A stretch of 64,000 nucleotides of DNA from Acetobacter farinalis. Lineage in GTDB: Bacteria > Pseudomonadota > Alphaproteobacteria > Acetobacterales > Acetobacteraceae. A program made the translations under genes and the position numbers. Positions within the stretch are counted from its first letter, which is position 1. Every line of letters begins with the position of its first letter. Shown here piece after piece: positions 1 through 64,000 of the stretch. The stretch is taken from the NCBI RefSeq assembly GCF_011516935.1, contig NZ_WOTF01000004.1:1-64000 (forward strand). The letters are read 5' to 3'. A model generated the notes under the pieces. It had not been told where the DNA came from and did not search any database. It saw only the letters and a program-made list of their open reading frames with translations.

Positions 1-96
1 ACAACCTTGTGGGATGCCGCCGGATCAGTCCTGGATGCTTTCACTCCTGACGAATGCGCCAACTTCTTTACAGCCGCTGGATATGAGCCGGAATAA
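1..96 (+). pseudogene. IS630-family transposase, C-terminal fragment
   Basis: The frame is open from the window edge to the TAA at 94-96 and encodes 31 residues ending in FTAAGYEPE. This matches the C-terminal tail of the DDE endonuclease domain of IS630-family transposases (TPxECANYFxxAGY pattern). The rest of the gene lies to the left, outside the window. The element probably ends at the TA at 110-111, the usual IS630 target, because coding sequence of an interrupted DJ-1/PfpI gene resumes right after it. Confidence 0.7.
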
Positions 97-111
97 AGTG
101 GACGTGCTCTA

Positions 112-372
112 ACTGGCGGCGGTGTAACGGCAGGTATCGATTTTGGACTGACGCTTTTGAGTGCGCTTCAGGGTGAAAGAGTTGCAAAAGTTCAAGAGCT
201 TGCCATGCAATATGATCCACACCCCCCATTCAATGTTGGAACTCCGGAGAAGGCTGGTCCGGATGTCACTAGAGACGCTATCGCTTGGATACAGGCCTAT
301 GGCGTTGACATGATAGGAACCGCTCATGCGGCTAAAGAAGATATGCAGAAGTACACCATTTTGGGTAGGTAA
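112..372 (+). pseudogene. DJ-1/PfpI family protein, C-terminal fragment interrupted by IS630
   Basis: From base 112 the frame reads TGGGVTAGIDFGLTLLSAL and then a C-terminal segment with YDPHPPFNVGTPE. This is the typical C-terminal third of DJ-1/PfpI (isonitrile hydratase-like, GATase1-fold) proteins. The N-terminal two thirds, including the nucleophile-elbow cysteine, are missing and replaced on the left by the end of an IS630 element, so the gene is very likely dead. An ATG at 157 opens a 71-codon frame, but it starts inside the conserved domain. The original substrate cannot be told from this fragment. Confidence 0.65.
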
Positions 373-442
373 GATGAGTCCTGTGCATAATCAATATTAA
401 TGTCCTGCTTCTACGTTGAAAAACTCTTCTTTTTAAAAATGT

Positions 443-1147
443 TTGTTTTTGGAAAGTAAACGGCCAATGCCACCAATGTCTCCGACATCTGCCACTGTCC
501 TGATGACAATTTCGCCTGTATTAGTTGCGCTAATTGCGATTGCCATTCTATCCCTTCCTTCAGAGCCATCTCGTCAAAGGTTTAGTGCAATTTTTGTGGC
601 CGGGGCGGGGGCCGCTTACCTTGGAGCAGGCTTGGGTCTGTTTGAATTGGTCTTTTGTGGTGTAGTAACATTCCTTGCTTATCGCGGATTGAGTGATTAT
701 CGTGCGGTCGGTTTGGCTTGGGTATTGCATTCTATCTGGGATGCAACTCATGATCTATGGGGCCAGCCCATTCTACCCTTCGCCCCCACTTCATCTTACG
801 GTTGCTTTGTTTGTGATTTTTGGCTTGCTGCCTGGTATTTCGCCGGGGCACCAAGCCCTTGGCAACGCGTGACTTGGCATCAAAATTTTTATAAGTTCAC
901 TTCTGTTCTTCAGGGTTGCACATTGATTGCGCTTGTGTGCATTGCGGTTCCGGCACAATTTCTGTTTCATTTAAAAGGCGCAATTAGAGTCGCGTTAGTT
1001 AGTCATATCATTGTCGTTAGTGTCTACGCCTATGCTATGGGTGGCAAGCTAAAGCGTGATGAGCTGGCTTTTGAGGCTTTGGTTCCCTTTGCAACTTTTT
1101 TACGTATCAGAATATGCAATGCGTCATCGCCAGATACTCTTACTTGA
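443..1147 (+). CDS. DUF6010-family membrane protein with an extra C-terminal membrane segment
   Basis: The ORF encodes 234 residues. Residues about 8-140 resemble DUF6010 integral membrane proteins: several hydrophobic helices, the FLAYRGL segment, and PFAPTSSYGCFVCD near a WYFAGAPS motif. Family members usually stop near 150 residues. Here the frame continues for about 90 more residues containing two more hydrophobic stretches, so this may be a fusion made by deletion or a longer variant. The start may be the internal ATG at 467 or 476 rather than 443. Base composition is clearly more AT-rich than the core genes, which fits acquisition by transfer. It lies between IS remnants. Function is unknown. 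Confidence 0.5.
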   Translation: MFLESKRPMPPMSPTSATVLMTISPVLVALIAIAILSLPSEPSRQRFSAIFVAGAGAAYLGAGLGLFELVFCGVVTFLAYRGLSDYRAVGLAWVLHSIWDATHDLWGQPILPFAPTSSYGCFVCDFWLAAWYFAGAPSPWQRVTWHQNFYKFTSVLQGCTLIALVCIAVPAQFLFHLKGAIRVALVSHIIVVSVYAYAMGGKLKRDELAFEALVPFATFLRIRICNASSPDTLT

Positions 1148-1150
1148 CCA

Positions 1151-1246
1151 TCAAACAGGGGCAGCATTGTGAAGCACAGTCTTGGGTTTCAAGAAACATG
1201 TTTCGATGGACATGAAGTCCGGATTGTATGGCGGAAGAACACGTTG
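1151..1246 (-). pseudogene. IS630-family transposase internal fragment fused to IS481 remnant
   Basis: On the minus strand the last ~31 codons of the 1624-1151 frame read RVLPPYNPDFMSIETCFLK. This is the conserved LPPYSPDFNPIE block of IS630 DDE transposases, ahead of the tail fragment found at 1-96. The upstream part of the same frame belongs to IS481, so two unrelated IS remnants have been joined. No complete element or functional transposase is present. Confidence 0.6.
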
Positions 1247-1289
1247 TTCGAATCTGATAATTTCATTAACTTCCGCATGCCGGTCAGGA

Positions 1290-1997
1290 TATGCGGTAAT
1301 CCGGAAAGGAAAGGCCTCTTTGATAGCTTTGGAGAAATCAACTGAATTATCTGCATTTTCCGCGTCATAGACGGCCAGATGCACTGAACTGGAGCGTCGA
1401 TCGATAGCGACATACAGAAAACGTTTCCGCCGGTCTCCATTCGCTGTCTGCAATTTTGGAAGATGTTTCTCGTCGATATGGACATAACCGGGATCGCAAT
1501 CCCGGAACTTTCCCTGTCCACGCATAGATCTGGCCTTTGGAGCGGGAGGAAGCCTGTTCAATCCAGCATCTTTCAGAATACGCCGGATACTATCCCGTTT
1601 CAGATACGGCAGGAAATGCCGCACGACAAAAGTCAGATAATTCAGGCCAAAACCGGCAGAACGCCGCAGTTGGCAGACAACGGAGCGCTCTTTCTCCGAG
1701 GTTTTACAGGCCAGTTTCCGGGGACAGCTGCTGCGGCCCTGGCAAGCGTCTGAACCACGTCACACGCTACGCCATTTACGGACAGTTTCATCGCTGATCC
1801 CATAACGTCTGGCGAGCACGGATGTCGGTTGTCGGTTCCGACGAACGGGCTATGTCAGCCCTGACGGCGGGTGTCGTGCGTGCCTGTAGGTGAATCTGAA
1901 GTATCATTCGGTCTCCCTGCAAACGGAAGAAAACCGTGGAGTGTAACGCGATATCGCCCACGCTACATCATCCCAATGACGTTTCGCAATCTGACAG
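1290..1997 (-). mobile_element. IS481-family insertion sequence remnant, frameshifted
   Basis: Reading leftward from an ATG at 1907, translation in changing frames gives LQARTTPAVRADIARSSEP, then YGISDETVRKWR, then DPGYVHIDEKHLPKLQT and RKRFLYVAIDRRS. These are the helix-turn-helix and DDE-domain segments of IS481-family transposases. At least two frameshifts separate the blocks and the C-terminal half of the DDE domain is missing. The right end is probably at 1997, where CTGTCAG (read leftward) is followed by CTAG at 1998-2001. CTAG is the known preferred target of IS481-type elements. Confidence 0.65.
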
Positions 1998-2027
1998 CTA
2001 GTGTCACTACGATGACACCGAGGCATT

Positions 2028-2924
2028 TCAGAATATAGTGCGGCCAAATTGTACAGCAAGATGGTCTATGAAGCGACGCAGCTTCAGAGAGACATGTCTC
2101 CTTGTCGGATAGACTGCATGAATCGCTAATTCTGACGTTTTGTAGTCCTCTAATACAAGCTGAAGAGCTCCGCTTGAGATAGATCCCCCGAAAACAAAAC
2201 TCGGACCGTAAGCGATACCAGCACCTGTCAATGCTGCGGACAGCAGCATCTGCATATTATTGGATGCAAGCCGGACAGGTCCATCAATGATATGCATCTG
2301 CCCATCTGGGCTGGTTAAAGTCCAATCTCCGGGGGAAACACCCCCAGTGAAAGCTAGTCTTGGTGCTTTACGCAAATGCTCTATTGTTTCAGGCATACCA
2401 TATTGATTAAGAAACGATGGCGCTGCGCAATAAACCATACGACATGGAGCAAGACGCTTCACCACAAGATCGGAATCCTGTAGTTTTCCAATACGGATTG
2501 CCAAATCGACGCCTTCAGCAACCAAATCAATATAACGATCACTTAGCAGAATTTCAATCGAGACCTCAGGATACATTTCAAGAAAACTTGCTATTATAGG
2601 GCCAAGATGCATAGTGCCAAATGTGTCCGGCGCGGCAATCCGCAGCAAGCCCCGCACGTTCTCCTGCGTTTCCCGCACCTCAGTATTTGCATCTTTGACT
2701 GCTTCGAGAATTTTCTTACAATGTTTATAATAGACGCTTCCGGCTTCTGTTAATTTCAACGTTCGAGTGCTTCGTTGGAGCAGCCGTGCTTGCAATTCTC
2801 CTTCAATTGCCGAGACATGCTTTCCCGCCATAGAAGGTGATAGCCCGAAACGCCGTGCGGCTCCTACAAGACTTCCTTCCTCTACGGCGGAAACGAACAC
2901 GGCCATGCTGGTTAATTGATCCAT
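2028..2924 (-). CDS. LysR-family transcriptional regulator
   Basis: The 298-residue product has the LysR architecture: an N-terminal winged helix-turn-helix (about 1-60, with AARRFGLSPSMAGKHVSAIE) and a substrate-binding domain (about 90-295). It is of the CrgA/DsdC-like subgroup that begins MDxLxxMxxFVxxVExGS. The gene is intact, is divergent from the alpha/beta hydrolase gene at 3050 and shares a 125-bp promoter region with it. By the usual LysR layout it probably controls that hydrolase and itself. Its AT-rich composition and flanking IS remnants suggest horizontal acquisition. The inducer is not predictable from sequence. Confidence 0.9.
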   Translation of the reverse strand: MDQLTSMAVFVSAVEEGSLVGAARRFGLSPSMAGKHVSAIEGELQARLLQRSTRTLKLTEAGSVYYKHCKKILEAVKDANTEVRETQENVRGLLRIAAPDTFGTMHLGPIIASFLEMYPEVSIEILLSDRYIDLVAEGVDLAIRIGKLQDSDLVVKRLAPCRMVYCAAPSFLNQYGMPETIEHLRKAPRLAFTGGVSPGDWTLTSPDGQMHIIDGPVRLASNNMQMLLSAALTGAGIAYGPSFVFGGSISSGALQLVLEDYKTSELAIHAVYPTRRHVSLKLRRFIDHLAVQFGRTIF

Positions 2925-2981
2925 TCCACCCTCAACTCGATAATTATATTATCAGACCATGATTTTTTTCGCAGTATTTTG

Positions 2982-2997
2982 TCTGAAAATTATCAGA
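2982..2997. promoter_or_regulatory. Candidate LysR operator dyad in divergent promoter
   Basis: The 2925-3049 intergenic region contains TCTGA-N6-TCAGA, an inverted repeat that also fits the T-N11-A LysR box. A second half-site, TATCAGA, lies at 2950-2956. Position between the divergent regulator and hydrolase genes supports a regulatory role; binding by this LysR protein is inferred. Confidence 0.45.
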
Positions 2998-3049
2998 TGT
3001 AAAGTTTCTGCATCGGCCACAGAAGGCCGCACAAATGAAAGGTCTGTAA

Positions 3050-3835
3050 ATGAGAGTCTTATCAAATGGAATTTCTCTTCATGTCGATGAGCAAGGCAAG
3101 GGCAAGGGAGAACTCTCCTTAGTCTTTTTACATTATTGGGGTGGATCTTCTCGTACGTGGAAATTTGTTATTTCAGATCTTACATCGACTTTCCATACGG
3201 TCGCTATTGATCATCGGGGGTGGGGGGAGTCCGAAGCTCCGGACTCTGGATATTCTCTGGCTGATATGGCTGCGGATGCCGAAGGGATAATTGCAACTCT
3301 GAATCTGCGCCGTTACGTTTTAGTGGGGCATTCCATGGGCGGAAAGGTTGCGCAATTGATGGCATCGCGTCGACCTACTGGTTTGGTAGGCCTGATTCTT
3401 GTCGCACCATCTCCGCCTAGCCCAATGGCTCTTTCAGTGGAGGCGCGCGAAATGATGGCGAAAGCTTACGATAGCCGCGCAACGATCGAGGGAACGATCG
3501 ACCATGTGCTTATCGCTAAACCACTCTCGGAAGAGATACGTGAGCAGGTGATCGAGGATAGCCTGAAAGGCGCACCGGTGGCGAAAAGTGCGTGGCCGCG
3601 CGCCACTAGTCAGGAGGATATCACGGAGAAGGTCGGCAACATTCATTGTCCAGTCTTGGTCATCGCTGGTGAGCTTGATAAAGTAGATAAGATTGATGTG
3701 TTGCGATCAGAAGTAATGACACGACTGCCTCAGGCTAAAATGCATGTGCTCCCAGGAACAGGACATTTGTCGATGCTGGAATCACCTCGAGAAGTAGCGA
3801 CACTCATTCAAAGCTTTTGCAAACATATATTTTGA
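3050..3835 (+). CDS. Alpha/beta-fold hydrolase
   Basis: The 261-residue protein has a full alpha/beta hydrolase core. The nucleophile elbow GHSMGG puts Ser95 in place, Asp210 lies in VIAGELDKVD and His239 in GTGHLSML, giving the expected Ser-Asp-His triad. LHYWGGSS near residue 30 is the HG-type oxyanion region and DHRGWGES the next conserved block. There is no signal peptide, so it is probably cytosolic. Divergent to a LysR regulator, it may degrade or detoxify the inducer of that regulator. Family similarity covers esterases, haloperoxidases and C-C hydrolases, so the substrate stays open. Confidence 0.85.
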   Translation: MRVLSNGISLHVDEQGKGKGELSLVFLHYWGGSSRTWKFVISDLTSTFHTVAIDHRGWGESEAPDSGYSLADMAADAEGIIATLNLRRYVLVGHSMGGKVAQLMASRRPTGLVGLILVAPSPPSPMALSVEAREMMAKAYDSRATIEGTIDHVLIAKPLSEEIREQVIEDSLKGAPVAKSAWPRATSQEDITEKVGNIHCPVLVIAGELDKVDKIDVLRSEVMTRLPQAKMHVLPGTGHLSMLESPREVATLIQSFCKHIF

Positions 3836-4057
3836 ACAAGGGGACGCCTCGAAAAACTTCTCGCGCTTAGCATGGTTGAATGCTTCACTGCCGTTGGCGG
3901 CGTTGGCGGCGTTGGCGGCGTTGGCGGCGTTGGCGGCGATGGCGGCGATGGCGCGGTAGGCAAGGTTCTGGGGCTACGGGGGGGGGGCAGGCCGCCGTAT
4001 GACCCGGTTCTGATGTTCAAGGTCTTTGTGATGCAGGTTTTGTAAAACCTGTCGGAC
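3836..4057 (+). pseudogene. IS5-family transposase, N-terminal fragment with repeat expansion
   Basis: Plus-strand translation gives GGRPPYDPVLMFKVFVMQVL, then a stop and NLSDGQ. This corresponds to the N-terminal GGRPPYDPVLMFKxLVLQxLYNLSD block of IS5-group transposases. A TAA replaces the tyrosine codon, so the frame is broken. Just upstream the frame runs through a glycine/valine-rich stretch created by a 9-bp tandem repeat. The fragment is truncated against an oppositely oriented IS5 remnant near 4058. Confidence 0.6.
3893..3953. repeat. Tandem 9-bp repeat (GTTGGCGGC)5 plus GAT variants
   Basis: Five perfect copies of GTTGGCGGC occupy 3893-3937, followed by GATGGCGGC (3938-3946) and a partial GATGGCG. 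In the IS5 remnant frame this encodes repeating Val-Gly-Gly. It looks like slippage expansion and is a likely length-variable site between strains. Confidence 0.9.
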
Positions 4058-4395
4058 GGTCAGGCCTCCTTTCGTACGTCCGATATGGCGGGGAAAAGCC
4101 CCTTTTTGGGTAGGGAAGCCACTGTCCGCTATGCTTTCAGATGTGTTGCATCAATCATCAGGCGCTTTGAACGATCAGCCTGTTCTGTCAGGGCGACGAA
4201 GATCCGGTCAAAGACACCGAGACGGCGCCACCAGATAAAGCGATTGTATAAGGTCTTGTGCGGGTCATAGGCTTTCGGGGCATCTTTCCACTGAAGACCA
4301 TTGCAGATCCCGTAAACAATCCCGCTCAGAACTCGCCGGTCATCCACTCGCAGAACGCCGTGGGTCAGCAGAAAATACGGCTTAATCCTCTCCAC
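4058..4395 (-). pseudogene. IS5-family (IS427-like) transposase remnant with nonsense codon
   Basis: Leftward from 4395 the first 88 codons encode an IS5-type N-terminal transposase segment: LSGIVYGICNGLQWKDAP, then FDRIFVAL and LMIDATHLKA, the last being the first catalytic Asp region. A TAG follows, but the same frame continues with RTVASLPKKGLFPRHIGRTKGG, which is normal IS5 sequence, so the stop is a nonsense mutation. The element is then truncated at the junction with another IS5 fragment. Its outer end is probably at 4472, followed by CTAG. Confidence 0.75.
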
Positions 4396-4472
4396 CTACC
4401 CCTCAGACAGCAAAAATAACTCACTCACAGGCTCACTCTCCATCGGTAAGCCTGTGACTCACAACCTGACAG

Positions 4473-5276
4473 CTAGAAAGAGGCTTCGTCCTCCTCGTCC
4501 TCTCCGGCCGTCTTGTCCTTGTCGGCTGTATGGCCTTTGTCCGGCTGGGGCGAGGGGCCGGGGGCGGTATGCGCTCCGGGGTGCGGGGTGCTAACGGAGC
4601 CGATGCCGTCAATGTCCTGAGTGAGAGATTGCGGCGTGTTGAGGAGCTTCACGGAACCCGCGCCATCAATGGAGATTTTGACATGGCCGGTCGGCCCGGC
4701 TTTGACAGACCCCGCACCATCCATGGACAGATCAAGATCAGAGAGGATCAGGTCTGTCAGGTTGGCCGAGCCTGCGCCTTCGAGAGCCAGCGTGAGGCTG
4801 TCCGCACGGCCATGGACCGTCACTGTGGCTGCCCCGTTAATGGTCAGGGCAAGATGCGGCTGCTGAAAATCCTGCATATCCAGAGAGCCGAAGCCGTTGA
4901 GGGTGAGCGTATTGAGGGCCGGAGCCGTGACAGTGATGGTCAGTGAACTGTTACGCCAGTGGAGGGAGTGGATGTGGCCTTCCCCCATATCCAGCGTGTT
5001 GTCATGCAGCCTGACCTGATCAACCAGTTTTTCTGAACCGCTGAGCGTGATGCCGGGGTGTTCACCCTGTTTGCAGATAATGCGGGCCGGAAGGTTGAAG
5101 GTCAGGGCGTTACTGCCCTGCCAGTCCAGCGTGCGGGTTGTGGTGGCGGAGGATGTGTCCGAGAAGACGGTATCACTGCTCCACAGGACAACCGGCCCGC
5201 GGGAGGCCGCCGCGCCAAAGCACAGGACGGAAAGGGCAGCGCCGCCGAGCGCGATCATTGTAATGCCACGGATCAT
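4473..5276 (-). CDS. DUF2807 (GIN-domain) exported beta-helix protein
   Basis: The 267-residue product starts with a signal peptide (about 1-24, ending AAASRG). It continues with a repetitive GIN/DUF2807 domain with recurring GAGSV and DGAGSVK turns, typical of short right-handed beta-helices. The C-terminal ~35 residues are rich in Asp, Glu and Lys. It is third in a leftward gene set behind a PadR regulator and a DUF1700 membrane protein, a recurring association in which DUF2807/DUF4097 proteins are probable envelope sensors or adhesin-like parts. The stop codon lies in the CTAG next to an IS5 remnant, so an insertion may have altered the original C-terminus. Confidence 0.8.
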   Translation of the reverse strand: MIRGITMIALGGAALSVLCFGAAASRGPVVLWSSDTVFSDTSSATTTRTLDWQGSNALTFNLPARIICKQGEHPGITLSGSEKLVDQVRLHDNTLDMGEGHIHSLHWRNSSLTITVTAPALNTLTLNGFGSLDMQDFQQPHLALTINGAATVTVHGRADSLTLALEGAGSANLTDLILSDLDLSMDGAGSVKAGPTGHVKISIDGAGSVKLLNTPQSLTQDIDGIGSVSTPHPGAHTAPGPSPQPDKGHTADKDKTAGEDEEDEASF

Positions 5277-5320
5277 GAGAAAAGTTCCTTGAGAAAGGCC
5301 GGATCAGGGAGAATGGCAAA

Positions 5321-5893
5321 TCAGGAGGGAGTAGCGCGGACAATCAGGCGGTAATGCGCGCGGCCATAGCGCACGAGCAGGTTGATGATGCCGAGGGTAA
5401 ACAGGACACACACCGCCACCACGGACGCACCACCGCTGGCCATGCCGAGGCTGATCAGCACGCCCTGAAGCCAGTCCCCCTCAAAACCGGGGATCAGATT
5501 GACCAGGGCGAGGGGCAGCAGAAGGCTTCCTGCCAGACAGATACAGCCGCCAGCTATGAAAAATGCGATGTCAACGGAGGCAACTGTCATCAGCACGGGC
5601 AGCACCACGAGCATATCGAGTGCCGCAAGGCCGAGCACGCCTACAATGGCCCCCAGCGCATTGCTCAGGCTGCGCTCATCCTCCCAGCGGCGCAGGCCGG
5701 CTTCCGCCCGCAGTTCCCGCGCCAGCCGTGCAGGGTCTCCCAGCGCGCTGGCAATCGCGCTGTCTGAACGGCCTGCTGTATGGCCGTCATCAAAATGCGC
5801 GGTGTATTCTGAAAGGATATCCTCAACAACAGAACGCGGCAGGCCTTTCAATCCTGCCCGTAGCTGGTCAAGGAACATCTGTCTGCTGTTCAT
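5321..5893 (-). CDS. DUF1700 (HAAS) family membrane protein
   Basis: The 190-residue product begins with a HAAS-type helical domain (about 1-65: FLDQLRAGLKGLPRSVVEDI, then DGHTAGRSD and ALGDPARLARELRAE). Three or four hydrophobic helices follow between about 80 and 180. An AGGA ribosome site lies about 9 bases before the ATG. HAAS/DUF1700 genes typically follow PadR regulators and the domain is thought to transmit a signal or bind the regulator. Here it sits 13 bp behind the padR-type gene and 44 bp ahead of the DUF2807 gene, so all three are probably one transcript. Confidence 0.85.
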   Translation of the reverse strand: MNSRQMFLDQLRAGLKGLPRSVVEDILSEYTAHFDDGHTAGRSDSAIASALGDPARLARELRAEAGLRRWEDERSLSNALGAIVGVLGLAALDMLVVLPVLMTVASVDIAFFIAGGCICLAGSLLLPLALVNLIPGFEGDWLQGVLISLGMASGGASVVAVCVLFTLGIINLLVRYGRAHYRLIVRATPS

Positions 5894-5906
5894 ATCGTTA
5901 TGTTCC

Positions 5907-6287
5907 TTATGCTTTCTGCACGGTCAGGGTGGTGGAGCCGTGGGGGGCAGGTGTGGCGGAGGGGGTGTCACGCTGCCCGAGGATGGAGGCGACAGCTTTG
6001 GTAAAGGCGGTCCAGGCCGCGTTCTGCCTGTTCAGGCTCTGGCGGCCATTTTCCGTCAGGGTGTAATATTTGCGCGGCGGACCTGAAGAAGATTCGACAA
6101 AATATGTTGAGACAAGACCATCTTTCTGCATGCGCCGCATAAGCGGGTAGATGGTGCCTTCTCCCATATCAATGGTTTCAGACAAGCGGCTGGCAATGTC
6201 ATATCCGTATGAATCCGCCTGAGAGAGCAGGGCGAGCACACACAGTTCCAGCACGCCTTTTCTAAACTGAATAAGGTTGGGTTCCAC
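5907..6287 (-). CDS. PadR-family transcriptional regulator
   Basis: This 126-residue protein has the PadR winged-helix N-terminus: KGVLELCVLALLSQADSYGYDI, then GTIYPLMRRMQKDGLV and the wing with GPPRKYYTLT. A short C-terminal helix serves dimerisation, as in subfamily-2 PadR proteins. The start is GTG, with AGGAAA about 7 bases upstream. It heads the leftward DUF1700-DUF2807 set and is divergent from the NRPS gene. It probably represses its own operon and may also affect the NRPS promoter through the shared intergenic region. Confidence 0.9.
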   Translation of the reverse strand: MEPNLIQFRKGVLELCVLALLSQADSYGYDIASRLSETIDMGEGTIYPLMRRMQKDGLVSTYFVESSSGPPRKYYTLTENGRQSLNRQNAAWTAFTKAVASILGQRDTPSATPAPHGSTTLTVQKA

Positions 6288-6360
6288 GGTGTTTCCTGTC
6301 CTGGGAAGCCCGCCCGCCGGGGTGCCGGGCGGCTGACGACTCCTTACTGGCTGTCGATAG

Positions 6361-6398
6361 CTACTGAATACAGAATGGAACCATTCAATGCAAGGTAG
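6361..6398. promoter_or_regulatory. Candidate PadR operator, dyad between padR-type gene and NRPS
   Basis: A 38-bp imperfect dyad is centred at 6379.5. The core is GAATGG-AA-CCATTC (6373-6386), with outer CTAC/GTAG arms at 6361-6364 and 6395-6398. It lies in the divergent region, 74 bp from the regulator start and 136 bp from the NRPS start. The symmetry is seen directly; binding by the PadR protein is inferred. Confidence 0.45.
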
Positions 6399-6533
6399 TG
6401 GTTTATAAATTTATCCCTTTCCCGCATCTCGGAAAATCATCGCGGTTTGTTAACGCAAAGCAAAGACTTCTTCCTGTAGTCTCGAAACGCAGGATTCTGC
6501 TCTTCCGGTTTTACAGTTTGAGGCGATAGAAAA

Positions 6534-9500
6534 GTGTCTGGAACTCCGCTGCCACTGACCACCGCCCAGCGTGGCGTCTGGATGGGATGCCTTCTTCAGA
6601 CACAGGAAGGTACGTTCAATATTGCCGAAGCTGTGGAAATTCACGGTCCGGTTGAACCGGGCCTGTTTCGGCAGGCGCTGGAACAGGTGGCGCAGGAAGC
6701 GGAAACAACGCGTGTCAGTATCCGGATGGGCGTGCGTGGGCCGGAGCAGCATATCCTTCCCCAGTTACGATGCCCCTTGCCTTATCTTGATGTTTCACAA
6801 AACCCAGACCCGGACGCCAGCGCGCAGGACTGGATGATGCAGCGTGTGATGGCTCCGGTGGATCTGGCGGAAGACCCGCTCTGGTATTCCGCATTGCTGA
6901 AACTCTCGGCGGAGCGGTTTGTCTGGTTCCATTGCTGCCATCATATCGCGATGGATGGGTTTTCCGGTGGGCTGGTCGTGGCGCGGGTGGCGGAACTGTA
7001 TTCCGCATTGGTGGAAGGGCGGCAGCCGGAGCCGTCACCTTTCCTTCCCCTGCGCCAGCTTATTGAGCAGGAAGCGGCGTACCGGGAGAGTGCGCGGCGG
7101 GAGGCGGACCTCCACTACTGGCGGGACTCCCTGCGCGCGCCACCACCGCCCATAACCCTGGCCTCTCCCCTGCATGTCGCGCGGGGTGTGGCAGCGCAAG
7201 TGCAAAAACTTGGCTTTATAACACGCAACTGGACCATTCCGCCTGCCATGGCCACGCAGATGGAGCAGATTGGCAAGGCAGGCGGCGTGACGCTGCCACA
7301 AATGCTGACAGCCCTTCTGACACTCTACCTGTTCCGCATGACGGGGCAGGAAGATCTGACAGTGGGGATGCCTGTCACCGGGCGGACAGACCGCGAAATG
7401 CGCCGGGTGCCGGGTATGGCGGCCAATGCCGTTGTGCTGCGCCTGGCTCCTGCGCAGACACTGCCTTTTTCTGATCTGCTGGCGCAGGTGCGGCGGAGCA
7501 TGCGCGGGGCGCTCCGGCATCAGGGGTTCCGGTATGAAGACCTGCGCCGCATCCTAGGCTTTCACGATACACAGGCGCATCTCTCGCGCATCGGCATCAA
7601 TATCGAGCCGTTTGATTATCATCTCTCCTTTGGTGGCCACCCGGCGCGGAACCGGAACCTGAGCAACGGCGCCATGGAAGACCTGACAATTTTTGTGTTC
7701 GACCGTCAGGATGGGCAGGGTTTGTCCCTCGCGCTGTACGCAAACCCGGCTTTGTATGATGGGGCTGATCTGGAACGGCATCTGGCGCGCCTTGTGCGCC
7801 TGATGCAGGCTGTTCTGGAAGATCCGACCCAGACACTGGGGGCGTATCCCGTGTTTTCCGAAACCGAGCGTGCTGTGCTGCTGGCGGATGAAGCCCGCAC
7901 GGCACGGCGGTGGGAAACGCAGGACTGCAAGACGGATCTGGCGCGCCATGCGGCCCGAACACCTCGTGCGACAGCCATTGTGGATGCGCTGGGCACAGTT
8001 ACGTACGCGGAGCTTTCCGTTGCGGTCCGTAGTCTGGCTAAACGGCTGCGTGGCATGGAGATTGGCGCCGGAGATATTGTGGCGCTGATGCTCCCGCGTG
8101 ACCGGCGGCAGGTGATAGCCATGCTTGCCACGGCCTCTGTCGGCGCGGCGTGGCTTTCTCTGGATGTGGCCGGGCCGCGTGAACGCAACGCGACAATTAT
8201 TGCCAATGCGAAGCCTGCCCTGTTTCTGACAGAGGCTGTTCTGCCCACGGGCCTTCCCGACGGAGCCGCCACACTGGGGCTGACGGCTGAGGGTCTGCCC
8301 GCCACACTCTACGGGCAACCGGCAGGGCAGAGGGCCGCAGGTGTTCCGGCTGGCACGGCGTATGTCATTTATACATCAGGCACTACCGGAGCCCCCAAGG
8401 GGGTTGTGGTGTCCTGGCGGAGCCTGACCAATCTGCTGTGCGCCATGAAAGATGCCCTGTCTTTCGGGAGTGGGGAATGCTGGCTGTCCGTCACATCGGT
8501 CACGTTTGATATTTCCATTCTGGAACTTCTGCTGCCGCTCAAAACCGGAGCCAGACTGGTGATCGCCCGGCGTGAGACTGTGCTGGACCCGGCCTTGCTG
8601 GCGGAAGCGCTCAGGCACCACGGCGTGACACTCATGCAGGCCACGCCCACCTTATGGCAGATGCTGGTGGGGGCCGGGCTGGGGGCCAGCCTGCGGCAGG
8701 TTCGTGTGCTGTCTGGGGGAGAGCCGTTACCGGCTGTGCTGGCCCGGCATCTGCTGGCCTGTGCGCGTGCGGTCTATAATGTGTATGGCCCGACTGAAAC
8801 CACAATCTGGTCCAGCTTTCAGGGGGTGGAGGAAGAAAACTGCCGTGAGGGCGCTGTGGTGCCTGCCGGGCGCCCGCTGGCGAACACGCAGTTTTATTGC
8901 CTTGATCCCTCGGGCGCGCTGCTGGCTCCCGGCATGCCGGGGCAACTCGCCATTGGTGGGGAAGGCGTTGCATCGGGTTATCTGCACCGGCCTGAGCTGA
9001 CACAGGCGGTGTTCAGGCCCGATCCGTTTACGGCGCGGCCTGAGGCAAGACTGTATCTGACGGGAGACCGCGCTGTTCGGCAGGCGGATGGCACCCTGAC
9101 GGTGCTGGGGCGCATGGATGCGCAAATCAAGATCAGAGGTGTGCGCGCCGAGCCTGCGGAAATTGAGGGGGCGCTTGTCCGGCTTCCGGGGGTTGCGCAG
9201 GCTGCGGTCCGGGTCTGGGAGCGCCCGCATGGTCCTGTTCTGGCGGCGTATCTCGTGCTTGCCGCGCCACAGGATGCCGCTGGTAGCGCAGGTCTGGCTG
9301 AAAATGATCTGGTGCTGTTCCGGGAGCATTTGCAGGCCATGCTGCCCGTGCAGATGGTGCCTTCCTGCTTTGTCGTGCTGGAAAGCCTGCCTCTGACAGC
9401 CTCCGGCAAGCTGGACCGCAAGGCACTGCCGGAACCGGTGTCTGATGAATGTTCCGCAGAGCGGGCAGAACCCCGCACCGCGGAAGAGCATATACTGGTG

Positions 9501-10565
9501 GCCCTGTGGTCCGATATTCTTGGTATAAAAAACATAGGCCTGAACGATAATTTTTTTGATCTTGGGGGAGACAGTCTCGGGGCTGTTCATTTTGTCACAG
9601 GACTGGCCGAGAAAGGGTATGACCTTCCCGTGGCGGCCCTTTTTGGCGCGCCTACCATTGCCCGGCTGGCCCCGCTGCTGCATCAGGCACAGTCCCTTGA
9701 GAATATCCTGCTGGAAACGCTGCTGCCGCTACGCCCGGAGGGGGCAGGGCAACCCGTTTTCTGCCTGCACCCCATTCTTGGCGTGTCCCTGAGTTTCTCT
9801 TCTCTTTTGCCGTTCATACCGGAAGACAGGCCGGTTTACGGCCTGCAGAATGCCGGGCTGATGCAGGGGGCGGATGCTCCGGGCACCCTGCAAGCTCTTG
9901 CCGCTCTTTATCTGGAGCAGATCCGTGCCGTGCAGCCGGAGGGGCCCTACACAGTTGTCGGCTGGTCCATGGGCGGGCTTGTTGCCCATGCCGTGTGCGC
10001 GGCGCTGCAGAAGGAAGGGGAGCAGCGCGTCACACTGGTTATGCTGGACTCCTATCCCCTGCTGTCGGAGCCGGGGGCGGCGCAGCGGAGCCTGACGGAT
10101 CAGGAACTGATCATGCAGGCAATTCCTTTATTGGGAATAGAATTTTCTGAAACCCTCCCGCAGACACTGGATGCTCTGGCGGATCAGATTGTCAGTGAGA
10201 TGATGCAGGGGGATCTGGTGATCCCAGCCGAATTTGGGGATGTGGCAGCGCTTTGCGCGCAGTTGCGGTCTGTGGTGGAGCGGAACCTGCACCTCATGCG
10301 GACATGGAAACCCGATCCTGTGAACGCTGATCTTCTGTTTTTACGCGCAACCCAGCGTGGGGCCGGGTTGGTGCGGGATGATCCCGCTGTCTGGGCAGAC
10401 TATGTAAAGGGGCATCTGGTTGTGCAGGATGTGCCCTGCACACATGGCGCCATGCTGCACCCGGAGCATGCCCGCCAGATTGCAGGCAGTGTGCTGGCGT
10501 TTGAAGCCCGTGCGGAAGCGGTTGAGGTTACGGCTCAAGCAGCCGCCAGTCCGCCATCTGTTTGA
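6534..10565 (+). CDS. EntF-like single-module nonribosomal peptide synthetase (C-A-PCP-TE)
   Basis: This 1343-residue protein has a condensation domain (about 5-440; HHIAMDG at 136-142), an adenylation domain (about 465-965; YTSGTTGAPKG near 613, YLTGD, GKLDRKAL with Lys959), a carrier domain (FDLGGDSLG, Ser1014) and a thioesterase (GWSMGG, Ser1145). Size and order match EntF. Aligning the adenylation pocket to GrsA by eye gives D659-I660-L663-Q702-V725-S727-V750-I758-W759. That is close to the glycine code DILQLGLIW and unlike the serine code of EntF. GTG start with GAGG 9 bases upstream. It faces a glycosyltransferase gene and overlaps it. No carrier-modifying or dihydroxybenzoate genes are in the window, so the acyl partner is unknown. 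A siderophore-like product is inferred. Confidence 0.92.
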   Translation: MSGTPLPLTTAQRGVWMGCLLQTQEGTFNIAEAVEIHGPVEPGLFRQALEQVAQEAETTRVSIRMGVRGPEQHILPQLRCPLPYLDVSQNPDPDASAQDWMMQRVMAPVDLAEDPLWYSALLKLSAERFVWFHCCHHIAMDGFSGGLVVARVAELYSALVEGRQPEPSPFLPLRQLIEQEAAYRESARREADLHYWRDSLRAPPPPITLASPLHVARGVAAQVQKLGFITRNWTIPPAMATQMEQIGKAGGVTLPQMLTALLTLYLFRMTGQEDLTVGMPVTGRTDREMRRVPGMAANAVVLRLAPAQTLPFSDLLAQVRRSMRGALRHQGFRYEDLRRILGFHDTQAHLSRIGINIEPFDYHLSFGGHPARNRNLSNGAMEDLTIFVFDRQDGQGLSLALYANPALYDGADLERHLARLVRLMQAVLEDPTQTLGAYPVFSETERAVLLADEARTARRWETQDCKTDLARHAARTPRATAIVDALGTVTYAELSVAVRSLAKRLRGMEIGAGDIVALMLPRDRRQVIAMLATASVGAAWLSLDVAGPRERNATIIANAKPALFLTEAVLPTGLPDGAATLGLTAEGLPATLYGQPAGQRAAGVPAGTAYVIYTSGTTGAPKGVVVSWRSLTNLLCAMKDALSFGSGECWLSVTSVTFDISILELLLPLKTGARLVIARRETVLDPALLAEALRHHGVTLMQATPTLWQMLVGAGLGASLRQVRVLSGGEPLPAVLARHLLACARAVYNVYGPTETTIWSSFQGVEEENCREGAVVPAGRPLANTQFYCLDPSGALLAPGMPGQLAIGGEGVASGYLHRPELTQAVFRPDPFTARPEARLYLTGDRAVRQADGTLTVLGRMDAQIKIRGVRAEPAEIEGALVRLPGVAQAAVRVWERPHGPVLAAYLVLAAPQDAAGSAGLAENDLVLFREHLQAMLPVQMVPSCFVVLESLPLTASGKLDRKALPEPVSDECSAERAEPRTAEEHILVALWSDILGIKNIGLNDNFFDLGGDSLGAVHFVTGLAEKGYDLPVAALFGAPTIARLAPLLHQAQSLENILLETLLPLRPEGAGQPVFCLHPILGVSLSFSSLLPFIPEDRPVYGLQNAGLMQGADAPGTLQALAALYLEQIRAVQPEGPYTVVGWSMGGLVAHAVCAALQKEGEQRVTLVMLDSYPLLSEPGAAQRSLTDQELIMQAIPLLGIEFSETLPQTLDALADQIVSEMMQGDLVIPAEFGDVAALCAQLRSVVERNLHLMRTWKPDPVNADLLFLRATQRGAGLVRDDPAVWADYVKGHLVVQDVPCTHGAMLHPEHARQIAGSVLAFEARAEAVEVTAQAAASPPSV

Positions 10566-11784
10566 TGGCGCGTGCCACGCCATCTTCCGCGCGCACCTGC
10601 TGGCCAAGGCGGGCTGCGGCCTGAACCATGGCCGGGTGCGTTGCCTGCCGCAAGGCTTCAGCCAGCGTGCTGGCGGACATGGTGCGGATAGCCTGCGCGG
10701 GCGTGGCAACACCAATGCGGCCCAACTGCCAGCCCCAGAAAAACTGGTCTCCCACAAAAGGAACTGGCACGGTGGGTATGCCGGCCCGCACGGCGGCGGC
10801 GGCGGTGCCCGCCCCGCAATGATGCACAGCCAGACGCACCCGCTGGAACAGCCATTCATGCGGAATACTGTCCACCACATGCAGGTCCGGCGTGTTGTCC
10901 AGAAACCGCTTCAGCCCGGACCACCCGCTGCCGACAACAGCCCTCAGGCCACTTCTCTGCACGGCCTCCTGCACCATGCTGGCAAGCCGTGCGGCTTCGC
11001 TGCTCAGCATGCTGCCAAAGCCGATATAGACCGGTTTTTCTCCCGCTTTCAAAAAAGCCTCGAGGTCCGGCGGGGGCTGCCACGCGGTAGGGGTGGGGGC
11101 AATGAAATAACCCGGCATGGCAATCCGTTCCGGCCACTCGGGCTGGCGGGGCACAACATGCTGGCTGAATCCGTACAGGATATGCGTCCCTTTTGCCCGC
11201 TGGTCATGCCACGGGCCGCGCAGACCATAAGGGGAAAGATGAAGCTTTTCCCTTACGTTATTTGCAATGGAGCGGGTGAGCAGCCATGCCGTTTGCCGCA
11301 GGGCGTGGTGCAGCATGAGGTTCATGGAGCCCGGCAGGGAGTGCGGCCGGAACCAGACAGGCGGCAGCGCCCGGCTGGCTTCCAGCGGTTGCAACTGTGT
11401 CTGTATAAAAGGCACTCCGGCGCGTTCCGCCAGACTGGCGGCCAGCAGCGTGACATTGCCTGAGCCGATCAGCAGTGTGGCATTTTTTGCCGCAGCCATG
11501 CCTTCTTCAGGCCAGTGCTGTGCCATTCGCCGCGTTTCTTCCACCACCACGCGTGCCACGGCGGCCCCGCTGCGCCCATCCAGCGCCTGAGGGTGTCTGC
11601 GCATCATGCCTGCAAAATCCGCCGTCAGAGGCGCAAATTCCAGTCCCGCCTGTGTAATGGCGGGCGCAAATCCGGGGTCTGCCGCCAGCCTGACGGAATG
11701 GCCGCGTGCTGCCAGCCCGGCACCCAGAGCAATATGGGGGCGGATATCTCCCTCGGTTCCGACTGTCATGATGACAACTGTCAT
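10528..11784 (-). CDS. GT1 UDP-sugar glycosyltransferase (MGT/sterol glucosyltransferase-like)
   Basis: The 418-residue product has the two-domain GT-B fold. The N-terminus has MTVGTEGDIRPHIALGAGL, the conserved glycosyltransferase 28/GT1 start. The C-terminal nucleotide-sugar site has GFGSM near 280 and HHCGAGTAAAAVRAGIPTV followed by FVGDQFFWG. Related enzymes glycosylate lipids, sterols, macrolides or, as in IroB, catecholate siderophores. The gene converges on the NRPS gene and their 3' ends overlap by 38 bp, so it is not co-transcribed with it. The proximity suggests tailoring of the NRPS product, but a separate lipid acceptor is equally possible. Confidence 0.85.
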   Translation of the reverse strand: MTVVIMTVGTEGDIRPHIALGAGLAARGHSVRLAADPGFAPAITQAGLEFAPLTADFAGMMRRHPQALDGRSGAAVARVVVEETRRMAQHWPEEGMAAAKNATLLIGSGNVTLLAASLAERAGVPFIQTQLQPLEASRALPPVWFRPHSLPGSMNLMLHHALRQTAWLLTRSIANNVREKLHLSPYGLRGPWHDQRAKGTHILYGFSQHVVPRQPEWPERIAMPGYFIAPTPTAWQPPPDLEAFLKAGEKPVYIGFGSMLSSEAARLASMVQEAVQRSGLRAVVGSGWSGLKRFLDNTPDLHVVDSIPHEWLFQRVRLAVHHCGAGTAAAAVRAGIPTVPVPFVGDQFFWGWQLGRIGVATPAQAIRTMSASTLAEALRQATHPAMVQAAARLGQQVRAEDGVARAIKQMADWRLLEP

Positions 11785-11917
11785 GCGCGCTTCATTCTCT
11801 GGTGTTTAAAACCTGTTTCAGGGAAACTTTATTTGAAAAAGATTGAGGATCTATTGAATGTTGGAGAGAGGGGTGGAAGGGATGATAAGAGGGCGGTAAG
11901 GGGTGTGATGATGCGCG

Positions 11918-12295
11918 CTATAGTCCGGGGCTGTGCAGGCGGCGTTCTCCAACCTTGAACCATGCCTTGGCAATCTTGCCGTTCTGAACTTCGTAAATGC
12001 ACAGGACATCTATTTCACCCGGTCCTTCAGGAAAAGTCCGCTGCACGCGTTCATGATCAACCACGATGTTGTCGAGAGCAAACCGTGAGAGAAGCTCTCC
12101 AAAAAGATCCGGTTCCATGAAGCGCTGGATATGGCGTTCACGGATTTCCGCTGCGCCGGACGCAAGCACTGTCGATGGAAAGGCGTAATACTGGCAGTCT
12201 TCTGCCCACCAGGCCATGAAGGCGTCTATATCACGCGCATTGTAGGCTTCCAGTTGTTTCTGGACGGGAGTGAGAATGTCCGCTTGCTGAGGCAT
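11918..12295 (-). CDS. NTF2-like (SnoaL-type) family protein
   Basis: From the ATG at 12295 the product is 125 residues: VQKQLEAYNARDIDAFMAWW, then CQYYAFP and IRERHIQRF, and a C-terminal VLCIYEVQNGKIAKAWF strand pair. This is the cone-shaped NTF2-like fold of SnoaL/DUF4440 proteins. AGGAG lies 8 bases before this ATG, so it is preferred over the upstream in-frame start at 12358. Family members are small-molecule isomerases, cyclases or binding proteins, and the ligand here is unknown. It lies between the glycosyltransferase gene and ilvE, all leftward, with a terminator in front. Confidence 0.75.
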   Translation of the reverse strand: MPQQADILTPVQKQLEAYNARDIDAFMAWWAEDCQYYAFPSTVLASGAAEIRERHIQRFMEPDLFGELLSRFALDNIVVDHERVQRTFPEGPGEIDVLCIYEVQNGKIAKAWFKVGERRLHSPGL

Positions 12296-12338
12296 GTGCG
12301 GCTCCTGAAAAATATTCCTCACCTGTTGCGGCGCGCAT

Positions 12339-12373
12339 AAAAAATCCCGCCCGGACAACCATGCCGGGCGGGA
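12339..12373 (-). terminator. Rho-independent terminator of ilvE
   Basis: On the minus strand TCCCGCCCGG and CCGGGCGGGA (12364-12373 and 12345-12354) form a perfect 10-bp stem with a 9-base loop, followed directly by a run of six T. It lies 33 bp past the ilvE stop. Confidence 0.9.
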
Positions 12374-12405
12374 CTCAAGACAGTATCCTGAATGGTCAGG
12401 AGAAA

Positions 12406-13503
12406 TCAGGAAACGCGCTTTACCCAGCCATGTGTATCATCGGCTTTGCCATACTGGATATCACACAGGGCCTTGCGCAGGGCGGTTGTGACTTCGCCCG
12501 TTACCCCGTTGTTGATCACGCAGGTGCCTTCAGCGCTTTTCAGCGTGCCGATCGGGGTGACGACAGCCGCCGTCCCGCAGGCGAAGATTTCTTTCAGGCG
12601 GCCGGATTTTGCATCGGCATAAAGCTGGTCAATGGCATAGGGTTCTTCACGAACCGTCAGGCCTTTGTCCCGCGCCAGTGTCAGCAGGGAATCCCGGGTA
12701 ATGCCGCGCAGGATGGTGCCTTCCAGCGGGGGGGTGAGGATGCTGCCGTCATCAAACACCATCACGATGTTCATGCCGCCCATTTCCTCAATCCACTTGC
12801 GCTCCACAGCATCAAGGAACAGCACCTGATGGCAGCCATTGGCCTTGGCTTCCATCTGTGCCGTAAGGCTCCCGGCGTAGTTCCCACCGCATTTGGCTTC
12901 CCCCGTGCCACCGCGGGAGGCGCGCACGGTGCGTTCCTCAACCCACACGCTCACCGGGCCGGCGTCTTGGGAGAAATATTCCCCTGCGGCGCAGGCAATC
13001 ACCAGAAACTTGAATTCAGCAGAAGGCTTTACGCCCAGAGCCGCTTCCGTGGCGATCATGAAGGGGCGCAGATACAGCGTGCCGACATCGGCGGCCGGAA
13101 TCCAGTCTTTGTCAATTTTCACGAGCTGCGTCACAGCATCCAGAAACAGCTCTTCCGGCACCTGTGCCATGGCCATGCGCTCGGCAGAGAGGCGGAAGCG
13201 GCGGGCATTTGCGTCCGGGCGGAACAGCAGGGCGCTGCCATCGGGAGCGCGATAGGCCTTCATGCCTTCAAAAATTTCCTGCGCGTAGTGCAGCACAGAG
13301 GCTGCCGGGTCCAGCGTGAGCGGCTGGCGCGGGAGAATTTGCGGAGTGTGCCAGCCTTTACCTTCCGTGTAGGTCACCACGGCCATATGTTCGGAAAAGA
13401 CGCGGCCAAAACCGGGGTTGGCGAGCAGGGCGGCCCGCTCGGCCGGAGAGGCCGCATCGGCTTTTGGCGTGATCTGGAAGGTGGTCTGGGTCGAGGTGCT
13501 CAT
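12406..13503 (-). CDS. ilvE: Branched-chain amino acid aminotransferase
   Basis: The 365-residue class IV PLP aminotransferase catalyses the last step of Leu, Ile and Val synthesis, with glutamate as amino donor. Visible motifs are EIFEGMKAYR near 76, YLRPFMIATE near 145, the PLP lysine region GEAKCGGNYA (Lys204) and FLDAVERKWIEEMGGMN. This is the longer 350-365-residue BCAT form (eukaryote/mitochondrial-like BCAT group) common in Acetobacteraceae. It is transcribed alone, ends in a strong terminator and is divergent from selO. Cytosolic. Confidence 0.95.
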   Translation of the reverse strand: MSTSTQTTFQITPKADAASPAERAALLANPGFGRVFSEHMAVVTYTEGKGWHTPQILPRQPLTLDPAASVLHYAQEIFEGMKAYRAPDGSALLFRPDANARRFRLSAERMAMAQVPEELFLDAVTQLVKIDKDWIPAADVGTLYLRPFMIATEAALGVKPSAEFKFLVIACAAGEYFSQDAGPVSVWVEERTVRASRGGTGEAKCGGNYAGSLTAQMEAKANGCHQVLFLDAVERKWIEEMGGMNIVMVFDDGSILTPPLEGTILRGITRDSLLTLARDKGLTVREEPYAIDQLYADAKSGRLKEIFACGTAAVVTPIGTLKSAEGTCVINNGVTGEVTTALRKALCDIQYGKADDTHGWVKRVS

Positions 13504-13716
13504 GAGGTGTGGCGTCTCCGCGGCCTGCTGTGCAGTGTTTTGGGGGTGGCATCGACGGGGGTCATTTCGATGCAGGTGTTAAGTAACATGATCAGAAGTG
13601 TGTTGCCAGAGGAGGGCCTTCGTCCCCATATCAGCCATACTCAGGCGGTCTGGCTGCGCTTTTTCCGCCAGCACCGCAGTTTTCTCCCGGCTGTGATCAT
13701 GAGTAAGGGCCTGTGC

Positions 13717-15180
13717 ATGACCTCCTTTTCCCTGCGGCAAACCTACAGCCAGTTGCCGGAGCATTTTTACGCCTCTGCGGCCCTCACGCCCGTTGCTGCG
13801 CCGCGTCTGGTCAAGCTGAATGTCCCGCTGGCGAAAGCCCTGGGGCTGGACCCGGCGTGGCTTTCCGGGCCGGAGGGGGTGGCCATGCTCTCCGGCAGCT
13901 ATATGCCGCCGGGTGTGCAGCCTCTGGCGCTGGCCTATGCGGGGCACCAGTTCGGGCAGTTCGTGCCGCAACTGGGGGACGGCAGGGCGTTGCTGCTGGG
14001 GGATGTGACGGACGCCAGCGGCGCCGTGCGGGAGATCCAGCTCAAAGGGTCCGGCCGGACCGCGTTTTCCCGCAGGGGGGACGGGCGTGCGGCGCTGGGG
14101 CCGGTGCTGCGGGAATATGTGCTGAGTGAGGCGATGGCGGCCCTGGGTGTGCCGACCACGCGCGCGCTGGCGGCTGTGCTGACCGGTGAGACGGTCATGC
14201 GGGAGGCCGCATTGCCCGGCGCGGTGCTGACGCGTGTGGCGTCCAGCCATATCAGGGTGGGCACCTTTCAGTTCTTTGCCGCCCGGCAGGACAGGGCGGG
14301 CCTTCGTCTGCTGGCGGATTACGCCATTGCGCGGCATTACCCGCAGGCGGCGGGGGCCGATGCCCCCTATCTCGCCCTGCTGGAAAGCGTGATTGCCGCG
14401 CAGGCGGAGCTTGTCGCGCAGTGGATGCTGAAGGGCTTCATCCATGGTGTCATGAACACGGATAACATGGCCATTTCCGGCGAGACGATAGATTACGGTC
14501 CCTGTGCCTTCATGGAGCAGTATGACCCGGCGACGGTCTTCAGCTTTATTGATGAACGGGGCCGCTATGCCTATGGCAACCAGCCCAGCATGGCGCTGTG
14601 GAATCTGACACGTCTGGCGGAAGCCCTCCTGCCCCTGCTGGCGGAAGAGGAAGAGCAGGCCATTGCGGTTGCCCAGCAGGCTCTGGCCGCCTTTGAAAGC
14701 CGCTTTCAGGCGGCTTATCTGGCCGGTTTGCGGGCGAAAGTCGGGCTAAAGGCGGCGCAGCCGGAAGATGCCGCCCTGCTGGGCAGCCTGCTGGAGACCA
14801 TGCAGGCCGAGCAGGCGGATTTCACGCAGACCTTCCGTGCCCTGAGCACGGCAGAAGCTATCAGCGGAGAGACTGTGCCAGATGACCTCGCCCCGTTTGG
14901 CGCGTGGTGCGCGCGCTGGCGGCAGCGGCTGGCGCAGGAGGTGCCGGAGCCTGCCCCGGTCCGTGCCGCCGCCATGAAGCGGGTCAATCCGGCCTTCATC
15001 CCCCGTAATCATCTGGTGGAGGCCATGATCAGGGCGGCGGTGGAGCAGGAGGATTTCACACAGTTCGAAACGTTGCTTGAAGTCTGCACCCGCCCGTATG
15101 ACGATCAGCCGGGAAGAGACGCCTTTGCCCGCCCGGCAGAGCCCGGCGAGCGTGTGCGCCATACATTTTGCGGGACGTGA
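13717..15180 (+). CDS. selO: Protein adenylyltransferase SelO (YdiU family)
   Basis: From the ATG at 13717 the product has 487 residues, the usual SelO length. Conserved blocks are FGQFVPQLGDGRALLLG, QLKGSGRTAFSRRGDGRA, LREYVLSEAM, the catalytic HGVMNTDNM and DYGPCAFM, and RVNPAFIPRNH. The C-terminus ends FCGT, with the conserved terminal cysteine region. SelO is a pseudokinase-fold enzyme that transfers AMP to Ser/Thr/Tyr of proteins in redox defence. An AAGG ribosome site lies 9 bases upstream of this ATG. The open frame continues far upstream, but only as antisense of ilvE. It converges with the ABC ATPase gene. Confidence 0.92.
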   Translation: MTSFSLRQTYSQLPEHFYASAALTPVAAPRLVKLNVPLAKALGLDPAWLSGPEGVAMLSGSYMPPGVQPLALAYAGHQFGQFVPQLGDGRALLLGDVTDASGAVREIQLKGSGRTAFSRRGDGRAALGPVLREYVLSEAMAALGVPTTRALAAVLTGETVMREAALPGAVLTRVASSHIRVGTFQFFAARQDRAGLRLLADYAIARHYPQAAGADAPYLALLESVIAAQAELVAQWMLKGFIHGVMNTDNMAISGETIDYGPCAFMEQYDPATVFSFIDERGRYAYGNQPSMALWNLTRLAEALLPLLAEEEEQAIAVAQQALAAFESRFQAAYLAGLRAKVGLKAAQPEDAALLGSLLETMQAEQADFTQTFRALSTAEAISGETVPDDLAPFGAWCARWRQRLAQEVPEPAPVRAAAMKRVNPAFIPRNHLVEAMIRAAVEQEDFTQFETLLEVCTRPYDDQPGRDAFARPAEPGERVRHTFCGT

Positions 15181-15206
15181 GGGCAGCGGCAGCCTGAGAG
15201 TCCGGT

Positions 15207-16037
15207 TCAGGCAATGCCCTCCACACTGACAAATTTCCGGCCATCCGCGCCGGTGTCCACCCGGGCGCGAACGCGGTAGGTCTCGCGCAGCAGCTCCGGT
15301 GTCAGCACAGCAGCGGGCGGCCCGGAGGCTGTAATGCGCCCTTCGTGCAGAACGGTGACATGGTCCGTCAGGTTCAGGGCGCTGTTCAGGTCATGCAGCA
15401 CCAGCACCGTAACAAGCTGATGCGCGGCTGTTTCCCGGCGCAGAATATCCATCACGGCAAACTGGTGGTGCAGGTCCAGCGCGCTGAGCGGTTCATCCAG
15501 CAGCAGGGCTTTGGGTTTGCGGCTCAGGGCCTGCGCCAGCCCAACCAGTTGCCTCTGCCCCCCGGAGAGTTCATCCATGGCCTGCATGGCCAGATGCGGA
15601 ATGCCGAACAGGCTGAGGCTCTCCAGTGCCGCCTGAATGGCATCCTCTTCCGCAGGAGCGGAGGGGAGGGGAGTTCTGACAGTCTGGCGCGCCGCCATCA
15701 GGGCTTCCAGCACGGGCAGTTGCACGGCGGCAGGCAGCGCCTGTGGCAGATACAGGCAGCGCCGCGTGCGGTCTGGCAGGCTCATGCGGGACAGGTCTTC
15801 CCCATTCAGCGTGACATGGGCTGAGGAGGGCACAAGCCCGGCAATGGCGCGCAGAAGGGTGGACTTCCCGCTGCCGTTCGGCCCCAGCAGGGCACAGACC
15901 GTGCCGGGAGCGAAGGGGCCAGCGGTGACATCATGCAGCACAGCGCGCCGGCCATACCGGACCGAGACATGCGCCGCACGCAGCCCGGCGTGTGGAACGA
16001 GGGAAGGGGAGGGCTGTGTCATGAAGGGGTGTGTCAT
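15207..16037 (-). CDS. Iron-siderophore/heme-type ABC transporter ATP-binding protein
   Basis: The 276-residue ATPase has Walker A GPNGSGKST, a Q-loop at LYLPQ, signature LSGGQRQL, Walker B ALLLDEPLSALD and the H-loop VLHDLN. This is the FepC/HmuV class of ATPase. Its ATG at 16037 overlaps the permease stop (ATGA), so the two genes are translationally coupled. It would energise import through the FecCD-type permease encoded upstream. An apparent N-terminal extension in the longer open frame belongs to the permease reading frame and is not used. Confidence 0.9.
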   Translation of the reverse strand: MTHPFMTQPSPSLVPHAGLRAAHVSVRYGRRAVLHDVTAGPFAPGTVCALLGPNGSGKSTLLRAIAGLVPSSAHVTLNGEDLSRMSLPDRTRRCLYLPQALPAAVQLPVLEALMAARQTVRTPLPSAPAEEDAIQAALESLSLFGIPHLAMQAMDELSGGQRQLVGLAQALSRKPKALLLDEPLSALDLHHQFAVMDILRRETAAHQLVTVLVLHDLNSALNLTDHVTVLHEGRITASGPPAAVLTPELLRETYRVRARVDTGADGRKFVSVEGIA

Positions 16038-17218
16038 GACAGGCCCCGCTGCCGCAGCACGATGCTCAGAAAAAACGGAATACCAACCAGCGCGGTGACA
16101 ATGCCGGTTGGAATAATCACGCCGGGGATCATCATGCGCGCGGTGACAGAGGACAGGGAGAGGATCAGCGCCCCGGCCAGCATGCTGCCGGGGAGATAAA
16201 ACCGGTGATCTTCCCCCAGCAGCCGGCGGGCAATATGCGGGGCCACCAGCCCCACAAACCCGATCACGCCGACAAACGAGACCGCGAGGGCGGAAAGCAG
16301 GCTGATGCGCAGCAGGGCCGCCCGCCGCACACGGGGCACGTTCACACCCAGACTGGCGGCCCGTTCTTCCCCCATGCGCAGGGTTGTCAGGCTCCACGCG
16401 GCACGGAAAGAGAAGGGAGCCACCACCGCCCCAAGAGCCGCCAGCAGGGCCACCTTGGGCCATGTTGTGCGGGTCAGGCTGCCCATGGTCCAGAAGACCA
16501 GATCCTGCAACGTATCCTCACTCGCCATGAACTGCATGAGCGAGACGAGCGCCTGAAATGTAAACACCAGAGCAATGCCGAACAGCACCACGGTGCTTGT
16601 ACTGGCCTGGCGCAGGTGCCCGACCAGATCGAGCAGAAAAACCGAGCCAACAGCGCAGACAAACGCATTATCCGCAATCACCCACGTGTCTGGCAGGCCG
16701 GGCAGATGCAGCCCCAGAACAAGGGCGAGCGAGGCCCCGAACGCCGCGGCGGCGGAAACCCCGAGCGTGAACGGGCTGGCCAGCGGGTTTGCCAGAATGG
16801 TCTGCATTTCCGCGCCGGAAAGCCCGAGCGCCGCCCCGACACAGACTGCCATCAGCGCATAAGGCAGGCGGATCTGCCAGACGATAATCCGCTCGCTGTC
16901 CGGCACGGCGGCGGGGTGCAGCAGCGTGTGCAGCAGTTGGGCGGGGGAAAGCCCTGCCGGGCCCAGAGAGAAATCCAGCAGCACAGACAGCAGGATTGCC
17001 CCGCCAAGCAGCGCCAGAACACCCATCCGCCGGGCCAGAAGCGCCTGATAGGCCGCTCTGATCTCTCTCAGGGATGCCGTGGCGGAGGGCTGGGCTGGGC
17101 TGGAAAGGCTGGGGCGTGTCATGAGTGGGTGTTGGTCCGGCATCTGCCCCGTCATGCCGGGGCGCATGAAACGGGGGCGCGTGAAAACTGTTTCAAAGGC
17201 TGATCTCCTGCCTAGCAC
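16034..17218 (-). CDS. FecCD-family iron-siderophore ABC transporter permease
   Basis: The FecCD-type permease has about 9-10 membrane helices, with the conserved RLPYALMAVCVGAALGLSGAEMQ, NPLASPFTLGVSAAAAFG, and near the C-terminus GVIGFVGLVAPHIARRLLGEDHR and GIVTALVGIPFF. The frame from 17218 (GTG) gives 394 residues, about 40 longer than usual. Internal ATGs at 17167, 17155 and 17122 are alternative starts and the first hydrophobic helix begins near residue 65. It is followed by the coupled ATPase gene. No periplasmic binding protein is encoded beside it, so the substrate-binding protein must be elsewhere. Confidence 0.9.
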   Translation of the reverse strand: MLGRRSAFETVFTRPRFMRPGMTGQMPDQHPLMTRPSLSSPAQPSATASLREIRAAYQALLARRMGVLALLGGAILLSVLLDFSLGPAGLSPAQLLHTLLHPAAVPDSERIIVWQIRLPYALMAVCVGAALGLSGAEMQTILANPLASPFTLGVSAAAAFGASLALVLGLHLPGLPDTWVIADNAFVCAVGSVFLLDLVGHLRQASTSTVVLFGIALVFTFQALVSLMQFMASEDTLQDLVFWTMGSLTRTTWPKVALLAALGAVVAPFSFRAAWSLTTLRMGEERAASLGVNVPRVRRAALLRISLLSALAVSFVGVIGFVGLVAPHIARRLLGEDHRFYLPGSMLAGALILSLSSVTARMMIPGVIIPTGIVTALVGIPFFLSIVLRQRGLS

Positions 17219-17241
17219 CCGTTGCCTTATGATAAAACCAC

Positions 17242-18411
17242 ATGCGGCACTTGGGGCTGCGGTGTGGCCTGTTCTTGACGCCGTGGGGGATAAAAGGCTT
17301 TGTGCTCTCGCTTTTTGCCCCGCCTGAAGGAAGTGGAACAGTTTTGACGCAAACCGGCACCCCCCAGCCAGACTCCGCTTTTTCAGGCTCTGCTTCCCCA
17401 GCCTCCGGGAGCAGCGGGAGCACCGATGGTGTGTCCCTGCATTTCACGGCGGCAGAGGAGCATGGGGGAGACCGGGTGGACCGGTTTGTTTCCGCGCAGT
17501 CCGGCACTCTTTCCCGTTCGCGCGTCAAGGCGCTGATTGAAGAAGGCCATCTGACCTGCGGCGGTGTGCCGGTTCTGGAACCAGCCGATACCGTAAAGGC
17601 AGGGCAGATCTACACCCTGCGCATTCCCGCCGCCACGCCCGCCGTGCCGGAGGGGGAGCGTGTGGCGTTTGATGTATTGTATGAAGATGCGGACCTGATT
17701 GTTCTCAACAAGCCCGCAGGTCTTGTGGTCCATCCCGCACCGGGGAATGAGACCGGAACACTGGTCAATGGCCTGATTGCCCATTGCGGGGAGAGCCTGA
17801 AAGGCATTGGGGGCGAGCGGCGGCCCGGCATTGTGCACCGGCTGGACAAGGATACGTCCGGCCTGATGGTGGTGGCCAAGACGGAGCAGGCGCATCTGGC
17901 GCTCTCGGCGGATTTTGCGGCCCGGCGCATAGATCGCGCCTATCTGGCCTTCTGCTGGGGCTGCCCGCAGCCGGGCGAAGGTGAGTATGAAGGGGATATC
18001 GGGCGGGACAAGCGGGACCGCAAGCGCATGGCCATTGTCACCCATGGGGGCAAATGGGCACTCACCCGCTACCGTATCCTTCAGGCGTTTGATATGGGGG
18101 CGGCTCTCGTGCAGTGCCGTCTGGCCACGGGCCGGACGCACCAGATCCGTGTGCATTTCTCAGCCAACGGGCACCCTCTGGTGGGGGACCCGGTTTATCT
18201 GCGGCGTATTCCCGCCGCAGCCAAGGGGCTTTCCGCCTCAGCACGGGCGGCGGCTCTGGATTTCCCTCGGCAGGCGCTCCATGCCGCCCGCCTCGGGTTC
18301 ACACACCCGCGCACAGGGGAGCAGATGCTGTTTGAAGCCCCGATGCCGGAAGATATGCTGGCTCTGGGAGAGGCCTTGGGCCTTGATCCTGAAAAGGCCG
18401 TGGTGCTCTGA
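17242..18411 (+). CDS. rluD: RluA-family 23S rRNA pseudouridine synthase (RluD-like)
   Basis: The product contains an S4 RNA-binding domain (DRVDRFVSAQ, then LSRSRVKALIEEGHL) and a pseudouridine synthase domain with the catalytic Asp motif GIVHRLDKDTSGLMVVAKT and the RTHQIRVH block. RluD converts uridines of helix 69 in 23S rRNA. The ORF from 17242 encodes 389 residues. The first ~34 lack conservation, and the TTG at 17344 with GGAAG 10 bases upstream may be the real start. The gene precedes rpoH, the usual alphaproteobacterial order. Assignment to RluD rather than RluC rests on this context and the S4 domain. Confidence 0.88.
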   Translation: MRHLGLRCGLFLTPWGIKGFVLSLFAPPEGSGTVLTQTGTPQPDSAFSGSASPASGSSGSTDGVSLHFTAAEEHGGDRVDRFVSAQSGTLSRSRVKALIEEGHLTCGGVPVLEPADTVKAGQIYTLRIPAATPAVPEGERVAFDVLYEDADLIVLNKPAGLVVHPAPGNETGTLVNGLIAHCGESLKGIGGERRPGIVHRLDKDTSGLMVVAKTEQAHLALSADFAARRIDRAYLAFCWGCPQPGEGEYEGDIGRDKRDRKRMAIVTHGGKWALTRYRILQAFDMGAALVQCRLATGRTHQIRVHFSANGHPLVGDPVYLRRIPAAAKGLSASARAAALDFPRQALHAARLGFTHPRTGEQMLFEAPMPEDMLALGEALGLDPEKAVVL

Positions 18412-18838
18412 AGGCAAGGCCACGCGTTGTGGGGCGCCGGGTATGAGCGGGGCATTTTTTTGTCACGCCGGAGGGGAACTCTTCCATTCCCCGTGCGTCA
18501 GGGGGACCGTGCCGGGCCTTTCTGTTTGAGTGCGAGTCTGCCGGGCGTTTTGGCAGGGCTATCGCACTATCCATTGAGCAGACTGCGGATTTATGAGGTT
18601 TTCTTGACAGGAAAGTGATTCCGGCGCACCGTCATCGTCCTTATCAGGCCCCTGACCAAGGTGCCTGACATGGATGTCTCTTCCCTCGTGCTGCTCATTC
18701 GGGGGGCGAAGGAAGAGGATAGAAACATCTTATCCGCTTATTAGTCGGAAACTCGCCTAGTCTGTGCAGGGCGCTTCAGATTTCCAGGGAACCTGAAGCC
18801 TTGCAGGGAGCTTTCCAGCTAAGAGGAGTGCTCAGTCA
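18412..18838. other. 427-bp non-coding region upstream of rpoH
   Basis: No gene is supported here. The region ends in AGAGGAG, 11 bases before the rpoH start, and must hold the rpoH promoter(s). A TTGACA at 18603-18608 could be a -35 element, but no convincing -10 partner was identified by eye. The length leaves room for a long structured leader, as known for rpoH mRNAs in other bacteria. Confidence 0.5.
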
Positions 18839-19726
18839 ATGGTCGCATCTGTCATTAATGTTGGTCCTGAAAACAATCTTTCAAGATACCTTCAGGATAT
18901 CCGTAAATACCCCATTCTCACACCGGAAGAAGAACTCCGCCTTTCCCATTTGTGGAAGGACAAGGGGGATGTAAAGGCCGCACACACACTAGTGACGTCC
19001 CACCTGCGGCTGGTTGCCAAAATCGCCATGGGCTACCGGGGCTATGGTCTGCCGGTTAATGAACTGATCAGTGAAGGCAATATCGGCATGATGCAGGCCG
19101 TGCGCCGGTTTGATCCGGACAAGGGCTTCCGTCTGGCCACCTACGCCATGTGGTGGATTCGTGCCGCCATTCAGGAATACATTCTGCATAGCTGGTCTCT
19201 GGTGAAGATGGGGACTACCGCCGCGCAGAAGAAGCTGTTCTTTAATCTCCGCCGCCTGAAAGGGCAGATGCAGGCGATTGATGATGGTGATCTTCAGCCG
19301 GAGCAGGTGAACAAGATTGCCACCACGCTCGGTGTGTCCGAGCAGGATGTGGTGAGCATGAACCGCCGCATGGCGGCACCAGACCACAGCCTGAATGCCC
19401 CCATGCGGGCTGATCAGGACAGCGAGTGGCAGGACCGGTTGGTGGATGATCACATCAATCAGGAAGAAACCTACGCTGAAAGCGAGGAACTGTCCGGCCG
19501 CAAGGCTCTGCTTGCGAACGCCATGAGCACGCTGAATGAGCGTGAGCGGCATATCTTTACGGAACGGCGTCTGACGGATGAACCGTCCACACTGGAAGAT
19601 CTGGCACATCATTACGGGATTTCCCGCGAGCGTGTCCGGCAGATTGAAGTGCGGGCGTTTGAAAAAGTGCAGGCCGCAATGAAGAAAGAAATTGAAGCCC
19701 GTCGCGGAGCCGCTCAGGAGGGCTAA
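18839..19726 (+). CDS. rpoH: RNA polymerase heat-shock sigma factor 32
   Basis: The 295-residue sigma-70-family protein has the alphaproteobacterial RpoH layout: region 1.2/2 (NLSRYLQDIRKYPILTPEEE; HLRLVAKIAMGYRGYGLPV; GFRLATYAMWWIRAAIQEY), the RpoH box QKKLFFNLRR, and region 4 (ERERHIFTERRL, then YGISRERVRQIEVRAFEKVQ). RpoH directs core polymerase to heat-shock promoters. AGAGGAG precedes the ATG. It follows rluD and is 16 bp ahead of a GNAT gene, possibly co-transcribed. Confidence 0.96.
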   Translation: MVASVINVGPENNLSRYLQDIRKYPILTPEEELRLSHLWKDKGDVKAAHTLVTSHLRLVAKIAMGYRGYGLPVNELISEGNIGMMQAVRRFDPDKGFRLATYAMWWIRAAIQEYILHSWSLVKMGTTAAQKKLFFNLRRLKGQMQAIDDGDLQPEQVNKIATTLGVSEQDVVSMNRRMAAPDHSLNAPMRADQDSEWQDRLVDDHINQEETYAESEELSGRKALLANAMSTLNERERHIFTERRLTDEPSTLEDLAHHYGISRERVRQIEVRAFEKVQAAMKKEIEARRGAAQEG

Positions 19727-19742
19727 CCCCTCTTGAAACCTG

Positions 19743-20363
19743 ATGACGGAAAGACACTCTTTTCCTGAAGCCCCGCTCTGCCTGACTGGCCAGCATGTGC
19801 AGCTTGTGCCCCTCTCCCTCAGCCATGAAGAGGGACTGAGGGAGGCTGTGCAGGATGGAGAGCCGTGGAAGCTCTGGTATACGGCTGTACCCCGGCCTGA
19901 TGAGATGCGGGACGAGATCACGCGCCGTCTGGACTTACAGAAAAGCGGGAGCATGCTGCCTTACACGGTGCTCAGCCTGCCGGAGCGTCGTATTGTGGGC
20001 ATGACGGCGTTCATGAGCATTGATCACACAGGCCCGCGCGTGGAAATTGGTTCCACATGGTATGCGGCCAGTGTGCAGAGAACGGCGCTTAACACCGAAG
20101 CCAAAATGCTGCTGCTGTCATGTGCGTTTGAAACGCTGGACTGTCTGGCTGTGGAATTTCGCACGCATTTTCTCAACCAGCGCAGCCGCAGGGCTATTGA
20201 GCGGCTGGGCGCAAAGCTGGACGGCATTTTGCGCAGTCACCGGCGTCTGGCCAATGGCACCGTGCGGGACACCTGCGTTTACAGCGTGACGGCGGTCGAG
20301 TGGCCTGCTGTGCGCACGCACCTGAACTGGTGCCTGACTGAAAAATACCAGACGCAAAAATAG
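19743..20363 (+). CDS. GNAT-family N-acetyltransferase
   Basis: The 206-residue product resembles RimJ/RimL-type GNAT enzymes: LTGQHVQLVPLSLSHEEGL at the N-terminus, IVGMTAFMSIDH for the central strands, VEIGSTWYAASVQRTALNTEAK for the acetyl-CoA loop, and the C-terminal NQRSRRAIERLGAKLDG helix that ends this subfamily. It starts 17 bp after the rpoH stop and is probably in the same transcript. The acceptor (protein N-terminus or small molecule) is unknown. Confidence 0.85.
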   Translation: MTERHSFPEAPLCLTGQHVQLVPLSLSHEEGLREAVQDGEPWKLWYTAVPRPDEMRDEITRRLDLQKSGSMLPYTVLSLPERRIVGMTAFMSIDHTGPRVEIGSTWYAASVQRTALNTEAKMLLLSCAFETLDCLAVEFRTHFLNQRSRRAIERLGAKLDGILRSHRRLANGTVRDTCVYSVTAVEWPAVRTHLNWCLTEKYQTQK

Positions 20364-20449
20364 CAACCCGAGAACGAGCTCCTAGAAAACCGGCTCCCGG
20401 AAAACCAAATCTCGGAAAATCAGGATCACGCCCTGAAAGGGGCGGCCCC

Positions 20450-22285
20450 TCAGGCGTGGGCGGCATCCTGAATGAAGAAGGTGGCGTCCGTGCGCCCGTT
20501 CCATGTTTCCGAGCGCAGATAGCCCGCCAGATGGAGCGGGGGGCGTGTGCTGTCTTCCAGCGCGATGGCCAGAGGGTTGTCATTCGCGCGGAACAATAGG
20601 GCTTTCAGGCGGCCGCCATCCTGCCCCTTCAGCAGCAGGCGGAGTGTGTTGCCATCCCGGCCAATCCGGTCTGAGCGGATAATCTGGGCGTTGGAAACGG
20701 CAATCAGCGGTTCCGCATTGCCTGCGCCAAACGGGGCCAGCATGGCCAGATTTTCCGCAAGTTCGACCGTGGCCCCTGAGACAGACAGGGCAATATCCAG
20801 CACAACATCCACCGTATCAGGCAGAACGGCGGCCTGTGCCAGACGCGCATCCAGAAAGGCATGAAAGCGGGGAATGTTGTCCGCAGGCAGGGAAAAACCC
20901 GCCGCCATGGCATGTCCGCCGCCGGTGCTCAGCACTCCGGCCTGACGGGCTGCAATAATCACCGTGCCCAGATCCAGCCCCGGCACAGAGCGGCCCGATC
21001 CTTTAACCGAGCCGTCTTCCAGCTCTGCGCCCACCAGTGCGGGGCGGTTGAACTGTTCCTTGATCCGTCCCGCGACAATACCGACCACACCCGGATGCCA
21101 GTCTTTCCCGGCTAGCAGGATAACCGGGTGGCCAGCCTCCCGCTGTTCAGCCGCCTGCGCCATGGCGCGGTCCAGAATTTCCGCCTCCACCCCCTGCCTG
21201 CGGCGGTTTACGGCGTCCAGACGCTCAGCCATGGTGCGGGCGTCATGCGCGTCCGTGCTCCGCAGCAGGGTCAGGCCCAGCCCGGCTTCCGCAATGCGCC
21301 CCCCGGCGTTGATGCGCGGCCCGAGCGCAAACCCGCAGGTAAACGCATCCGGTGCCTTGGTGACCCCGGCAATATCCATCAGCGCTGAAAGCCCCGTGCG
21401 CTCGCGGCGGCCCATGATTTTCAGACCCTGCGTCACAAAGGCGCGGTTCAGCCCCTGCAGCGGCATGACATCACACACCGTGGCAAGGGCGACCAGATCA
21501 AGCTGGCGCATCAGGTCCGGCGCGGGCCGGGTGTCATGAAACGCGCCATTGCGGCGCAAATCCCGGCTGGTTGCCACAGCAGCCAGAAACGCCAGAGCTG
21601 CGGCGCAGATATGCCCAAGCCCGGAGGTACAGTCCGGCCGGTTCGGGTTCACCGTGGCCAGAATGGGGGGCAGGGCGTCTTCTGATTTATGGTGGTCCAG
21701 AACAATCAGATCGGCCTGGCCCGCCAGTTCCCCCAGAACGCTGCCCGCCGCCGTGCCGCAGTCCACACAGATCAGCAAAGAAGCCCCCTGCGCCACCAGC
21801 CCTTTCAGGGCGGGCACGTTCGGGCCGTAGCCTTCCGTCATGCGGTCTGGAATATGCGTGTGAACAGTGCAGCCGAGGTCTTCAAAAAATGAGGCCAGGA
21901 TGGCGGATGCGCAGGCGCCATCCACGTCATAATCCCCAAAAACTCCGATTGTCTCACCCTGCTGCACGGCCTGCGCCATACGGGCGGCGGCCTTGTCCAT
22001 ATCCTGCAGGCAGGAGGGGTCAGGAAGCAGGGCGCGGAGTTTGGGGGCGAGAAAATGGGAGGCCTGCTCCACCGGAATGCCGCGCAGCGCCAGAAGCCGC
22101 CCGACAACGTCCGGCAGGCCCGCCCGCTGGGCGATGGCCGCGCCCACGCGCAGCAGGGCAGGGTTTTCGGCCCCGTCCCGCCACACCCACCGGCGGCCTG
22201 TCAGGCTGCTTTCCACACCAAGGGCCGCGCGGGCCTCTGGCATGGGGAGCAGGGTCTCTTGTGTTTCAGGCAAAACAGCGTGCAT
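20450..22285 (-). CDS. recJ: Single-stranded-DNA-specific exonuclease RecJ
   Basis: The 611-residue product carries the DHH-phosphoesterase motifs GDYDVDGACASA (117-128), VDCGT and LDHHKSE (DHH at 197-199), the DHHA1 motif region with GGGHAMAAG, and a C-terminal OB-like domain. RecJ is a 5'-3' ssDNA exonuclease used in recombination, mismatch and base-excision repair. It is last in the leftward operon aminotransferase-hom-glpX-recJ, only 17 bp after glpX. This order is common in Acetobacteraceae. Confidence 0.95.
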   Translation of the reverse strand: MHAVLPETQETLLPMPEARAALGVESSLTGRRWVWRDGAENPALLRVGAAIAQRAGLPDVVGRLLALRGIPVEQASHFLAPKLRALLPDPSCLQDMDKAAARMAQAVQQGETIGVFGDYDVDGACASAILASFFEDLGCTVHTHIPDRMTEGYGPNVPALKGLVAQGASLLICVDCGTAAGSVLGELAGQADLIVLDHHKSEDALPPILATVNPNRPDCTSGLGHICAAALAFLAAVATSRDLRRNGAFHDTRPAPDLMRQLDLVALATVCDVMPLQGLNRAFVTQGLKIMGRRERTGLSALMDIAGVTKAPDAFTCGFALGPRINAGGRIAEAGLGLTLLRSTDAHDARTMAERLDAVNRRRQGVEAEILDRAMAQAAEQREAGHPVILLAGKDWHPGVVGIVAGRIKEQFNRPALVGAELEDGSVKGSGRSVPGLDLGTVIIAARQAGVLSTGGGHAMAAGFSLPADNIPRFHAFLDARLAQAAVLPDTVDVVLDIALSVSGATVELAENLAMLAPFGAGNAEPLIAVSNAQIIRSDRIGRDGNTLRLLLKGQDGGRLKALLFRANDNPLAIALEDSTRPPLHLAGYLRSETWNGRTDATFFIQDAAHA

Positions 22286-22302
22286 TCCGGCTGATGCGCG
22301 CG

Positions 22303-23304
22303 TTATTGCGGCGTCCAGGTTTTGGTGTTGAAGTTATGGTAGCCTTCAATGAACCGCACCGTGCCAGACTTGGAGCGCATGACCAGAGAATGCGTGACCG
22401 CATGGTTCGGATATTGGTGAATGCCCTTCAGCAGTGTGCCAGAGGTCACGCCGGTTGCGGAGAACAGCACGTGGCCAGCCGCCAGATCAAGCAGCCCGAG
22501 CTTGCGGTCCGGGTTTTTGCCGGGGTTCATTTTCTGGGCGCGTTCGCGCTGGGCGTCATCTTCAAACAGCAGGCGGCACTGCATCTGTCCGTTCACGCAG
22601 CGGACAGCCGCCGCGGCCAGAACACCTTCCGGTGCGCCACCTGAACCTGCGTAAATATCAACCTGGCTGGTGTCCAGACAGGCGGCAATGGCCCCGGCCA
22701 CATCCCCATCGGTCAGCAGGCGCACACGTGCTCCTGCTTCGCGCGTTTTGGCAATCAGCTCTTCATGCCGTTCACGGTCCAACGTGCACAGCACCAGATC
22801 CCGCACGGCTTTTTTCTTGGCCTTGGCCAGATTGCGCAGGTTGGTCTCAATGGAGGAGTCAAGATCCACCACGCCGTCCGGCAGGCCCGCGCCCACTACA
22901 ATCTTGTCCATGTAGACATCGGGCGCGTGCAGGAAGTTGCCTTTTTCAGCCAGAGCCACAACCGTAATGGCGTTGGGCATGTCCTTGGCGCACAGGTTTG
23001 TGCCTTCCAGAGGGTCCACCGCGATATCCATGGCAGGTCCGCCGGAGCCGACCTTTTCACCGATATACAGCATCGGCGCTTCGTCCATCTCGCCTTCGCC
23101 GATCACAACGGTGCCATCAATGGCTACGGTATCAAAAGCCGTGCGCATGGCTTCAACCGCAGCGCCGTCAGCTTCGTTTTTCTTGCCGCGTCCCGTCCAG
23201 TGGGCGGAGGCCAGAGCCGCCGCTTCTGTTACACGGACCAGTTCAAGGGCCAGATTGCGGTCAGAGACCACAAAACTCGGAATCGGCTCATTCGCGTCAG
23301 ACAT
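22303..23304 (-). CDS. glpX: Class II fructose-1,6-bisphosphatase GlpX
   Basis: Starting at the ATG at 23304 the protein has 333 residues, normal for GlpX. It hydrolyses fructose-1,6-bisphosphate in gluconeogenesis and the pentose phosphate route. Motifs are GEGEMDEAPMLYIGE (about 69-83), DPLEGTNL (97-104), and GSGGAPEGVLAAAAVR for the metal- and phosphate-binding sites. An AGAGAGG ribosome site lies upstream. A longer frame from 23382 overlaps hom and is not likely used. It is third in the aminotransferase-hom-glpX-recJ set. Confidence 0.94.
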   Translation of the reverse strand: MSDANEPIPSFVVSDRNLALELVRVTEAAALASAHWTGRGKKNEADGAAVEAMRTAFDTVAIDGTVVIGEGEMDEAPMLYIGEKVGSGGPAMDIAVDPLEGTNLCAKDMPNAITVVALAEKGNFLHAPDVYMDKIVVGAGLPDGVVDLDSSIETNLRNLAKAKKKAVRDLVLCTLDRERHEELIAKTREAGARVRLLTDGDVAGAIAACLDTSQVDIYAGSGGAPEGVLAAAAVRCVNGQMQCRLLFEDDAQRERAQKMNPGKNPDRKLGLLDLAAGHVLFSATGVTSGTLLKGIHQYPNHAVTHSLVMRSKSGTVRFIEGYHNFNTKTWTPQ

Positions 23305-23368
23305 AATAGAGATAATCCTCTCTGTTTTAGGACCTGGTTTAAAATCCGGGCTGGGCTTCGGATGGCGC

Positions 23369-24685
23369 TCAGTCCGTTTCAATCCGGATCATCACCGGGG
23401 TGTCCGTCACCACATCAAGTCCGTCAATGCGCGTTACGGCATCCTGCATGGCTGCCTCGGATGTCTGGTGTGTCACCAGTACCAGCGGCACGTAAGGGTC
23501 TGCATCATTCTGCTCCGGGGTGTGCTGCAGCATGCTGCGCAGAGACACGCCACAGTCACGCAGCACAGCCGTAATATCCGCAATCACACCGGGGCGGTCT
23601 TCCACCAGCAGGCGCAGGTAGAATGCGCCGGTGCCGGCAGAAACCGGATTGGCCTGCAAAGGTGGCGTATCTGTGGCCTGCACGCCCCAGACAGGAATGG
23701 TATGGCCGCGGGCAATATCAATCAGGTCAGCCGCAACCGCGCTGGCTGTGGGGCCAGCCCCGGCCCCGCGCCCCTCGATCATCAGGCGGCCAGCAAAAGC
23801 GCCTTCGGCCACCACGGCGTTAAACACGCCGTCCACCTGCGCGATGGGAGCATTTTCCGGTACGAGGCAGGGGGTTACGCGGGCTTCAAGCCCGGCTTCT
23901 CCCATCCGCGCCATTCCCAGCAGCTTGATGCGATACCCCAGCGTACGGGCAAAGCCGAGGTCCAGCGCGCCAATGCGGCGAATGCCTTCCACATGGAGCG
24001 AGTCAAACGCAACCGGCTGCCCGAAGGCCAGACCAGCCAGAATGGCCAGCTTGTGGGCGGCGTCCAGCCCGTCAATATCCGTTGAGGGATCGGATTCCGC
24101 ATAGCCCAGCTTCTGGGCATCGGCCAGAACAATGCCGAAATCCTTCCCCGTTTCCCGCATGACGGTGAGGATATAGTTGCAGGTGCCGTTCAGAATGCCG
24201 CCAATCCGCAGGAGGCGGTCCGCCGCCAGACCTTCACGCACCATCTTGATGGCCGGAATGCCTCCGGCCACAGCGGCCTCAAACAGCAGGGGGGCGGATT
24301 TTTCAGCGCTGAGGCGCGCCAGTGCCGGGCCATGGATGGCCAGCAGGGCCTTGTTGGCGGTCACAACCGGTTTGCCCGCGGCAAGCGCGCTTTCCACAAC
24401 GGCGCGGGCCTGCCCTTCGGACCCGCCGATCAGCTCTACAACCACATCCACATCCGGGTCCGAGACCAGATCGGGGGCGTTGTCATACCAGCGGATGCCG
24501 GAGAGATCGACACCACGGTCCCGCGTGCGGTCCCGCGCGCTGACAGCCGTGACTTTCAGGGGGCGGCCCGCACGGGCCGTGACCAGATCGGCATTGGTGG
24601 CCAGCAGGCGGAGAACACCCGCCCCCACAGTACCGAGGCCGGCAATACCAAGACGAAGGGGAGTGGCGGAAAGAGGGGACGTCAC
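23369..24685 (-). CDS. hom: Homoserine dehydrogenase
   Basis: The 438-residue protein has an N-terminal NAD(P) Rossmann motif (GIAGLGTVGAGVL), the catalytic block GGIPAIKMVREGLAADRLLRI followed by GILNGTCNYIL, and a C-terminal ACT domain (about 350-430, LVEDRPGVIADITAVLRDCG) for feedback control, probably by threonine. It reduces aspartate semialdehyde to homoserine. The start is GTG, overlapping the upstream aminotransferase stop (GTGA), which implies translational coupling. Confidence 0.95.
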   Translation of the reverse strand: MTSPLSATPLRLGIAGLGTVGAGVLRLLATNADLVTARAGRPLKVTAVSARDRTRDRGVDLSGIRWYDNAPDLVSDPDVDVVVELIGGSEGQARAVVESALAAGKPVVTANKALLAIHGPALARLSAEKSAPLLFEAAVAGGIPAIKMVREGLAADRLLRIGGILNGTCNYILTVMRETGKDFGIVLADAQKLGYAESDPSTDIDGLDAAHKLAILAGLAFGQPVAFDSLHVEGIRRIGALDLGFARTLGYRIKLLGMARMGEAGLEARVTPCLVPENAPIAQVDGVFNAVVAEGAFAGRLMIEGRGAGAGPTASAVAADLIDIARGHTIPVWGVQATDTPPLQANPVSAGTGAFYLRLLVEDRPGVIADITAVLRDCGVSLRSMLQHTPEQNDADPYVPLVLVTHQTSEAAMQDAVTRIDGLDVVTDTPVMIRIETD

Positions 24686-25911
24686 GATTCAACAGACTCC
24701 GGCTTGCTGGCGGAAGAAGGAGGCGCTTTTACGCCGTGGGCAGAAAGAAAACCGCGAATGGCGCGGGTGGCCTGGCGCAGGCGCTGGGTGTTTTCCACCA
24801 GCCCGATCCGCACATAGCCTTCCCCATGCTCCCCGAACCCGAGGCCGGGGGCCACGGCCACGCCGGCTTCTTTCAGCAGGAGCTTGGAGAAGTCCACACT
24901 GCCCATGTCACGGAACGGTTCAGGAATAGGGGCCCATGCGAACATGGAGCCTTCCGGAGAGGGGACATCCCACCCACCGGCATGCAGCCCGCGGATGAGC
25001 ACATCCCGGCGCTCCTTATACAGCGCGCGGATATCGGCCACGCAATCCTGCGGGCCGTTCAGCGCGGCCACGGCAGCCACCTGAATGGGGGTGAACGCCC
25101 CGTAGTCCAGATAGGATTTGATGCGGGTGAGCGCGGCAATCAGCCGTTCATTCCCCGCCGCAAAGCCCATGCGCCAGCCTGCCATGCAGTAGGTTTTGGA
25201 GAGGGAGGTGAACTCAACCGCAATATCCTTCGCACCCGGCACGGCCAGAATGGAGGGCGGGACGAGGTCTCCAAAATAGATTTCCGCATAGGCCAGATCG
25301 GAGAGGATGAAAATTTCCTCCCGGCGGGCAAAGGCCACCAGTTCCTTGTAGAAATCCAGATCAGCCAGATAGGCCGTCGGGTTGGACGGGAAATTGACAA
25401 TCAGCGCCGTGGGCTTGGGCACGGAGTGGCGCACCGCGCGTTCCAGCGCCCGCAGCATGGTATCATCCGGCGTGGCGGGAATGGAGCGGACAGAAGCCCC
25501 GGCAATAATGAAGCCGAACTGGTGAATGGGGTAGGAGGGGTTTGGTACCAGAATGGTGTCCCCTGGGCTGGTAATGGCAGCCGCCAGATTGGCCAGACCT
25601 TCCTTGGAGCCAAGGGTGGCAATCACCTCGCGCTCAGGGTCCAGCTTCACGTTGAAGCGCCGCTCGTAATAGCCTGCCAGAGCCCGGCGCAGGCCGGGAA
25701 TACCCTTGCTGACGGAATAGCCGTGCGCCCGCGGGTTCTGCACGCTTTCAATCAGCTTCTGCACGATATGCGGCGGGGTGGGGCTATCCGGATTGCCCAT
25801 GCCCAGATCAATAATATCCTCGCCCCGCGCTCGGGCTGCCGCCTTGGCCTGATTGACAGAGGCAAAGACATAGGGCGGCAGGCGGCGGATGCGATGGAAT
25901 TCGTCGGTCAT
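24682..25911 (-). CDS. Class I/II PLP aminotransferase (AlaC/LL-DAP-aminotransferase-like)
   Basis: The protein has about 409 residues from the ATG at 25911 (an in-frame TTG at 25920 is possible). Fold-type I aminotransferase features are IIDLGMGNPDSPTPPHI, GYSVSKGIPGLRRA, NFPSNPTA, SDLAYAEIYF and the PLP lysine in FTSLSKTYCMAGWRMGF. Its closest class is the alanine/valine-pyruvate AlaC group, often misnamed LL-diaminopimelate aminotransferase. It heads the operon with hom, so it likely works in aspartate/alanine-family amino acid metabolism. Specificity cannot be settled by sequence. Confidence 0.9.
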   Translation of the reverse strand: MTDEFHRIRRLPPYVFASVNQAKAAARARGEDIIDLGMGNPDSPTPPHIVQKLIESVQNPRAHGYSVSKGIPGLRRALAGYYERRFNVKLDPEREVIATLGSKEGLANLAAAITSPGDTILVPNPSYPIHQFGFIIAGASVRSIPATPDDTMLRALERAVRHSVPKPTALIVNFPSNPTAYLADLDFYKELVAFARREEIFILSDLAYAEIYFGDLVPPSILAVPGAKDIAVEFTSLSKTYCMAGWRMGFAAGNERLIAALTRIKSYLDYGAFTPIQVAAVAALNGPQDCVADIRALYKERRDVLIRGLHAGGWDVPSPEGSMFAWAPIPEPFRDMGSVDFSKLLLKEAGVAVAPGLGFGEHGEGYVRIGLVENTQRLRQATRAIRGFLSAHGVKAPPSSASKPESVES

Positions 25912-26070
25912 GGACTTCAAATGCCCTTGATGGGAAAGGGGTCAGGCCCCGCACGATTGCGGGGGATAAACATAGTAATGACAGAAACGGAACAGGCAAC
26001 TGCCCCGCCGGGATAATCTGCCGCTACAGGGCAGCTTATCCTTCGGGTTCCGGGTGGAATGGGGTGGGGG

Positions 26071-27168
26071 TTATGGCGTTGTGGCGACCCTGGCCCCCAT
26101 GCCAAAGGCATCACCCCGGATATGAATGGCCGAGGCAGGGACATTCAGGCTGATAAGTTTTTTGGCAATGCTCTGGGCGCGGAGCAGCCCCAGCTGCACG
26201 GCATCGGCCTGATCCTGCGCGCTGAGTGACACCGCGGAACCAAAGCCCCGCACGTAGAAAGGCCCGTGCGGTGTCTTGGCGACCAGCTTTGCAAACGTGT
26301 CATCCTGCCCGGAGGAGATCATGTCAGACTGCGGCACGCAGTGAATGGCCGTGCCTTTGGCGTCGGACAGATCATAATTCGGGTGGACCATATCCGGCAC
26401 GGTGGCGTCGGAGGGGATGTCAAACCCGGGGAAAGAGGGCGGGGCCGGCGGGCCGTTGGGAATTTGCGGCATGGCGCTTGCGGGTGTGGGAGATGCCTGC
26501 GCGGTGGATTTCACCTCCGGCAGACCCACTTCCGGCATGGCGGCTTCCGCCTCTTCAGCAGAAGGAGCCGCTTTTTTGCCTGCACCGGCAAGCAGGCCGG
26601 CACCGGGAGACTTTGCATCGGGCAGCGCAGGTGCGTTGGGCTTTCCCGCTGGCGGTGAGGCAGCCTCAGGCGTCTGCGGCGGTGCTTCCGCCGCGTCCAT
26701 AATGGCGCCAGCCGCGCCTTCAGGGAGAGAGGGCGGCTGTGGAGCGGTGGTGCTGCCTGCGGATGCCGTGCCCCCGGCCTTGGCGGGGGCCTTGGCGGCT
26801 GCCGGGGCGGCGCTGGCGGGCGGCGGCGGGAAGGCCGGCGTCAGGCTGCCATTGGCGGCAACGGTGCGATACATCAGGTTACGGTCACGGATCAGCTGCT
26901 GCGTGATCATGGTCCGCGCCTGAGGAGAGGGCAGGTCCGGTGCCTTGGTGGGGGTCAGCCCCACATGCGGGTAGGGGTCATAAATTCCCGGCGGCGGCGG
27001 GCGCTGTGAGGCAATCACCCCGCCACGCATATGCTGCATCCATTCCAGCGTGCGGTCTACGGGGTCCTTGTGGCTGCATCCTGTCAGGCAGAGCATGCCT
27101 GTAGCGACCAGCAGCCCTGAACGAAACGGGTGGGTCTGACGGAAAGCGCGGGTCTGGTGGAAAGCCAT
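26071..27168 (-). CDS. Pro/Ala-rich lipoprotein with OmpA-like C-terminus
   Basis: From the ATG at 27168 the product has 365 residues. It begins with a lipoprotein signal peptide ending LCLTGC (lipobox cysteine near 31). A long low-complexity linker rich in Pro, Ala and Gly follows (about 110-260). The C-terminal ~100 residues resemble an OmpA-like peptidoglycan-binding fold (VRGFGSAVSLSAQDQADAV, then LLRAQSIAKKLISLNVPASAI). It would be anchored to the outer or inner membrane and reach to the cell wall. The upstream open frame to 27612 lacks features of a leader. No operon partner is seen. Confidence 0.65.
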   Translation of the reverse strand: MAFHQTRAFRQTHPFRSGLLVATGMLCLTGCSHKDPVDRTLEWMQHMRGGVIASQRPPPPGIYDPYPHVGLTPTKAPDLPSPQARTMITQQLIRDRNLMYRTVAANGSLTPAFPPPPASAAPAAAKAPAKAGGTASAGSTTAPQPPSLPEGAAGAIMDAAEAPPQTPEAASPPAGKPNAPALPDAKSPGAGLLAGAGKKAAPSAEEAEAAMPEVGLPEVKSTAQASPTPASAMPQIPNGPPAPPSFPGFDIPSDATVPDMVHPNYDLSDAKGTAIHCVPQSDMISSGQDDTFAKLVAKTPHGPFYVRGFGSAVSLSAQDQADAVQLGLLRAQSIAKKLISLNVPASAIHIRGDAFGMGARVATTP

Positions 27169-27355
27169 GTGAACACGGTGCCGGAAAGGCCGGTCCTGTT
27201 CTGGGCACGCTTGCTGCATGACGTGACGGTTGCTCCGCTGGCGGGGTGAAAACAGCAGGCACTCTAGCCGCTTCGGGGCGTTGTGGCGAGATAGGCGATC
27301 ATCACTGCATGATTGCCCCTTGGCACGGGCGCGCAGGCAGAGCAGGATAAGAGAC

Positions 27356-28039
27356 ATGAACAGAGAAACAGAACGTGCGGAGACTGGCATGACGGGCATT
27401 TCCCCCTGCGATCGTATCAGGATGGATGATGAAGATCCGGATTCATCGGACGCACCCGAAAAAGAAGAAGGCAAAACCCCGGCAGCCCCTGAAGGGGAGC
27501 TGGAAAGCAAGCTGTTCAAGCAGCGCAAGGTGCTGATTTTCGGCGGGATCAATGACAAGATTGCGCGCGATGTCACGGCCCGTCTGCTGGCGCTGGCCGG
27601 AGAGTCGGACAAGCCGATTGATATCTATGTGAATTCACCCGGCGGCCATGTTGAAAGTGGTGACACCATTCATGACATGATCCGCTTTGTCGATTCGGTT
27701 GCTCCGGTCAACATGATCGGCACAGGCTGGGTTGCATCCGCCGGTGCCCTGATTTTTGCCGCCGGGCGGAAAGACCGCCGTTTCTGCCTGCCCAACACCC
27801 GCTTCCTGCTGCATCAGCCGATGGGTGGTGTGCGTGGTCCGGCAACCGATATCGACATCGAAGCGCGTGAAATCATCAAGATGCGCGAGCGCCTGAACCG
27901 CCTTTTTGCTCATGAAACGGGCCAGCCTTACGAGAAAATCGTCAAGGATACGGACAGAAACCACTGGATGTCCGCCAAAGAAGCAATTGATTATGGTCTT
28001 GTGACAAAGATCATTTCGAAGCTTTCCGATATTCACTAA
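27356..28039 (+). CDS. ClpP-family serine protease, with acidic N-terminal extension
   Basis: The 227-residue protein is a ClpP homologue. It has the catalytic Ser128 in GWVASAGALIF, His153 in FLLHQPMGG and an Asp in KDTDRNHW, plus YVNSPGG. The first ~50 residues are acidic and probably disordered and do not resemble a normal ClpP propeptide. AGGA lies 8 bases before the ATG at 27356. The S-A-G-A around the nucleophile differs from the standard S-M-G-A/S, which marks a ClpP-like paralogue rather than the housekeeping subunit. No clpX or clpA is adjacent. It is probably cytosolic and may work with another ClpP. Confidence 0.85.
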   Translation: MNRETERAETGMTGISPCDRIRMDDEDPDSSDAPEKEEGKTPAAPEGELESKLFKQRKVLIFGGINDKIARDVTARLLALAGESDKPIDIYVNSPGGHVESGDTIHDMIRFVDSVAPVNMIGTGWVASAGALIFAAGRKDRRFCLPNTRFLLHQPMGGVRGPATDIDIEAREIIKMRERLNRLFAHETGQPYEKIVKDTDRNHWMSAKEAIDYGLVTKIISKLSDIH

Positions 28040-28054
28040 ACGGAAAAAACCGCG

Positions 28055-28090
28055 CTTCTTTCCCCATGCCGGGGGAAGAAGTCAGTTTGT
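28055..28090 (+). terminator. Hairpin after the clpP-like gene
   Basis: An 11-bp stem is formed by CTTCTTTCCCC (28055-28065) and GGGGGAAGAAG (28071-28081) with one T-G pair and a 5-base loop. The T-rich tail is weak. It lies 16 bp beyond the stop codon. Confidence 0.55.
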
Positions 28091-28166
28091 TCTCCCGGGT
28101 CATGCGTCACCTGCCTGCGGTTGCAGTGCGGGGAGGCGTATCACCCCCAGTAAGCAGGGTCCTCCC

Positions 28167-29171
28167 ATGGGTTCTCTGAGTGATATTTACTCCCGCCTGC
28201 CTGACAGCATTGATGATCTGCCACCCCCGCCTGACGCGCAGGCTGTTGTTGAGGCGGATTACAAGGCCCGCCACTGGGTCAGCCCCCATAAAGGGCCGCT
28301 GAAGCCGGGGTCTGCCGAGCACAAGCAGGCCATTGCGGCCATGTTCCGTGAAACGTTCAATCCGTACCGTCCATCCGTGATCGATTGGCCGAAGCTGGAC
28401 CCGGAAACGCTGCACCGCATCACGTCCCTGCCGATCTGGGATATTGCCGTGCAGACCGAAGGCAAGGCCCGCCTGCGGATGGCGGCTTATGCCCGTCTGG
28501 TTACGGATGCGGATATCAAGGACGCCATCTCCCGGAATGCGTGGGAAGAAAACCGGCACAAGGAAGTTCTGTCCCGGCTGGTTGAAGCCTATGACATCAA
28601 AATGGCGCCCGAGCCGCCGTATATTGAACCAAAAGATGTCGAATGGGCTTATCTTGTCACCGGTTTTTCCGAGTGCGTGGACAGCTTCTTTGCCTTCGGT
28701 CTGTTTGAACTGGCCCAGCGCTCCGGCTTTTTTCCGCCGGAACTGATCGAGACATTCGAGCCGGTCATGCAGGAAGAATGCCGCCATATTCTGCTGTTTG
28801 CCAACTGGCTGGCCTGGTATCGCGCCGTCATGCCCTGGTGGCGCCGCCCGTTCTTTGAAGCGAAGGTGTGGGCTGTCTGGGCCTTCCTGGCTTACGAACG
28901 CATGAGCCTTGCAACCTCTGTGGATGACAAGGGTCAGGTCCACACACAGGACAACAACTTCACGGTGACCGGCGCAAAAGACATCGCCAACATCGAGTTG
29001 AACCTGCCTGAGTTCATGGACCTGTGTCTGGAAGAGGATGAGCGGCGCTTTGCGGGCTATGACCATCGCCTGCTGCGCCCCACAACGGCTCCGGCTATTG
29101 CCCGTGTGATCCGGGATGTCGGCCGTGGGTGGCAGTTTGTGTCTGGTCTGGTGCGCGCAAACCGGCGTTAG
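28167..29171 (+). CDS. Ferritin-like diiron domain protein
   Basis: The 334-residue protein has two ExxH motifs, E128-N-R-H131 and E204-C-R-H207, each in a long helix. Extra glutamates (E98, E169) are placed as expected for a four-helix carboxylate-bridged diiron site. No signal peptide or membrane segment is obvious, though a tryptophan-rich stretch (WLAWYRAVMPWWRRPF) may be surface-exposed or membrane-facing. Homologues are usually annotated only as ferritin-like. Oxygenase, oxidase or iron-handling roles are possible. It follows the clpP-like gene on the same strand after a hairpin and converges with the gene at 29210. Confidence 0.75.
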   Translation: MGSLSDIYSRLPDSIDDLPPPPDAQAVVEADYKARHWVSPHKGPLKPGSAEHKQAIAAMFRETFNPYRPSVIDWPKLDPETLHRITSLPIWDIAVQTEGKARLRMAAYARLVTDADIKDAISRNAWEENRHKEVLSRLVEAYDIKMAPEPPYIEPKDVEWAYLVTGFSECVDSFFAFGLFELAQRSGFFPPELIETFEPVMQEECRHILLFANWLAWYRAVMPWWRRPFFEAKVWAVWAFLAYERMSLATSVDDKGQVHTQDNNFTVTGAKDIANIELNLPEFMDLCLEEDERRFAGYDHRLLRPTTAPAIARVIRDVGRGWQFVSGLVRANRR

Positions 29172-29209
29172 ACCAGAGGCAGGAAACCGTCAGGACGAAA
29201 CGGAATGTT

Positions 29210-29959
29210 TCAGGATTTCCGTTTCATCTTGGCGTGTGGATCAAGCGGAATTTTCACCAGAATCCGGCTGAAAGGCCGGGTGCTGCGGAACACCGTATCG
29301 CGCGGGTAATCCTGCGGCCGGAACATGAAGCTCTGCGGGGTATCGCTCGCGTTATCAAGCAGAAGCTGTGTCTGGTTGTTCTGAACCGCCTCCAGCCTGC
29401 TGTGTGGTGCAACGGAGACAATCAGCCGGTGTGCATCAGGCAGCAGGAAAGCCACCACAAACCCCACCACATCTTCCATGCAGTTATTGAGCTGGCGCAG
29501 CCAGTGCCGGGCTTCGGCATCGGTAAAGGTACCAGGGTGCGGCGGGCTGACGGCAATCTGGAATGTAAAGCTGATGAACGCATCGGCTTTCAGGTTTGCC
29601 TGCAAGGGCGGGTTTTCTGCCCATAGCGCCTCTGTCAGCGGTACCGTCAGTTCGTCATTCTCAGCATTAAACAGGGGAATGGGGCCGTTCCGGGTTTGCA
29701 GATGCAGGCCGGAGGCTTTCAGCGGGGCATCACCCGGCTGAAGTCTGCCCAGAACATGAAGGGAGAGGTTGGCCCGGTCCTGCTCCGGCAGGGCATTGAA
29801 GCGCCGGAATACCCGCGCCACGGCTTGATAGGTCTGCACTGTCACGGGGCGTGTGGCATGAACTTCCACGTCTTCAGGCTGAGGCGGCTCCGCCTGCGCA
29901 GGGGAAAATGCAGTCAGACACCCTGTGGCCAGCAGCCCGAAAAAACCGTGTTTGCGCAT
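29210..29959 (-). CDS. Exported protein of unknown function downstream of pqqE
   Basis: From the ATG at 29959 the product is 249 residues, with a signal peptide (MRKHGFFGLLATGCLTAF, cleavage probably after AQA). The mature part is soluble, with no recognised domain. It has a short Pro-rich start, a region near PLFNAENDELTVPLTEALW and a C-terminus rich in Arg and Lys. It starts 44 bp after the pqqE stop on the same strand, so it may share the pqq transcript. This suggests, without proving, a periplasmic role linked to quinoprotein function. Confidence 0.65.
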   Translation of the reverse strand: MRKHGFFGLLATGCLTAFSPAQAEPPQPEDVEVHATRPVTVQTYQAVARVFRRFNALPEQDRANLSLHVLGRLQPGDAPLKASGLHLQTRNGPIPLFNAENDELTVPLTEALWAENPPLQANLKADAFISFTFQIAVSPPHPGTFTDAEARHWLRQLNNCMEDVVGFVVAFLLPDAHRLIVSVAPHSRLEAVQNNQTQLLLDNASDTPQSFMFRPQDYPRDTVFRSTRPFSRILVKIPLDPHAKMKRKS

Positions 29960-30003
29960 GAGCACTCTCTTGCGAGGGATGAGAATGCCCTCAGTCATAC
30001 CGG

Positions 30004-31095
30004 TTATTCTGCGTTATGATAACGCCGATAACGGAACGCCGGAGGTGTGGCGGGTCTTTTCGCAAGAGCCTGTATAATCCGGTCATGGGCCGGGGCGCGA
30101 TGGCAGACCGGGTCTGTGGCGTCGGCCTGTCCGGCCAGCGCCAGAGCCTGACAGCGGCAGCCTCCCCAGTCGTCTTCCTTGAAGGCGCAGCTCTGGCATG
30201 GTTCGGGCATCCAGTCTGTGCCGCGATACAGTCTGAACAGGGGGGAGTCCTGCCAGATGGACTCAAGGGCTTCTTCCTTCACGGAAGGGAAGGTCAGCCC
30301 CGGAATGCTTTCCGCCGCATGGCATGGCAGCACCTTGCCTGAGGGCGAGATGTTGAGGAAGCGCTGCCCCCAGCCCCCCATGCAGGGTTTCGGGCGTTCC
30401 GCATAATAATCCGGTGTGACGAAATCTATGGCCATCCGGGTGCCGAAATGCGCCCGGGCGGCGGCCACGGCTGCTTCCGTGGCTTCAAGCTGTGCCCGGT
30501 CCGGCAGCAGGGCATCCCGGTTCAGCAGGCCCCAGCCATAATACTGGGTGTGTGCAATTTCGACCCGCCGTGCGCCAAGCTGCCCGGCCAGATCCAGCAT
30601 GGCGGGAACGCGCTCGGCATTCTGCCGATGAATGACAAAATTGAGGGTCAGAGGAAGACCCTCCTCGACAATCAGGCGTGCGGCTTCCAGCTTTTTGGCC
30701 TGAGCCCCGGCCATTCCGCCAATCCGCTCGCCCTCGCTGGCATCCGCATCCTGAAAGGAGAGCTGGATATGGTCCAGCCCGGCTTCAGAGAGCGCGCCCA
30801 GAGTCTCCCGGTTCAGCAGGACACCGGAGGTAATCAGGTTGGTATAGAGCCCCAGAGAGACAGCATGTGCGACCAGATCAGCCAGATCAGGCCGCGCCAT
30901 GGGCTCGCCCCCGGAAAAATGAACCTGCAACACCCCCATGGCCGCCGCTTCATCCAGCACGCGTTTCCATGTTGCCGTGTCCAGTTCTCCCGCGCGCGGG
31001 TCCAGCCGGAGCGGGTTGGAGCAGTAGGGGCACTGAAGCGGGCACCGGTGCGTCAGCTCCGCCAGCAGGCTCATCGGGGGTGGGGCTTTGGTCAT
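30004..31095 (-). CDS. pqqE: PQQ biosynthesis radical SAM enzyme PqqE
   Basis: The 363-residue radical SAM/SPASM enzyme carries the cluster motif C18-x3-C22-x2-C25 in [11 protein letters not shown], the [10 protein letters not shown] segment, and C-terminal auxiliary-cluster cysteines ([30 protein letters not shown]). It makes the Glu-Tyr carbon-carbon crosslink in PqqA, the first step of PQQ assembly, together with PqqD. Its ATG overlaps the pqqD stop by 4 bases (31092-31095). It is the last recognised pqq gene here; no pqqF or pqqG follows. Confidence 0.97.
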
Positions 31096-31415
31096 GCCAG
31101 CAGCAGAACCTGCCTGTCTGCCAGCTCCTGCGCCATGCGCAGAACATCCTGTGCAATCACATCACGCGGGGCGGAGAAGTGCTCTGAAAGCTGTGTAATG
31201 ATTTGCTCCAGAGAGCGTTTTCCATTCACCAGTTGCAGGATTTCTGCGGCAGTCGCATCCGCCAGAAAGGCCCGTTCCGGTGCCTGCACAAACCATTGCT
31301 CCCGTATGCGGTCATATTGCAGGCGGGTGCCGCGGGCAAAGCGGGGCACGGAGGCTTCCGTAGCGGGTTCCGAGCCCGAGCCCGAGGCCGTGGCAGGTGC
31401 GGTTGCGCTGGCCAT
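31092..31415 (-). CDS. pqqD: PqqA-binding chaperone PqqD
   Basis: From the ATG at 31415 the protein has 107 residues. The RRE-type (RiPP recognition element) winged-helix domain is visible in [19 protein letters not shown], then [22 protein letters not shown] and [14 protein letters not shown]. The first ~22 residues are a low-complexity Ala/Ser/Thr/Pro tail, longer than usual. PqqD binds PqqA and presents it to PqqE. The ATG overlaps the pqqC stop codon (TGATG). A longer frame to 31529 lies inside pqqC and is not used. Confidence 0.95.
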
Positions 31416-32170
31416 CACGCAGCGTTTCCTGCCGTATGGTCTGCCGGGCGGAAAGCGCCGGGCGGGATACGGGCCGGGGTGACGTAAGCGTAATCCAGAG
31501 CATCCAGCATGGACCACAGGACATTGCATTTGAATTTCAGCGCGCCAAGAACGGCCTGCTGCTGCTCTACCGTGCGGGCATGCTCTTTCACATAGCCCAG
31601 CGCGAAGGCGGAATCCTGCGGGGCTTGTGTCAGGCGCGGTGCGAAATAGGCCAGCGTTTCTTCCGTCACAAACGCATAGTTCCGCAACATGCCGGAGACA
31701 CGTTCACTGATAATGGTGGGAGAAAACAGCTCGGTGAGGGAGGAGGCGATGGCTTCCAGAATCGAGCGTTCCCGCACGAAATGCACATAGGCTTCCACAG
31801 CAAAGCGGGTTCCGGGCAGCAGGCCTTCCAGAGATTCCACATAGCTCCGGTCCAGCCCCAGACCATCGGTCAGTTTCAGCCAGCGGGCCACACCGCCTGT
31901 GCCGGGTTCCGTGCCATCATGGTCAATCAGCCGCCGCCGCCATTCGCGCCGCAGTTCCGCAGTGGGCAGGCGGGCCAGAAGGGTGGCATCCTTGGCGGGA
32001 ATGCTGGCCTGATAATAATAGCGGTTCAGGGCCCAGGCCTGCACCTGCCCCTTGCTGAGCTTTCCATCATGCAGGGCGCGGTGGAAGGGGTGCAGGTTGT
32101 GATACCGCTCCGCACCAATAGCCCGTAAGGCAGCTTCCAGATCTTCGGGGGAAAGCAGCCGGTCTGTCAT
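31415..32170 (-). CDS. pqqC: Pyrroloquinoline-quinone synthase PqqC
   Basis: The 251-residue cofactor-free oxidase catalyses the final ring closure and eight-electron oxidation to PQQ. It has the family length and motifs: YHNLHPFHRALHDGKL, WALNRYYYQASIPAKDA, LIDHDG and VTEETLAYFAPRL. The start overlaps the pqqB stop by 4 bases and the stop overlaps the pqqD start, so pqqB-C-D-E are a tightly coupled block. Cytosolic. Confidence 0.97.
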   Translation of the reverse strand: MTDRLLSPEDLEAALRAIGAERYHNLHPFHRALHDGKLSKGQVQAWALNRYYYQASIPAKDATLLARLPTAELRREWRRRLIDHDGTEPGTGGVARWLKLTDGLGLDRSYVESLEGLLPGTRFAVEAYVHFVRERSILEAIASSLTELFSPTIISERVSGMLRNYAFVTEETLAYFAPRLTQAPQDSAFALGYVKEHARTVEQQQAVLGALKFKCNVLWSMLDALDYAYVTPARIPPGAFRPADHTAGNAA

Positions 32171-33078
32171 AATGTTATCCTCATGCCATCAAAGGCGACG
32201 TCCCAGCCTGCGGCTTCAGCCTGCCTGCGTTCCGGCGTGTCCGCCAACAGGATGGGATTGGAGTTATTGATGTGAATCAGCACCTTGCGGCGCACATCCA
32301 GCGTGAGGAAGGCAGCAATGGTGCCATCCGGTTCATCCGCAATGGACATGTGCCCCATGCGGCGGCCTGTCTTGGCCCCAAGCCCGGCCCGGACCATTTC
32401 ATCATCAGTCCAGAGGGTGCCATCGAAAAACACGACATCAGCCCCGTTTATCCGCTCACGCAGAGCGTCCGTCATCATGGCGCAGCCGGGAATGAAGAGC
32501 GCACGGTGCTGGCCATCCGTGATGTCCAGACCGATGGTTTCACCATTCGTCATGATCTCGGCCGGGTTTTCTCCGCGCTCCGCATAAAGCGGCACTTTGC
32601 CGGGCACAGAAAAGGGGGTGATGCGCAGCCCGCCGGGCATGAGCGAGAAGGGCTGGTCCAGCATCATGGTATGGCGGGGCACAAGGGTGCGGTCCAGTGC
32701 ATCAAAAATCGGATTGGCATCAAGCTGGGCCAGAACCGGGGCTGTGGCGTAAAGCCCGTAGGCCTGCCGTTCCCGCATGGTCAGCAGCCCGATAATGGCG
32801 TCAATTTCGCCACTTGTCAGCACAACACCGGAAATGGGCGTGGAGCGCAGCCCTTCTCTGGGGTGGAGGGCCGGAGTCTGGTTGATCTGCGTGCGCAGAT
32901 CAGGCGAGGCATTGAGGATAAACCAGTGCTCACCATCCCCGCTTACTGCGAGGGACGCCTGCGTGCGGGCCGGGGCGTCAGGGTCTCCGGCGCGGGCGCG
33001 TTGGCAGCCGGGTGCGTTGGAGTTCCACTGGGGAAAGCCGCCGCCGGCGGCTGCGCCGAGTACAAGAAGATCAAGCAT
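32167..33078 (-). CDS. pqqB: PQQ biosynthesis hydroxylase PqqB
   Basis: The 303-residue metallo-beta-lactamase-fold protein has the PqqB N-terminus (LVLGAAAGGGFPQWNSNAP, then CQRAR), the HINNSNPIL block and FIPGCAMM. PqqB hydroxylates the processed diglutamate-tyrosine intermediate. It starts 68 bp after the pqqA stop, with a terminator-like attenuator between, and overlaps pqqC by 4 bases. Confidence 0.96.
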   Translation of the reverse strand: MLDLLVLGAAAGGGFPQWNSNAPGCQRARAGDPDAPARTQASLAVSGDGEHWFILNASPDLRTQINQTPALHPREGLRSTPISGVVLTSGEIDAIIGLLTMRERQAYGLYATAPVLAQLDANPIFDALDRTLVPRHTMMLDQPFSLMPGGLRITPFSVPGKVPLYAERGENPAEIMTNGETIGLDITDGQHRALFIPGCAMMTDALRERINGADVVFFDGTLWTDDEMVRAGLGAKTGRRMGHMSIADEPDGTIAAFLTLDVRRKVLIHINNSNPILLADTPERRQAEAAGWDVAFDGMRITL

Positions 33079-33091
33079 ACAAGGCTTTTAG

Positions 33092-33139
33092 AAAAAAAAC
33101 GCCGCCAGAGCGAGCCTGTTCTGCTCACATCCGGCGGCG
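33092..33139 (-). terminator. Attenuator-type terminator between pqqA and pqqB
   Basis: Read on the minus strand, CGCCGCC (33139-33133) pairs with GGCGGCG (33106-33100), followed by eight T (33099-33092). It lies just past pqqA and 14 bp before pqqB. It would let most transcripts stop after pqqA, giving more precursor peptide than enzymes. Confidence 0.85.
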
Positions 33140-33146
33140 AAAACTT

Positions 33147-33227
33147 TTATTTCTTCTGGCCGCAAACGTAGCTGTTGATTTCAGCGCCGAGCGGGATTTC
33201 GGTGATTTTCGGTGTGGTCCAGGCCAT
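33147..33227 (-). CDS. pqqA: PQQ precursor peptide PqqA
   Basis: The 26-residue peptide begins MAWTTPKITEIPLGAEINSY and ends VCGQKK. It carries the invariant E16-x3-Y20 pair that becomes the PQQ skeleton. A GGAG ribosome site precedes the ATG. It heads the leftward pqqABCDE set and is followed by an attenuator hairpin. An overlapping out-of-frame mini-ORF with a stronger ribosome site begins 31 bases upstream. Confidence 0.97.
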   Translation of the reverse strand: MAWTTPKITEIPLGAEINSYVCGQKK

Positions 33228-33258
33228 GGGAACTCTCCGTAAACAGGTCAGGTGACAT
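33181..33258 (-). other. Possible upstream mini-ORF overlapping pqqA
   Basis: On the minus strand a perfect AGGAGG, 5 bases before an ATG at 33258, opens a 25-codon frame (MSPDLFTESSHG...) that ends with TGA at 33181-33183, inside pqqA in another frame. The initiation signal is better than that of pqqA. Whether it is translated, or regulates pqqA, is unknown. Confidence 0.35.
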
Positions 33259-33596
33259 ACGGCCTCCTGTTCGGGCAACACATGCACGAAAGGACACAGG
33301 CCGTGTCTTTCGAGTGTGAGCAAAAGTTCAGGCAGTGCAACCCTGCAGGCGTTAAAGTGAGACGTTTTTCATGCTTTTCACGGGACTGTGATGAGTGCGT
33401 CTCTCGACCATGCTGCATGGGCCGTTCCCGGCGTTCAGGGTGGAACTGCGGCTTTTCGGGTGGAAGGGATTTGCTATTTCGGCCAGAGGGCTTCTAAACA
33501 CACTCCGGCATGGTGCGCTGCGCAAACGCATGGCCGGGTCTTTCCTGCAGGGATGTCCAGCCCATTTCAGGCAGAAAGAGAGAAGCATGAGGGCTG
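33259..33596. other. Divergent promoter region between pqqA and flippase gene
   Basis: This 338-bp stretch holds no credible gene. It must contain the pqqA promoter(s) reading left and the start signals of the polysaccharide group reading right. No clear -35/-10 pair was picked out by eye. Confidence 0.5.
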
Positions 33597-34922
33597 ATGA
33601 ATAGTCAGATCAAGGCGTTGTTCGGGCGTGTGTTCCGCAACACAGGCTATCTGCTGAGCGGCAGGGGGGCCATGGCCGTGCTCGCGCTGGGCAGCACGGC
33701 TCTGGCCGTGCGCACGCTGGGGCTTGAAGAGTACGGCATCCTGCTGCTGATGAGTTCCTTCGTGCTCTCCTGCGCGGTGGCAACCCGCTTTCAGGCATGG
33801 CAGCCGCTGCTGCAATACGGCACGTCTCTCTATAAAGCCGCTGAAAAAAAGCCGTTTCATACACTCCTGCGCCACTGCATCGCGCTGGATGCCGCAGGGG
33901 CCGTGCTAGGGCTGGCGGTCGCCCTGTTTTCAAGCGTGTGGCTTGGGCATCTTTCGGGGTGGGCCGTGGCGTACGGGCATATCCCGCTATGGTATATGTC
34001 CGTCATCCTGTTCATGAACACCGGGTGCGCCATGGGGGTTCTGAGGCTGGCCAACCGGTATGAACTCGCGGTTCTGGCGGATACGGCCAGCTCTGTTGTC
34101 AAATTCGCGGGGTGTATCGCCGGGTTTTTTCTGAGCTGGACACTGCGGGATTTTCTGGTGCTTTGGTACGGTGCGACAGTCGTGGCGTTTGTGCTGGATT
34201 ATGGCCTGGCGTTCTGGGTCATGGCGCGGACAGACAAGCTGCGCGGTTTCCGGCTGCTCAATGTGCCATGGCTCAGCCAGATCAGGGGTATCTGGCGGTT
34301 CACGTTTTCCACCAGTCTGGATCAGGCTCTGGGGCGTCTTGGTTCCCGCCTTACGGTGCTGGTTGTGGGGGCTGTGCTGGGGCCGGAAAGTGCCGCCATC
34401 TATAACGTGACCTGGCAGATTTCAGATGGCATGGCCCGGCCCGCGCAAATGCTGACACCGGCTCTGTATCCGGAACTTGTTGCCCTGCGCGACAAGCGGG
34501 ACTGGACTTCCATCCGGCAGGTGACAAACCGTATCCTGCAGGCACTGGCACTTTTTTCCGCCGTTGTGCTGGTTGTCGCGACTGTTGTGGGGCCGTGGTT
34601 GCTGCATGTGTTGCTGACTGTTCCGTGGACAGGCACACGCACCCTGCTGCTGCTCATGACGGTGACGGCTATTCTGGATTTATGGGATGTCCCGCTGGAG
34701 CCCCTGCTGGTTTCTCTCAACAAGGCACATCAGATTCTGATTGGCCGGGTGGTGACGATGTGCTTTTCCCTGCCGCTGCTGTACGTGCTGGCGACTGCGT
34801 GGGGGATGACGGGCGCTGGCGTTGCGACTCTTTTAAGCGAGCTTGCTATTTTTCTGACACGCCTCATCCCCTATCTTGTTATGAACCGTAACAGGATGTT
34901 TGAGGGCAAACCCGGAGCCTGA
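33597..34922 (+). CDS. Polysaccharide flippase/export membrane protein (Wzx-like)
   Basis: The 441-residue protein has about 12-14 hydrophobic helices and the N-terminal LSGRGAMAVLALGSTALAV segment typical of the MATE/MVF-related polysaccharide transporter family (Wzx/RfbX). Such proteins move lipid-linked sugar units across the inner membrane. It is followed on the same strand by an ELM1-like protein and a GT2 glycosyltransferase, which together suggest an LPS or exopolysaccharide group. The polymer is not identifiable. Confidence 0.85.
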   Translation: MNSQIKALFGRVFRNTGYLLSGRGAMAVLALGSTALAVRTLGLEEYGILLLMSSFVLSCAVATRFQAWQPLLQYGTSLYKAAEKKPFHTLLRHCIALDAAGAVLGLAVALFSSVWLGHLSGWAVAYGHIPLWYMSVILFMNTGCAMGVLRLANRYELAVLADTASSVVKFAGCIAGFFLSWTLRDFLVLWYGATVVAFVLDYGLAFWVMARTDKLRGFRLLNVPWLSQIRGIWRFTFSTSLDQALGRLGSRLTVLVVGAVLGPESAAIYNVTWQISDGMARPAQMLTPALYPELVALRDKRDWTSIRQVTNRILQALALFSAVVLVVATVVGPWLLHVLLTVPWTGTRTLLLLMTVTAILDLWDVPLEPLLVSLNKAHQILIGRVVTMCFSLPLLYVLATAWGMTGAGVATLLSELAIFLTRLIPYLVMNRNRMFEGKPGA

Positions 34923-34964
34923 GGAAAATGCCGGGTCCATAACGCGGAAGCGGGAGAGTGTGAC

Positions 34965-35993
34965 CTGAGCAGTTTTTTTTCATCCGAACCGGTCTGGATT
35001 CTGGACACGGGAAGAGTTGGAGAGCGCGCGCAGTGCGAGAGAGTGGCGGAAGCTCTGGGGCTTCCTTTCAGAAATGTGCCGCTCAACCCGGATTTTACGG
35101 CTCCGGCGCGCTGGCCTGACACCAGCGGCCTGCGTCTTATCCTGTCTTTTGGCAACGCCGTGCGGGCGGCCCAGGCGTTGCGGGCTTCCTGTGCCGTGCG
35201 CCCTCTTGTGGTGCAGATAGGTCGGCCCAGCCATGTCCCCATAACAGATCTGGACCTGATTATTTCTCTGCCACAGGATGATTACCCCTCCGGGCCCAAT
35301 ATCCTGAAAAGTGCATGGCCCCTTAACGGTGCATCGCTCCAGCCCCTTCCTGTGATTCCCGAAGAGCAGCGGACTGCGGGGACGGTTGTGCTGTATGGCG
35401 CGCCGTCCCGCCAGTTTTATATGGGGCACACGGAAACACAGCGTTTGCTGCGTTTTGCCACGGAACTGGCCAGAGCCAATGGTGAGCCGCTGCATCTTAT
35501 CGCAAGTCCGCGGACACCCCCTGACCTGTGGGATTACCTGCAGGCGCACGCAAAAACCTCCGGCTTCTCCCTGTATCCCTTCAGGCGGGAGGACAACCAG
35601 TTCGACAGGCTTCTGCAAACAGGGAGCCGGTTTGTTGTCACGGCGGACAGCGCCTCCATGCTGGCGGAGGCATGGCGCACCAGAGCGCCGGTCTGGTTGT
35701 TTCCCTTGCCCCGGCGCGAAACGGGGATGACAAGAGCCCAGCGGACTCTGGACGCACTGGGCCTGAGGCCTGTCCGATATACGCTTGTGCGCCGTGGAGT
35801 GCTGGGGAGCGGGGCCAATTTCGCCCACTGGCATAAGACCCTGATCCGCGGGGGGGAGATCCGCCGGGCGGACCTGCCCTTGAGCGCAGAGGCCTTGCGC
35901 TGGCGTCCATCCAGCCACAGGCCGGAGGAGGATCTGCTCCGGCTCCGGCGCAGTATTCTGGCTCTTCCCGGGTTGCAGAAGGAACGCACCTGA
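34965..35993 (+). CDS. ELM1/GtrOC1-family (DUF1022) putative nucleotide-diphosphate-sugar transferase
   Basis: The protein resembles mitochondrial fission ELM1-family proteins, which have a GT-B-like fold: VVLYGAPSRQFYMG, FRREDNQFDRLLQTG and FVVTADSASMLAEAW. The recognisable N-terminus VWILDTGRVGERAQCERVAE lies upstream of the first in-frame GTG at 35043, so translation must begin earlier. There is no in-frame ATG, GTG or TTG there. CTG at 34965, with GGGAGAG 6-7 bases upstream, is the best candidate. A T8 run at 34973-34980 could also hide a sequence error. The gene lies between flippase and GT2 genes. The family role in bacteria is unproven. Confidence 0.7.
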   Translation: MSSFFSSEPVWILDTGRVGERAQCERVAEALGLPFRNVPLNPDFTAPARWPDTSGLRLILSFGNAVRAAQALRASCAVRPLVVQIGRPSHVPITDLDLIISLPQDDYPSGPNILKSAWPLNGASLQPLPVIPEEQRTAGTVVLYGAPSRQFYMGHTETQRLLRFATELARANGEPLHLIASPRTPPDLWDYLQAHAKTSGFSLYPFRREDNQFDRLLQTGSRFVVTADSASMLAEAWRTRAPVWLFPLPRRETGMTRAQRTLDALGLRPVRYTLVRRGVLGSGANFAHWHKTLIRGGEIRRADLPLSAEALRWRPSSHRPEEDLLRLRRSILALPGLQKERT

Positions 35994-36108
35994 CCTGATA
36001 TGCGGATGATCTGGCATGTGCATTTCAGACATGCTTTCATGCCAGATGTGTCTCCTGACACCCGCTCTGTCCCGAAGCGGATGAAACACCTCTGACGGGA
36101 CGAACAGG

Positions 36109-37149
36109 ATGCGGTCTGAGACCCTCACAGAGCAGGCAATTCTGGATGGAACCTGCGCTGTTATCGTAACATATGGCAGTCGCCTTGTTTTTCTGGAGCA
36201 GGTTCTTCAGGCGGTTCTGCAATGCGGCGCCGGGCATGTTGTTCTGGTGGATAACGGAACAGCCCCGGACGTTTCGGATAAAATAAACGCCTTTACACAC
36301 CAGTGGGGGGCGGCCCGCACATCCTGCATCAGGCTGGCGCGAAACGGGGGATCCGCCGGTGGATTTGCAGCAGGGATTGCGGCCGCGGCGCGAAGAAGAC
36401 AAACCCTGCATATCTGGACGCTGGATGACGATACGGTTCCCGAACCTGATGCCCTGAAGGCACTGGCGCGCACATGGGTGCTGATGGGCAGCTCTCCTCT
36501 CTGCTGCCTTGCCAGTTTCCGTCAGGACAAGCGGACATACGTCAAGCTTGTTCGCAACAACAAACCAAATGCCATTCAGAATAATTCATTTTTCGGATTT
36601 TCCGTGCAGTCCGTGTTTCAGAAAAAAACTGTGGCCATCTGGGACAAAGATGGACTGCCTTGCCGCGCGATGGAGATGGGGGCATATGGCGGATTATGGC
36701 TGCACAGGGACTGGGTTGATCGGATCGGCCTGCCAGATGAACGATTTTTCCTGTATTTTGATGATTATGACTACACCTTGCGCATAACCCGCCAGGGCGG
36801 TGTTCTCTGGATGTGCCAGAAAAGCATTCTGAGGGACATCGAACAGTCCTGGACCGAGGCGCCGTCTTTCCTGCACCCATGGTTGCAGTATGAACAGGGC
36901 GCGGTCCGCCCGTATTTTTCCGTAAGGAACAGAGTTTTTATCGAGCGGAAGAGCAGAAAATCCCGGAGTGTTTACACTCTGAACATGGTCCTGTTTCTGT
37001 TGATCAAGGTCTTGTGCCGGACATGGCGGAGTGTTCTGTATCACCTTGTGCATCCAGTCAAAATGCTGCGGCGCTGGCGTATTCTGTTTGTGGCGATTCA
37101 GGATGGTTTCTCCGGAAATTTCGAAAACAGTATTCTGGAATCAAAATAA
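36109..37149 (+). CDS. Family 2 glycosyltransferase
   Basis: The 346-residue protein has a GT-A fold. The N-terminus CAVIVTYGSRLVFLEQVLQAVL and LVDNGT begin the nucleotide-sugar site. RNGGSAGGFAAGI is typical of the GlfT2/rhamnosyl-like subgroup, and WTLDDDTVPEP contains the metal-binding DDD. FFLYFDDYDYTLRI contains the catalytic-base acidic pair. There is no membrane anchor except a weakly hydrophobic segment near 285-300. It is the last gene in the flippase-ELM1-GT2 set and probably adds a sugar to a surface glycan. Confidence 0.9.
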   Translation: MRSETLTEQAILDGTCAVIVTYGSRLVFLEQVLQAVLQCGAGHVVLVDNGTAPDVSDKINAFTHQWGAARTSCIRLARNGGSAGGFAAGIAAAARRRQTLHIWTLDDDTVPEPDALKALARTWVLMGSSPLCCLASFRQDKRTYVKLVRNNKPNAIQNNSFFGFSVQSVFQKKTVAIWDKDGLPCRAMEMGAYGGLWLHRDWVDRIGLPDERFFLYFDDYDYTLRITRQGGVLWMCQKSILRDIEQSWTEAPSFLHPWLQYEQGAVRPYFSVRNRVFIERKSRKSRSVYTLNMVLFLLIKVLCRTWRSVLYHLVHPVKMLRRWRILFVAIQDGFSGNFENSILESK

Positions 37150-37393
37150 ATCTGAAGTCCGGAAAAGCGTTCATGAACGCATAACGTAGGCTTGCCTGCC
37201 TGAAGGGAGGATGCCTGAAAAGGTGCGGGTAAAACCGGAAGAAGGGCAGCCGGAGGCCTGAAACCTGCCCTGTAGTGTTGGGGCTGGCGTGTGGGGAGGA
37301 GGATGTTTTTTGCCGAGATAGCCGCATATGGTGCCTGGCGTATGACGCTTACAGGCGGGTATTCGGATTATTTAATTATGAAAATCAGGTATT

Positions 37394-37490
37394 TATAAAG
37401 GCGTTTGGTGGAACTGAGGGGAATCGAACCCCTGACCTCCTCATTGCGAACGAGGCGCTCTCCCAACTGAGCTACAGCCCCGCCTTTATA
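37394..37490. repeat. 10-bp inverted repeat flanking tRNA-Ala
   Basis: TATAAAGGCG (37394-37403) and its exact complement CGCCTTTATA (37481-37490) bracket the tRNA-Ala gene. The right arm includes tRNA position 1. Such symmetry could come from a past integration event or be chance. Confidence 0.5.
37406..37481 (-). tRNA. tRNA-Ala (CGC)
   Basis: This is a 76-nt cloverleaf. Acceptor GGGGCTG pairs with CAGTTCC, followed by A73 and an encoded CCA. The D-arm has GCTCAGTTGGGAGAGC, the anticodon loop is TTCGCAA (anticodon CGC) and the T-loop is TTCGATT within AGGGG/CCCCT. All arms pair. Confidence 0.95.
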
Positions 37491-37594
37491 GATTTTGGAT
37501 AGAGGGCTTACCAATAGACTGTCAAGCTGTATTGTAAGGCGCTGAAGCCCGGAGAGAAGACCCTGATTCGGGCATGTGATGCGGAGACTAATTC

Positions 37595-37894
37595 TTGCTG
37601 TTCGGTCTTTTTACGCTGTTGATGCGCCTTCTGGAGATATACTGCTGGATTCTGATCGCATCCTGCATTTATATAAATCTCTGCCTGTTCGGGGTTCTGG
37701 ACAGCCGAAACCAGATTGTCTGGAAAATAGGGTATTTTCTGAACCGGGTAACGGAACCTGTTCTCGAGCCTGTGCGGCGTATCCTGCCATCCCTCGGGGG
37801 GGTGGATTTCAGCCCCATGGTGGTGCTGCTGGGGATTCAATATGTGCTTCAGCCCGTGCTGGTCAGTCTCTTCAGGACAATAATCTACCGTTGA
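37595..37894 (+). CDS. YggT-family membrane protein
   Basis: The 99-residue protein has two YggT membrane units: LLMRLLEIYCWILIASCIYI, then FLNRVTEPVLEPVRRILPSLGG and DFSPMVVLLGIQYVLQPVLV. The RVTEPxLxPxRRxxPxxGGxDxSP pattern is diagnostic. YggT proteins are linked to ion/osmotic tolerance or to cell-envelope and division functions. The start is TTG, with GGAG 9 bases upstream. It stands alone after tRNA-Ala and converges with a double-glycine peptide gene across a terminator. Confidence 0.9.
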   Translation: MLFGLFTLLMRLLEIYCWILIASCIYINLCLFGVLDSRNQIVWKIGYFLNRVTEPVLEPVRRILPSLGGVDFSPMVVLLGIQYVLQPVLVSLFRTIIYR

Positions 37895-37905
37895 AGCACG
37901 GCACA

Positions 37906-37948
37906 AAGGGTTCGTCCCCCCTGCGGAGCACGAACCCTTCTGATTTTT
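37906..37948. terminator. Terminator between yggT and double-glycine peptide gene
   Basis: AAGGGTTCGT (37906-37915) and ACGAACCCTT (37930-37939) form a perfect 10-bp stem, followed by CTGATTTTT on the plus strand. It sits between convergent genes and probably ends yggT transcripts. It may also act weakly on the other strand. Confidence 0.8.
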
Positions 37949-37975
37949 CAGTTCGGCAAAAAATCAGGCACCAGA

Positions 37976-38260
37976 TCAGTTGGCCTTTGCGGCTTCAATA
38001 ATCCCGGAAATCCCTGCACCGATCTGAGAGATGGCATCGGGGATGTTGGCGGGGTTAAAGATGGAATCCGTAATCAGACCGATTCCGTTGCCCAGAGTGG
38101 AACTGGCCGTTACAGCGGAAATTGCCGGGGCATGGCCGTTAATGGCTGTGTATCCCATATCGACCGTCTGGCCGATAGCGCTGCCAAGGGCACTTCCGAA
38201 ATCACCAAAAAAGCCACCACCGCTTACGGCATTGAGTTCATTGTTTTTGAGGTCGCGCAT
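37976..38260 (-). CDS. Small double-glycine-leader peptide (bacteriocin-like)
   Basis: The 94-residue product begins with a 15-residue leader MRDLKNNELNAVSGG, with the conserved Leu, Glu and Val positions and terminal Gly-Gly of class II bacteriocin leaders. The predicted mature part has 79 residues. It starts GFFGDFGSALGSAIG and is rich in Gly, Ala, Ser and Ile, with no Cys. AAGGAG lies 8 bases before the ATG. A second peptide gene with the same leader pattern lies upstream on the same strand, and AT-rich DNA surrounds both. No C39-peptidase ABC exporter or immunity gene is visible. Toxin or signal function is inferred from the leader only. Confidence 0.75.
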   Translation of the reverse strand: MRDLKNNELNAVSGGGFFGDFGSALGSAIGQTVDMGYTAINGHAPAISAVTASSTLGNGIGLITDSIFNPANIPDAISQIGAGISGIIEAAKAN

Positions 38261-38418
38261 TGTTTTTACTCCTTAGTAAGTAAGGATTTTATTATTGATG
38301 GCCAGACACTCTCGACCATCTGAAATAAACATAAATAAAAATTAAATAATATACAAATTATAAATATATAAATTAGAATTATAAATATAAAAAATGAATA
38401 AAAACGCTTTCTATATGA

Positions 38419-38452
38419 AGCATGGGCCGTACAAATAAATACAGCCCATGCT
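38419..38452 (-). terminator. Hairpin downstream of second double-glycine peptide gene
   Basis: AGCATGGGC (38419-38427) and GCCCATGCT (38444-38452) form a 9-bp stem, extended by GTA/TAC after a mismatch. Read on the minus strand it follows the 38503-38796 gene and is succeeded after a short gap by T5. Probably its terminator. Confidence 0.6.
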
Positions 38453-38455
38453 CAT

Positions 38456-38479
38456 TTAGTCATATTTGAATATGACTAA
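38456..38479. promoter_or_regulatory. 24-bp near-perfect palindrome
   Basis: TTAGTCATATT (38456-38466) and AATATGACTAA (38469-38479) are exact inverted repeats around a 2-base centre. The short centre favours a protein-binding site over an RNA hairpin. It lies between the stop of the upstream peptide gene and its terminator hairpin. The binding partner is unknown. Confidence 0.55.
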
Positions 38480-38502
38480 GGCGTTTGTATGGAAAATATA
38501 CT

Positions 38503-38796
38503 TCAGCCGAAGAGGATGTGCAGGCTTTTCCCGACATCCGGCAGTGCGTTTGCGAAGGCATCAGCCTGCTTCTGGGCAGCAGCCATATCAGTCTTGGCGG
38601 TTTCAATGGCTGTGTTGGGCGTGACATTGCCGCTGAACAGGGCCTTGAACTGAGAGCTCAGAGTCTGAGCATCCTGATTCAGGGTTGTGCGGACGTTTGA
38701 AACAAAATCCACCAGGCTGTTGGCAGCAGCCACCTGGGCATCGCTCATGGTGCCGCCGCTTACGGCTGTCTGTTCGGTTGTGGTCAGAGAACGCAT
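38503..38796 (-). CDS. Second small double-glycine-leader peptide
   Basis: From the ATG at 38796 the product has 97 residues. Its leader MRSLTTTEQTAVSGG has the same length and pattern as the neighbouring peptide (M-R-x-L-x3-E-x2-A-V-S-G-G). The predicted mature part is 82 residues, helical and rich in Ala, Gln, Asn and Ser, without Cys. It is much less hydrophobic than the first peptide. GGAGG lies 7 bases before this ATG; an ATG one codon earlier (38799) is less well spaced. Paired with the first peptide it could form a two-component system. No transporter gene is beside it. Confidence 0.75.
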   Translation of the reverse strand: MRSLTTTEQTAVSGGTMSDAQVAAANSLVDFVSNVRTTLNQDAQTLSSQFKALFSGNVTPNTAIETAKTDMAAAQKQADAFANALPDVGKSLHILFG

Positions 38797-38799
38797 CAT

Positions 38800-39251
38800 T
38801 ATGCCTCCAAAAAGTTAACTGAAATTAATCCGTATAATTTTTGAGACATCACTGCAAGCGTTAAAGAGCGCCCCTTGTTTATCACAAAGCCTGCACTGCT
38901 TATCCACAAGCTTACCCTCGCAACTATCCGCAGAATCTGGGGATAAGTGCCCGCAGAGAAAATGAGCCAGATGAAAGGATGGGGGCGGGACGCATCATGG
39001 CCACAGGCAGGGGGTATGCCGTTAGAGGGGCAGCCGAAATTTTTAATTCTATGAGCCATGGGGGAGGGGAGTGCGACTGGCCAGCAGAAGCCGGATTCCG
39101 AATAGCCTGAGGGCTCTCACGGGCTATGTGCAGAGCATCGTGAGGGGGGAGGCTGCTGTGGGCAGTGTATAAGGCCTGAAAACACGCACAAAACGTGACT
39201 ACGCCAAATTACACCAAATTGTAAGGAAAATGGCAGTTTTCTGCGCTAAAA
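38800..39251. other. 452-bp non-coding region with a DnaA-box-type repeat
   Basis: No gene is supported between the peptide gene and tRNA-Phe. The region contains one copy of a 47-bp repeat (38900-38946) and the upstream signals of the peptide gene. Confidence 0.6.
38900..38946. repeat. 47-bp repeat with inverted DnaA-box-like ends, copy 1
   Basis: It begins with TTATCCACA, the consensus DnaA box, and ends with TGGGGATAA, the complement of TTATCCCCA. The copy at 56278-56324 has the same length and aligns without gaps, differing at about ten positions. See findings. Confidence 0.7.
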
Positions 39252-39327
39252 TGGTGCCCAAGACCGGGATCGAACCAGTGACACTGCGATTTTCAGTCGC
39301 ATGCTCTACCAACTGAGCTACTTGGGC
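39252..39327 (-). tRNA. tRNA-Phe (GAA)
   Basis: This is a 76-nt cloverleaf. Acceptor GCCCAAG pairs with CTTGGGC, followed by A73 and encoded CCA. The D-arm is GCTC/GAGC and the anticodon loop is CTGAAAA (GAA) on a TGCGA/TCGCA stem. The T-loop TTCGATC lies within ACTGG/CCGGT. Confidence 0.96.
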
Positions 39328-39382
39328 ACCGCAGCCGTGCGGCGTGAGAGAGCATTTATCTCAGCCGGGGAGGGAGATCAAG

Positions 39383-39565
39383 TCACCTTTCGTCATTTAT
39401 CTCAGGTTTTTCAGCATTCTCTTCATCAGCCGGAGGGCCGGGAACGCGGTATTGCCCGGAAAACCAGCGGCCGAGGTCAATATCCGCGCAACGGCGGGAG
39501 CAAAACGGCCGTGTAGCCTCCTGAGTGGGGGCGCCGCACATTGGGCAGGTGCTGCTTTTTGTCAT
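39383..39565 (-). CDS. yacG: DNA gyrase inhibitor YacG
   Basis: The 60-residue zinc protein has the CPMCGAP and [14 protein letters not shown] motifs that form the C-x2-C ... C-x3-C zinc site. The tail is acidic and disordered. YacG binds GyrB and blocks DNA binding. Its start overlaps the stop of the RNase E/G-like gene by 4 bases (39562-39565), making it the last gene of the infA-maf-RNase-yacG chain. Confidence 0.93.
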
Positions 39566-40647
39566 GGTTGTGTCGTCCAGAAAAAATCAGGCAAAGCGGG
39601 GTCCAGCGTCAGACTCAGGGGTTTGCCCCGCTGTGTCACGCAGTCTGCCAGAGCCTGAGGGTCCTGTTCCAGTGCGGTGATAAGCCCTACACCCCCCCGG
39701 AGCACGCTTGCCTGTGCCTCCCGTGTGGCACAGGCGCGGAGCGCGGCCAGTGCTCGCCCGTGCGGGGAGGAGAGCAGTTCCGGCAGTGAGGGGTGAATCC
39801 GCGCCCGGACCAGTTCAATCAGCCCCAGCGCGGTAATGCCGAGGCAGCGCGGCTTCAGCGGGTCATCCTGCAGTGCGGCTTTCACAGGCTCCAGAAGTGC
39901 TTGCCGTTTGCGCGTGGCCAGACCTGCGGGGTCAATCAGAATGGCTCCTGAAAGGTTACGCAGGCGGATCTGGCGCATCAGGGCAGGAAGCGCATCCCGG
40001 TTGGCGGCAAACTGGGCAGTCTGCTTGGGCCAGCCGCTCTGGGCCGGGGGCGCGTCCATATCAATGGCAACCAGAGCAGGGGTAGGGGTGATGCTGGCCT
40101 GCATGCCGCTGGGCAGTGAGACAACAGGCTCCTCCAGAGCCGCGCAGGCCTCCGTGATCTCTTCGGGGAACGGCAGGAGTTCCTGAAGGCGGCGCGGGCG
40201 GAGAGCGGGGGGAATACGGGCCGCAGCGGCGGGAGAGTCGACCACAAGCGTGGCGTCAGGCCATCTGGCAGCCAGACGCTCCAGCGGTGTCGGGCCGGGG
40301 CGGATCAGGCCGGGTCTGGCGGGGAGCGGTTCTGAAAGGGTTTCGGCCCGTAGTCTGACACCCTTGCCACCCTGTGCCGCCCGCACGATCCGCACCGGCA
40401 GGGCCTGACCTTCCGGTAGCGAGTCGGTTTCTTTCTGGTCTGGCAGAAAGCCGCTGGCACCGTTGCCCAGATCCACAAAGGCACCGCCCATTCCGGCCGC
40501 ACGTGCGCTGATACGCCCCAGATAGAGATCTCCCACCCCATCCGGGGCAGCAGGACGCCAGAGTGCGTAATCAAGCAGGGTGTCGTCCTGCGTCACGGCA
40601 ATGCGCAATTCGCCCGGAAAGGTGGCGATGCGCAGGAAGGTGCTCAC
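39562..40647 (-). CDS. Short RNase E/G-family protein
   Basis: The 361-residue protein matches the RNase E/G catalytic region. It has an S1-like segment ([27 protein letters not shown]), a degenerate first catalytic-Asp motif (PALVAIDMD in place of the usual AIDVNSG) and [16 protein letters not shown] for the second. It lacks the CPxC zinc-link and the C-terminal scaffold found in rne at 43763. The gene sits between maf and yacG with 4-base overlaps on both sides, a conserved alphaproteobacterial order. Reduced conservation around the active site leaves catalytic activity uncertain. Confidence 0.85.
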
Positions 40648-41276
40648 GGCAGCCAGTGTCCCGGTTGGCCACGCAAAAGCTGTGCTGTTTCAAACAGTGG
40701 CAGGCCGATCACGGCGGACGCACTTCCTGAAAGGAAGCGGATAAACGCCGCGGCGTGCCCCTGCAGGGCATAACCGCCTGCCTTGCCCTGCCAGTCACCC
40801 AGATCAAGCAGGCTTTCAATCTGGTGAGAGGTCATGCGGGAAAATGTGACGGCTGTTTCCACCACCCGTTCAGACCGGCGGCCTTCCGGCCAGCCAGCGG
40901 AGGGCACGAGGGAAAGCGCTGTCAGCACGGTATGGCGGCGGCCGGAAAGCTGTTCCAGGCACGCACGCGCTGTTTCACGGTTTTCCGCCTTGGGGAGGAT
41001 GCGCCGTCCAAGAGCCACAACCGTATCCGCGCCGAGCACAAGAGCGGGCTCGGTCAGGCTGGCTGCAACATGCTCCGCCTTTTCTGCGGCCATACGGCGC
41101 ACATAGGGGCGCGGCAGTTCAGTCCGGGCTGGGGTTTCATCAAGGTCGGCAGGGAGAATGCGGTCTGGCACCAGCCCGATCTGACGCAGAAGGTCAAGCC
41201 TGCGGGGGGATGCCGAAGCCAGCACAAAGTGGGGGCGGCCCACACTCTCCGTGCCGCCCGGCCCGGATGCTGTCAT
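40644..41276 (-). CDS. maf: Maf-family nucleoside triphosphate pyrophosphatase
   Basis: From the ATG at 41276 the protein has 210 residues. It shows the Maf motifs LASASPRRLDLLRQIGL, LVLGADTVVALG, and LSGRRHTVLTALSL. Maf proteins hydrolyse non-canonical or pyrimidine NTPs. The ATG is 5 bases after the infA stop and the gene overlaps the RNase gene by 4 bases. A longer frame to 41321 would run into infA and is unlikely. Confidence 0.93.
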   Translation of the reverse strand: MTASGPGGTESVGRPHFVLASASPRRLDLLRQIGLVPDRILPADLDETPARTELPRPYVRRMAAEKAEHVAASLTEPALVLGADTVVALGRRILPKAENRETARACLEQLSGRRHTVLTALSLVPSAGWPEGRRSERVVETAVTFSRMTSHQIESLLDLGDWQGKAGGYALQGHAAAFIRFLSGSASAVIGLPLFETAQLLRGQPGHWLP

Positions 41277-41280
41277 CGTC

Positions 41281-41499
41281 TTACTTGAAGCGGAAGGTAA
41301 TACGACCTTTTGAAAGGTCATACGGTGTCATTTCGACGTTCACCCGGTCACCAGCCAGAACACGAATACGGTTCTTGCGCATTTTGCCGCTGGTGTGGGC
41401 CAAAATCATGTGTTCGTTATCGAGTTTTACCCGGAACATCGCGTTGGGCAGCAGTTCGGTAACCGTGCCGCTGAATTCAATCATGTCTTCTTTAGACAT
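41281..41499 (-). CDS. infA: Translation initiation factor IF-1
   Basis: The 72-residue S1/OB-fold protein is a textbook IF-1: [20 protein letters not shown], then [22 protein letters not shown] and [23 protein letters not shown] lies 6 bases before the ATG. It stands between hisD and maf on the same strand. Confidence 0.98.
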
Positions 41500-41569
41500 G
41501 GCGTCCTTCGTTCATTTTCAAGCCTCGTTATGGTTGGATGTGCAGATATGGGTGAGGGAGCGGGTTCGG

Positions 41570-42883
41570 TCAAGCTTCAGGCGTGGTTTGGGCCAGCGCA
41601 TCAAGCCGGGCAGAGATGCTCAGCGCGTGGGCTTCCAGCCCTTCCGCCTGTGCCAGCGCCACACCGGCGGGGCCAATGCGCCGCAGGGCATCCGGGCCAC
41701 CGGCCAGGAAGGTTGTCCGCTTCATGAAGTCAAAAACAGACAGGCCCGAAGCAAAGCGCGCCGTGCGGGAGGTGGGCAGGACATGGTTGGGGCCACCCAC
41801 GTAATCCCCCACCGCCTCAGGGCAGAAGCGGCCAAGGAAAACCGCGCCAGCGTGCCGCACGCGGGCAAAAAGCGCCTCCGGGTCATCCACCATCAGTTCC
41901 AGATGTTCGGGAGCCAGACGGTTGGCCAGAGCCACGGCCTCTTCCAGATCGCGCACAACCAGAACGGCGCCGTTGCGCTCCCAGCTTGCGCTGGCAATGG
42001 CGGTGCGGACCAGCGTGTTCAGTTCTGTCCTGACCGCCTCAATCACCTTGTCGGCAAAGGCGGCATCCGGGGTGATGAGCGTGGCCTGCGCCAGTTCATC
42101 ATGCTCGGCCTGCGCCAGAAGATCGAGGGCGATCAGGCGTGGATCTGTAGCCGAATCGGCAATCACGACAACGTCTGACGGTCCGGCGATACTGTCGATC
42201 CCGACATGGCCGAATACCTGCCGCTTGGCTTCCGCCACAAAGGCGTTACCAGGGCCGACAATCCGGTCCACCGGGCGAATGGTCTGTGTGCCAAATGCCA
42301 TGGCCCCCACAGCCTGCGCGCCGCCAACACGGTAGATTTCCGTCACACCGGCGCGGTGTGCGGCGGCCAGCACCAGCGGGTTGATGACGCCGTCCGGAGT
42401 TGGCACGCACATGGCCAGACGTGAGACACCGGCCGCGCGGGCCGGAATGGCGTTCATCAGTACAGAAGAGGGATAAGCGGCTTTCCCCCCGGGCACATAC
42501 AGCCCCACGGCATCCAGCGGAATCCAGCGCATGCCCAGTGTCATGCCGGCATCATCCGTGTAGCGGATGTCAGAGGGCATCTGGGCTTTGTGGAAGGACT
42601 CAATGCGCTGTGCAGCAACATCGAGTGCGGCCATCAGCTCCGGGCTGACCTGCGTGCAGGCCTCGGCAATCTCATCGGCGGTAAAAGCGAGCCGGTCCGG
42701 GGTAAGGGGAAGGCGGTCAAACCGTTCTGTCAGGGCGCAGAGGGTAGCATCTCCATCACGCCGCACAGATGCAAGAATGTCGGCAACCGGTTTGTGAACT
42801 TCCTGCCCCTGTTCTTCACGGGCTGTGAGGAGAGAGGCGAATTCTGCCTCAAAACCGGGGTCGCGTGTATCAAGCCGTTTCAT
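41570..42883 (-). CDS. hisD: Histidinol dehydrogenase
   Basis: The 437-residue enzyme oxidises histidinol to histidine in two NAD-dependent steps. Visible motifs are GLYVPGGKAAYPSSVLMN, VDRIVGPGNAFVAEAKRQVFG and DSIAGPSDVVVIAD, plus the zinc-ligand region QAEHDELAQATL and PEHLEL. The start overlaps the hisG stop by 4 bases (ATGA). Confidence 0.97.
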   Translation of the reverse strand: MKRLDTRDPGFEAEFASLLTAREEQGQEVHKPVADILASVRRDGDATLCALTERFDRLPLTPDRLAFTADEIAEACTQVSPELMAALDVAAQRIESFHKAQMPSDIRYTDDAGMTLGMRWIPLDAVGLYVPGGKAAYPSSVLMNAIPARAAGVSRLAMCVPTPDGVINPLVLAAAHRAGVTEIYRVGGAQAVGAMAFGTQTIRPVDRIVGPGNAFVAEAKRQVFGHVGIDSIAGPSDVVVIADSATDPRLIALDLLAQAEHDELAQATLITPDAAFADKVIEAVRTELNTLVRTAIASASWERNGAVLVVRDLEEAVALANRLAPEHLELMVDDPEALFARVRHAGAVFLGRFCPEAVGDYVGGPNHVLPTSRTARFASGLSVFDFMKRTTFLAGGPDALRRIGPAGVALAQAEGLEAHALSISARLDALAQTTPEA

Positions 42884-43629
42884 GAAGACTGTTCTGCCTT
42901 GACCTTTTCCGTGACCGGAGGGGTTGCCTCCAGCGCAGTGCGAAAGCTGTTGATAAGAGCGCCGATTTCTTCCGGACGCGTTTTGAGCGCCGTGCGGTTT
43001 ACAATGAGACGGCTGGTGATGTGGGTAATGGTTTCCACCTCACCCAGCCCGTTAGCCCGCAGGGTGGAGCCGGTATCGACCAGATCAACAATCAGCCGGG
43101 ACAGGCCAAGCATCGGGGCCAGTTCCATGGCGCCATGCAGGTGCACGATATTGGCGTTGATGCCGCGCGCCGCAAAAAAACGACGGGTGATGGCGGGGTA
43201 TTTGGTGGCGACCCGCACTTCGGACCAGCGCGCCCATTCTTCCGGGTCGTGCGGCAGGGTGACAGGTTGGGCCACTGAAACCCTGCATCCGCCAATACCC
43301 AGATCAAGCGGGGCGTAAATTTCAGGGTAGTCGAATTCCATCAGCACATCAGCGCCGCAGATTCCGATATGCGCGCCGCCGGAGGCCACAAAAGTGGCAA
43401 CATCAAACGAGCGGACACGAACAACATCCAGCTTTGGGTTCTGGGTGGGAAAGCGCAGCTTGCGGCTGTCATCACCCAGACAATCGGCGGAAGGAGCCAT
43501 ACCCGCTCTCTCAAGGAGCGGCGTGACAGCTTTGAGAATCCGGCCTTTGGGGAGAGCCAGAACCAGTTGGCCCCGGTCCTGCGTTCCGGAGGAACGCGCG
43601 GGCTGACGATCTGGCTGGGGCACGGTCAT
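42880..43629 (-). CDS. hisG: ATP phosphoribosyltransferase, short form
   Basis: The 249-residue protein catalyses the first step of histidine synthesis. Motifs are LVLALPKGRILKAVTPLLERAG, GICGADVLMEF and the PRPP loop LIVDLVDTGSTLRANGL. It lacks the C-terminal regulatory domain of the long form, so it should require HisZ, which is not in the window. It heads hisG-hisD and possibly the whole chain to yacG. Confidence 0.96.
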   Translation of the reverse strand: MTVPQPDRQPARSSGTQDRGQLVLALPKGRILKAVTPLLERAGMAPSADCLGDDSRKLRFPTQNPKLDVVRVRSFDVATFVASGGAHIGICGADVLMEFDYPEIYAPLDLGIGGCRVSVAQPVTLPHDPEEWARWSEVRVATKYPAITRRFFAARGINANIVHLHGAMELAPMLGLSRLIVDLVDTGSTLRANGLGEVETITHITSRLIVNRTALKTRPEEIGALINSFRTALEATPPVTEKVKAEQSS

Positions 43630-43762
43630 GAAAACTCCGGTGGGCGGGGGAGGTCAGTTTTATGAGAGGCATTACCTAGCATAAGGCCGCCGGTGGTCAA
43701 AAGAGGCATGAGTCCGGCTGGGGGCGGGTGGAATAAACCCGCCCCCAGCCGTTCAGCAGGGT

Positions 43763-46729
43763 TTAGCGGCGCCACCATCCTGTGCGACGGTTGGAGACAG
43801 GTTTGTCATCCTCAATCACAATCGGCTGTACGATGGAGGCATCCGGCGCATCGTCCTTCCGGCTGGCAGGCTGGCTGGCCTCAGCGGCTTCGGTCTCAAC
43901 CGCAGCGCTCCTGCTGGGTGTGGCCGTGCTTTTGGCTGCTGCCCGACGGCGGCGCGGCGCGGGTTTTTCCGCATCAGTGCCGGTGCCATCCGCCTGCGGT
44001 GCCGTTGCCTCTTCCGCCGGTGCGGCCGCTTTCCGCCGTGCCGGTGTCTGGCGGCGCGCGCGGGGGCTTTCACCCTCAGCGCCGTCTTCCGTTACGACAT
44101 CAGCCGACTTCCGCGCAGCGCGGCGGCGGGGCTTCTGGGCCTCTGCCTCGGCGGCCTGCGTTTGGGCAGCAGGTGCGGTGTCGGTCACGGTTTCAGGTGC
44201 TTCCGCCTGAGCCGTTGCCGGAGAGGCATCACCCGCTGTTGCAGCCTTGCGGCGGCGTGCGGGGCGCTTGCGGGCCGGTTTTGCGTCCGTGGCCGAAACC
44301 GCATCGTCCTGAACGTCCGGTGTGGCTGCAACCGGTTCGGGTGCTTTTACAGGTGCTGCGGGTGTTCCGGTAGCCTGAGTCCCGGCGGGCGTTCCCCATG
44401 TGCGGGCCGGTCTGGCAGAGGCTCTGGCGGCTTTTTCCGCCTCGGCTTCCGCAGCTTCCATGGTGGAATTTTCGATCAGATCAAAAATATCCAGACTGCC
44501 ACCAAACGGGTTGGCCGGGGTCGGCCCCTGCCAGGTTGTGCGGCGCGGCTGGGGGGCCGGACCTTCCTCAATGTCTACCCGCACTTCCGGTGCGTCCGTT
44601 CTGCCGGAGCGTACGCGGGAGTGGCGGGTGCGGCGGCGGCCGGGAACCAGATTGGTCTGTGTATCGGCCGGTGCGGCGTCCACCTGCTCATCATCAGCCT
44701 GAGACTGGGGCTCGGACTGCGCCTGCCCCTGTGCCTGAGTCTGATTCCGGTTGTGGCCCTGAGGCGCTTGCGCAGAGGCACCCTGTTCCGGTGCAGCGGA
44801 ATTGTCCTCACGGTTTCCGTTGCCACCACGACGGCGACGGCGACGGCGACGGCGGCGCGGCTCTTCTTCCCCGCTGCCTGCTTCAGCCACCGGTGCGGGT
44901 GTGTCCGCGCGGGGGCTTTCCTGCTGCGCCACGACTTCTTTGGGTGCGCTTTCGATAACGGCTTCTTCCACACCGCTTTCAACGGGCGGCAGAAGGGCAG
45001 GATTGCGCCCGATTTTGGGGGGCTGGCGGCGCTCAATGCGGATTTCCGGCACGGGCAGGGTAGCATCCGCCGCGAACAGGATTTCCATCTGATGGCGCTG
45101 CTCGATTTCCGCCAGCCAGTCGCGCTTGTTGTTCAGCACGTAGAAGGCAATCTCGGCGGCCACATGAACGGTAATGGCAGAAGCGCGGCGGCGTGCGCCT
45201 TCTTCTTCCACAGCGCGCAGCACATGCAAGGCGGAGCTTTCAATACCGCGCACCATGCCGGTACCCTGGCAATGCGGGCAGGGCGTGAAGGCGGCTTCTG
45301 CCACGGAAGGCCGCAGCCGCTGGCGGGACATTTCCAGCAAACCGAAATGCGAGATCGAGCCCATCTGGATACGGGCGCGATCATGGCGCAGCGCGTCCTT
45401 CAGGCGGCGTTCGATCATGCTGTTGTGGCGGCGGGATTCCATGTCAATGAAGTCAATGACAATCAGCCCGGCCAGATCCCGCAGGCGGAGCTGGCGGGCT
45501 ACTTCATCCGCAGCTTCCTGATTGGTGCGGAAGGCTGTTTCTTCAATGTTGCGCTGGCTGGTCGCCTTGCCGGAGTTGACGTCAATGGCCACCAGAGCTT
45601 CCGTCTGGTTGATAACCAGATAGCCACCCGAGCGCAGGGACACGACCGGGGAGAGCATGGCGTCCAGATGCCCTTCCACATGGTAATGGGCAAAGAGCGG
45701 CTGGTTTTCCTTGTTCCACAGCCGGACTTTTTCAGCGTGCTGCGGCATGAGCAGGCGCATGAAGTCCCGCGCGGCTTTCCAGCCCTGTTCCCCATCAACC
45801 AGAATTTCGCTGACTTCACGGGTATACACATCGCGGATGGCGCGTTTGACGAGGCTTGCTTCCTCATAAATCAGCGCCGGGGCGACGGAGCGCATCGTCA
45901 GGTCACGGATATCGTCCCACAGATGGAGCAGATATTCGCAGTCCCGCGTGATTTCCGGGCCAGGCCGCTGTGCGCCCGCCGTGCGGACAATCATGGCCAT
46001 GCCGCGGGGCAGATCAAGTGCGGAGATAATATCCCGCAGGCGGCGGCGGTCCGGCACGGAGGTGATCTTGCGGGATACACCACCGCCCCGCAGGGCGTTG
46101 GGCATCAGCACACAGTAGCGCCCGGCAAGGGAGATGTAGGTGGTCAGGGCTGCGCCCTTGTTGCCACGTTCTTCCTTGACAACCTGCACAAGCAGAACCT
46201 GCCTGCGGCGGATCACTTCCTGAATGCGGTAGTTGCGCAGGAAGCGGGCAATCCGCTTCTGGATCAGCGCTTCTTCACCCGTATCGGTTTCACCGCCAAC
46301 ATAGTCAGGGGCATCATTCCGGCGGGCCGGGCGGTTGCCGTCCTCATCGCCGGTGGCGTCCTCAAGCTCATCAGAAGCGGGGGAGGGAGCATCCTCATCC
46401 TCTTCTTCAGTGGAGGCTTCGCCTGCGTCGATCAGGGCTTCTTCTTCAGCCTGAAGGGCCAGAAGCTTTTCCCGGTCAGCAACCGGAATCTGGTAATAGT
46501 CGGGGTGGATTTCGCTGAAGGCCAGAAACCCGTGGCGGTTGCCGCCATATTCGACAAAAGCGGCCTGAAGGCTCGGCTCTACGCGAACAACGCGGGCAAG
46601 ATAGATGTTTCCTTTAAGCTGCTTTTTAGAGGCGGCTTCAACATCGTAATCTTCAAGTCTGTTTCCATCCATAACAACGACACGCGTTTCTTCCGCGTGC
46701 GTTGCATCGATCAGCATACGCTTTGACAT
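43763..46729 (-). CDS. rne: Ribonuclease E
   Basis: From the ATG at 46729 (MSKRMLIDATHAEETRVVV) the protein has 988 residues. The catalytic half has an S1 domain (IYLARVVRVEPSLQAAFVEYG), an acidic insert near 95-140, the DNase I-like centre (GGYLVINQTEALVAIDVNSG; LIVIDFIDM) and the zinc-link CPHCQGTG. The C-terminal ~400 residues are a Pro/Ala/Gln-rich disordered scaffold. It includes a run of ten arginines near 660 as an RNA-binding patch and probable sites for degradosome partners. The gene has a long upstream non-coding region. Confidence 0.96.
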   Translation of the reverse strand: MSKRMLIDATHAEETRVVVMDGNRLEDYDVEAASKKQLKGNIYLARVVRVEPSLQAAFVEYGGNRHGFLAFSEIHPDYYQIPVADREKLLALQAEEEALIDAGEASTEEEDEDAPSPASDELEDATGDEDGNRPARRNDAPDYVGGETDTGEEALIQKRIARFLRNYRIQEVIRRRQVLLVQVVKEERGNKGAALTTYISLAGRYCVLMPNALRGGGVSRKITSVPDRRRLRDIISALDLPRGMAMIVRTAGAQRPGPEITRDCEYLLHLWDDIRDLTMRSVAPALIYEEASLVKRAIRDVYTREVSEILVDGEQGWKAARDFMRLLMPQHAEKVRLWNKENQPLFAHYHVEGHLDAMLSPVVSLRSGGYLVINQTEALVAIDVNSGKATSQRNIEETAFRTNQEAADEVARQLRLRDLAGLIVIDFIDMESRRHNSMIERRLKDALRHDRARIQMGSISHFGLLEMSRQRLRPSVAEAAFTPCPHCQGTGMVRGIESSALHVLRAVEEEGARRRASAITVHVAAEIAFYVLNNKRDWLAEIEQRHQMEILFAADATLPVPEIRIERRQPPKIGRNPALLPPVESGVEEAVIESAPKEVVAQQESPRADTPAPVAEAGSGEEEPRRRRRRRRRRGGNGNREDNSAAPEQGASAQAPQGHNRNQTQAQGQAQSEPQSQADDEQVDAAPADTQTNLVPGRRRTRHSRVRSGRTDAPEVRVDIEEGPAPQPRRTTWQGPTPANPFGGSLDIFDLIENSTMEAAEAEAEKAARASARPARTWGTPAGTQATGTPAAPVKAPEPVAATPDVQDDAVSATDAKPARKRPARRRKAATAGDASPATAQAEAPETVTDTAPAAQTQAAEAEAQKPRRRAARKSADVVTEDGAEGESPRARRQTPARRKAAAPAEEATAPQADGTGTDAEKPAPRRRRAAAKSTATPSRSAAVETEAAEASQPASRKDDAPDASIVQPIVIEDDKPVSNRRTGWWRR

Positions 46730-47321
46730 AAAAAGAAAAACTCCGGTGTGCCGGTGGCCGGCCTGTCCGGTGGAGCCGTTTGAACGGCTGGACACGGGAT
46801 GGGGACACTTCCGGCAGGCATAGATCTGTATGTGTGAGACAATGGGAGGCGGATGCCAGGCCAGGCACTGAGGTGACAGCAGAGGCGCGGAAACAGGCTG
46901 CTGCTTCCGGTCTGGTCATGCACTCCAAGGTAGTGGCCAAGGCGATAGTCATAGATCCTTCAAAACAATGTTTCCTGCCCCGTCTGCGCCGGGCGGCGGT
47001 CTGACGCCAGCCGCGCCCTTAGCTTTCACAGGGGCGGAAACAGGATGCATAACGGGCAATCCTGCCTTGAGCCATGCTTGTTGAACATGACCCAAACCGC
47101 AACAAACCGCAACCCATTCAGAAAGACTGTTTTTCATTCCTCTTTATTTGTCTCTCTGATTCTGACACGGTTTCGACATTATCTATGTGCAGAATTGCCC
47201 CGATTACAGAAGTGTGAAGCGTGTTATGAAGCCAAAGTCTGAAAAACCAGCCGGTTTTCTCCCATTGGCCGGGCGCCTTGGCCCCACAGGAGCGCCCTGT
47301 GCACCCGAGGCAGGAAAAAAG
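46730..47321. other. 592-bp divergent non-coding region between rne and amidase genes
   Basis: No gene is supported. The left part must encode a long rne 5' leader, which in other bacteria is used for autoregulation of rne mRNA by its own product. The right part carries the amidase promoter. Several GC-rich inverted segments are present, but none was resolved confidently by eye. Confidence 0.5.
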
Positions 47322-48197
47322 ATGTCTGACCGACGCACGCTTCTGGTGACAGGTGCTGGCCTGTTGGCGGGGGGGCTGCTGGCCGCTCCGGCCCGTGCGG
47401 CAGGGGGGGCACACCACACGCTTTCGCGCCCGGCCGGTCCGCTGGCGCCTCCCGTCGGGCGCGGGCTTCAGGCTCCAGCCATTATCGGGAAGGCACGCCC
47501 GGCTCTGCCGCTTGTCATGCTTGACCCGGGCCATGGGGGCAAGGACCCCGGCGCGATCGGCTATAGCGGGACTTACGAGAAATATGTTGCGGAAGCAGCG
47601 GCAACGGAGCTTCGGCAGCAACTGCTGGCAACGGGCCGGTACCGTGTGGCCATGACACGCACCAGTGATCATTTTGTGCCGCTGGACGGGCGCGTTGAAC
47701 TGGCTCAGCAGCATGGGGCGTCCCTGTTCATTTCCATGCATGCGGATGCCCTGCACAATGCCGGGGTGCGGGGGGCCAGCGTGTATACGCATTCCCACGG
47801 GGCGTCAGACAGCCAGACGGCGGATCTGGCCAAAACCGAGAACAGTGCAGACCGCTATGGCGGCCCTCTGGTGCAGGGAACCTCGCCCGAGGTGCAGCAG
47901 ATTCTGGCCAGTCTGGTGACAGAAGAAGCCAGACGCGGGTCCGCGCATATGGCCAGTGCCGTGGTCTCGGCTTTTCAGTCACGGATTAATCTGCTGACAC
48001 ACCCGCATCGTCACGCGGCATTCGCCGTGCTGAAATCGGCCCAGATTCCGTCTGTTCTGGTGGAAATGGGATTCATGTCTAACCGGATGGATGAAGCCGC
48101 CCTGCGGCAGGCTGGCCACCGGGCGATGGTGGCCGGAGCCATGTGCACGGCCGTGAACCGCTATTTCGCCGCAGCAGGGGTAGGGCTGGCGGGGTAG
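47322..48197 (+). CDS. Exported N-acetylmuramoyl-L-alanine amidase
   Basis: From the ATG at 47322 the protein has 291 residues. It begins with a probable Tat signal peptide (SDRRTLLVTGAGLL, ending PARA). The Amidase_3 domain has zinc ligands in MLDPGHGGKDPGA, YEKYVAEAA and SMHADAL, with the catalytic Glu in VLVEMGFMSN. It cleaves septal peptidoglycan side chains in the periplasm (AmiA/AmiC type). AGGA lies about 8 bases upstream of this start. Upstream in-frame ATGs at 47226 and earlier would place the signal peptide internally. Divergent from rne. Confidence 0.92.
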   Translation: MSDRRTLLVTGAGLLAGGLLAAPARAAGGAHHTLSRPAGPLAPPVGRGLQAPAIIGKARPALPLVMLDPGHGGKDPGAIGYSGTYEKYVAEAAATELRQQLLATGRYRVAMTRTSDHFVPLDGRVELAQQHGASLFISMHADALHNAGVRGASVYTHSHGASDSQTADLAKTENSADRYGGPLVQGTSPEVQQILASLVTEEARRGSAHMASAVVSAFQSRINLLTHPHRHAAFAVLKSAQIPSVLVEMGFMSNRMDEAALRQAGHRAMVAGAMCTAVNRYFAAAGVGLAG

Positions 48198-48297
48198 GCC
48201 ACAGTGCGCCCGACAAAGGCTTTGTTGCGAAAAAGAAACAGGCTAGGCGAGCCAGACTCTTCCTGATACCATGATATAGTATAACATGGTCTGAAGG

Positions 48298-49989
48298 ATG
48301 AGAGTGTCTATGCGCGCACAACAGACGGGTTTGAAACTGGCGGGCCTGCTTGCCACGGTTTCGGTGCTGGCCGCCAGTGTTACGGCCCAACCGCAGGCGC
48401 GGGCGGTGGAAGCCCATCAGGCGGCGGATGCGGCAAAACAGAAAACCAGCGTGGAAGATTTTCTGGGGAAACCGCAGGCCGTGACAACAAGCGGCTCTGT
48501 AACAGTCCACGGGGCGCATATTGATTATGAAGCCGTTTCCGGAACGCTGATTGTTCATAAAGCGGACTGGGATGATTCCGCCCTGCCGGATACGGACAAG
48601 GACAAAACACAGCCTGACGCGACAGCTTCTGTGTTTTACGTCGCGTATTTCAAAAAAGGTGTGCGCCCGGAAGGCCGCCCGATCACGTTTGTTTATAACG
48701 GTGGACCGGGCTCTTCCAGCGTCTGGCTGCATATGGGGGCGTTCGGCCCTAAAAAAGTGGTGACAGCGGATGATACCCATACGCCCGCCGCACCCTATGC
48801 AATTGTCAATAACAATGACAGTTTGCTGGATGTTTCCGATCTGGTGTTTATCGATGCACCCGGCACCGGGTATGGTCGCCTGATTGGCAAAGACAAGGAA
48901 AAGGCCTTTTTTGGCACGGATGCTGATGCCGGGGCCTTTACCGATTTTATTGCCCAGTTCCTGTCCCGCTACGGGCGGTACAATTCTCCCAAATATCTGT
49001 TTGGTGAAAGCTACGGCACAACCCGTTCCGCCATTGTGGCCAACAAGCTGGCTGATGAAAAAGGCATTGATCTGAACGGTGTTATCCTGCTTTCGCAGAT
49101 TCTGAATTATGACAATGATATTGATGGGGCTGCCATGAACCCGTCAATTGATCAGCCTTATGTGCTGGCTCTTCCCAGCTATGCGGCAACGGCCTGGTAT
49201 CACAAATGCCTGCCGGAACAGCATCCGGACCTCAAGGCCTTCCTCAAAGAGGTCGAGCATTTTGCGCTGACCGAATACACGGCGGCCTTGCAGGAAGGAA
49301 ATGCAATTTCTGATGCCCAGCGCGATGCCGTTGCGCAGAAGCTGCATGCGTATACTGGCCTGCCGGTGGACTACATCAAAAAGGCGGATCTGCGCATCAG
49401 CGGCGGGGAGTTTGAAAAAACCCTTCAGGGTGAAAAGGGTTTGGATACGGGGCGTCTGGACAGCCGCTTCTCTGGTCCGACCATGGATAAGCTTTCCCAG
49501 TTCGCGGATTATGACCCGCAGTCTTCCGCCATGTCTGCCGCCTATATTGCCGCGTTTAACGATTACGCCCATAACACCCTGCATTATGGAAATTCACCAT
49601 CCTTTGGTGATGGGTATCAGGAATACAAGTTCTTCTCTGATGCAATCATGAAGTGGGATTTCTCACACAAACAGCCCAATACGGAATTCCCGATCCATGG
49701 GGCTGTCAATGTGCTGCCTGATCTGGCCTCGGCCATGAAGCACAATCCCAGCCTGAAAGTCATGCTGAATCAGGGGTATTTTGACCTCGGCACCCCCTAT
49801 TTCGAGGGGATTTACGAAATGAAGCATCTGCCTGTTTCGCATGAGCTGAGCAATAATATTCAGATTGTTCAGTATGAATCCGGCCATATGGTCTATGCGC
49901 ATCAGGACTCTCTGGCGCAACTGCATGACAATGTTGCCAAATTCATCACCCAGACCCACACCGCTGTGGCTCCGGTGGCGGCAAAATAA
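48298..49989 (+). CDS. S10-family serine carboxypeptidase, exported
   Basis: The 563-residue protein has a signal peptide (about 1-36, ending near AQPQARA) and the S10 fold. The substrate-binding motif YNGGPGSSSVWLHMG, nucleophile GESYGTTRS, the Asp region NQGYFDLGTPY and the His region YESGHMVYAH make up a full catalytic triad. Such periplasmic carboxypeptidases are common in Acetobacteraceae and may recover amino acids from peptides under acidic conditions. An in-frame ATG at 48310 may be the start. The gene is single and ends in a strong terminator. Confidence 0.93.
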   Translation: MRVSMRAQQTGLKLAGLLATVSVLAASVTAQPQARAVEAHQAADAAKQKTSVEDFLGKPQAVTTSGSVTVHGAHIDYEAVSGTLIVHKADWDDSALPDTDKDKTQPDATASVFYVAYFKKGVRPEGRPITFVYNGGPGSSSVWLHMGAFGPKKVVTADDTHTPAAPYAIVNNNDSLLDVSDLVFIDAPGTGYGRLIGKDKEKAFFGTDADAGAFTDFIAQFLSRYGRYNSPKYLFGESYGTTRSAIVANKLADEKGIDLNGVILLSQILNYDNDIDGAAMNPSIDQPYVLALPSYAATAWYHKCLPEQHPDLKAFLKEVEHFALTEYTAALQEGNAISDAQRDAVAQKLHAYTGLPVDYIKKADLRISGGEFEKTLQGEKGLDTGRLDSRFSGPTMDKLSQFADYDPQSSAMSAAYIAAFNDYAHNTLHYGNSPSFGDGYQEYKFFSDAIMKWDFSHKQPNTEFPIHGAVNVLPDLASAMKHNPSLKVMLNQGYFDLGTPYFEGIYEMKHLPVSHELSNNIQIVQYESGHMVYAHQDSLAQLHDNVAKFITQTHTAVAPVAAK

Positions 49990-50042
49990 CGAGGCCACGA
50001 AACAAAACCGGGTGCGGGTCATTCTCCCGCATCCGGGAGCGC

Positions 50043-50336
50043 CTATAACGGGGGCTTGCCTGCAGGGGCACGCCCCCGTTTGTTTTTGAGCACGGCCATC
50101 AGCACGCTGGTGCAAACACCACACACAGAGCCAAGGCCGAGCCAGAACAGCACCCCCAGCGCGGGCGAGTGCATCAGGCAAAGAGCCAGCGCCAGACAGG
50201 GGGCGAGAGCACGAACGCCTTGGTTCAGCCATACGGCGCGTACCGGCATCGGGAAGGTAGTGCGGTTTCTGGACTGCAACCACTCATGGCATCGGAAGGC
50301 CACACACCAGAGCACGCAAGCCAGCAGCAGTATCAT
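50043..50336 (-). CDS. DUF3325-family membrane protein
   Basis: The 97-residue protein has three hydrophobic helices (ILLLACVLWCVAF; LAPCLALALCLMH; GVLFWLGLGSVCGVCTSVLMAVL), with RNRTTFP and a basic C-terminus. It starts inside the stop of the PepSY gene (ATGA overlap at 50333-50336). DUF3325 proteins regularly accompany PepSY proteins and TonB receptors in siderophore uptake loci. It is last in this leftward set. Confidence 0.85.
   Translation of the reverse strand: MILLLACVLWCVAFRCHEWLQSRNRTTFPMPVRAVWLNQGVRALAPCLALALCLMHSPALGVLFWLGLGSVCGVCTSVLMAVLKNKRGRAPAGKPPL
50047..50086 (+). terminator. Terminator of S10 peptidase gene
   Basis: AACGGGGGC (50047-50055) and GCCCCCGTT (50072-50080) form a 9-bp stem followed by TTGTTTTT. 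It overlaps the 3' end of the convergent DUF3325 gene, so that gene's last codons double as a terminator. Confidence 0.8.
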
Positions 50337-51802
50337 GTGGCGGGCCTCCGCAGGTGCTGTGCGGCAAATAGGGCGATCAGCCCGCTTAGAAACGCCAGAG
50401 CGTCTACAGTCACAAAAAGCATCGCGCCGTCTCCCCACGGGTGGGAGCCGGAGAGAAGATCCACCAGTGGGAGCATGCCGCCTGCCAGCGCGAGGCAATA
50501 CAGGTGCTGGCGCCACGCAGCGGCGGCATGCCGGCGCAGGCACAGCAGCAGGGCATGTATGGCGAAGAGCGTCCAAAGGGTAAAAAAGAGATCAATCTCG
50601 GCCATGATGCGCCCCGTGAGGGCAACAGGCAGGCAGCGGTTCGCCCAGAACAGCCCCAGCGTGGCAATGGGGAAGCCCGTTATCACGGTCAGGGTCAGTG
50701 CTTCCGCAAGCCGGAAGAAGGCGTTTTCTCCAGATGAGCGGCGGCGCTTCATGAGAAACACAACCAGCCCGCTGCCCGCCAGCGCGGTGGCCGCCAGCCC
50801 GGACAGAAAATACAGCCATCGCAGGGTGAGCGGCGCATAGCGGGCGTAATGTAATCCGCGCACAAGCTGCATGGTGGCAACCGTTGGCGAACTGCGTGTG
50901 ACAGACCGGAGGAAATGCCCGTCTTTCCGGCTGAAGTCCGCGTGATCTCTGGTCAGGAAGGGGCCGGATGCGTCGCTTCTGAAAATGCGTACGTCATCCG
51001 CGGTGAACAGGACAAGATTACCGTCCGGGCTGTGCAGCCTCTCCCGGCCCTGCGTTATCAGAGGGGCAAGAGGCGGCAGAGGAGGGCCAGCCTGCAGGAG
51101 CCTGCCTTTCGGGGCGCTCTTTTTAGGAGGCCCGGCGGGAGAGGGGGAGAAAAAGGACTGGGCCGGAAGCAGCACCCGGGCATGAATAGCCGTGCCCGTA
51201 TATGCCATGAACAGGATGAAGGGCAGGAACAGCACACCGGCAATCAGGTGCGCATCCACCCAGGCGCGGGGCCGTGGCCCGAACGGGCGGAGCAGCACAA
51301 GGTCCGGCCAGAGCGCCTTGAGGTGAATAACAAGGCCGGACCCGAGCGTGACCAGAAGGCAAAGCCCCAGAAAGGTCACAAGCTGCACGCCGGGGTGGTC
51401 TCCGCCCCGGAGTGAGAAGTGGAAATTATAGAAAAACTGCCCGCCAGCCGTCTCGCGGGGTGCAAAAGAAGTCCCGGTTTCCGGGCTGAGTGCTGGGCCG
51501 GTAAATTCGTAACCATCATAATGCAGAACCCGCAAAACAGGGTCCCGATGGGAAGGGAGGGAGAGAAACGTGGAAAATCCTTGCCGTTCCGAGGCTTCAA
51601 CCGCTTGTGCGGCGGCGTTCAGGGCTGCGGGGGTAAGGGCGGTGCGGGTGTGCAGTGGAACTTCCGGCTGCATCCAGTGGGTGATTTCCGTATCAAACAC
51701 GGCCAGCGTGCCGGAGGCAAAAATGCAGAGCAGCAGCAGGCCCGCCAGAAAGCCAAGCCAGCTATGGAGCCACCCCATATGTACGCGGAGAGTGTCACGC
51801 AT
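50333..51802 (-). CDS. PepSY-domain membrane protein (probable siderophore-iron reductase)
   Basis: The 489-residue protein has the PepSY-associated TM layout: WLHSWLGFLAGLLLLCIFASGTLAVFDTEI at the first helix (residues about 11-40), a periplasmic domain, DAHLIAGVLFLPFILFMAYTG, and several C-terminal helices. Two histidine-bearing helices fit the heme-binding iron reductase model of PepSY proteins such as FoxB/PiuB. It lies between DUF3649-like and DUF3325 genes, and the set is divergent from a TonB receptor. The likely role is reductive release of iron from imported siderophores. Confidence 0.9.
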   Translation of the reverse strand: MRDTLRVHMGWLHSWLGFLAGLLLLCIFASGTLAVFDTEITHWMQPEVPLHTRTALTPAALNAAAQAVEASERQGFSTFLSLPSHRDPVLRVLHYDGYEFTGPALSPETGTSFAPRETAGGQFFYNFHFSLRGGDHPGVQLVTFLGLCLLVTLGSGLVIHLKALWPDLVLLRPFGPRPRAWVDAHLIAGVLFLPFILFMAYTGTAIHARVLLPAQSFFSPSPAGPPKKSAPKGRLLQAGPPLPPLAPLITQGRERLHSPDGNLVLFTADDVRIFRSDASGPFLTRDHADFSRKDGHFLRSVTRSSPTVATMQLVRGLHYARYAPLTLRWLYFLSGLAATALAGSGLVVFLMKRRRSSGENAFFRLAEALTLTVITGFPIATLGLFWANRCLPVALTGRIMAEIDLFFTLWTLFAIHALLLCLRRHAAAAWRQHLYCLALAGGMLPLVDLLSGSHPWGDGAMLFVTVDALAFLSGLIALFAAQHLRRPAT

Positions 51803-51817
51803 GGGCGGTTTTTCTCA

Positions 51818-52156
51818 TCAGCGCGGAAGGAGAGCGGTCAGGGCCGCCGCCCCGCAAGCCAGCAGGCAGAGCGTGATGCCCCATAGATGCCGGCGGCCCG
51901 CAAAACCCATGAGAACCAGAACGGGTAGAAGGGCCGCAACCAGCATGCCACCCAGATCTGTTTTCAGGCGCGTATCTTCATACGGCAGGCGGAGGGCCGC
52001 CAGCATGATCAGATGGGCGGTCAGAAAGCATACGGCACAGACGCCAGCCAGCAGGGCAAGCCTACGGAGAACGGCCTTCCGCTTCTGAGCGGCTTTTGTG
52101 CCGGAAACGAGAGAATCGCTCACACTCTGGATGTTGTTTGTGAGAAGCATTCTCAT
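51818..52156 (-). CDS. Small membrane protein, DUF3649-like iron-uptake partner
   Basis: The 112-residue protein has a basic N-terminus and three hydrophobic segments (LALLAGVCAVCFLTAHLIMLA; LGGMLVAALLPVLVLMGFA; LWGITLCLLACGAAAL). Size, topology and its place just ahead of a PepSY gene fit DUF3649/iron-uptake proteins; the identity is inferred mainly from context. The start at 52156 overlaps a Fur-box-like dyad, so the real start may lie downstream. Confidence 0.7.
   Translation of the reverse strand: MRMLLTNNIQSVSDSLVSGTKAAQKRKAVLRRLALLAGVCAVCFLTAHLIMLAALRLPYEDTRLKTDLGGMLVAALLPVLVLMGFAGRRHLWGITLCLLACGAAALTALLPR
52141..52155. promoter_or_regulatory. Candidate Fur-type box between divergent iron uptake genes
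   Basis: TGAGAA-GCA-TTCTCA is a 15-bp dyad in the shared upstream region of the TonB receptor and the PepSY set. The reverse strand contains AATGAGAAT, the core of the classical Fur box. Function is inferred from sequence and context. Confidence 0.45.
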
Positions 52157-52280
52157 TCTGCTAGGTGTTTGGAGAGGGGCTGTAAACCCCGAAGAGGGAG
52201 AATAGCCTCAAAACGATGTTGCGAATGTCTCTTAATTGCGTCTATCAGCGTAGTCAGTCTTTCATTCTGGATCCCATGTC

Positions 52281-54521
52281 ATGATGCATGCCCGCCTGCC
52301 GGTTTTCTGTTTTGCGCAAGGATGCAGGCATTCTGCTGTGCTGCTGGCAATCCTTGCGGCCTTCAGTGGCAGCGGTGCGGCTATGGCGGACTCTCACAAG
52401 GCAGAGGCAACGCGGGACGCCGGGAAGGCGGCCACGGCTGCGGCCCCTGTCGTCCCGTCCCGCAAGGATGAAGCTATTCTGGTAACCGCCAGACGCCGAA
52501 ACCAGATGGACGTGCGCAGCGGCGGCCAGCTTGGCGCGCTGGGGAACAAGAAAGGGCTGGATGTTCCCTTCAATATCCGCAGTTATGGCGCGAGCCTTAT
52601 TCTCAACCAGCAGTCCCAGACGCTCGGGCAGGTTCTGGAAAATGACCCATCTGTCCGCACAACATATGGATACGGTAATTTTTCCGAAATTTTTGTTATC
52701 CGTGGCTTCCCTGTTTATGGGGATGATGTCGCGATCAATGGGCTCTACGGCATCACACCCCGTCAGCTTGTTTCCCCCCAGCTTTATGATCAGGTTCAGG
52801 TGCTCAATGGAGCCAGTGCGTTTCTGAACGGCGCGGCCCCGGGCGGGACAGGCATTGGAGGGGGGATCAATCTGATGTTCAAGCATGCCGGGAACACCCC
52901 CATCACCCGCCTGACGGGTGATTACGCCAGTCAGGGCGTAGGGGGTGGCAGTCTGGATGTCGGGCGTCGTTTTGGGCAGGACAAAGCCTATGGTCTGCGG
53001 CTGAATGTGGCGGGTCTTTCCGGCCAGACATCCGTGGAGCACGAACGCCGCCATTCCGCAGTGCTGGGGGCGGATTTTGACTGGCATGATGACAGAACCC
53101 GCATTTCTCTGGATATGAATTACCAGAATCAGGGGGTGCAGGGCGGGCGTCCCGGTGTGTTTCTGGGGGCGGATGCCACATCTGTTCCGCGTGTTCCCGG
53201 TGCCGCTCACAACTACGGGCAGCGTTGGACCTATAATGATCTGAATTACATTTTCGGTATGCTCAATGTAGAGCATGATTTTTCAGAACATATCACGGTG
53301 TATGGTGCTTTTGGCGGATTAGGGGGTGATGAGAAGGGAAATTACTCCACACTGACAGTCCATGACTCCGGGACAGGAGCCGCCACGGCAGGGGCGATGT
53401 ATGTGCCCTATACCCAGACGAATGAAAGCACACGCGGTGGTGTGCGCGCGCATTTCAAGACGGGGTTTGTCAAACATGAAGTGAATGCCGGTGGTTCTGC
53501 CCTGTGGGAAGAAAGCCAAACAGCTTACGCCATGGCGGAAAACGCGTTTGATACCACTCTGTATGATACGGCTGCTGTTCCGCCTCCTGCTGAGAACCTG
53601 ACAGGCGGTAATCTGGATAATCCGTTACCGACCAGCCGGACACAGCTTTACAGCCTGTTCTTTTCAGACACGATGTCTTTCTGGAAGGGCCGTATCGCGC
53701 TTATAGCGGGCTTCCGGTATCAGAACATGCTGATCAACGGGTATGATGCCTATGGAAATGGTGCGCGTACGGCCTATTATAATGAGGGGGCCATAACCCC
53801 GGTGGTCGGGTTGGTGGTGCATCCGACGCGTCGTACGTCCGTGTATTTCAACCGAATTGAAGGGTTGTCACAAGGGCCTACGGCGAGCGGCAGCAATCTG
53901 GTCAATCTGGGCCAGATTTTCCCGCCGTTCAGAAGTGTTCAATATGAGGTGGGGGCCAAATACGATACCGGACGTTTCACCACCACACTTGCATTTTACC
54001 AGATTGCGCAACCCAATTCCTACACAGAACCGTATGGCGATGGTGGCCAGTTCATTTTCCGTGAAAATGGTTTGCAGCGGAACCGTGGTGTGGAGCTGAA
54101 TGTAAATGGCCAGATCCTGCCGGGGTTGCGCTTCAATGGCGGGGCAACCCTGATTGATGCGGACCTGCGGCGCACAGCGCAGGGGCTGGATAACGGGCAT
54201 ACCGCTATTGGTATTCCCAATTATACCATCAATGGAAATCTGGAATATGATCTGCCATTCCTGCGTGGGGCAACGGTGGTTGGGCGTGTGGAAAACACGG
54301 GCAGACAATGGGTGAATACGGCCAACACCCTGCATCTGCCTGTCTGGACACGGTTTGATCTGGGCGCGCGCTATACCTTTGCTGTGGCGCATAAACCGCT
54401 CACCTTGCGGTTTGACGTGGAGAATATTGCGAACACGCGGTATTGGGGTTCAGCTTTCAATGGTTATCTGCTGCAAGGGTTGCCCCGTACCTTCAAGTTT
54501 TCCTTTACGGCTGATTTGTAA
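52281..54521 (+). CDS. TonB-dependent siderophore receptor
   Basis: The 746-residue outer-membrane protein has a signal peptide (about 1-36, ending AAMA), a plug domain (VPFNIRSYGASLI; TLGQVLENDPSVRT; EIFVIRGFPVY; QVQVLNGASAFLNG) and a C-terminal 22-strand barrel ending FKFSFTADL with terminal aromatic-type strands. A TonB-box-like AILVTARR lies near residue 70. It belongs to the ferrichrome/ferrioxamine-type receptor class. Divergent from the DUF3649/PepSY/DUF3325 set, it forms a typical uptake unit for a hydroxamate or similar ferri-siderophore, probably Fur-controlled. Confidence 0.95.
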   Translation: MMHARLPVFCFAQGCRHSAVLLAILAAFSGSGAAMADSHKAEATRDAGKAATAAAPVVPSRKDEAILVTARRRNQMDVRSGGQLGALGNKKGLDVPFNIRSYGASLILNQQSQTLGQVLENDPSVRTTYGYGNFSEIFVIRGFPVYGDDVAINGLYGITPRQLVSPQLYDQVQVLNGASAFLNGAAPGGTGIGGGINLMFKHAGNTPITRLTGDYASQGVGGGSLDVGRRFGQDKAYGLRLNVAGLSGQTSVEHERRHSAVLGADFDWHDDRTRISLDMNYQNQGVQGGRPGVFLGADATSVPRVPGAAHNYGQRWTYNDLNYIFGMLNVEHDFSEHITVYGAFGGLGGDEKGNYSTLTVHDSGTGAATAGAMYVPYTQTNESTRGGVRAHFKTGFVKHEVNAGGSALWEESQTAYAMAENAFDTTLYDTAAVPPPAENLTGGNLDNPLPTSRTQLYSLFFSDTMSFWKGRIALIAGFRYQNMLINGYDAYGNGARTAYYNEGAITPVVGLVVHPTRRTSVYFNRIEGLSQGPTASGSNLVNLGQIFPPFRSVQYEVGAKYDTGRFTTTLAFYQIAQPNSYTEPYGDGGQFIFRENGLQRNRGVELNVNGQILPGLRFNGGATLIDADLRRTAQGLDNGHTAIGIPNYTINGNLEYDLPFLRGATVVGRVENTGRQWVNTANTLHLPVWTRFDLGARYTFAVAHKPLTLRFDVENIANTRYWGSAFNGYLLQGLPRTFKFSFTADL

Positions 54522-54528
54522 GGGTGCG

Positions 54529-54550
54529 CGGGCACAGGGCCGTGTGCCCG
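54529..54550 (+). terminator. Hairpin after TonB receptor gene
   Basis: CGGGCACA (54529-54536) and TGTGCCCG (54543-54550) form an 8-bp stem around GGGCCG, 7 bp past the stop codon. No T-run follows, so it may be an mRNA-stabilising or Rho-dependent end. Confidence 0.4.
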
Positions 54551-54643
54551 GTGTAAGGCCTGTTGATACCCCGCGTGGTCATGCTTAAAGCTGGATAAGG
54601 TTCGGGCAGAAAGACCATATCTCTTCTGGCCCGTTTTCATAAA

Positions 54644-54670
54644 GCCACCCGTTTGGGTGGCTTTTCTTTT
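54644..54670 (+). terminator. Rho-independent terminator before lysis cassette
   Basis: GCCACCC (54644-54650), loop GTTT and GGGTGGC (54655-54661) are followed by TTTTCTTTT. It separates the TonB receptor from the lysis-type genes, whose first ATG is 14 bp beyond. Confidence 0.85.
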
Positions 54671-54683
54671 TCCGGGCAAAATA

Positions 54684-55076
54684 ATGCAAGACCAACGCTG
54701 CGCAACAGCCGAGGAAGTCGCACTTCTGCGCGAACGTGTGGCGCGTGTTGAAGGGGGGCATGACCACCTTCAGGATGGGCTGGATACACTTTCAAGGCAG
54801 TTTTCAGACCTGCGACGTGATCTGACACAGGCTGTGGGAGACCACGCCGCACGCACGCGCCATGAAATCATGACGCGTGTGGACGAGATAAACCGGGACG
54901 CGCAAGTGCGGGATGCGGAGGTTTCCGAACGGCTGGCGCGCATAGAAGGCGGACTCCGGCTGGCAAACTGGGTGACAGTCACCTGTATTGCGCTGGCAAC
55001 CAGCCTGTTGAGCTGGGCCCAGATGGGGCAAGCTATCTGGGATTTCTGCACGTCCCTGATCGGGGGTGCGTCATGA
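54684..55076 (+). CDS. Coiled-coil protein with C-terminal membrane anchor (XhlA-like)
   Basis: From the ATG at 54684 the protein has 130 residues. A long heptad-rich helix (about 6-90, AEEVALLRERVARVEGG and so on) is followed by one membrane helix (about 93-115, WVTVTCIALATSLLSWA). This layout matches XhlA-type phage lysis accessory proteins. It overlaps the cell wall hydrolase start by 4 bases. There is no strong ribosome site. The longer frame from 54657 begins inside a terminator. The phage origin is inferred from its partners. Confidence 0.6.
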   Translation: MQDQRCATAEEVALLRERVARVEGGHDHLQDGLDTLSRQFSDLRRDLTQAVGDHAARTRHEIMTRVDEINRDAQVRDAEVSERLARIEGGLRLANWVTVTCIALATSLLSWAQMGQAIWDFCTSLIGGAS

Positions 55077-55489
55077 AAAGCCCTGTTGATATCGCGGCCC
55101 GTACGGCATGGGGCGAGGCGCGGGGGGAAGGTGTGGCAGGCCTTCACGCCGTGCTGAACGTGATTGCAAACCGCGTGGCACAGCCGGGTTGGTGGGGGCA
55201 CGATATTGTATCTGTCTGCACGGCCCGCAGCCAGTTTTCCTGCTGGAACATGACAGACCCGAACAGGAGCGCGCTCTTGCGGGTCACGCGGGCCGATCCG
55301 CAGTTCCGGCAGGCCCTTGATCTTGCTCTTCTGCTCCTTCGCCAGACGCTCCCGGATAGTACGGGGGGCGCTGATCATTACTATGACTGGCGCAGCAAGG
55401 CGCCCCTCTGGGCGCAACCACAGTTTTACACAAAAACATTAGGCCATCACGCATTTTACCGGATTGGCCTCAAAGGAGATGCATCATGA
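55073..55489 (+). CDS. Cell wall hydrolase, SleB/Hydrolase_2 type (endolysin-like)
   Basis: The 138-residue protein carries the Hydrolase_2 pattern: ARTAWGEARGEGVAGLHAVLNVIANRV with the catalytic Glu in GEARGE, then QFSCWN, and a C-terminal GADHYYDW and FYKTLGHHAFYR-like segment. This domain cleaves peptidoglycan in spore SleB and in phage endolysins of Alphaproteobacteria. It has no signal peptide and relies on the adjacent holin-like proteins for export. Overlaps genes on both sides by 4 bases. Confidence 0.85.
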   Translation: MKSPVDIAARTAWGEARGEGVAGLHAVLNVIANRVAQPGWWGHDIVSVCTARSQFSCWNMTDPNRSALLRVTRADPQFRQALDLALLLLRQTLPDSTGGADHYYDWRSKAPLWAQPQFYTKTLGHHAFYRIGLKGDAS

Positions 55490-55818
55490 AACAGACACTG
55501 CTCACCGGCGCCAAAGTCAGCGGCGTTGTCACGCTTATTCCCACACTCATGGCATATGTGCCGGAAGCCTGGAACACCCTGATCTGTATGGTGATTGTTG
55601 TTTGCGGGGCTGTCAGCACCGTTGTGCCTGTGCCGCATGCCGGTTCATTCTGGACGGGAATTTATAAGGCTGTTTCTCTGGTCGGGTTGAATTTCGGGTG
55701 GGCGGCCAACCGCCTTGCATCAGCTCCCTCCACGTCCGGCCAGCCGGAGCAGAAAGCTGGTGCGGAAGCGGGTGCGTCTGGTGCTCCACAGAGCAATGCA
55801 CCGTCTGCGGGTGCATGA
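55486..55818 (+). CDS. Putative holin
   Basis: The 110-residue protein has two hydrophobic helices (about 11-28 and 30-50, TLICMVIVVCGAVSTVV), a third weak one near 60-75, and a Ser/Pro/Ala/Gln-rich hydrophilic tail. The overlap with the endolysin-type gene and the small size fit a phage holin. No structural phage genes flank it, so this is an orphan lysis cassette. Family membership is not certain. Confidence 0.6.
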   Translation: MKQTLLTGAKVSGVVTLIPTLMAYVPEAWNTLICMVIVVCGAVSTVVPVPHAGSFWTGIYKAVSLVGLNFGWAANRLASAPSTSGQPEQKAGAEAGASGAPQSNAPSAGA

Positions 55819-56010
55819 AGGACTCACAGCGCGGGCTGCCTTGCTTTGGCTTTTTTTGTGGGAGAGGGTTAACACCGCAGGGTTCTTGTCCTCTCTGCTT
55901 TCTGGTGTCCGGGTGCTGATGGTGCCCATGATGTGATTCTGGAAGAGCAGCATGGGTGGGAACGGTGCGGTGTGCGGAACACTTCCGCTTTGAAAAGGAT
56001 GGCGTGTGTG

Positions 56011-56133
56011 ATGGAAAAACTTTCTGAAGACATGAGAGAGCGCCAGAAGCCGGTTGCCCGTATTATTGTTCTTGTGAGTACGGCTGTTGCAGGATTTCTG
56101 ATCATGCTGGTCCGGCTGATGCGGAAATCCTGA
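56011..56133 (+). CDS. Small single-span membrane protein, unknown
   Basis: A 40-codon frame starting MEKLSEDMRERQKPVARIIV contains one clear hydrophobic helix (about 19-35) and a basic end. AAAGG lies upstream and a strong terminator follows 33 bp after the stop. Alternative starts are ATG 55999 and ATG 55933. It may be part of the preceding lysis cassette. Expression is unproven. Confidence 0.4.
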   Translation: MEKLSEDMRERQKPVARIIVLVSTAVAGFLIMLVRLMRKS

Positions 56134-56165
56134 TTCTTCCTGAAAAACATCTTTTTTGAAAAAGT

Positions 56166-56214
56166 ATGGCCCGGTTCTTTCTGCTTCATGCAGGAGAGCC
56201 GGGCCATTTTTTTT
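56166..56214 (+). terminator. Rho-independent terminator after small membrane ORF
   Basis: TGGCCCGG (56167-56174) and CCGGGCCA (56199-56206) form an outer stem with an inner CTGC/GCAG pair, followed by eight T (56207-56214). Confidence 0.88.
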
Positions 56215-56277
56215 GATTCCGGGTGGTTTCGCGTGTCCTTTGATGGGTACTGACATAATCCCGGCATGATGTACCCA

Positions 56278-56324
56278 TTATCCACAGGCTTACCCACTCA
56301 GGCATCCTCAGATTCTGGGGATAA
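56278..56324. repeat. 47-bp repeat with inverted DnaA-box-like ends, copy 2
   Basis: Same length and ends as copy 1 at 38900-38946: TTATCCACA at the left and TGGGGATAA at the right, with GCTTACCC after the left box in both. It lies in a 377-bp non-coding stretch (56215-56591) upstream of the tRNA-Leu terminator, otherwise without visible genes. Confidence 0.7.
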
Positions 56325-56562
56325 GTGTTCACGGGGCCCAAAGGGGAGGGAAATGACGCCTGAATGCGCGGCGAAAGCTGGAAGGAGCTGGCCTTCCAGG
56401 CACTCTGTTTTGGGAGGTTGTCAGCGAGAATGGCGGGGGCGTATTTCGCCCCTCTCTGAGAAAAATTCTGTCAGGAGAATATATTTTCAGATCAGACGAG
56501 GGGAAGACTGCCTCACCGGTTCTCATGACATCAAAGGCACGGAGATGAAGAGCAGTAGATAC

Positions 56563-56592
56563 AAAAAAACCGCAGTTGCCTGCGGTTTTTTT
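56563..56592 (-). terminator. Terminator of tRNA-Leu
   Basis: ACCGCAG and CTGCGGT (56569-56575 and 56580-56586) form a stem with loop TTGC, flanked by A7 and T7 runs. It can work on both strands and lies directly next to the 3' end of tRNA-Leu. Confidence 0.88.
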
Positions 56593-56678
56593 GGTGCCCA
56601 GAAGAAGACTCGAACTTCCACGACCTTGCGGCCACAGATACCTGAAACCTGCGCGTCTACCAATTCCGCCATCTGGGC
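56592..56678 (-). tRNA. tRNA-Leu (CAG)
   Basis: This is an 87-nt class II tRNA. Acceptor GCCCAGA pairs with TCTGGGC, followed by A73 and encoded CCA. The anticodon loop TTCAGGT lies on CAGGT/ATCTG, giving anticodon CAG. The long variable arm GGCCGCAAGGTC and T-loop TTCGAGT are present. Confidence 0.95.
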
Positions 56679-56978
56679 TCAGAGAGCAACCGGGTCACCC
56701 CGGCTGGTGAAGGGGTATTTAGCTTGCCCCCCAAACGCCGTCAACGGGGAAAATACATTTTTCTTCAGTTTTGTTTCATTTCGCCTTCACCTCGGTGTCC
56801 GGGTGGGTGAAATACCCGGAAAACCGCCGATTTTCGGATGCGGCTGTCCATGCTGGCGGCGGCCATCGCACCGTTCATCCGATGTGCTGAACCATTTGTG
56901 CGCAGCCTGATGGTGTAAAAAGGGCGTAGAGTTCGCATCATCAGAAGACACAGGTAGGCACAGGGCAGGAGCAAAGTC
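56679..56978. other. 300-bp non-coding region between tRNA-Leu and NDUFA9-like gene
   Basis: No gene supported. It must contain the tRNA-Leu promoter reading left and the promoter of the 56979 gene reading right. AGGAGC at 56968-56973 or nearby precedes the latter's start. Confidence 0.5.
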
Positions 56979-57947
56979 ATGATGGAACAGAAGATCGCGA
57001 CAGTTTTGGGGGGAAGCGGGTTTCTCGGGCGCTACGTTGTCCAGCACCTGGCGGAAGCGGGCTACCGGATCCGTATAGCCTGCCGCAGGCCAGACAGGGC
57101 CGCGGCCCTGCGCAGTCTGGGGGATGTCGGGCAGATTGCGCCGTTTTATGCGTCTGTGCTGGATGAGGGGTCTGTGGCCTGCGTGGTGGATGGCGCGTCT
57201 GTTGTTATCAATCTGGCGGCGGTTCTTGGCGCTTCGTCCGGGCAGGGGCTTGAGGCTGTCAATGTGGAGGGGGCCGGGCGCGTGGCGCGTCTGGCGGCCG
57301 CTGCCGGAGTGCCTGTGTTTGTGCAGGTGTCCGCGCTGGGGGCATCGCCTTCAGCACCATCGGCCTATGGGCGGAGTCGTGCCGCGGGAGAGGCTGCCGT
57401 AAGAGCCGCGATACCGCATGCCTCCATTGTCCGGCCCTCTGTTATTTTCGGGCCGGAAGACCATTTCTTCAACACATTTGCAGCTCTGGCCCGCTACCTG
57501 CCTGTATTGCCCGTGTATGGTGCGGATACCCGCCTCCAGCCTGTTTATGTGGGGGATGTCGCGCAGGTTATCGCGCGTCTGGTGCAGGAGCCGGCTCTGG
57601 CCGGGCGAGAGTGGGATCTCGGCGGGCCGGATGTCCTGACCATGAAGCAGATTTACCAGTGGGTTCTGCACACAACGCAGCGCTCTCGTCTGCTGTACGT
57701 CGTCCCGCAGGGTCTGGCGCGGATGCAGGCGGCTGTTCTTGAGCATCTGCCCGGGCATCTTCTGACACGGGACCAGCTTCTGATGCTCTCGCAGGATAAT
57801 GTCGTGCCCGCCGGTCAATCAGGCTTTACCGCCCTTGGTCTGGAGCCACGGAGCATTGAGGCGATCGTGCCGTTTTATCTGGCCCGTTATCGGGCAGGGG
57901 GCGGGCGCTCTGGAGTTGTTGTTGAAAAACATGTAGTTAACTTATGA
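56979..57947 (+). CDS. Complex I NDUFA9-like NAD(P)-binding protein
   Basis: The 322-residue atypical short-chain dehydrogenase has the Rossmann motif VLGGSGFLGRYVVQHL, NLAAVLG, the YGRSRAAGEAAV segment (with a Tyr-x3-Arg instead of the classical Tyr-x3-Lys), SIVRPSVIFGPEDHFF and QPVYVGDVA. These are hallmarks of the NDUFA9/39-kDa family, a complex I accessory subunit in mitochondria and Alphaproteobacteria. AGGAG sits upstream; a second ATG follows directly (56982). No nuo genes are nearby. Confidence 0.9.
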   Translation: MMEQKIATVLGGSGFLGRYVVQHLAEAGYRIRIACRRPDRAAALRSLGDVGQIAPFYASVLDEGSVACVVDGASVVINLAAVLGASSGQGLEAVNVEGAGRVARLAAAAGVPVFVQVSALGASPSAPSAYGRSRAAGEAAVRAAIPHASIVRPSVIFGPEDHFFNTFAALARYLPVLPVYGADTRLQPVYVGDVAQVIARLVQEPALAGREWDLGGPDVLTMKQIYQWVLHTTQRSRLLYVVPQGLARMQAAVLEHLPGHLLTRDQLLMLSQDNVVPAGQSGFTALGLEPRSIEAIVPFYLARYRAGGGRSGVVVEKHVVNL

Positions 57948-58127
57948 ATGGTCCGATCTGGCACCTATTTGAGTGAGGTGAAAATCAGAGAATCGTCTTA
58001 AAAAGAGAAAAATTCCAGAAAGGGCAGCAATGCTGTCTTTTCAGGGTAAGGCATAAGGCGCTACCTCAGTCTGGCTTGTTTGGAGCGCAGCTTGTCCGTC
58101 GTGCGCCCTTTCTCCGGGAACCGCCTT

Positions 58128-59575
58128 ATGACCACACCGATGCTGAAATTTGTCTCTGTCGCTCAACAGCAGCCTGATAAGCGCACTGCGCAGGCGCGGC
58201 GGGCGGATTTCAATGAAATTTATGAAGACTTTGCGCCTGCCGAGGCTGGTGAGCAGGCCAGCCGGTGCTCGCAGTGCGGGGTGCCGTTCTGCTCTGTGCA
58301 TTGCCCGTTGGGCAACAACATCCCGGACTGGCTGATGCTCACGGCGCAGGGGCGTCTTGAAGAAGCCTATGAGGTCTCATCCGCCACCAATACCTTCCCG
58401 GAAATTTGTGGTCGCATCTGCCCGCAGGACCGGCTGTGCGAGGGAAGCTGCGTGATTGAGCCGGGGTTCGAGAGTGTGACCATCGGTGCGATCGAGCGGT
58501 ACATTACTGATACCGCGTTCGAGAAGAACTGGGTCAAACCCACACGCCCTGCACAGGAACGGCCGGAATCCGTCGGGATTGTCGGTGCGGGTCCGGCGGG
58601 GCTTGCAGCGGCTGAGCGCCTGCGTGCAGCGGGGTATCAGGTCCATGTGTATGACCGGTATGACCGCGTGGGCGGCCTGCTGGTATATGGCATTCCCGGC
58701 TTCAAGCTGGAGAAGGACATTGTGGCCCGCCGCCATGCGCTGCTGGTGGAAAGCGGTGTGGTGTTCCATCTGGGGCAGGGTGTCGGCAGCGGTGCGGGAG
58801 ATCTCTCCTTTGAAGAACTGCGCAGCCGCCATCAGGCTGTTCTGATTGCCACCGGTGTCTACAAATCCCGTGAGATTGGTGGCCCCGGCGCTGGTCTGGC
58901 AGGAATTGAACGCGCACTGGACTATCTGACGGCCTCCAACCGCCGCTCTCTGGGGGATGCCCTGCCGGACGAGGCTCAGGCGCTGAATGCCGAAGGCAAA
59001 AATGTCGTGGTTCTGGGTGGCGGCGATACCGCCATGGATTGCGTGCGCACGGCCATCCGGCAGGGAGCAAAATCCGTCAAATGTCTTTACCGGCGTGACA
59101 AGGCCAACATGCCGGGTTCCGTGCGGGAAGTGAAAAACGCGGAAGAGGAAGGTGTGGAGTTTGTCTGGCTCTCTGCCCCGGAAGCCTTTCTGGGTGATGA
59201 GCATGTGACGGCTGTACGCGCCACCCGGATGAAGCTTGGCCTGCCGGATGCCACGGGCCGCCAGTCCGTGGAACCGCAGGAAGGCGGCTCCTTCACGCTG
59301 GAAGCTGATCTGGTGATCAAGGCTCTGGGGTTTGACCCGGAACCACTCCCGCAACTGTGGGGCCAGCCTGACCTTGCCGTGTCCCGCTGGGGCACACTGA
59401 AAGTCGGGCATGAGAGCTTCATGACCAGCCTGCCGGGCGTGTTCGCCGCGGGGGATATCGTGCGCGGCGCCAGTCTGGTGGTGTGGGCTATTCGCGATGG
59501 TCGGGATGCGGCGGAACGCATTCATCAATGGATTGAAACACACGCAACGGCGCAGGCCGTGGCGGAGCAGGGATA

Positions 59576-59576
<1 letters not shown>
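58128..59576 (+). CDS. gltD: Glutamate synthase small subunit
   Basis: From the ATG at 58128 the protein has 482 residues. The N-terminal iron-sulfur region has CSQCGVPFCSVHCPLGNN and CGRICPQDRLCEGSC. An FAD site follows (GIVGAGPAGLAAAERL) and an NADPH site (VVLGGGDTAMDC). GltD passes electrons from NADPH to the large subunit for glutamate formation. A TTG at 58080 would add 16 non-conserved residues. The stop overlaps the gltB start by one base. Confidence 0.96.

Positions 59577-64000
<4,424 letters not shown>

Follow-up and report, generated by a model that had tools for sequence, protein, structure and literature searches.

The window, a 64,000-nucleotide stretch of the Acetobacter farinalis genome, contains a nonribosomal peptide synthetase (NRPS) gene that ends in a short overlap with a convergent glycosyltransferase (GT) gene and stands divergent from a trio of genes headed by a PadR-family regulator. 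The features were assigned as follows.

4473..5276, minus strand: DUF2807 protein, third gene of the PadR trio (domain search)
5321..5893, minus strand: HAAS-domain protein, second gene of the PadR trio (domain search)
5907..6287, minus strand: PadR-family regulator, divergent from the NRPS (domain search)
6288..6533, no strand: divergent intergenic region between the PadR gene and the NRPS
6534..10565, plus strand: single-module NRPS, C-A-PCP-TE, 1343 residues (open reading frame and domain search)
6549..7883, plus strand: condensation (C) domain with HHIAMDG; the RzmA-Cs starter domain is its top solved match (domain and structure-sequence comparison)
7941..9410, plus strand: adenylation (A) domain with the glycine-type code DILQLGVIWK (alignment, published codes)
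9495..9671, plus strand: peptidyl carrier (PCP) domain with GGDSL; expected phosphopantetheine serine at residue 1014 (domain search, alignment)
9750..10490, plus strand: type I thioesterase (TE) domain with GWSMG, Asp1172 and His1304 (domain search, alignment)
10528..10565, no strand: 38-bp overlap of the 3′ ends of the NRPS and GT genes (open reading frame coordinates)
10528..11784, minus strand: GT1/GT28-type GT, 418 residues, convergent with the NRPS (Glyco_transf_28, EryCIII-like_C and UDPGT matches)

The domain search places the Condensation match at residues 6–450 of the NRPS, AMP-binding at 470–817 and 876–959, PP-binding at 988–1046 and Thioesterase at 1073–1319. The single C-A-PCP-TE module named in a preliminary description of this DNA is intact, with all of its domains in one open reading frame. 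The active-site motifs expected for an NRPS are all kept in the alignment (HHIAMDG, GGDSL, GWSMG), and the Asp and His of the TE domain occupy the same alignment columns as in EntF.

The published pockets DILQLGVI and DILQVGLIWK are both assigned to glycine, and the A-domain code of the window, when aligned, reads DILQLGVIWK. The alignment was controlled with E. coli EntF (L096) and a Roseomonas plasmid NRPS (L075), both of which gave DVWHFSLVDK, the serine type expected of them. The code had earlier been read as D-I-L-Q-V-S-V-I-W; its glycine-like character stands, but the letters at 299 and 301 were wrong, and the aligned D-I-L-Q-L-G-V-I-W-K is a better fit to glycine. The aligned code and its published equivalents support the glycine selection suggested in the preliminary description. 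The same alignment shows that the window NRPS lacks the serine-type code of EntF and salmochelin, and that five Xanthomonadales family members deviate from the glycine code. Among 21 comparator NRPSs, the code was of serine type in 12, of glycine type in four (L074, L111, L113, L114) and of another type in five. All four glycine-type comparators are without a GT, so that the code alone gives no inference of a sugar. Residues 659–664 of the window NRPS read DISILE, and the Roseomonas plasmid NRPS is surrounded by ent-type genes.

Compared with solved domains, the C domain matched RzmA-Cs best (244 bits), followed by CdaPS1-Cs (163 bits), ObiF1 (156 bits) and EntF (134 bits), and the two top matches are lipid starter domains. 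These best solved-structure matches suggest that the window C domain is of the starter type and nearer to lipid starters than to EntF. The C domain of Acinetobacter baumannii AB3403 was a weak match (53 bits). Four PF00501 matches were found in the assembly, i.e., two acetate-CoA ligases, one fatty acyl-AMP ligase and the window NRPS itself; no EntE-like or aryl-acid AMP ligase is among them, and the earlier remark that aryl-acid genes are not visible holds, for AMP ligases, across the assembly. The genome yielded no FadD-type ligase, so that the acyl group would most likely be a 3-hydroxyacyl taken from acyl-ACP. Directly beside the window's NRPS-GT pair there are no acyl-supply genes, a point against the glycine glycolipid proposed below.

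Of 45 family loci, which span Acetobacteraceae and Xanthomonadales, 43 have a GT adjoining the NRPS, vs. none of the 21 comparators; in the two family loci without a GT, the contig edge lies only 217 and 2 bp past the NRPS match. The NRPS and GT distances are correlated (r 0.947, 36 pairs), and pairs in Dyella's order share 37–42% (NRPS) and 41–46% (GT) identity with the window pair. This conserved pairing supports the involvement of the GT that had been suggested earlier, and the glycine code and lipid-starter C domain likewise favor the small acyl-glycine product envisaged with it. We propose, with a probability of about 0.6, that the NRPS-GT pair makes a glycine glycolipid, i.e., a (3-hydroxy)acyl-glycine carrying a sugar. 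Alternatively, the NRPS could make a plain N-acyl-glycine, as a lipoamino acid or a signal, next to a GT with a separate job. A lone module that combines a starter-type C domain with a TE domain can do without a sugar, the glycine-type comparators are GT-less, and the window GT lies convergent on the opposite strand, so that it is not co-transcribed with the NRPS and stands outside any operon with it. However, the GT is kept beside the NRPS across the family, on the same strand in 34 of the 43 paired loci, and is missing from the comparators, and the two distances change together, which makes a plain N-acyl-glycine rather unlikely.

A profile search of the genomes' contigs with the alignment gave 19 loci, 18 of which were used; the one left out (L073) was a weak Bacillus match. 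Six genomes of one order, searched in quest of Alcanivorax, gave no match. Gammaproteobacterial single-module NRPSs were rejected as family members (GT in 0 of 11 loci, wide flanks examined). An apparent NRPS-GT fusion in Dyella (L068, a 1764-residue open reading frame) proved to be an artefact, in which the NRPS matches in a different reading frame and the true GT start is entered by a high-GC shadow frame. Some relatives carry further genes around the pair: an ABC-2 permease cluster downstream of the GT in six loci (Pfam-checked in two), condensation-like, acyltransferase-like proteins together with a GT2 in loci of the Dyella type, and Acyl_transf_3 in a further group of Xanthomonadales (the last two from scans of one to two loci each). 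By their predicted families, these accessory genes (the ABC-2 genes as a putative exporter) appear to be of a lipid type.

The NRPS-GT pair represents real genes and more than chance, as seen from long open frames in relatives and purifying selection. The dN/dS values from the window are 0.13–0.23 for the NRPS and 0.10–0.23 for the GT (four comparisons each), which are rough because most synonymous distances exceed 1, and the NRPS value among the close relatives L058, L059 and L071 is 0.16. A second alternative is that acetic acid bacteria, lacking the Sfp-type transferase, have the synthetase only in an idle apo form and that the genes are relics. An Sfp-type phosphopantetheinyl transferase (PPTase) was undetected in 18 of the 19 Acetobacteraceae carriers, including G042, G005 and G016 (the genomes of L058, L059 and L071), so that the synthetase is presumably activated by AcpS or could remain inactive. 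Both NRPS copies of A. persici are broken, with open GT frames. Furthermore, the available part of Royer et al. 2013 (PMC3849588) argues that function is retained only where the PCP-specific transferase is retained, and notes that this enzyme is missing from two Xanthomonas species with NRPS-GT genes. However, the window frame is open over ~1340 codons under the rough dN/dS values above, the NRPS of the three close relatives is conserved although their genomes have no detected Sfp type, and the active-site motifs are retained, all of which make relic genes unlikely. Intact, purifying-selected copies with AcpS alone detected challenge the 2013 inference that a PCP-specific transferase is required.

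The genome check for a PPTase and an acyl-AMP ligase, proposed in the preliminary description, gave a divided answer: AcpS, the sole PPTase detected in the source genome, and one fatty acyl-AMP ligase were found, and an Sfp-type PPTase and an EntE-like ligase were not. The net acid of carrier helix II is 0 to +2 in Acetobacter, Acidomonas, Asaia and Gluconobacter, −3 in EntF and 0 to +3 in Xanthomonadales (22 rows); as a sign of AcpS recognition this is a weak tendency with overlapping Xanthomonadales rows, and it was not used as evidence.

For the proposed glycine glycolipid, AcpS would presumably give the carrier domain its phosphopantetheine arm, and the A domain would load glycine, as its code suggests. 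The starter-type C domain may then N-acylate the glycine, most likely with a 3-hydroxyacyl group from acyl-ACP, and the TE domain would release the acyl-glycine, perhaps with extra 3-hydroxyacyl units esterified. Judging from the pairing and the Alcanivorax compound, the GT would add a hexose, probably glucose, to the terminal hydroxyl, and the product would be sited in, or exported to, the cell envelope. The TE domain could instead form a glycine-based cyclic or oligomeric depsipeptide of hydroxyacyl-glycine, with or without a sugar. Its motifs are intact, and EntF, the enzyme taken as the model of a single-module synthetase, forms oligomers before it releases its product. However, there is no sign of iteration, and the sources on the Alcanivorax lipid, in their available parts, give it a linear structure, leaving such a product very unlikely.

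In the literature searched, as far as the available parts of the sources extend, no glycine glycolipid from acetic acid bacteria was found, and nothing contradicts the earlier statement that this kind of product is undescribed in them. The wider proposal that acetic acid bacteria make an unreported sugar-hydroxyacyl-glycine on an AcpS-activated carrier, and that the NRPS and GT genes are transferred together, both between alpha- and gammaproteobacteria and on mobile elements, is offered tentatively, as a possibility rather than an expectation.

Upstream of the NRPS, no sigma-70-like promoter was found at 6250–6600, and the PadR-family protein is a candidate regulator of the NRPS. The cluster of the DUF2807 protein adjoins the NRPS in four loci, including the window. 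FecCD-type transporter and ATPase genes lie near the pair at 15207–17218; they were not taken as a linked siderophore part, as the ABC-ATPase cluster was unseen beside the pair in the stretches examined of L058, L059, L062 and L071, an argument on linkage that is weak because this cluster (C2) is a broad ABC-ATPase cluster with the FecCD permease outside that clustering. A. persici (L069) likewise has a member of the cluster close to the pair, adjoining a gene that is also its neighbor in the window, which weakly indicates shared chromosomal surroundings. A catechol or salmochelin-like siderophore with glycine replacing serine, for which the preliminary description proposed a salmochelin-like logic and which is favored by the C-A-PCP-TE shape, the presence of EntF among the sequence matches and the nearby FecCD-type transporter, is hardly credible given the absence of an EntE-like ligase among the four AMP-binding matches, a score of 527 bits vs. 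a cut-off of 2400 in the NCBIfam EntF model, the lipid-starter C domain, the lipid-type flanking genes of some relatives, the pairs of L058, L059, L062 and L071 with no member of that ABC-ATPase cluster beside them in the stretches examined and the lack of any Fur-box match within the window (E. coli-type consensus from general knowledge, ≤3 mismatches).

A lone, oddly coded NRPS thereby becomes a member of a two-gene unit found across Acetobacteraceae and Dyella's order, with a testable product class. A. malorum, A. tropicalis and Asaia, food and plant bacteria that can be cultured, could serve as systems for the gene-to-product link of the Alcanivorax glycine-glucolipid. If the proposal is true, such an envelope glycolipid, new for the bacteria of vinegar and insect guts, would be relevant to how they tolerate acid, form pellicles and contact their hosts.

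Among known systems, EntF has the same C-A-PCP-TE order as the window NRPS and uses 2,3-dihydroxybenzoate; it differs in its serine code DVWHFSLVDK, and the window NRPS is below the EntF equivalog cut-off. AB3403 (PDB 4zxh/4zxi), which we take to be a glycine module, matches the window NRPS over the full C-A-PCP-TE length (470 bits), and we know of no GT partner for it. An Acetobacteraceae survey (PMC8776678) reported monomodular NRPSs in A. malorum and A. cibinongensis, which carry family members in the present set (L071 and L059); its section on these NRPSs names neither a GT partner, nor an amino acid, nor a product.

The closest systems are the "short NRPS" and GT pairs described, in the available part of their report, by Royer et al. 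2013 (PMC3849588), i.e., XALc_0364/0365 and XALc_1145/1144 of Xanthomonas and ABO_1784/1783 of Alcanivorax borkumensis, the last contiguous with the Sfp-type transferase gene ABO_1782. Glycine is one of two signature types reported for these pairs, and XALc_0364, with a Gly signature, was predicted to yield a product of glycine, a β-hydroxy acid and a sugar (PMC3849588). The pair, this prediction for Xanthomonas and the similar Alcanivorax pair have therefore been in print since 2013. The window, likened to these pairs by their published descriptions rather than by sequence identity, shares the single C-A-PCP-TE module, a C domain like their starter-clade domains (through RzmA-Cs and CdaPS1-Cs), the glycine signature of XALc_0364 and a GT overlapping the NRPS 3′ end, although here the 38-bp overlap is of two convergent 3′ ends. 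The window pair is a variant rather than a typical member because an accompanying PCP-specific PPTase was not found. New relative to the published pairs are the convergent GT in Acetobacter and Acidomonas and the Acetobacteraceae carriers with no detected Sfp-type PPTase. A. borkumensis makes a linear glycine-glucolipid, glucose-(3-hydroxyacyl)4-glycine (PMC10710537, PMC10684412, PMC6669457), the pathway of which one of these sources, in its available part, calls not elucidated; ABO_1784/1783 are suspected as its makers. This glucolipid is a known compound, and the building blocks predicted from the window's gene pair, glycine, a 3-hydroxyacyl chain and a hexose, are of the same kinds as its own.

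The most likely role of the window's NRPS and its neighbouring glycosyltransferase (GT) is the synthesis of a glycine glycolipid, and a siderophore is unlikely. The two genes are convergent with an overlap of 38 bp, and they stand among the following features:

6534-10565, + strand: NRPS, 1343 aa, with Condensation, AMP-binding, PP-binding and Thioesterase matches, all above the Pfam cut-off
10528-11784, - strand: GT, 418 aa, with Glyco_transf_28, EryCIII-like_C and UDPGT matches
11918-12358: SnoaL-like/limonene-epoxide-hydrolase-like small protein, just past the GT
15207-17218: genes for a FecCD permease and an ABC ATPase
1151-1753 and 4129-4395: short ORFs resembling transposase fragments (by eye only), upstream of the cluster

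The NRPS holds the single Condensation match in the assembly (2.94 Mb, 74 contigs searched), and the closest solved relatives of the GT by sequence are sterol 3-beta-glucosyltransferases, followed by GtfA, GtfD and GtfB.

Alignment with relatives and comparators gave the adenylation-pocket code of the window NRPS as DILQLGVIWK. In the preliminary description, positions 299 and 301 had been read as V and S, which the alignment changes to L and G; with this correction its observation of an NRPS beside a GT stands. The same reading returned DVWHFSLVDK, the serine code, from both control proteins, i.e., E. coli EntF and a Roseomonas plasmid NRPS, the latter flanked by isochorismate synthase, 2,3-dihydroxybenzoate-AMP ligase and related genes. 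A literature search on two nine-letter codes returned no paper. Passages of three papers link codes of this type to glycine: the NcmB pocket DILQLGVI, for which the glycine prediction is consistent with the nocamycin structure (PMC5466765), DhbF1 with DILQVGLIWK (PMC4169593), and glycine-activating domains with DILQLGMIWK (PMC12283262). Acetobacteraceae family members with all ten residues aligned read DILQ[LM]G[VLM]IWK, and most family members in the order of Dyella read DILQ[LM]G[FLCM][VI]WK. The exceptions in that order are L140 (DILWLGLVLK), L142 and L143 (both DVLQLALVYK), L145 (DIFQLTLVWK) and L154 (DILQLVLIWK), whose altered codes possibly specify other amino acids. A single-module NRPS on a Pseudosulfitobacter plasmid (L074), flanked by cytochrome o oxidase genes and transposases, also reads DILQLGVIWK and has no GT.

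Compared with solved structures, the condensation domain scored highest against 7c1k, 7c1h and 7c1p (239-244 bits), followed by CdaPS1 (163 bits), ObiF1 (156 bits) and EntF (134 bits). The 7C1 entries are described as the RzmA starter domain in a paper whose text also has CDA initiation supplied by acyl-ACP (PMC7804268). The genome contains four PF00501 proteins, i.e., two acetate-CoA ligases, one fatty acyl-AMP ligase and the window NRPS. The fatty acyl-AMP ligase probably serves sphingolipid synthesis, since its gene adjoins an ACP-like ORF and another ORF that we take to be a serine palmitoyltransferase. Because no FadD- or EntE-type enzyme was found among the four PF00501 matches, the acyl donor would most simply be acyl-ACP out of fatty acid synthesis.

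Activation of the carrier domain was approached through PF01648. Of the 15 Acetobacteraceae carriers searched, 14 have exactly one match; an AcpS-like sequence was seen in 13 of these 14, the match in the remaining one, G030 (L045), giving no readable frame. The other carrier, G033, encodes a second PF01648 protein, of Sfp type, adjoining its large NRPS. Four Sfp-type proteins were combined into a profile (A2), which was run on 19 Acetobacteraceae carriers (G204, G208, G250 and G303 with A2 alone). It matched G033 and, weakly (E 0.002), the AcpS of G057, with no match in the remaining 17; several of the carrier assemblies are drafts or MAGs. All controls matched, both those with proteins in the profile (G001, G033) and Dyella (G056), whose protein lies outside it. 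Since an Sfp-type PPTase went undetected in most carriers, the carrier domain is probably activated by AcpS, or else by some unrecognised enzyme.

Within the genus, strong homologues of the NRPS occur in 8 of 49 genomes (G000, G005, G016, G030, G033, G042, G046, G047; interrupted copies only in G030). Twelve of 397 Acetobacteraceae genomes, drawn evenly across the family and counting the window's own, match at E <= 1e-200. Among the named relatives are A. tropicalis, A. senegalensis, A. cibinongensis, A. persici, A. malorum and A. thailandicus, as well as Acidomonas, Asaia, Gluconobacter, Brytella and Dyella. A threshold of E <= 1e-180 was passed by 33 of 299 genomes in the order of Dyella, with scores above 1100 bits (the family type) in 22 of them and at or below 662 bits in 11. 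In eight family members of this order (L147-L154), the condensation motif is SHLVMDG rather than HHxxxDG.

The GT was surveyed at 66 loci, divided by NRPS score into 45 family loci (full-length members at least 948 bits; the interrupted L069 and L072 counted despite lower scores) and 21 comparators (at most 763 bits). Within the stretches covered, it was found in 43 of the 45 family loci versus none of the 21 comparators, a count that takes in one locus twice (L068/L134), a GT cut at a contig end (L098) and four interrupted NRPS copies (L062, L069, L072, L154). The two loci without a GT end 217 bp (L057) and 2 bp (L061) past the NRPS match. The GT lies on the opposite strand in nine of the 43 loci, which all come from Acetobacter or Acidomonas, and on the same strand in 34, upstream of the NRPS in L100. 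Both NRPS copies of A. persici JCM 25330 (L062, L069) are split over several frames, by decay or assembly error; the adjoining GT frames are open.

NRPS and GT distances correlate at r 0.947 (36 pairs; 0 of 2000 permutations reach this value); common ancestry by itself also raises such a correlation. The main groups agree between the two maximum-likelihood trees, except for L100 (G303), whose GT groups with the window's clade and whose NRPS groups with the Dyella order, suggesting a single exchange of the GT partner. The window's NRPS has a dN/dS of 0.132-0.227 and its GT one of 0.099-0.227 (four comparisons each, with dS saturating at 1.0-1.9); closer pairs gave 0.125-0.163 for the NRPS.

A cluster-C3 protein, an ABC-2 permease in both loci scanned, follows the GT in all six loci from Asaia (three), Gluconobacter potus, Brytella and A. 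thailandicus, and in the last an ABC ATPase gene precedes it. Accessory genes in the order of Dyella were scanned in L162, L166 and L176: Dyella-type loci carry in addition two condensation-like proteins, the first with a PapA_C match that falls short of the Pfam cut-off, and a GT2, and another group adds an Acyl_transf_3 protein. All of these neighbours would fit as glycolipid-type accessories. In a further Acetobacter setting (five loci), the pair adjoins a cluster-C5 protein, a Hint-domain protein where scanned; the recombinase-type gene beside it in four of the five, together with a relaxase near the A. malorum copy, suggests that the pair is mobile there. Near the window pair, a PadR-HAAS-DUF2807 gene trio lies divergent from the NRPS, its DUF2807 member being common to four loci including the window's, and no cluster links the 11918-12358 protein to the named relatives included in the comparison. 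Beside the FecCD and ATPase genes, no substrate-binding protein gene was noticed by eye in the window's ORF list.

In X. albilineans, Royer et al. described short NRPS genes of C-A-PCP-TE type that overlap a GT gene, and they also note similar genes in A. borkumensis with a PPTase alongside (ABO_1784, 1783, 1782; PMC3849588). The A. borkumensis lipid consists of glucose, four esterified 3-hydroxy acids and an amide-linked terminal glycine (PMC10710537, PMC10684412, PMC6669457). Among these sources, one speculates, on the strength of aglycone forms of the lipid, that glucose is attached last, and a 2023 paper describes the pathway as not yet elucidated, with ABO_1783 as an RhlB-like GT candidate. 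Monomodular NRPSs of A. malorum and A. cibinongensis are mentioned in PMC8776678, the relevant section of which gives no product. The window pair is a variant of the NRPS-GT gene pair of Royer et al., already described and, as far as the cited passages go, apparently uncharacterised. Whereas the A. borkumensis pair has an adjacent PPTase, mostly an AcpS-like protein alone was detected in the Acetobacteraceae carriers; the new features are the acetic-acid-bacterial setting, the inverted GT and this apparent reliance on AcpS.
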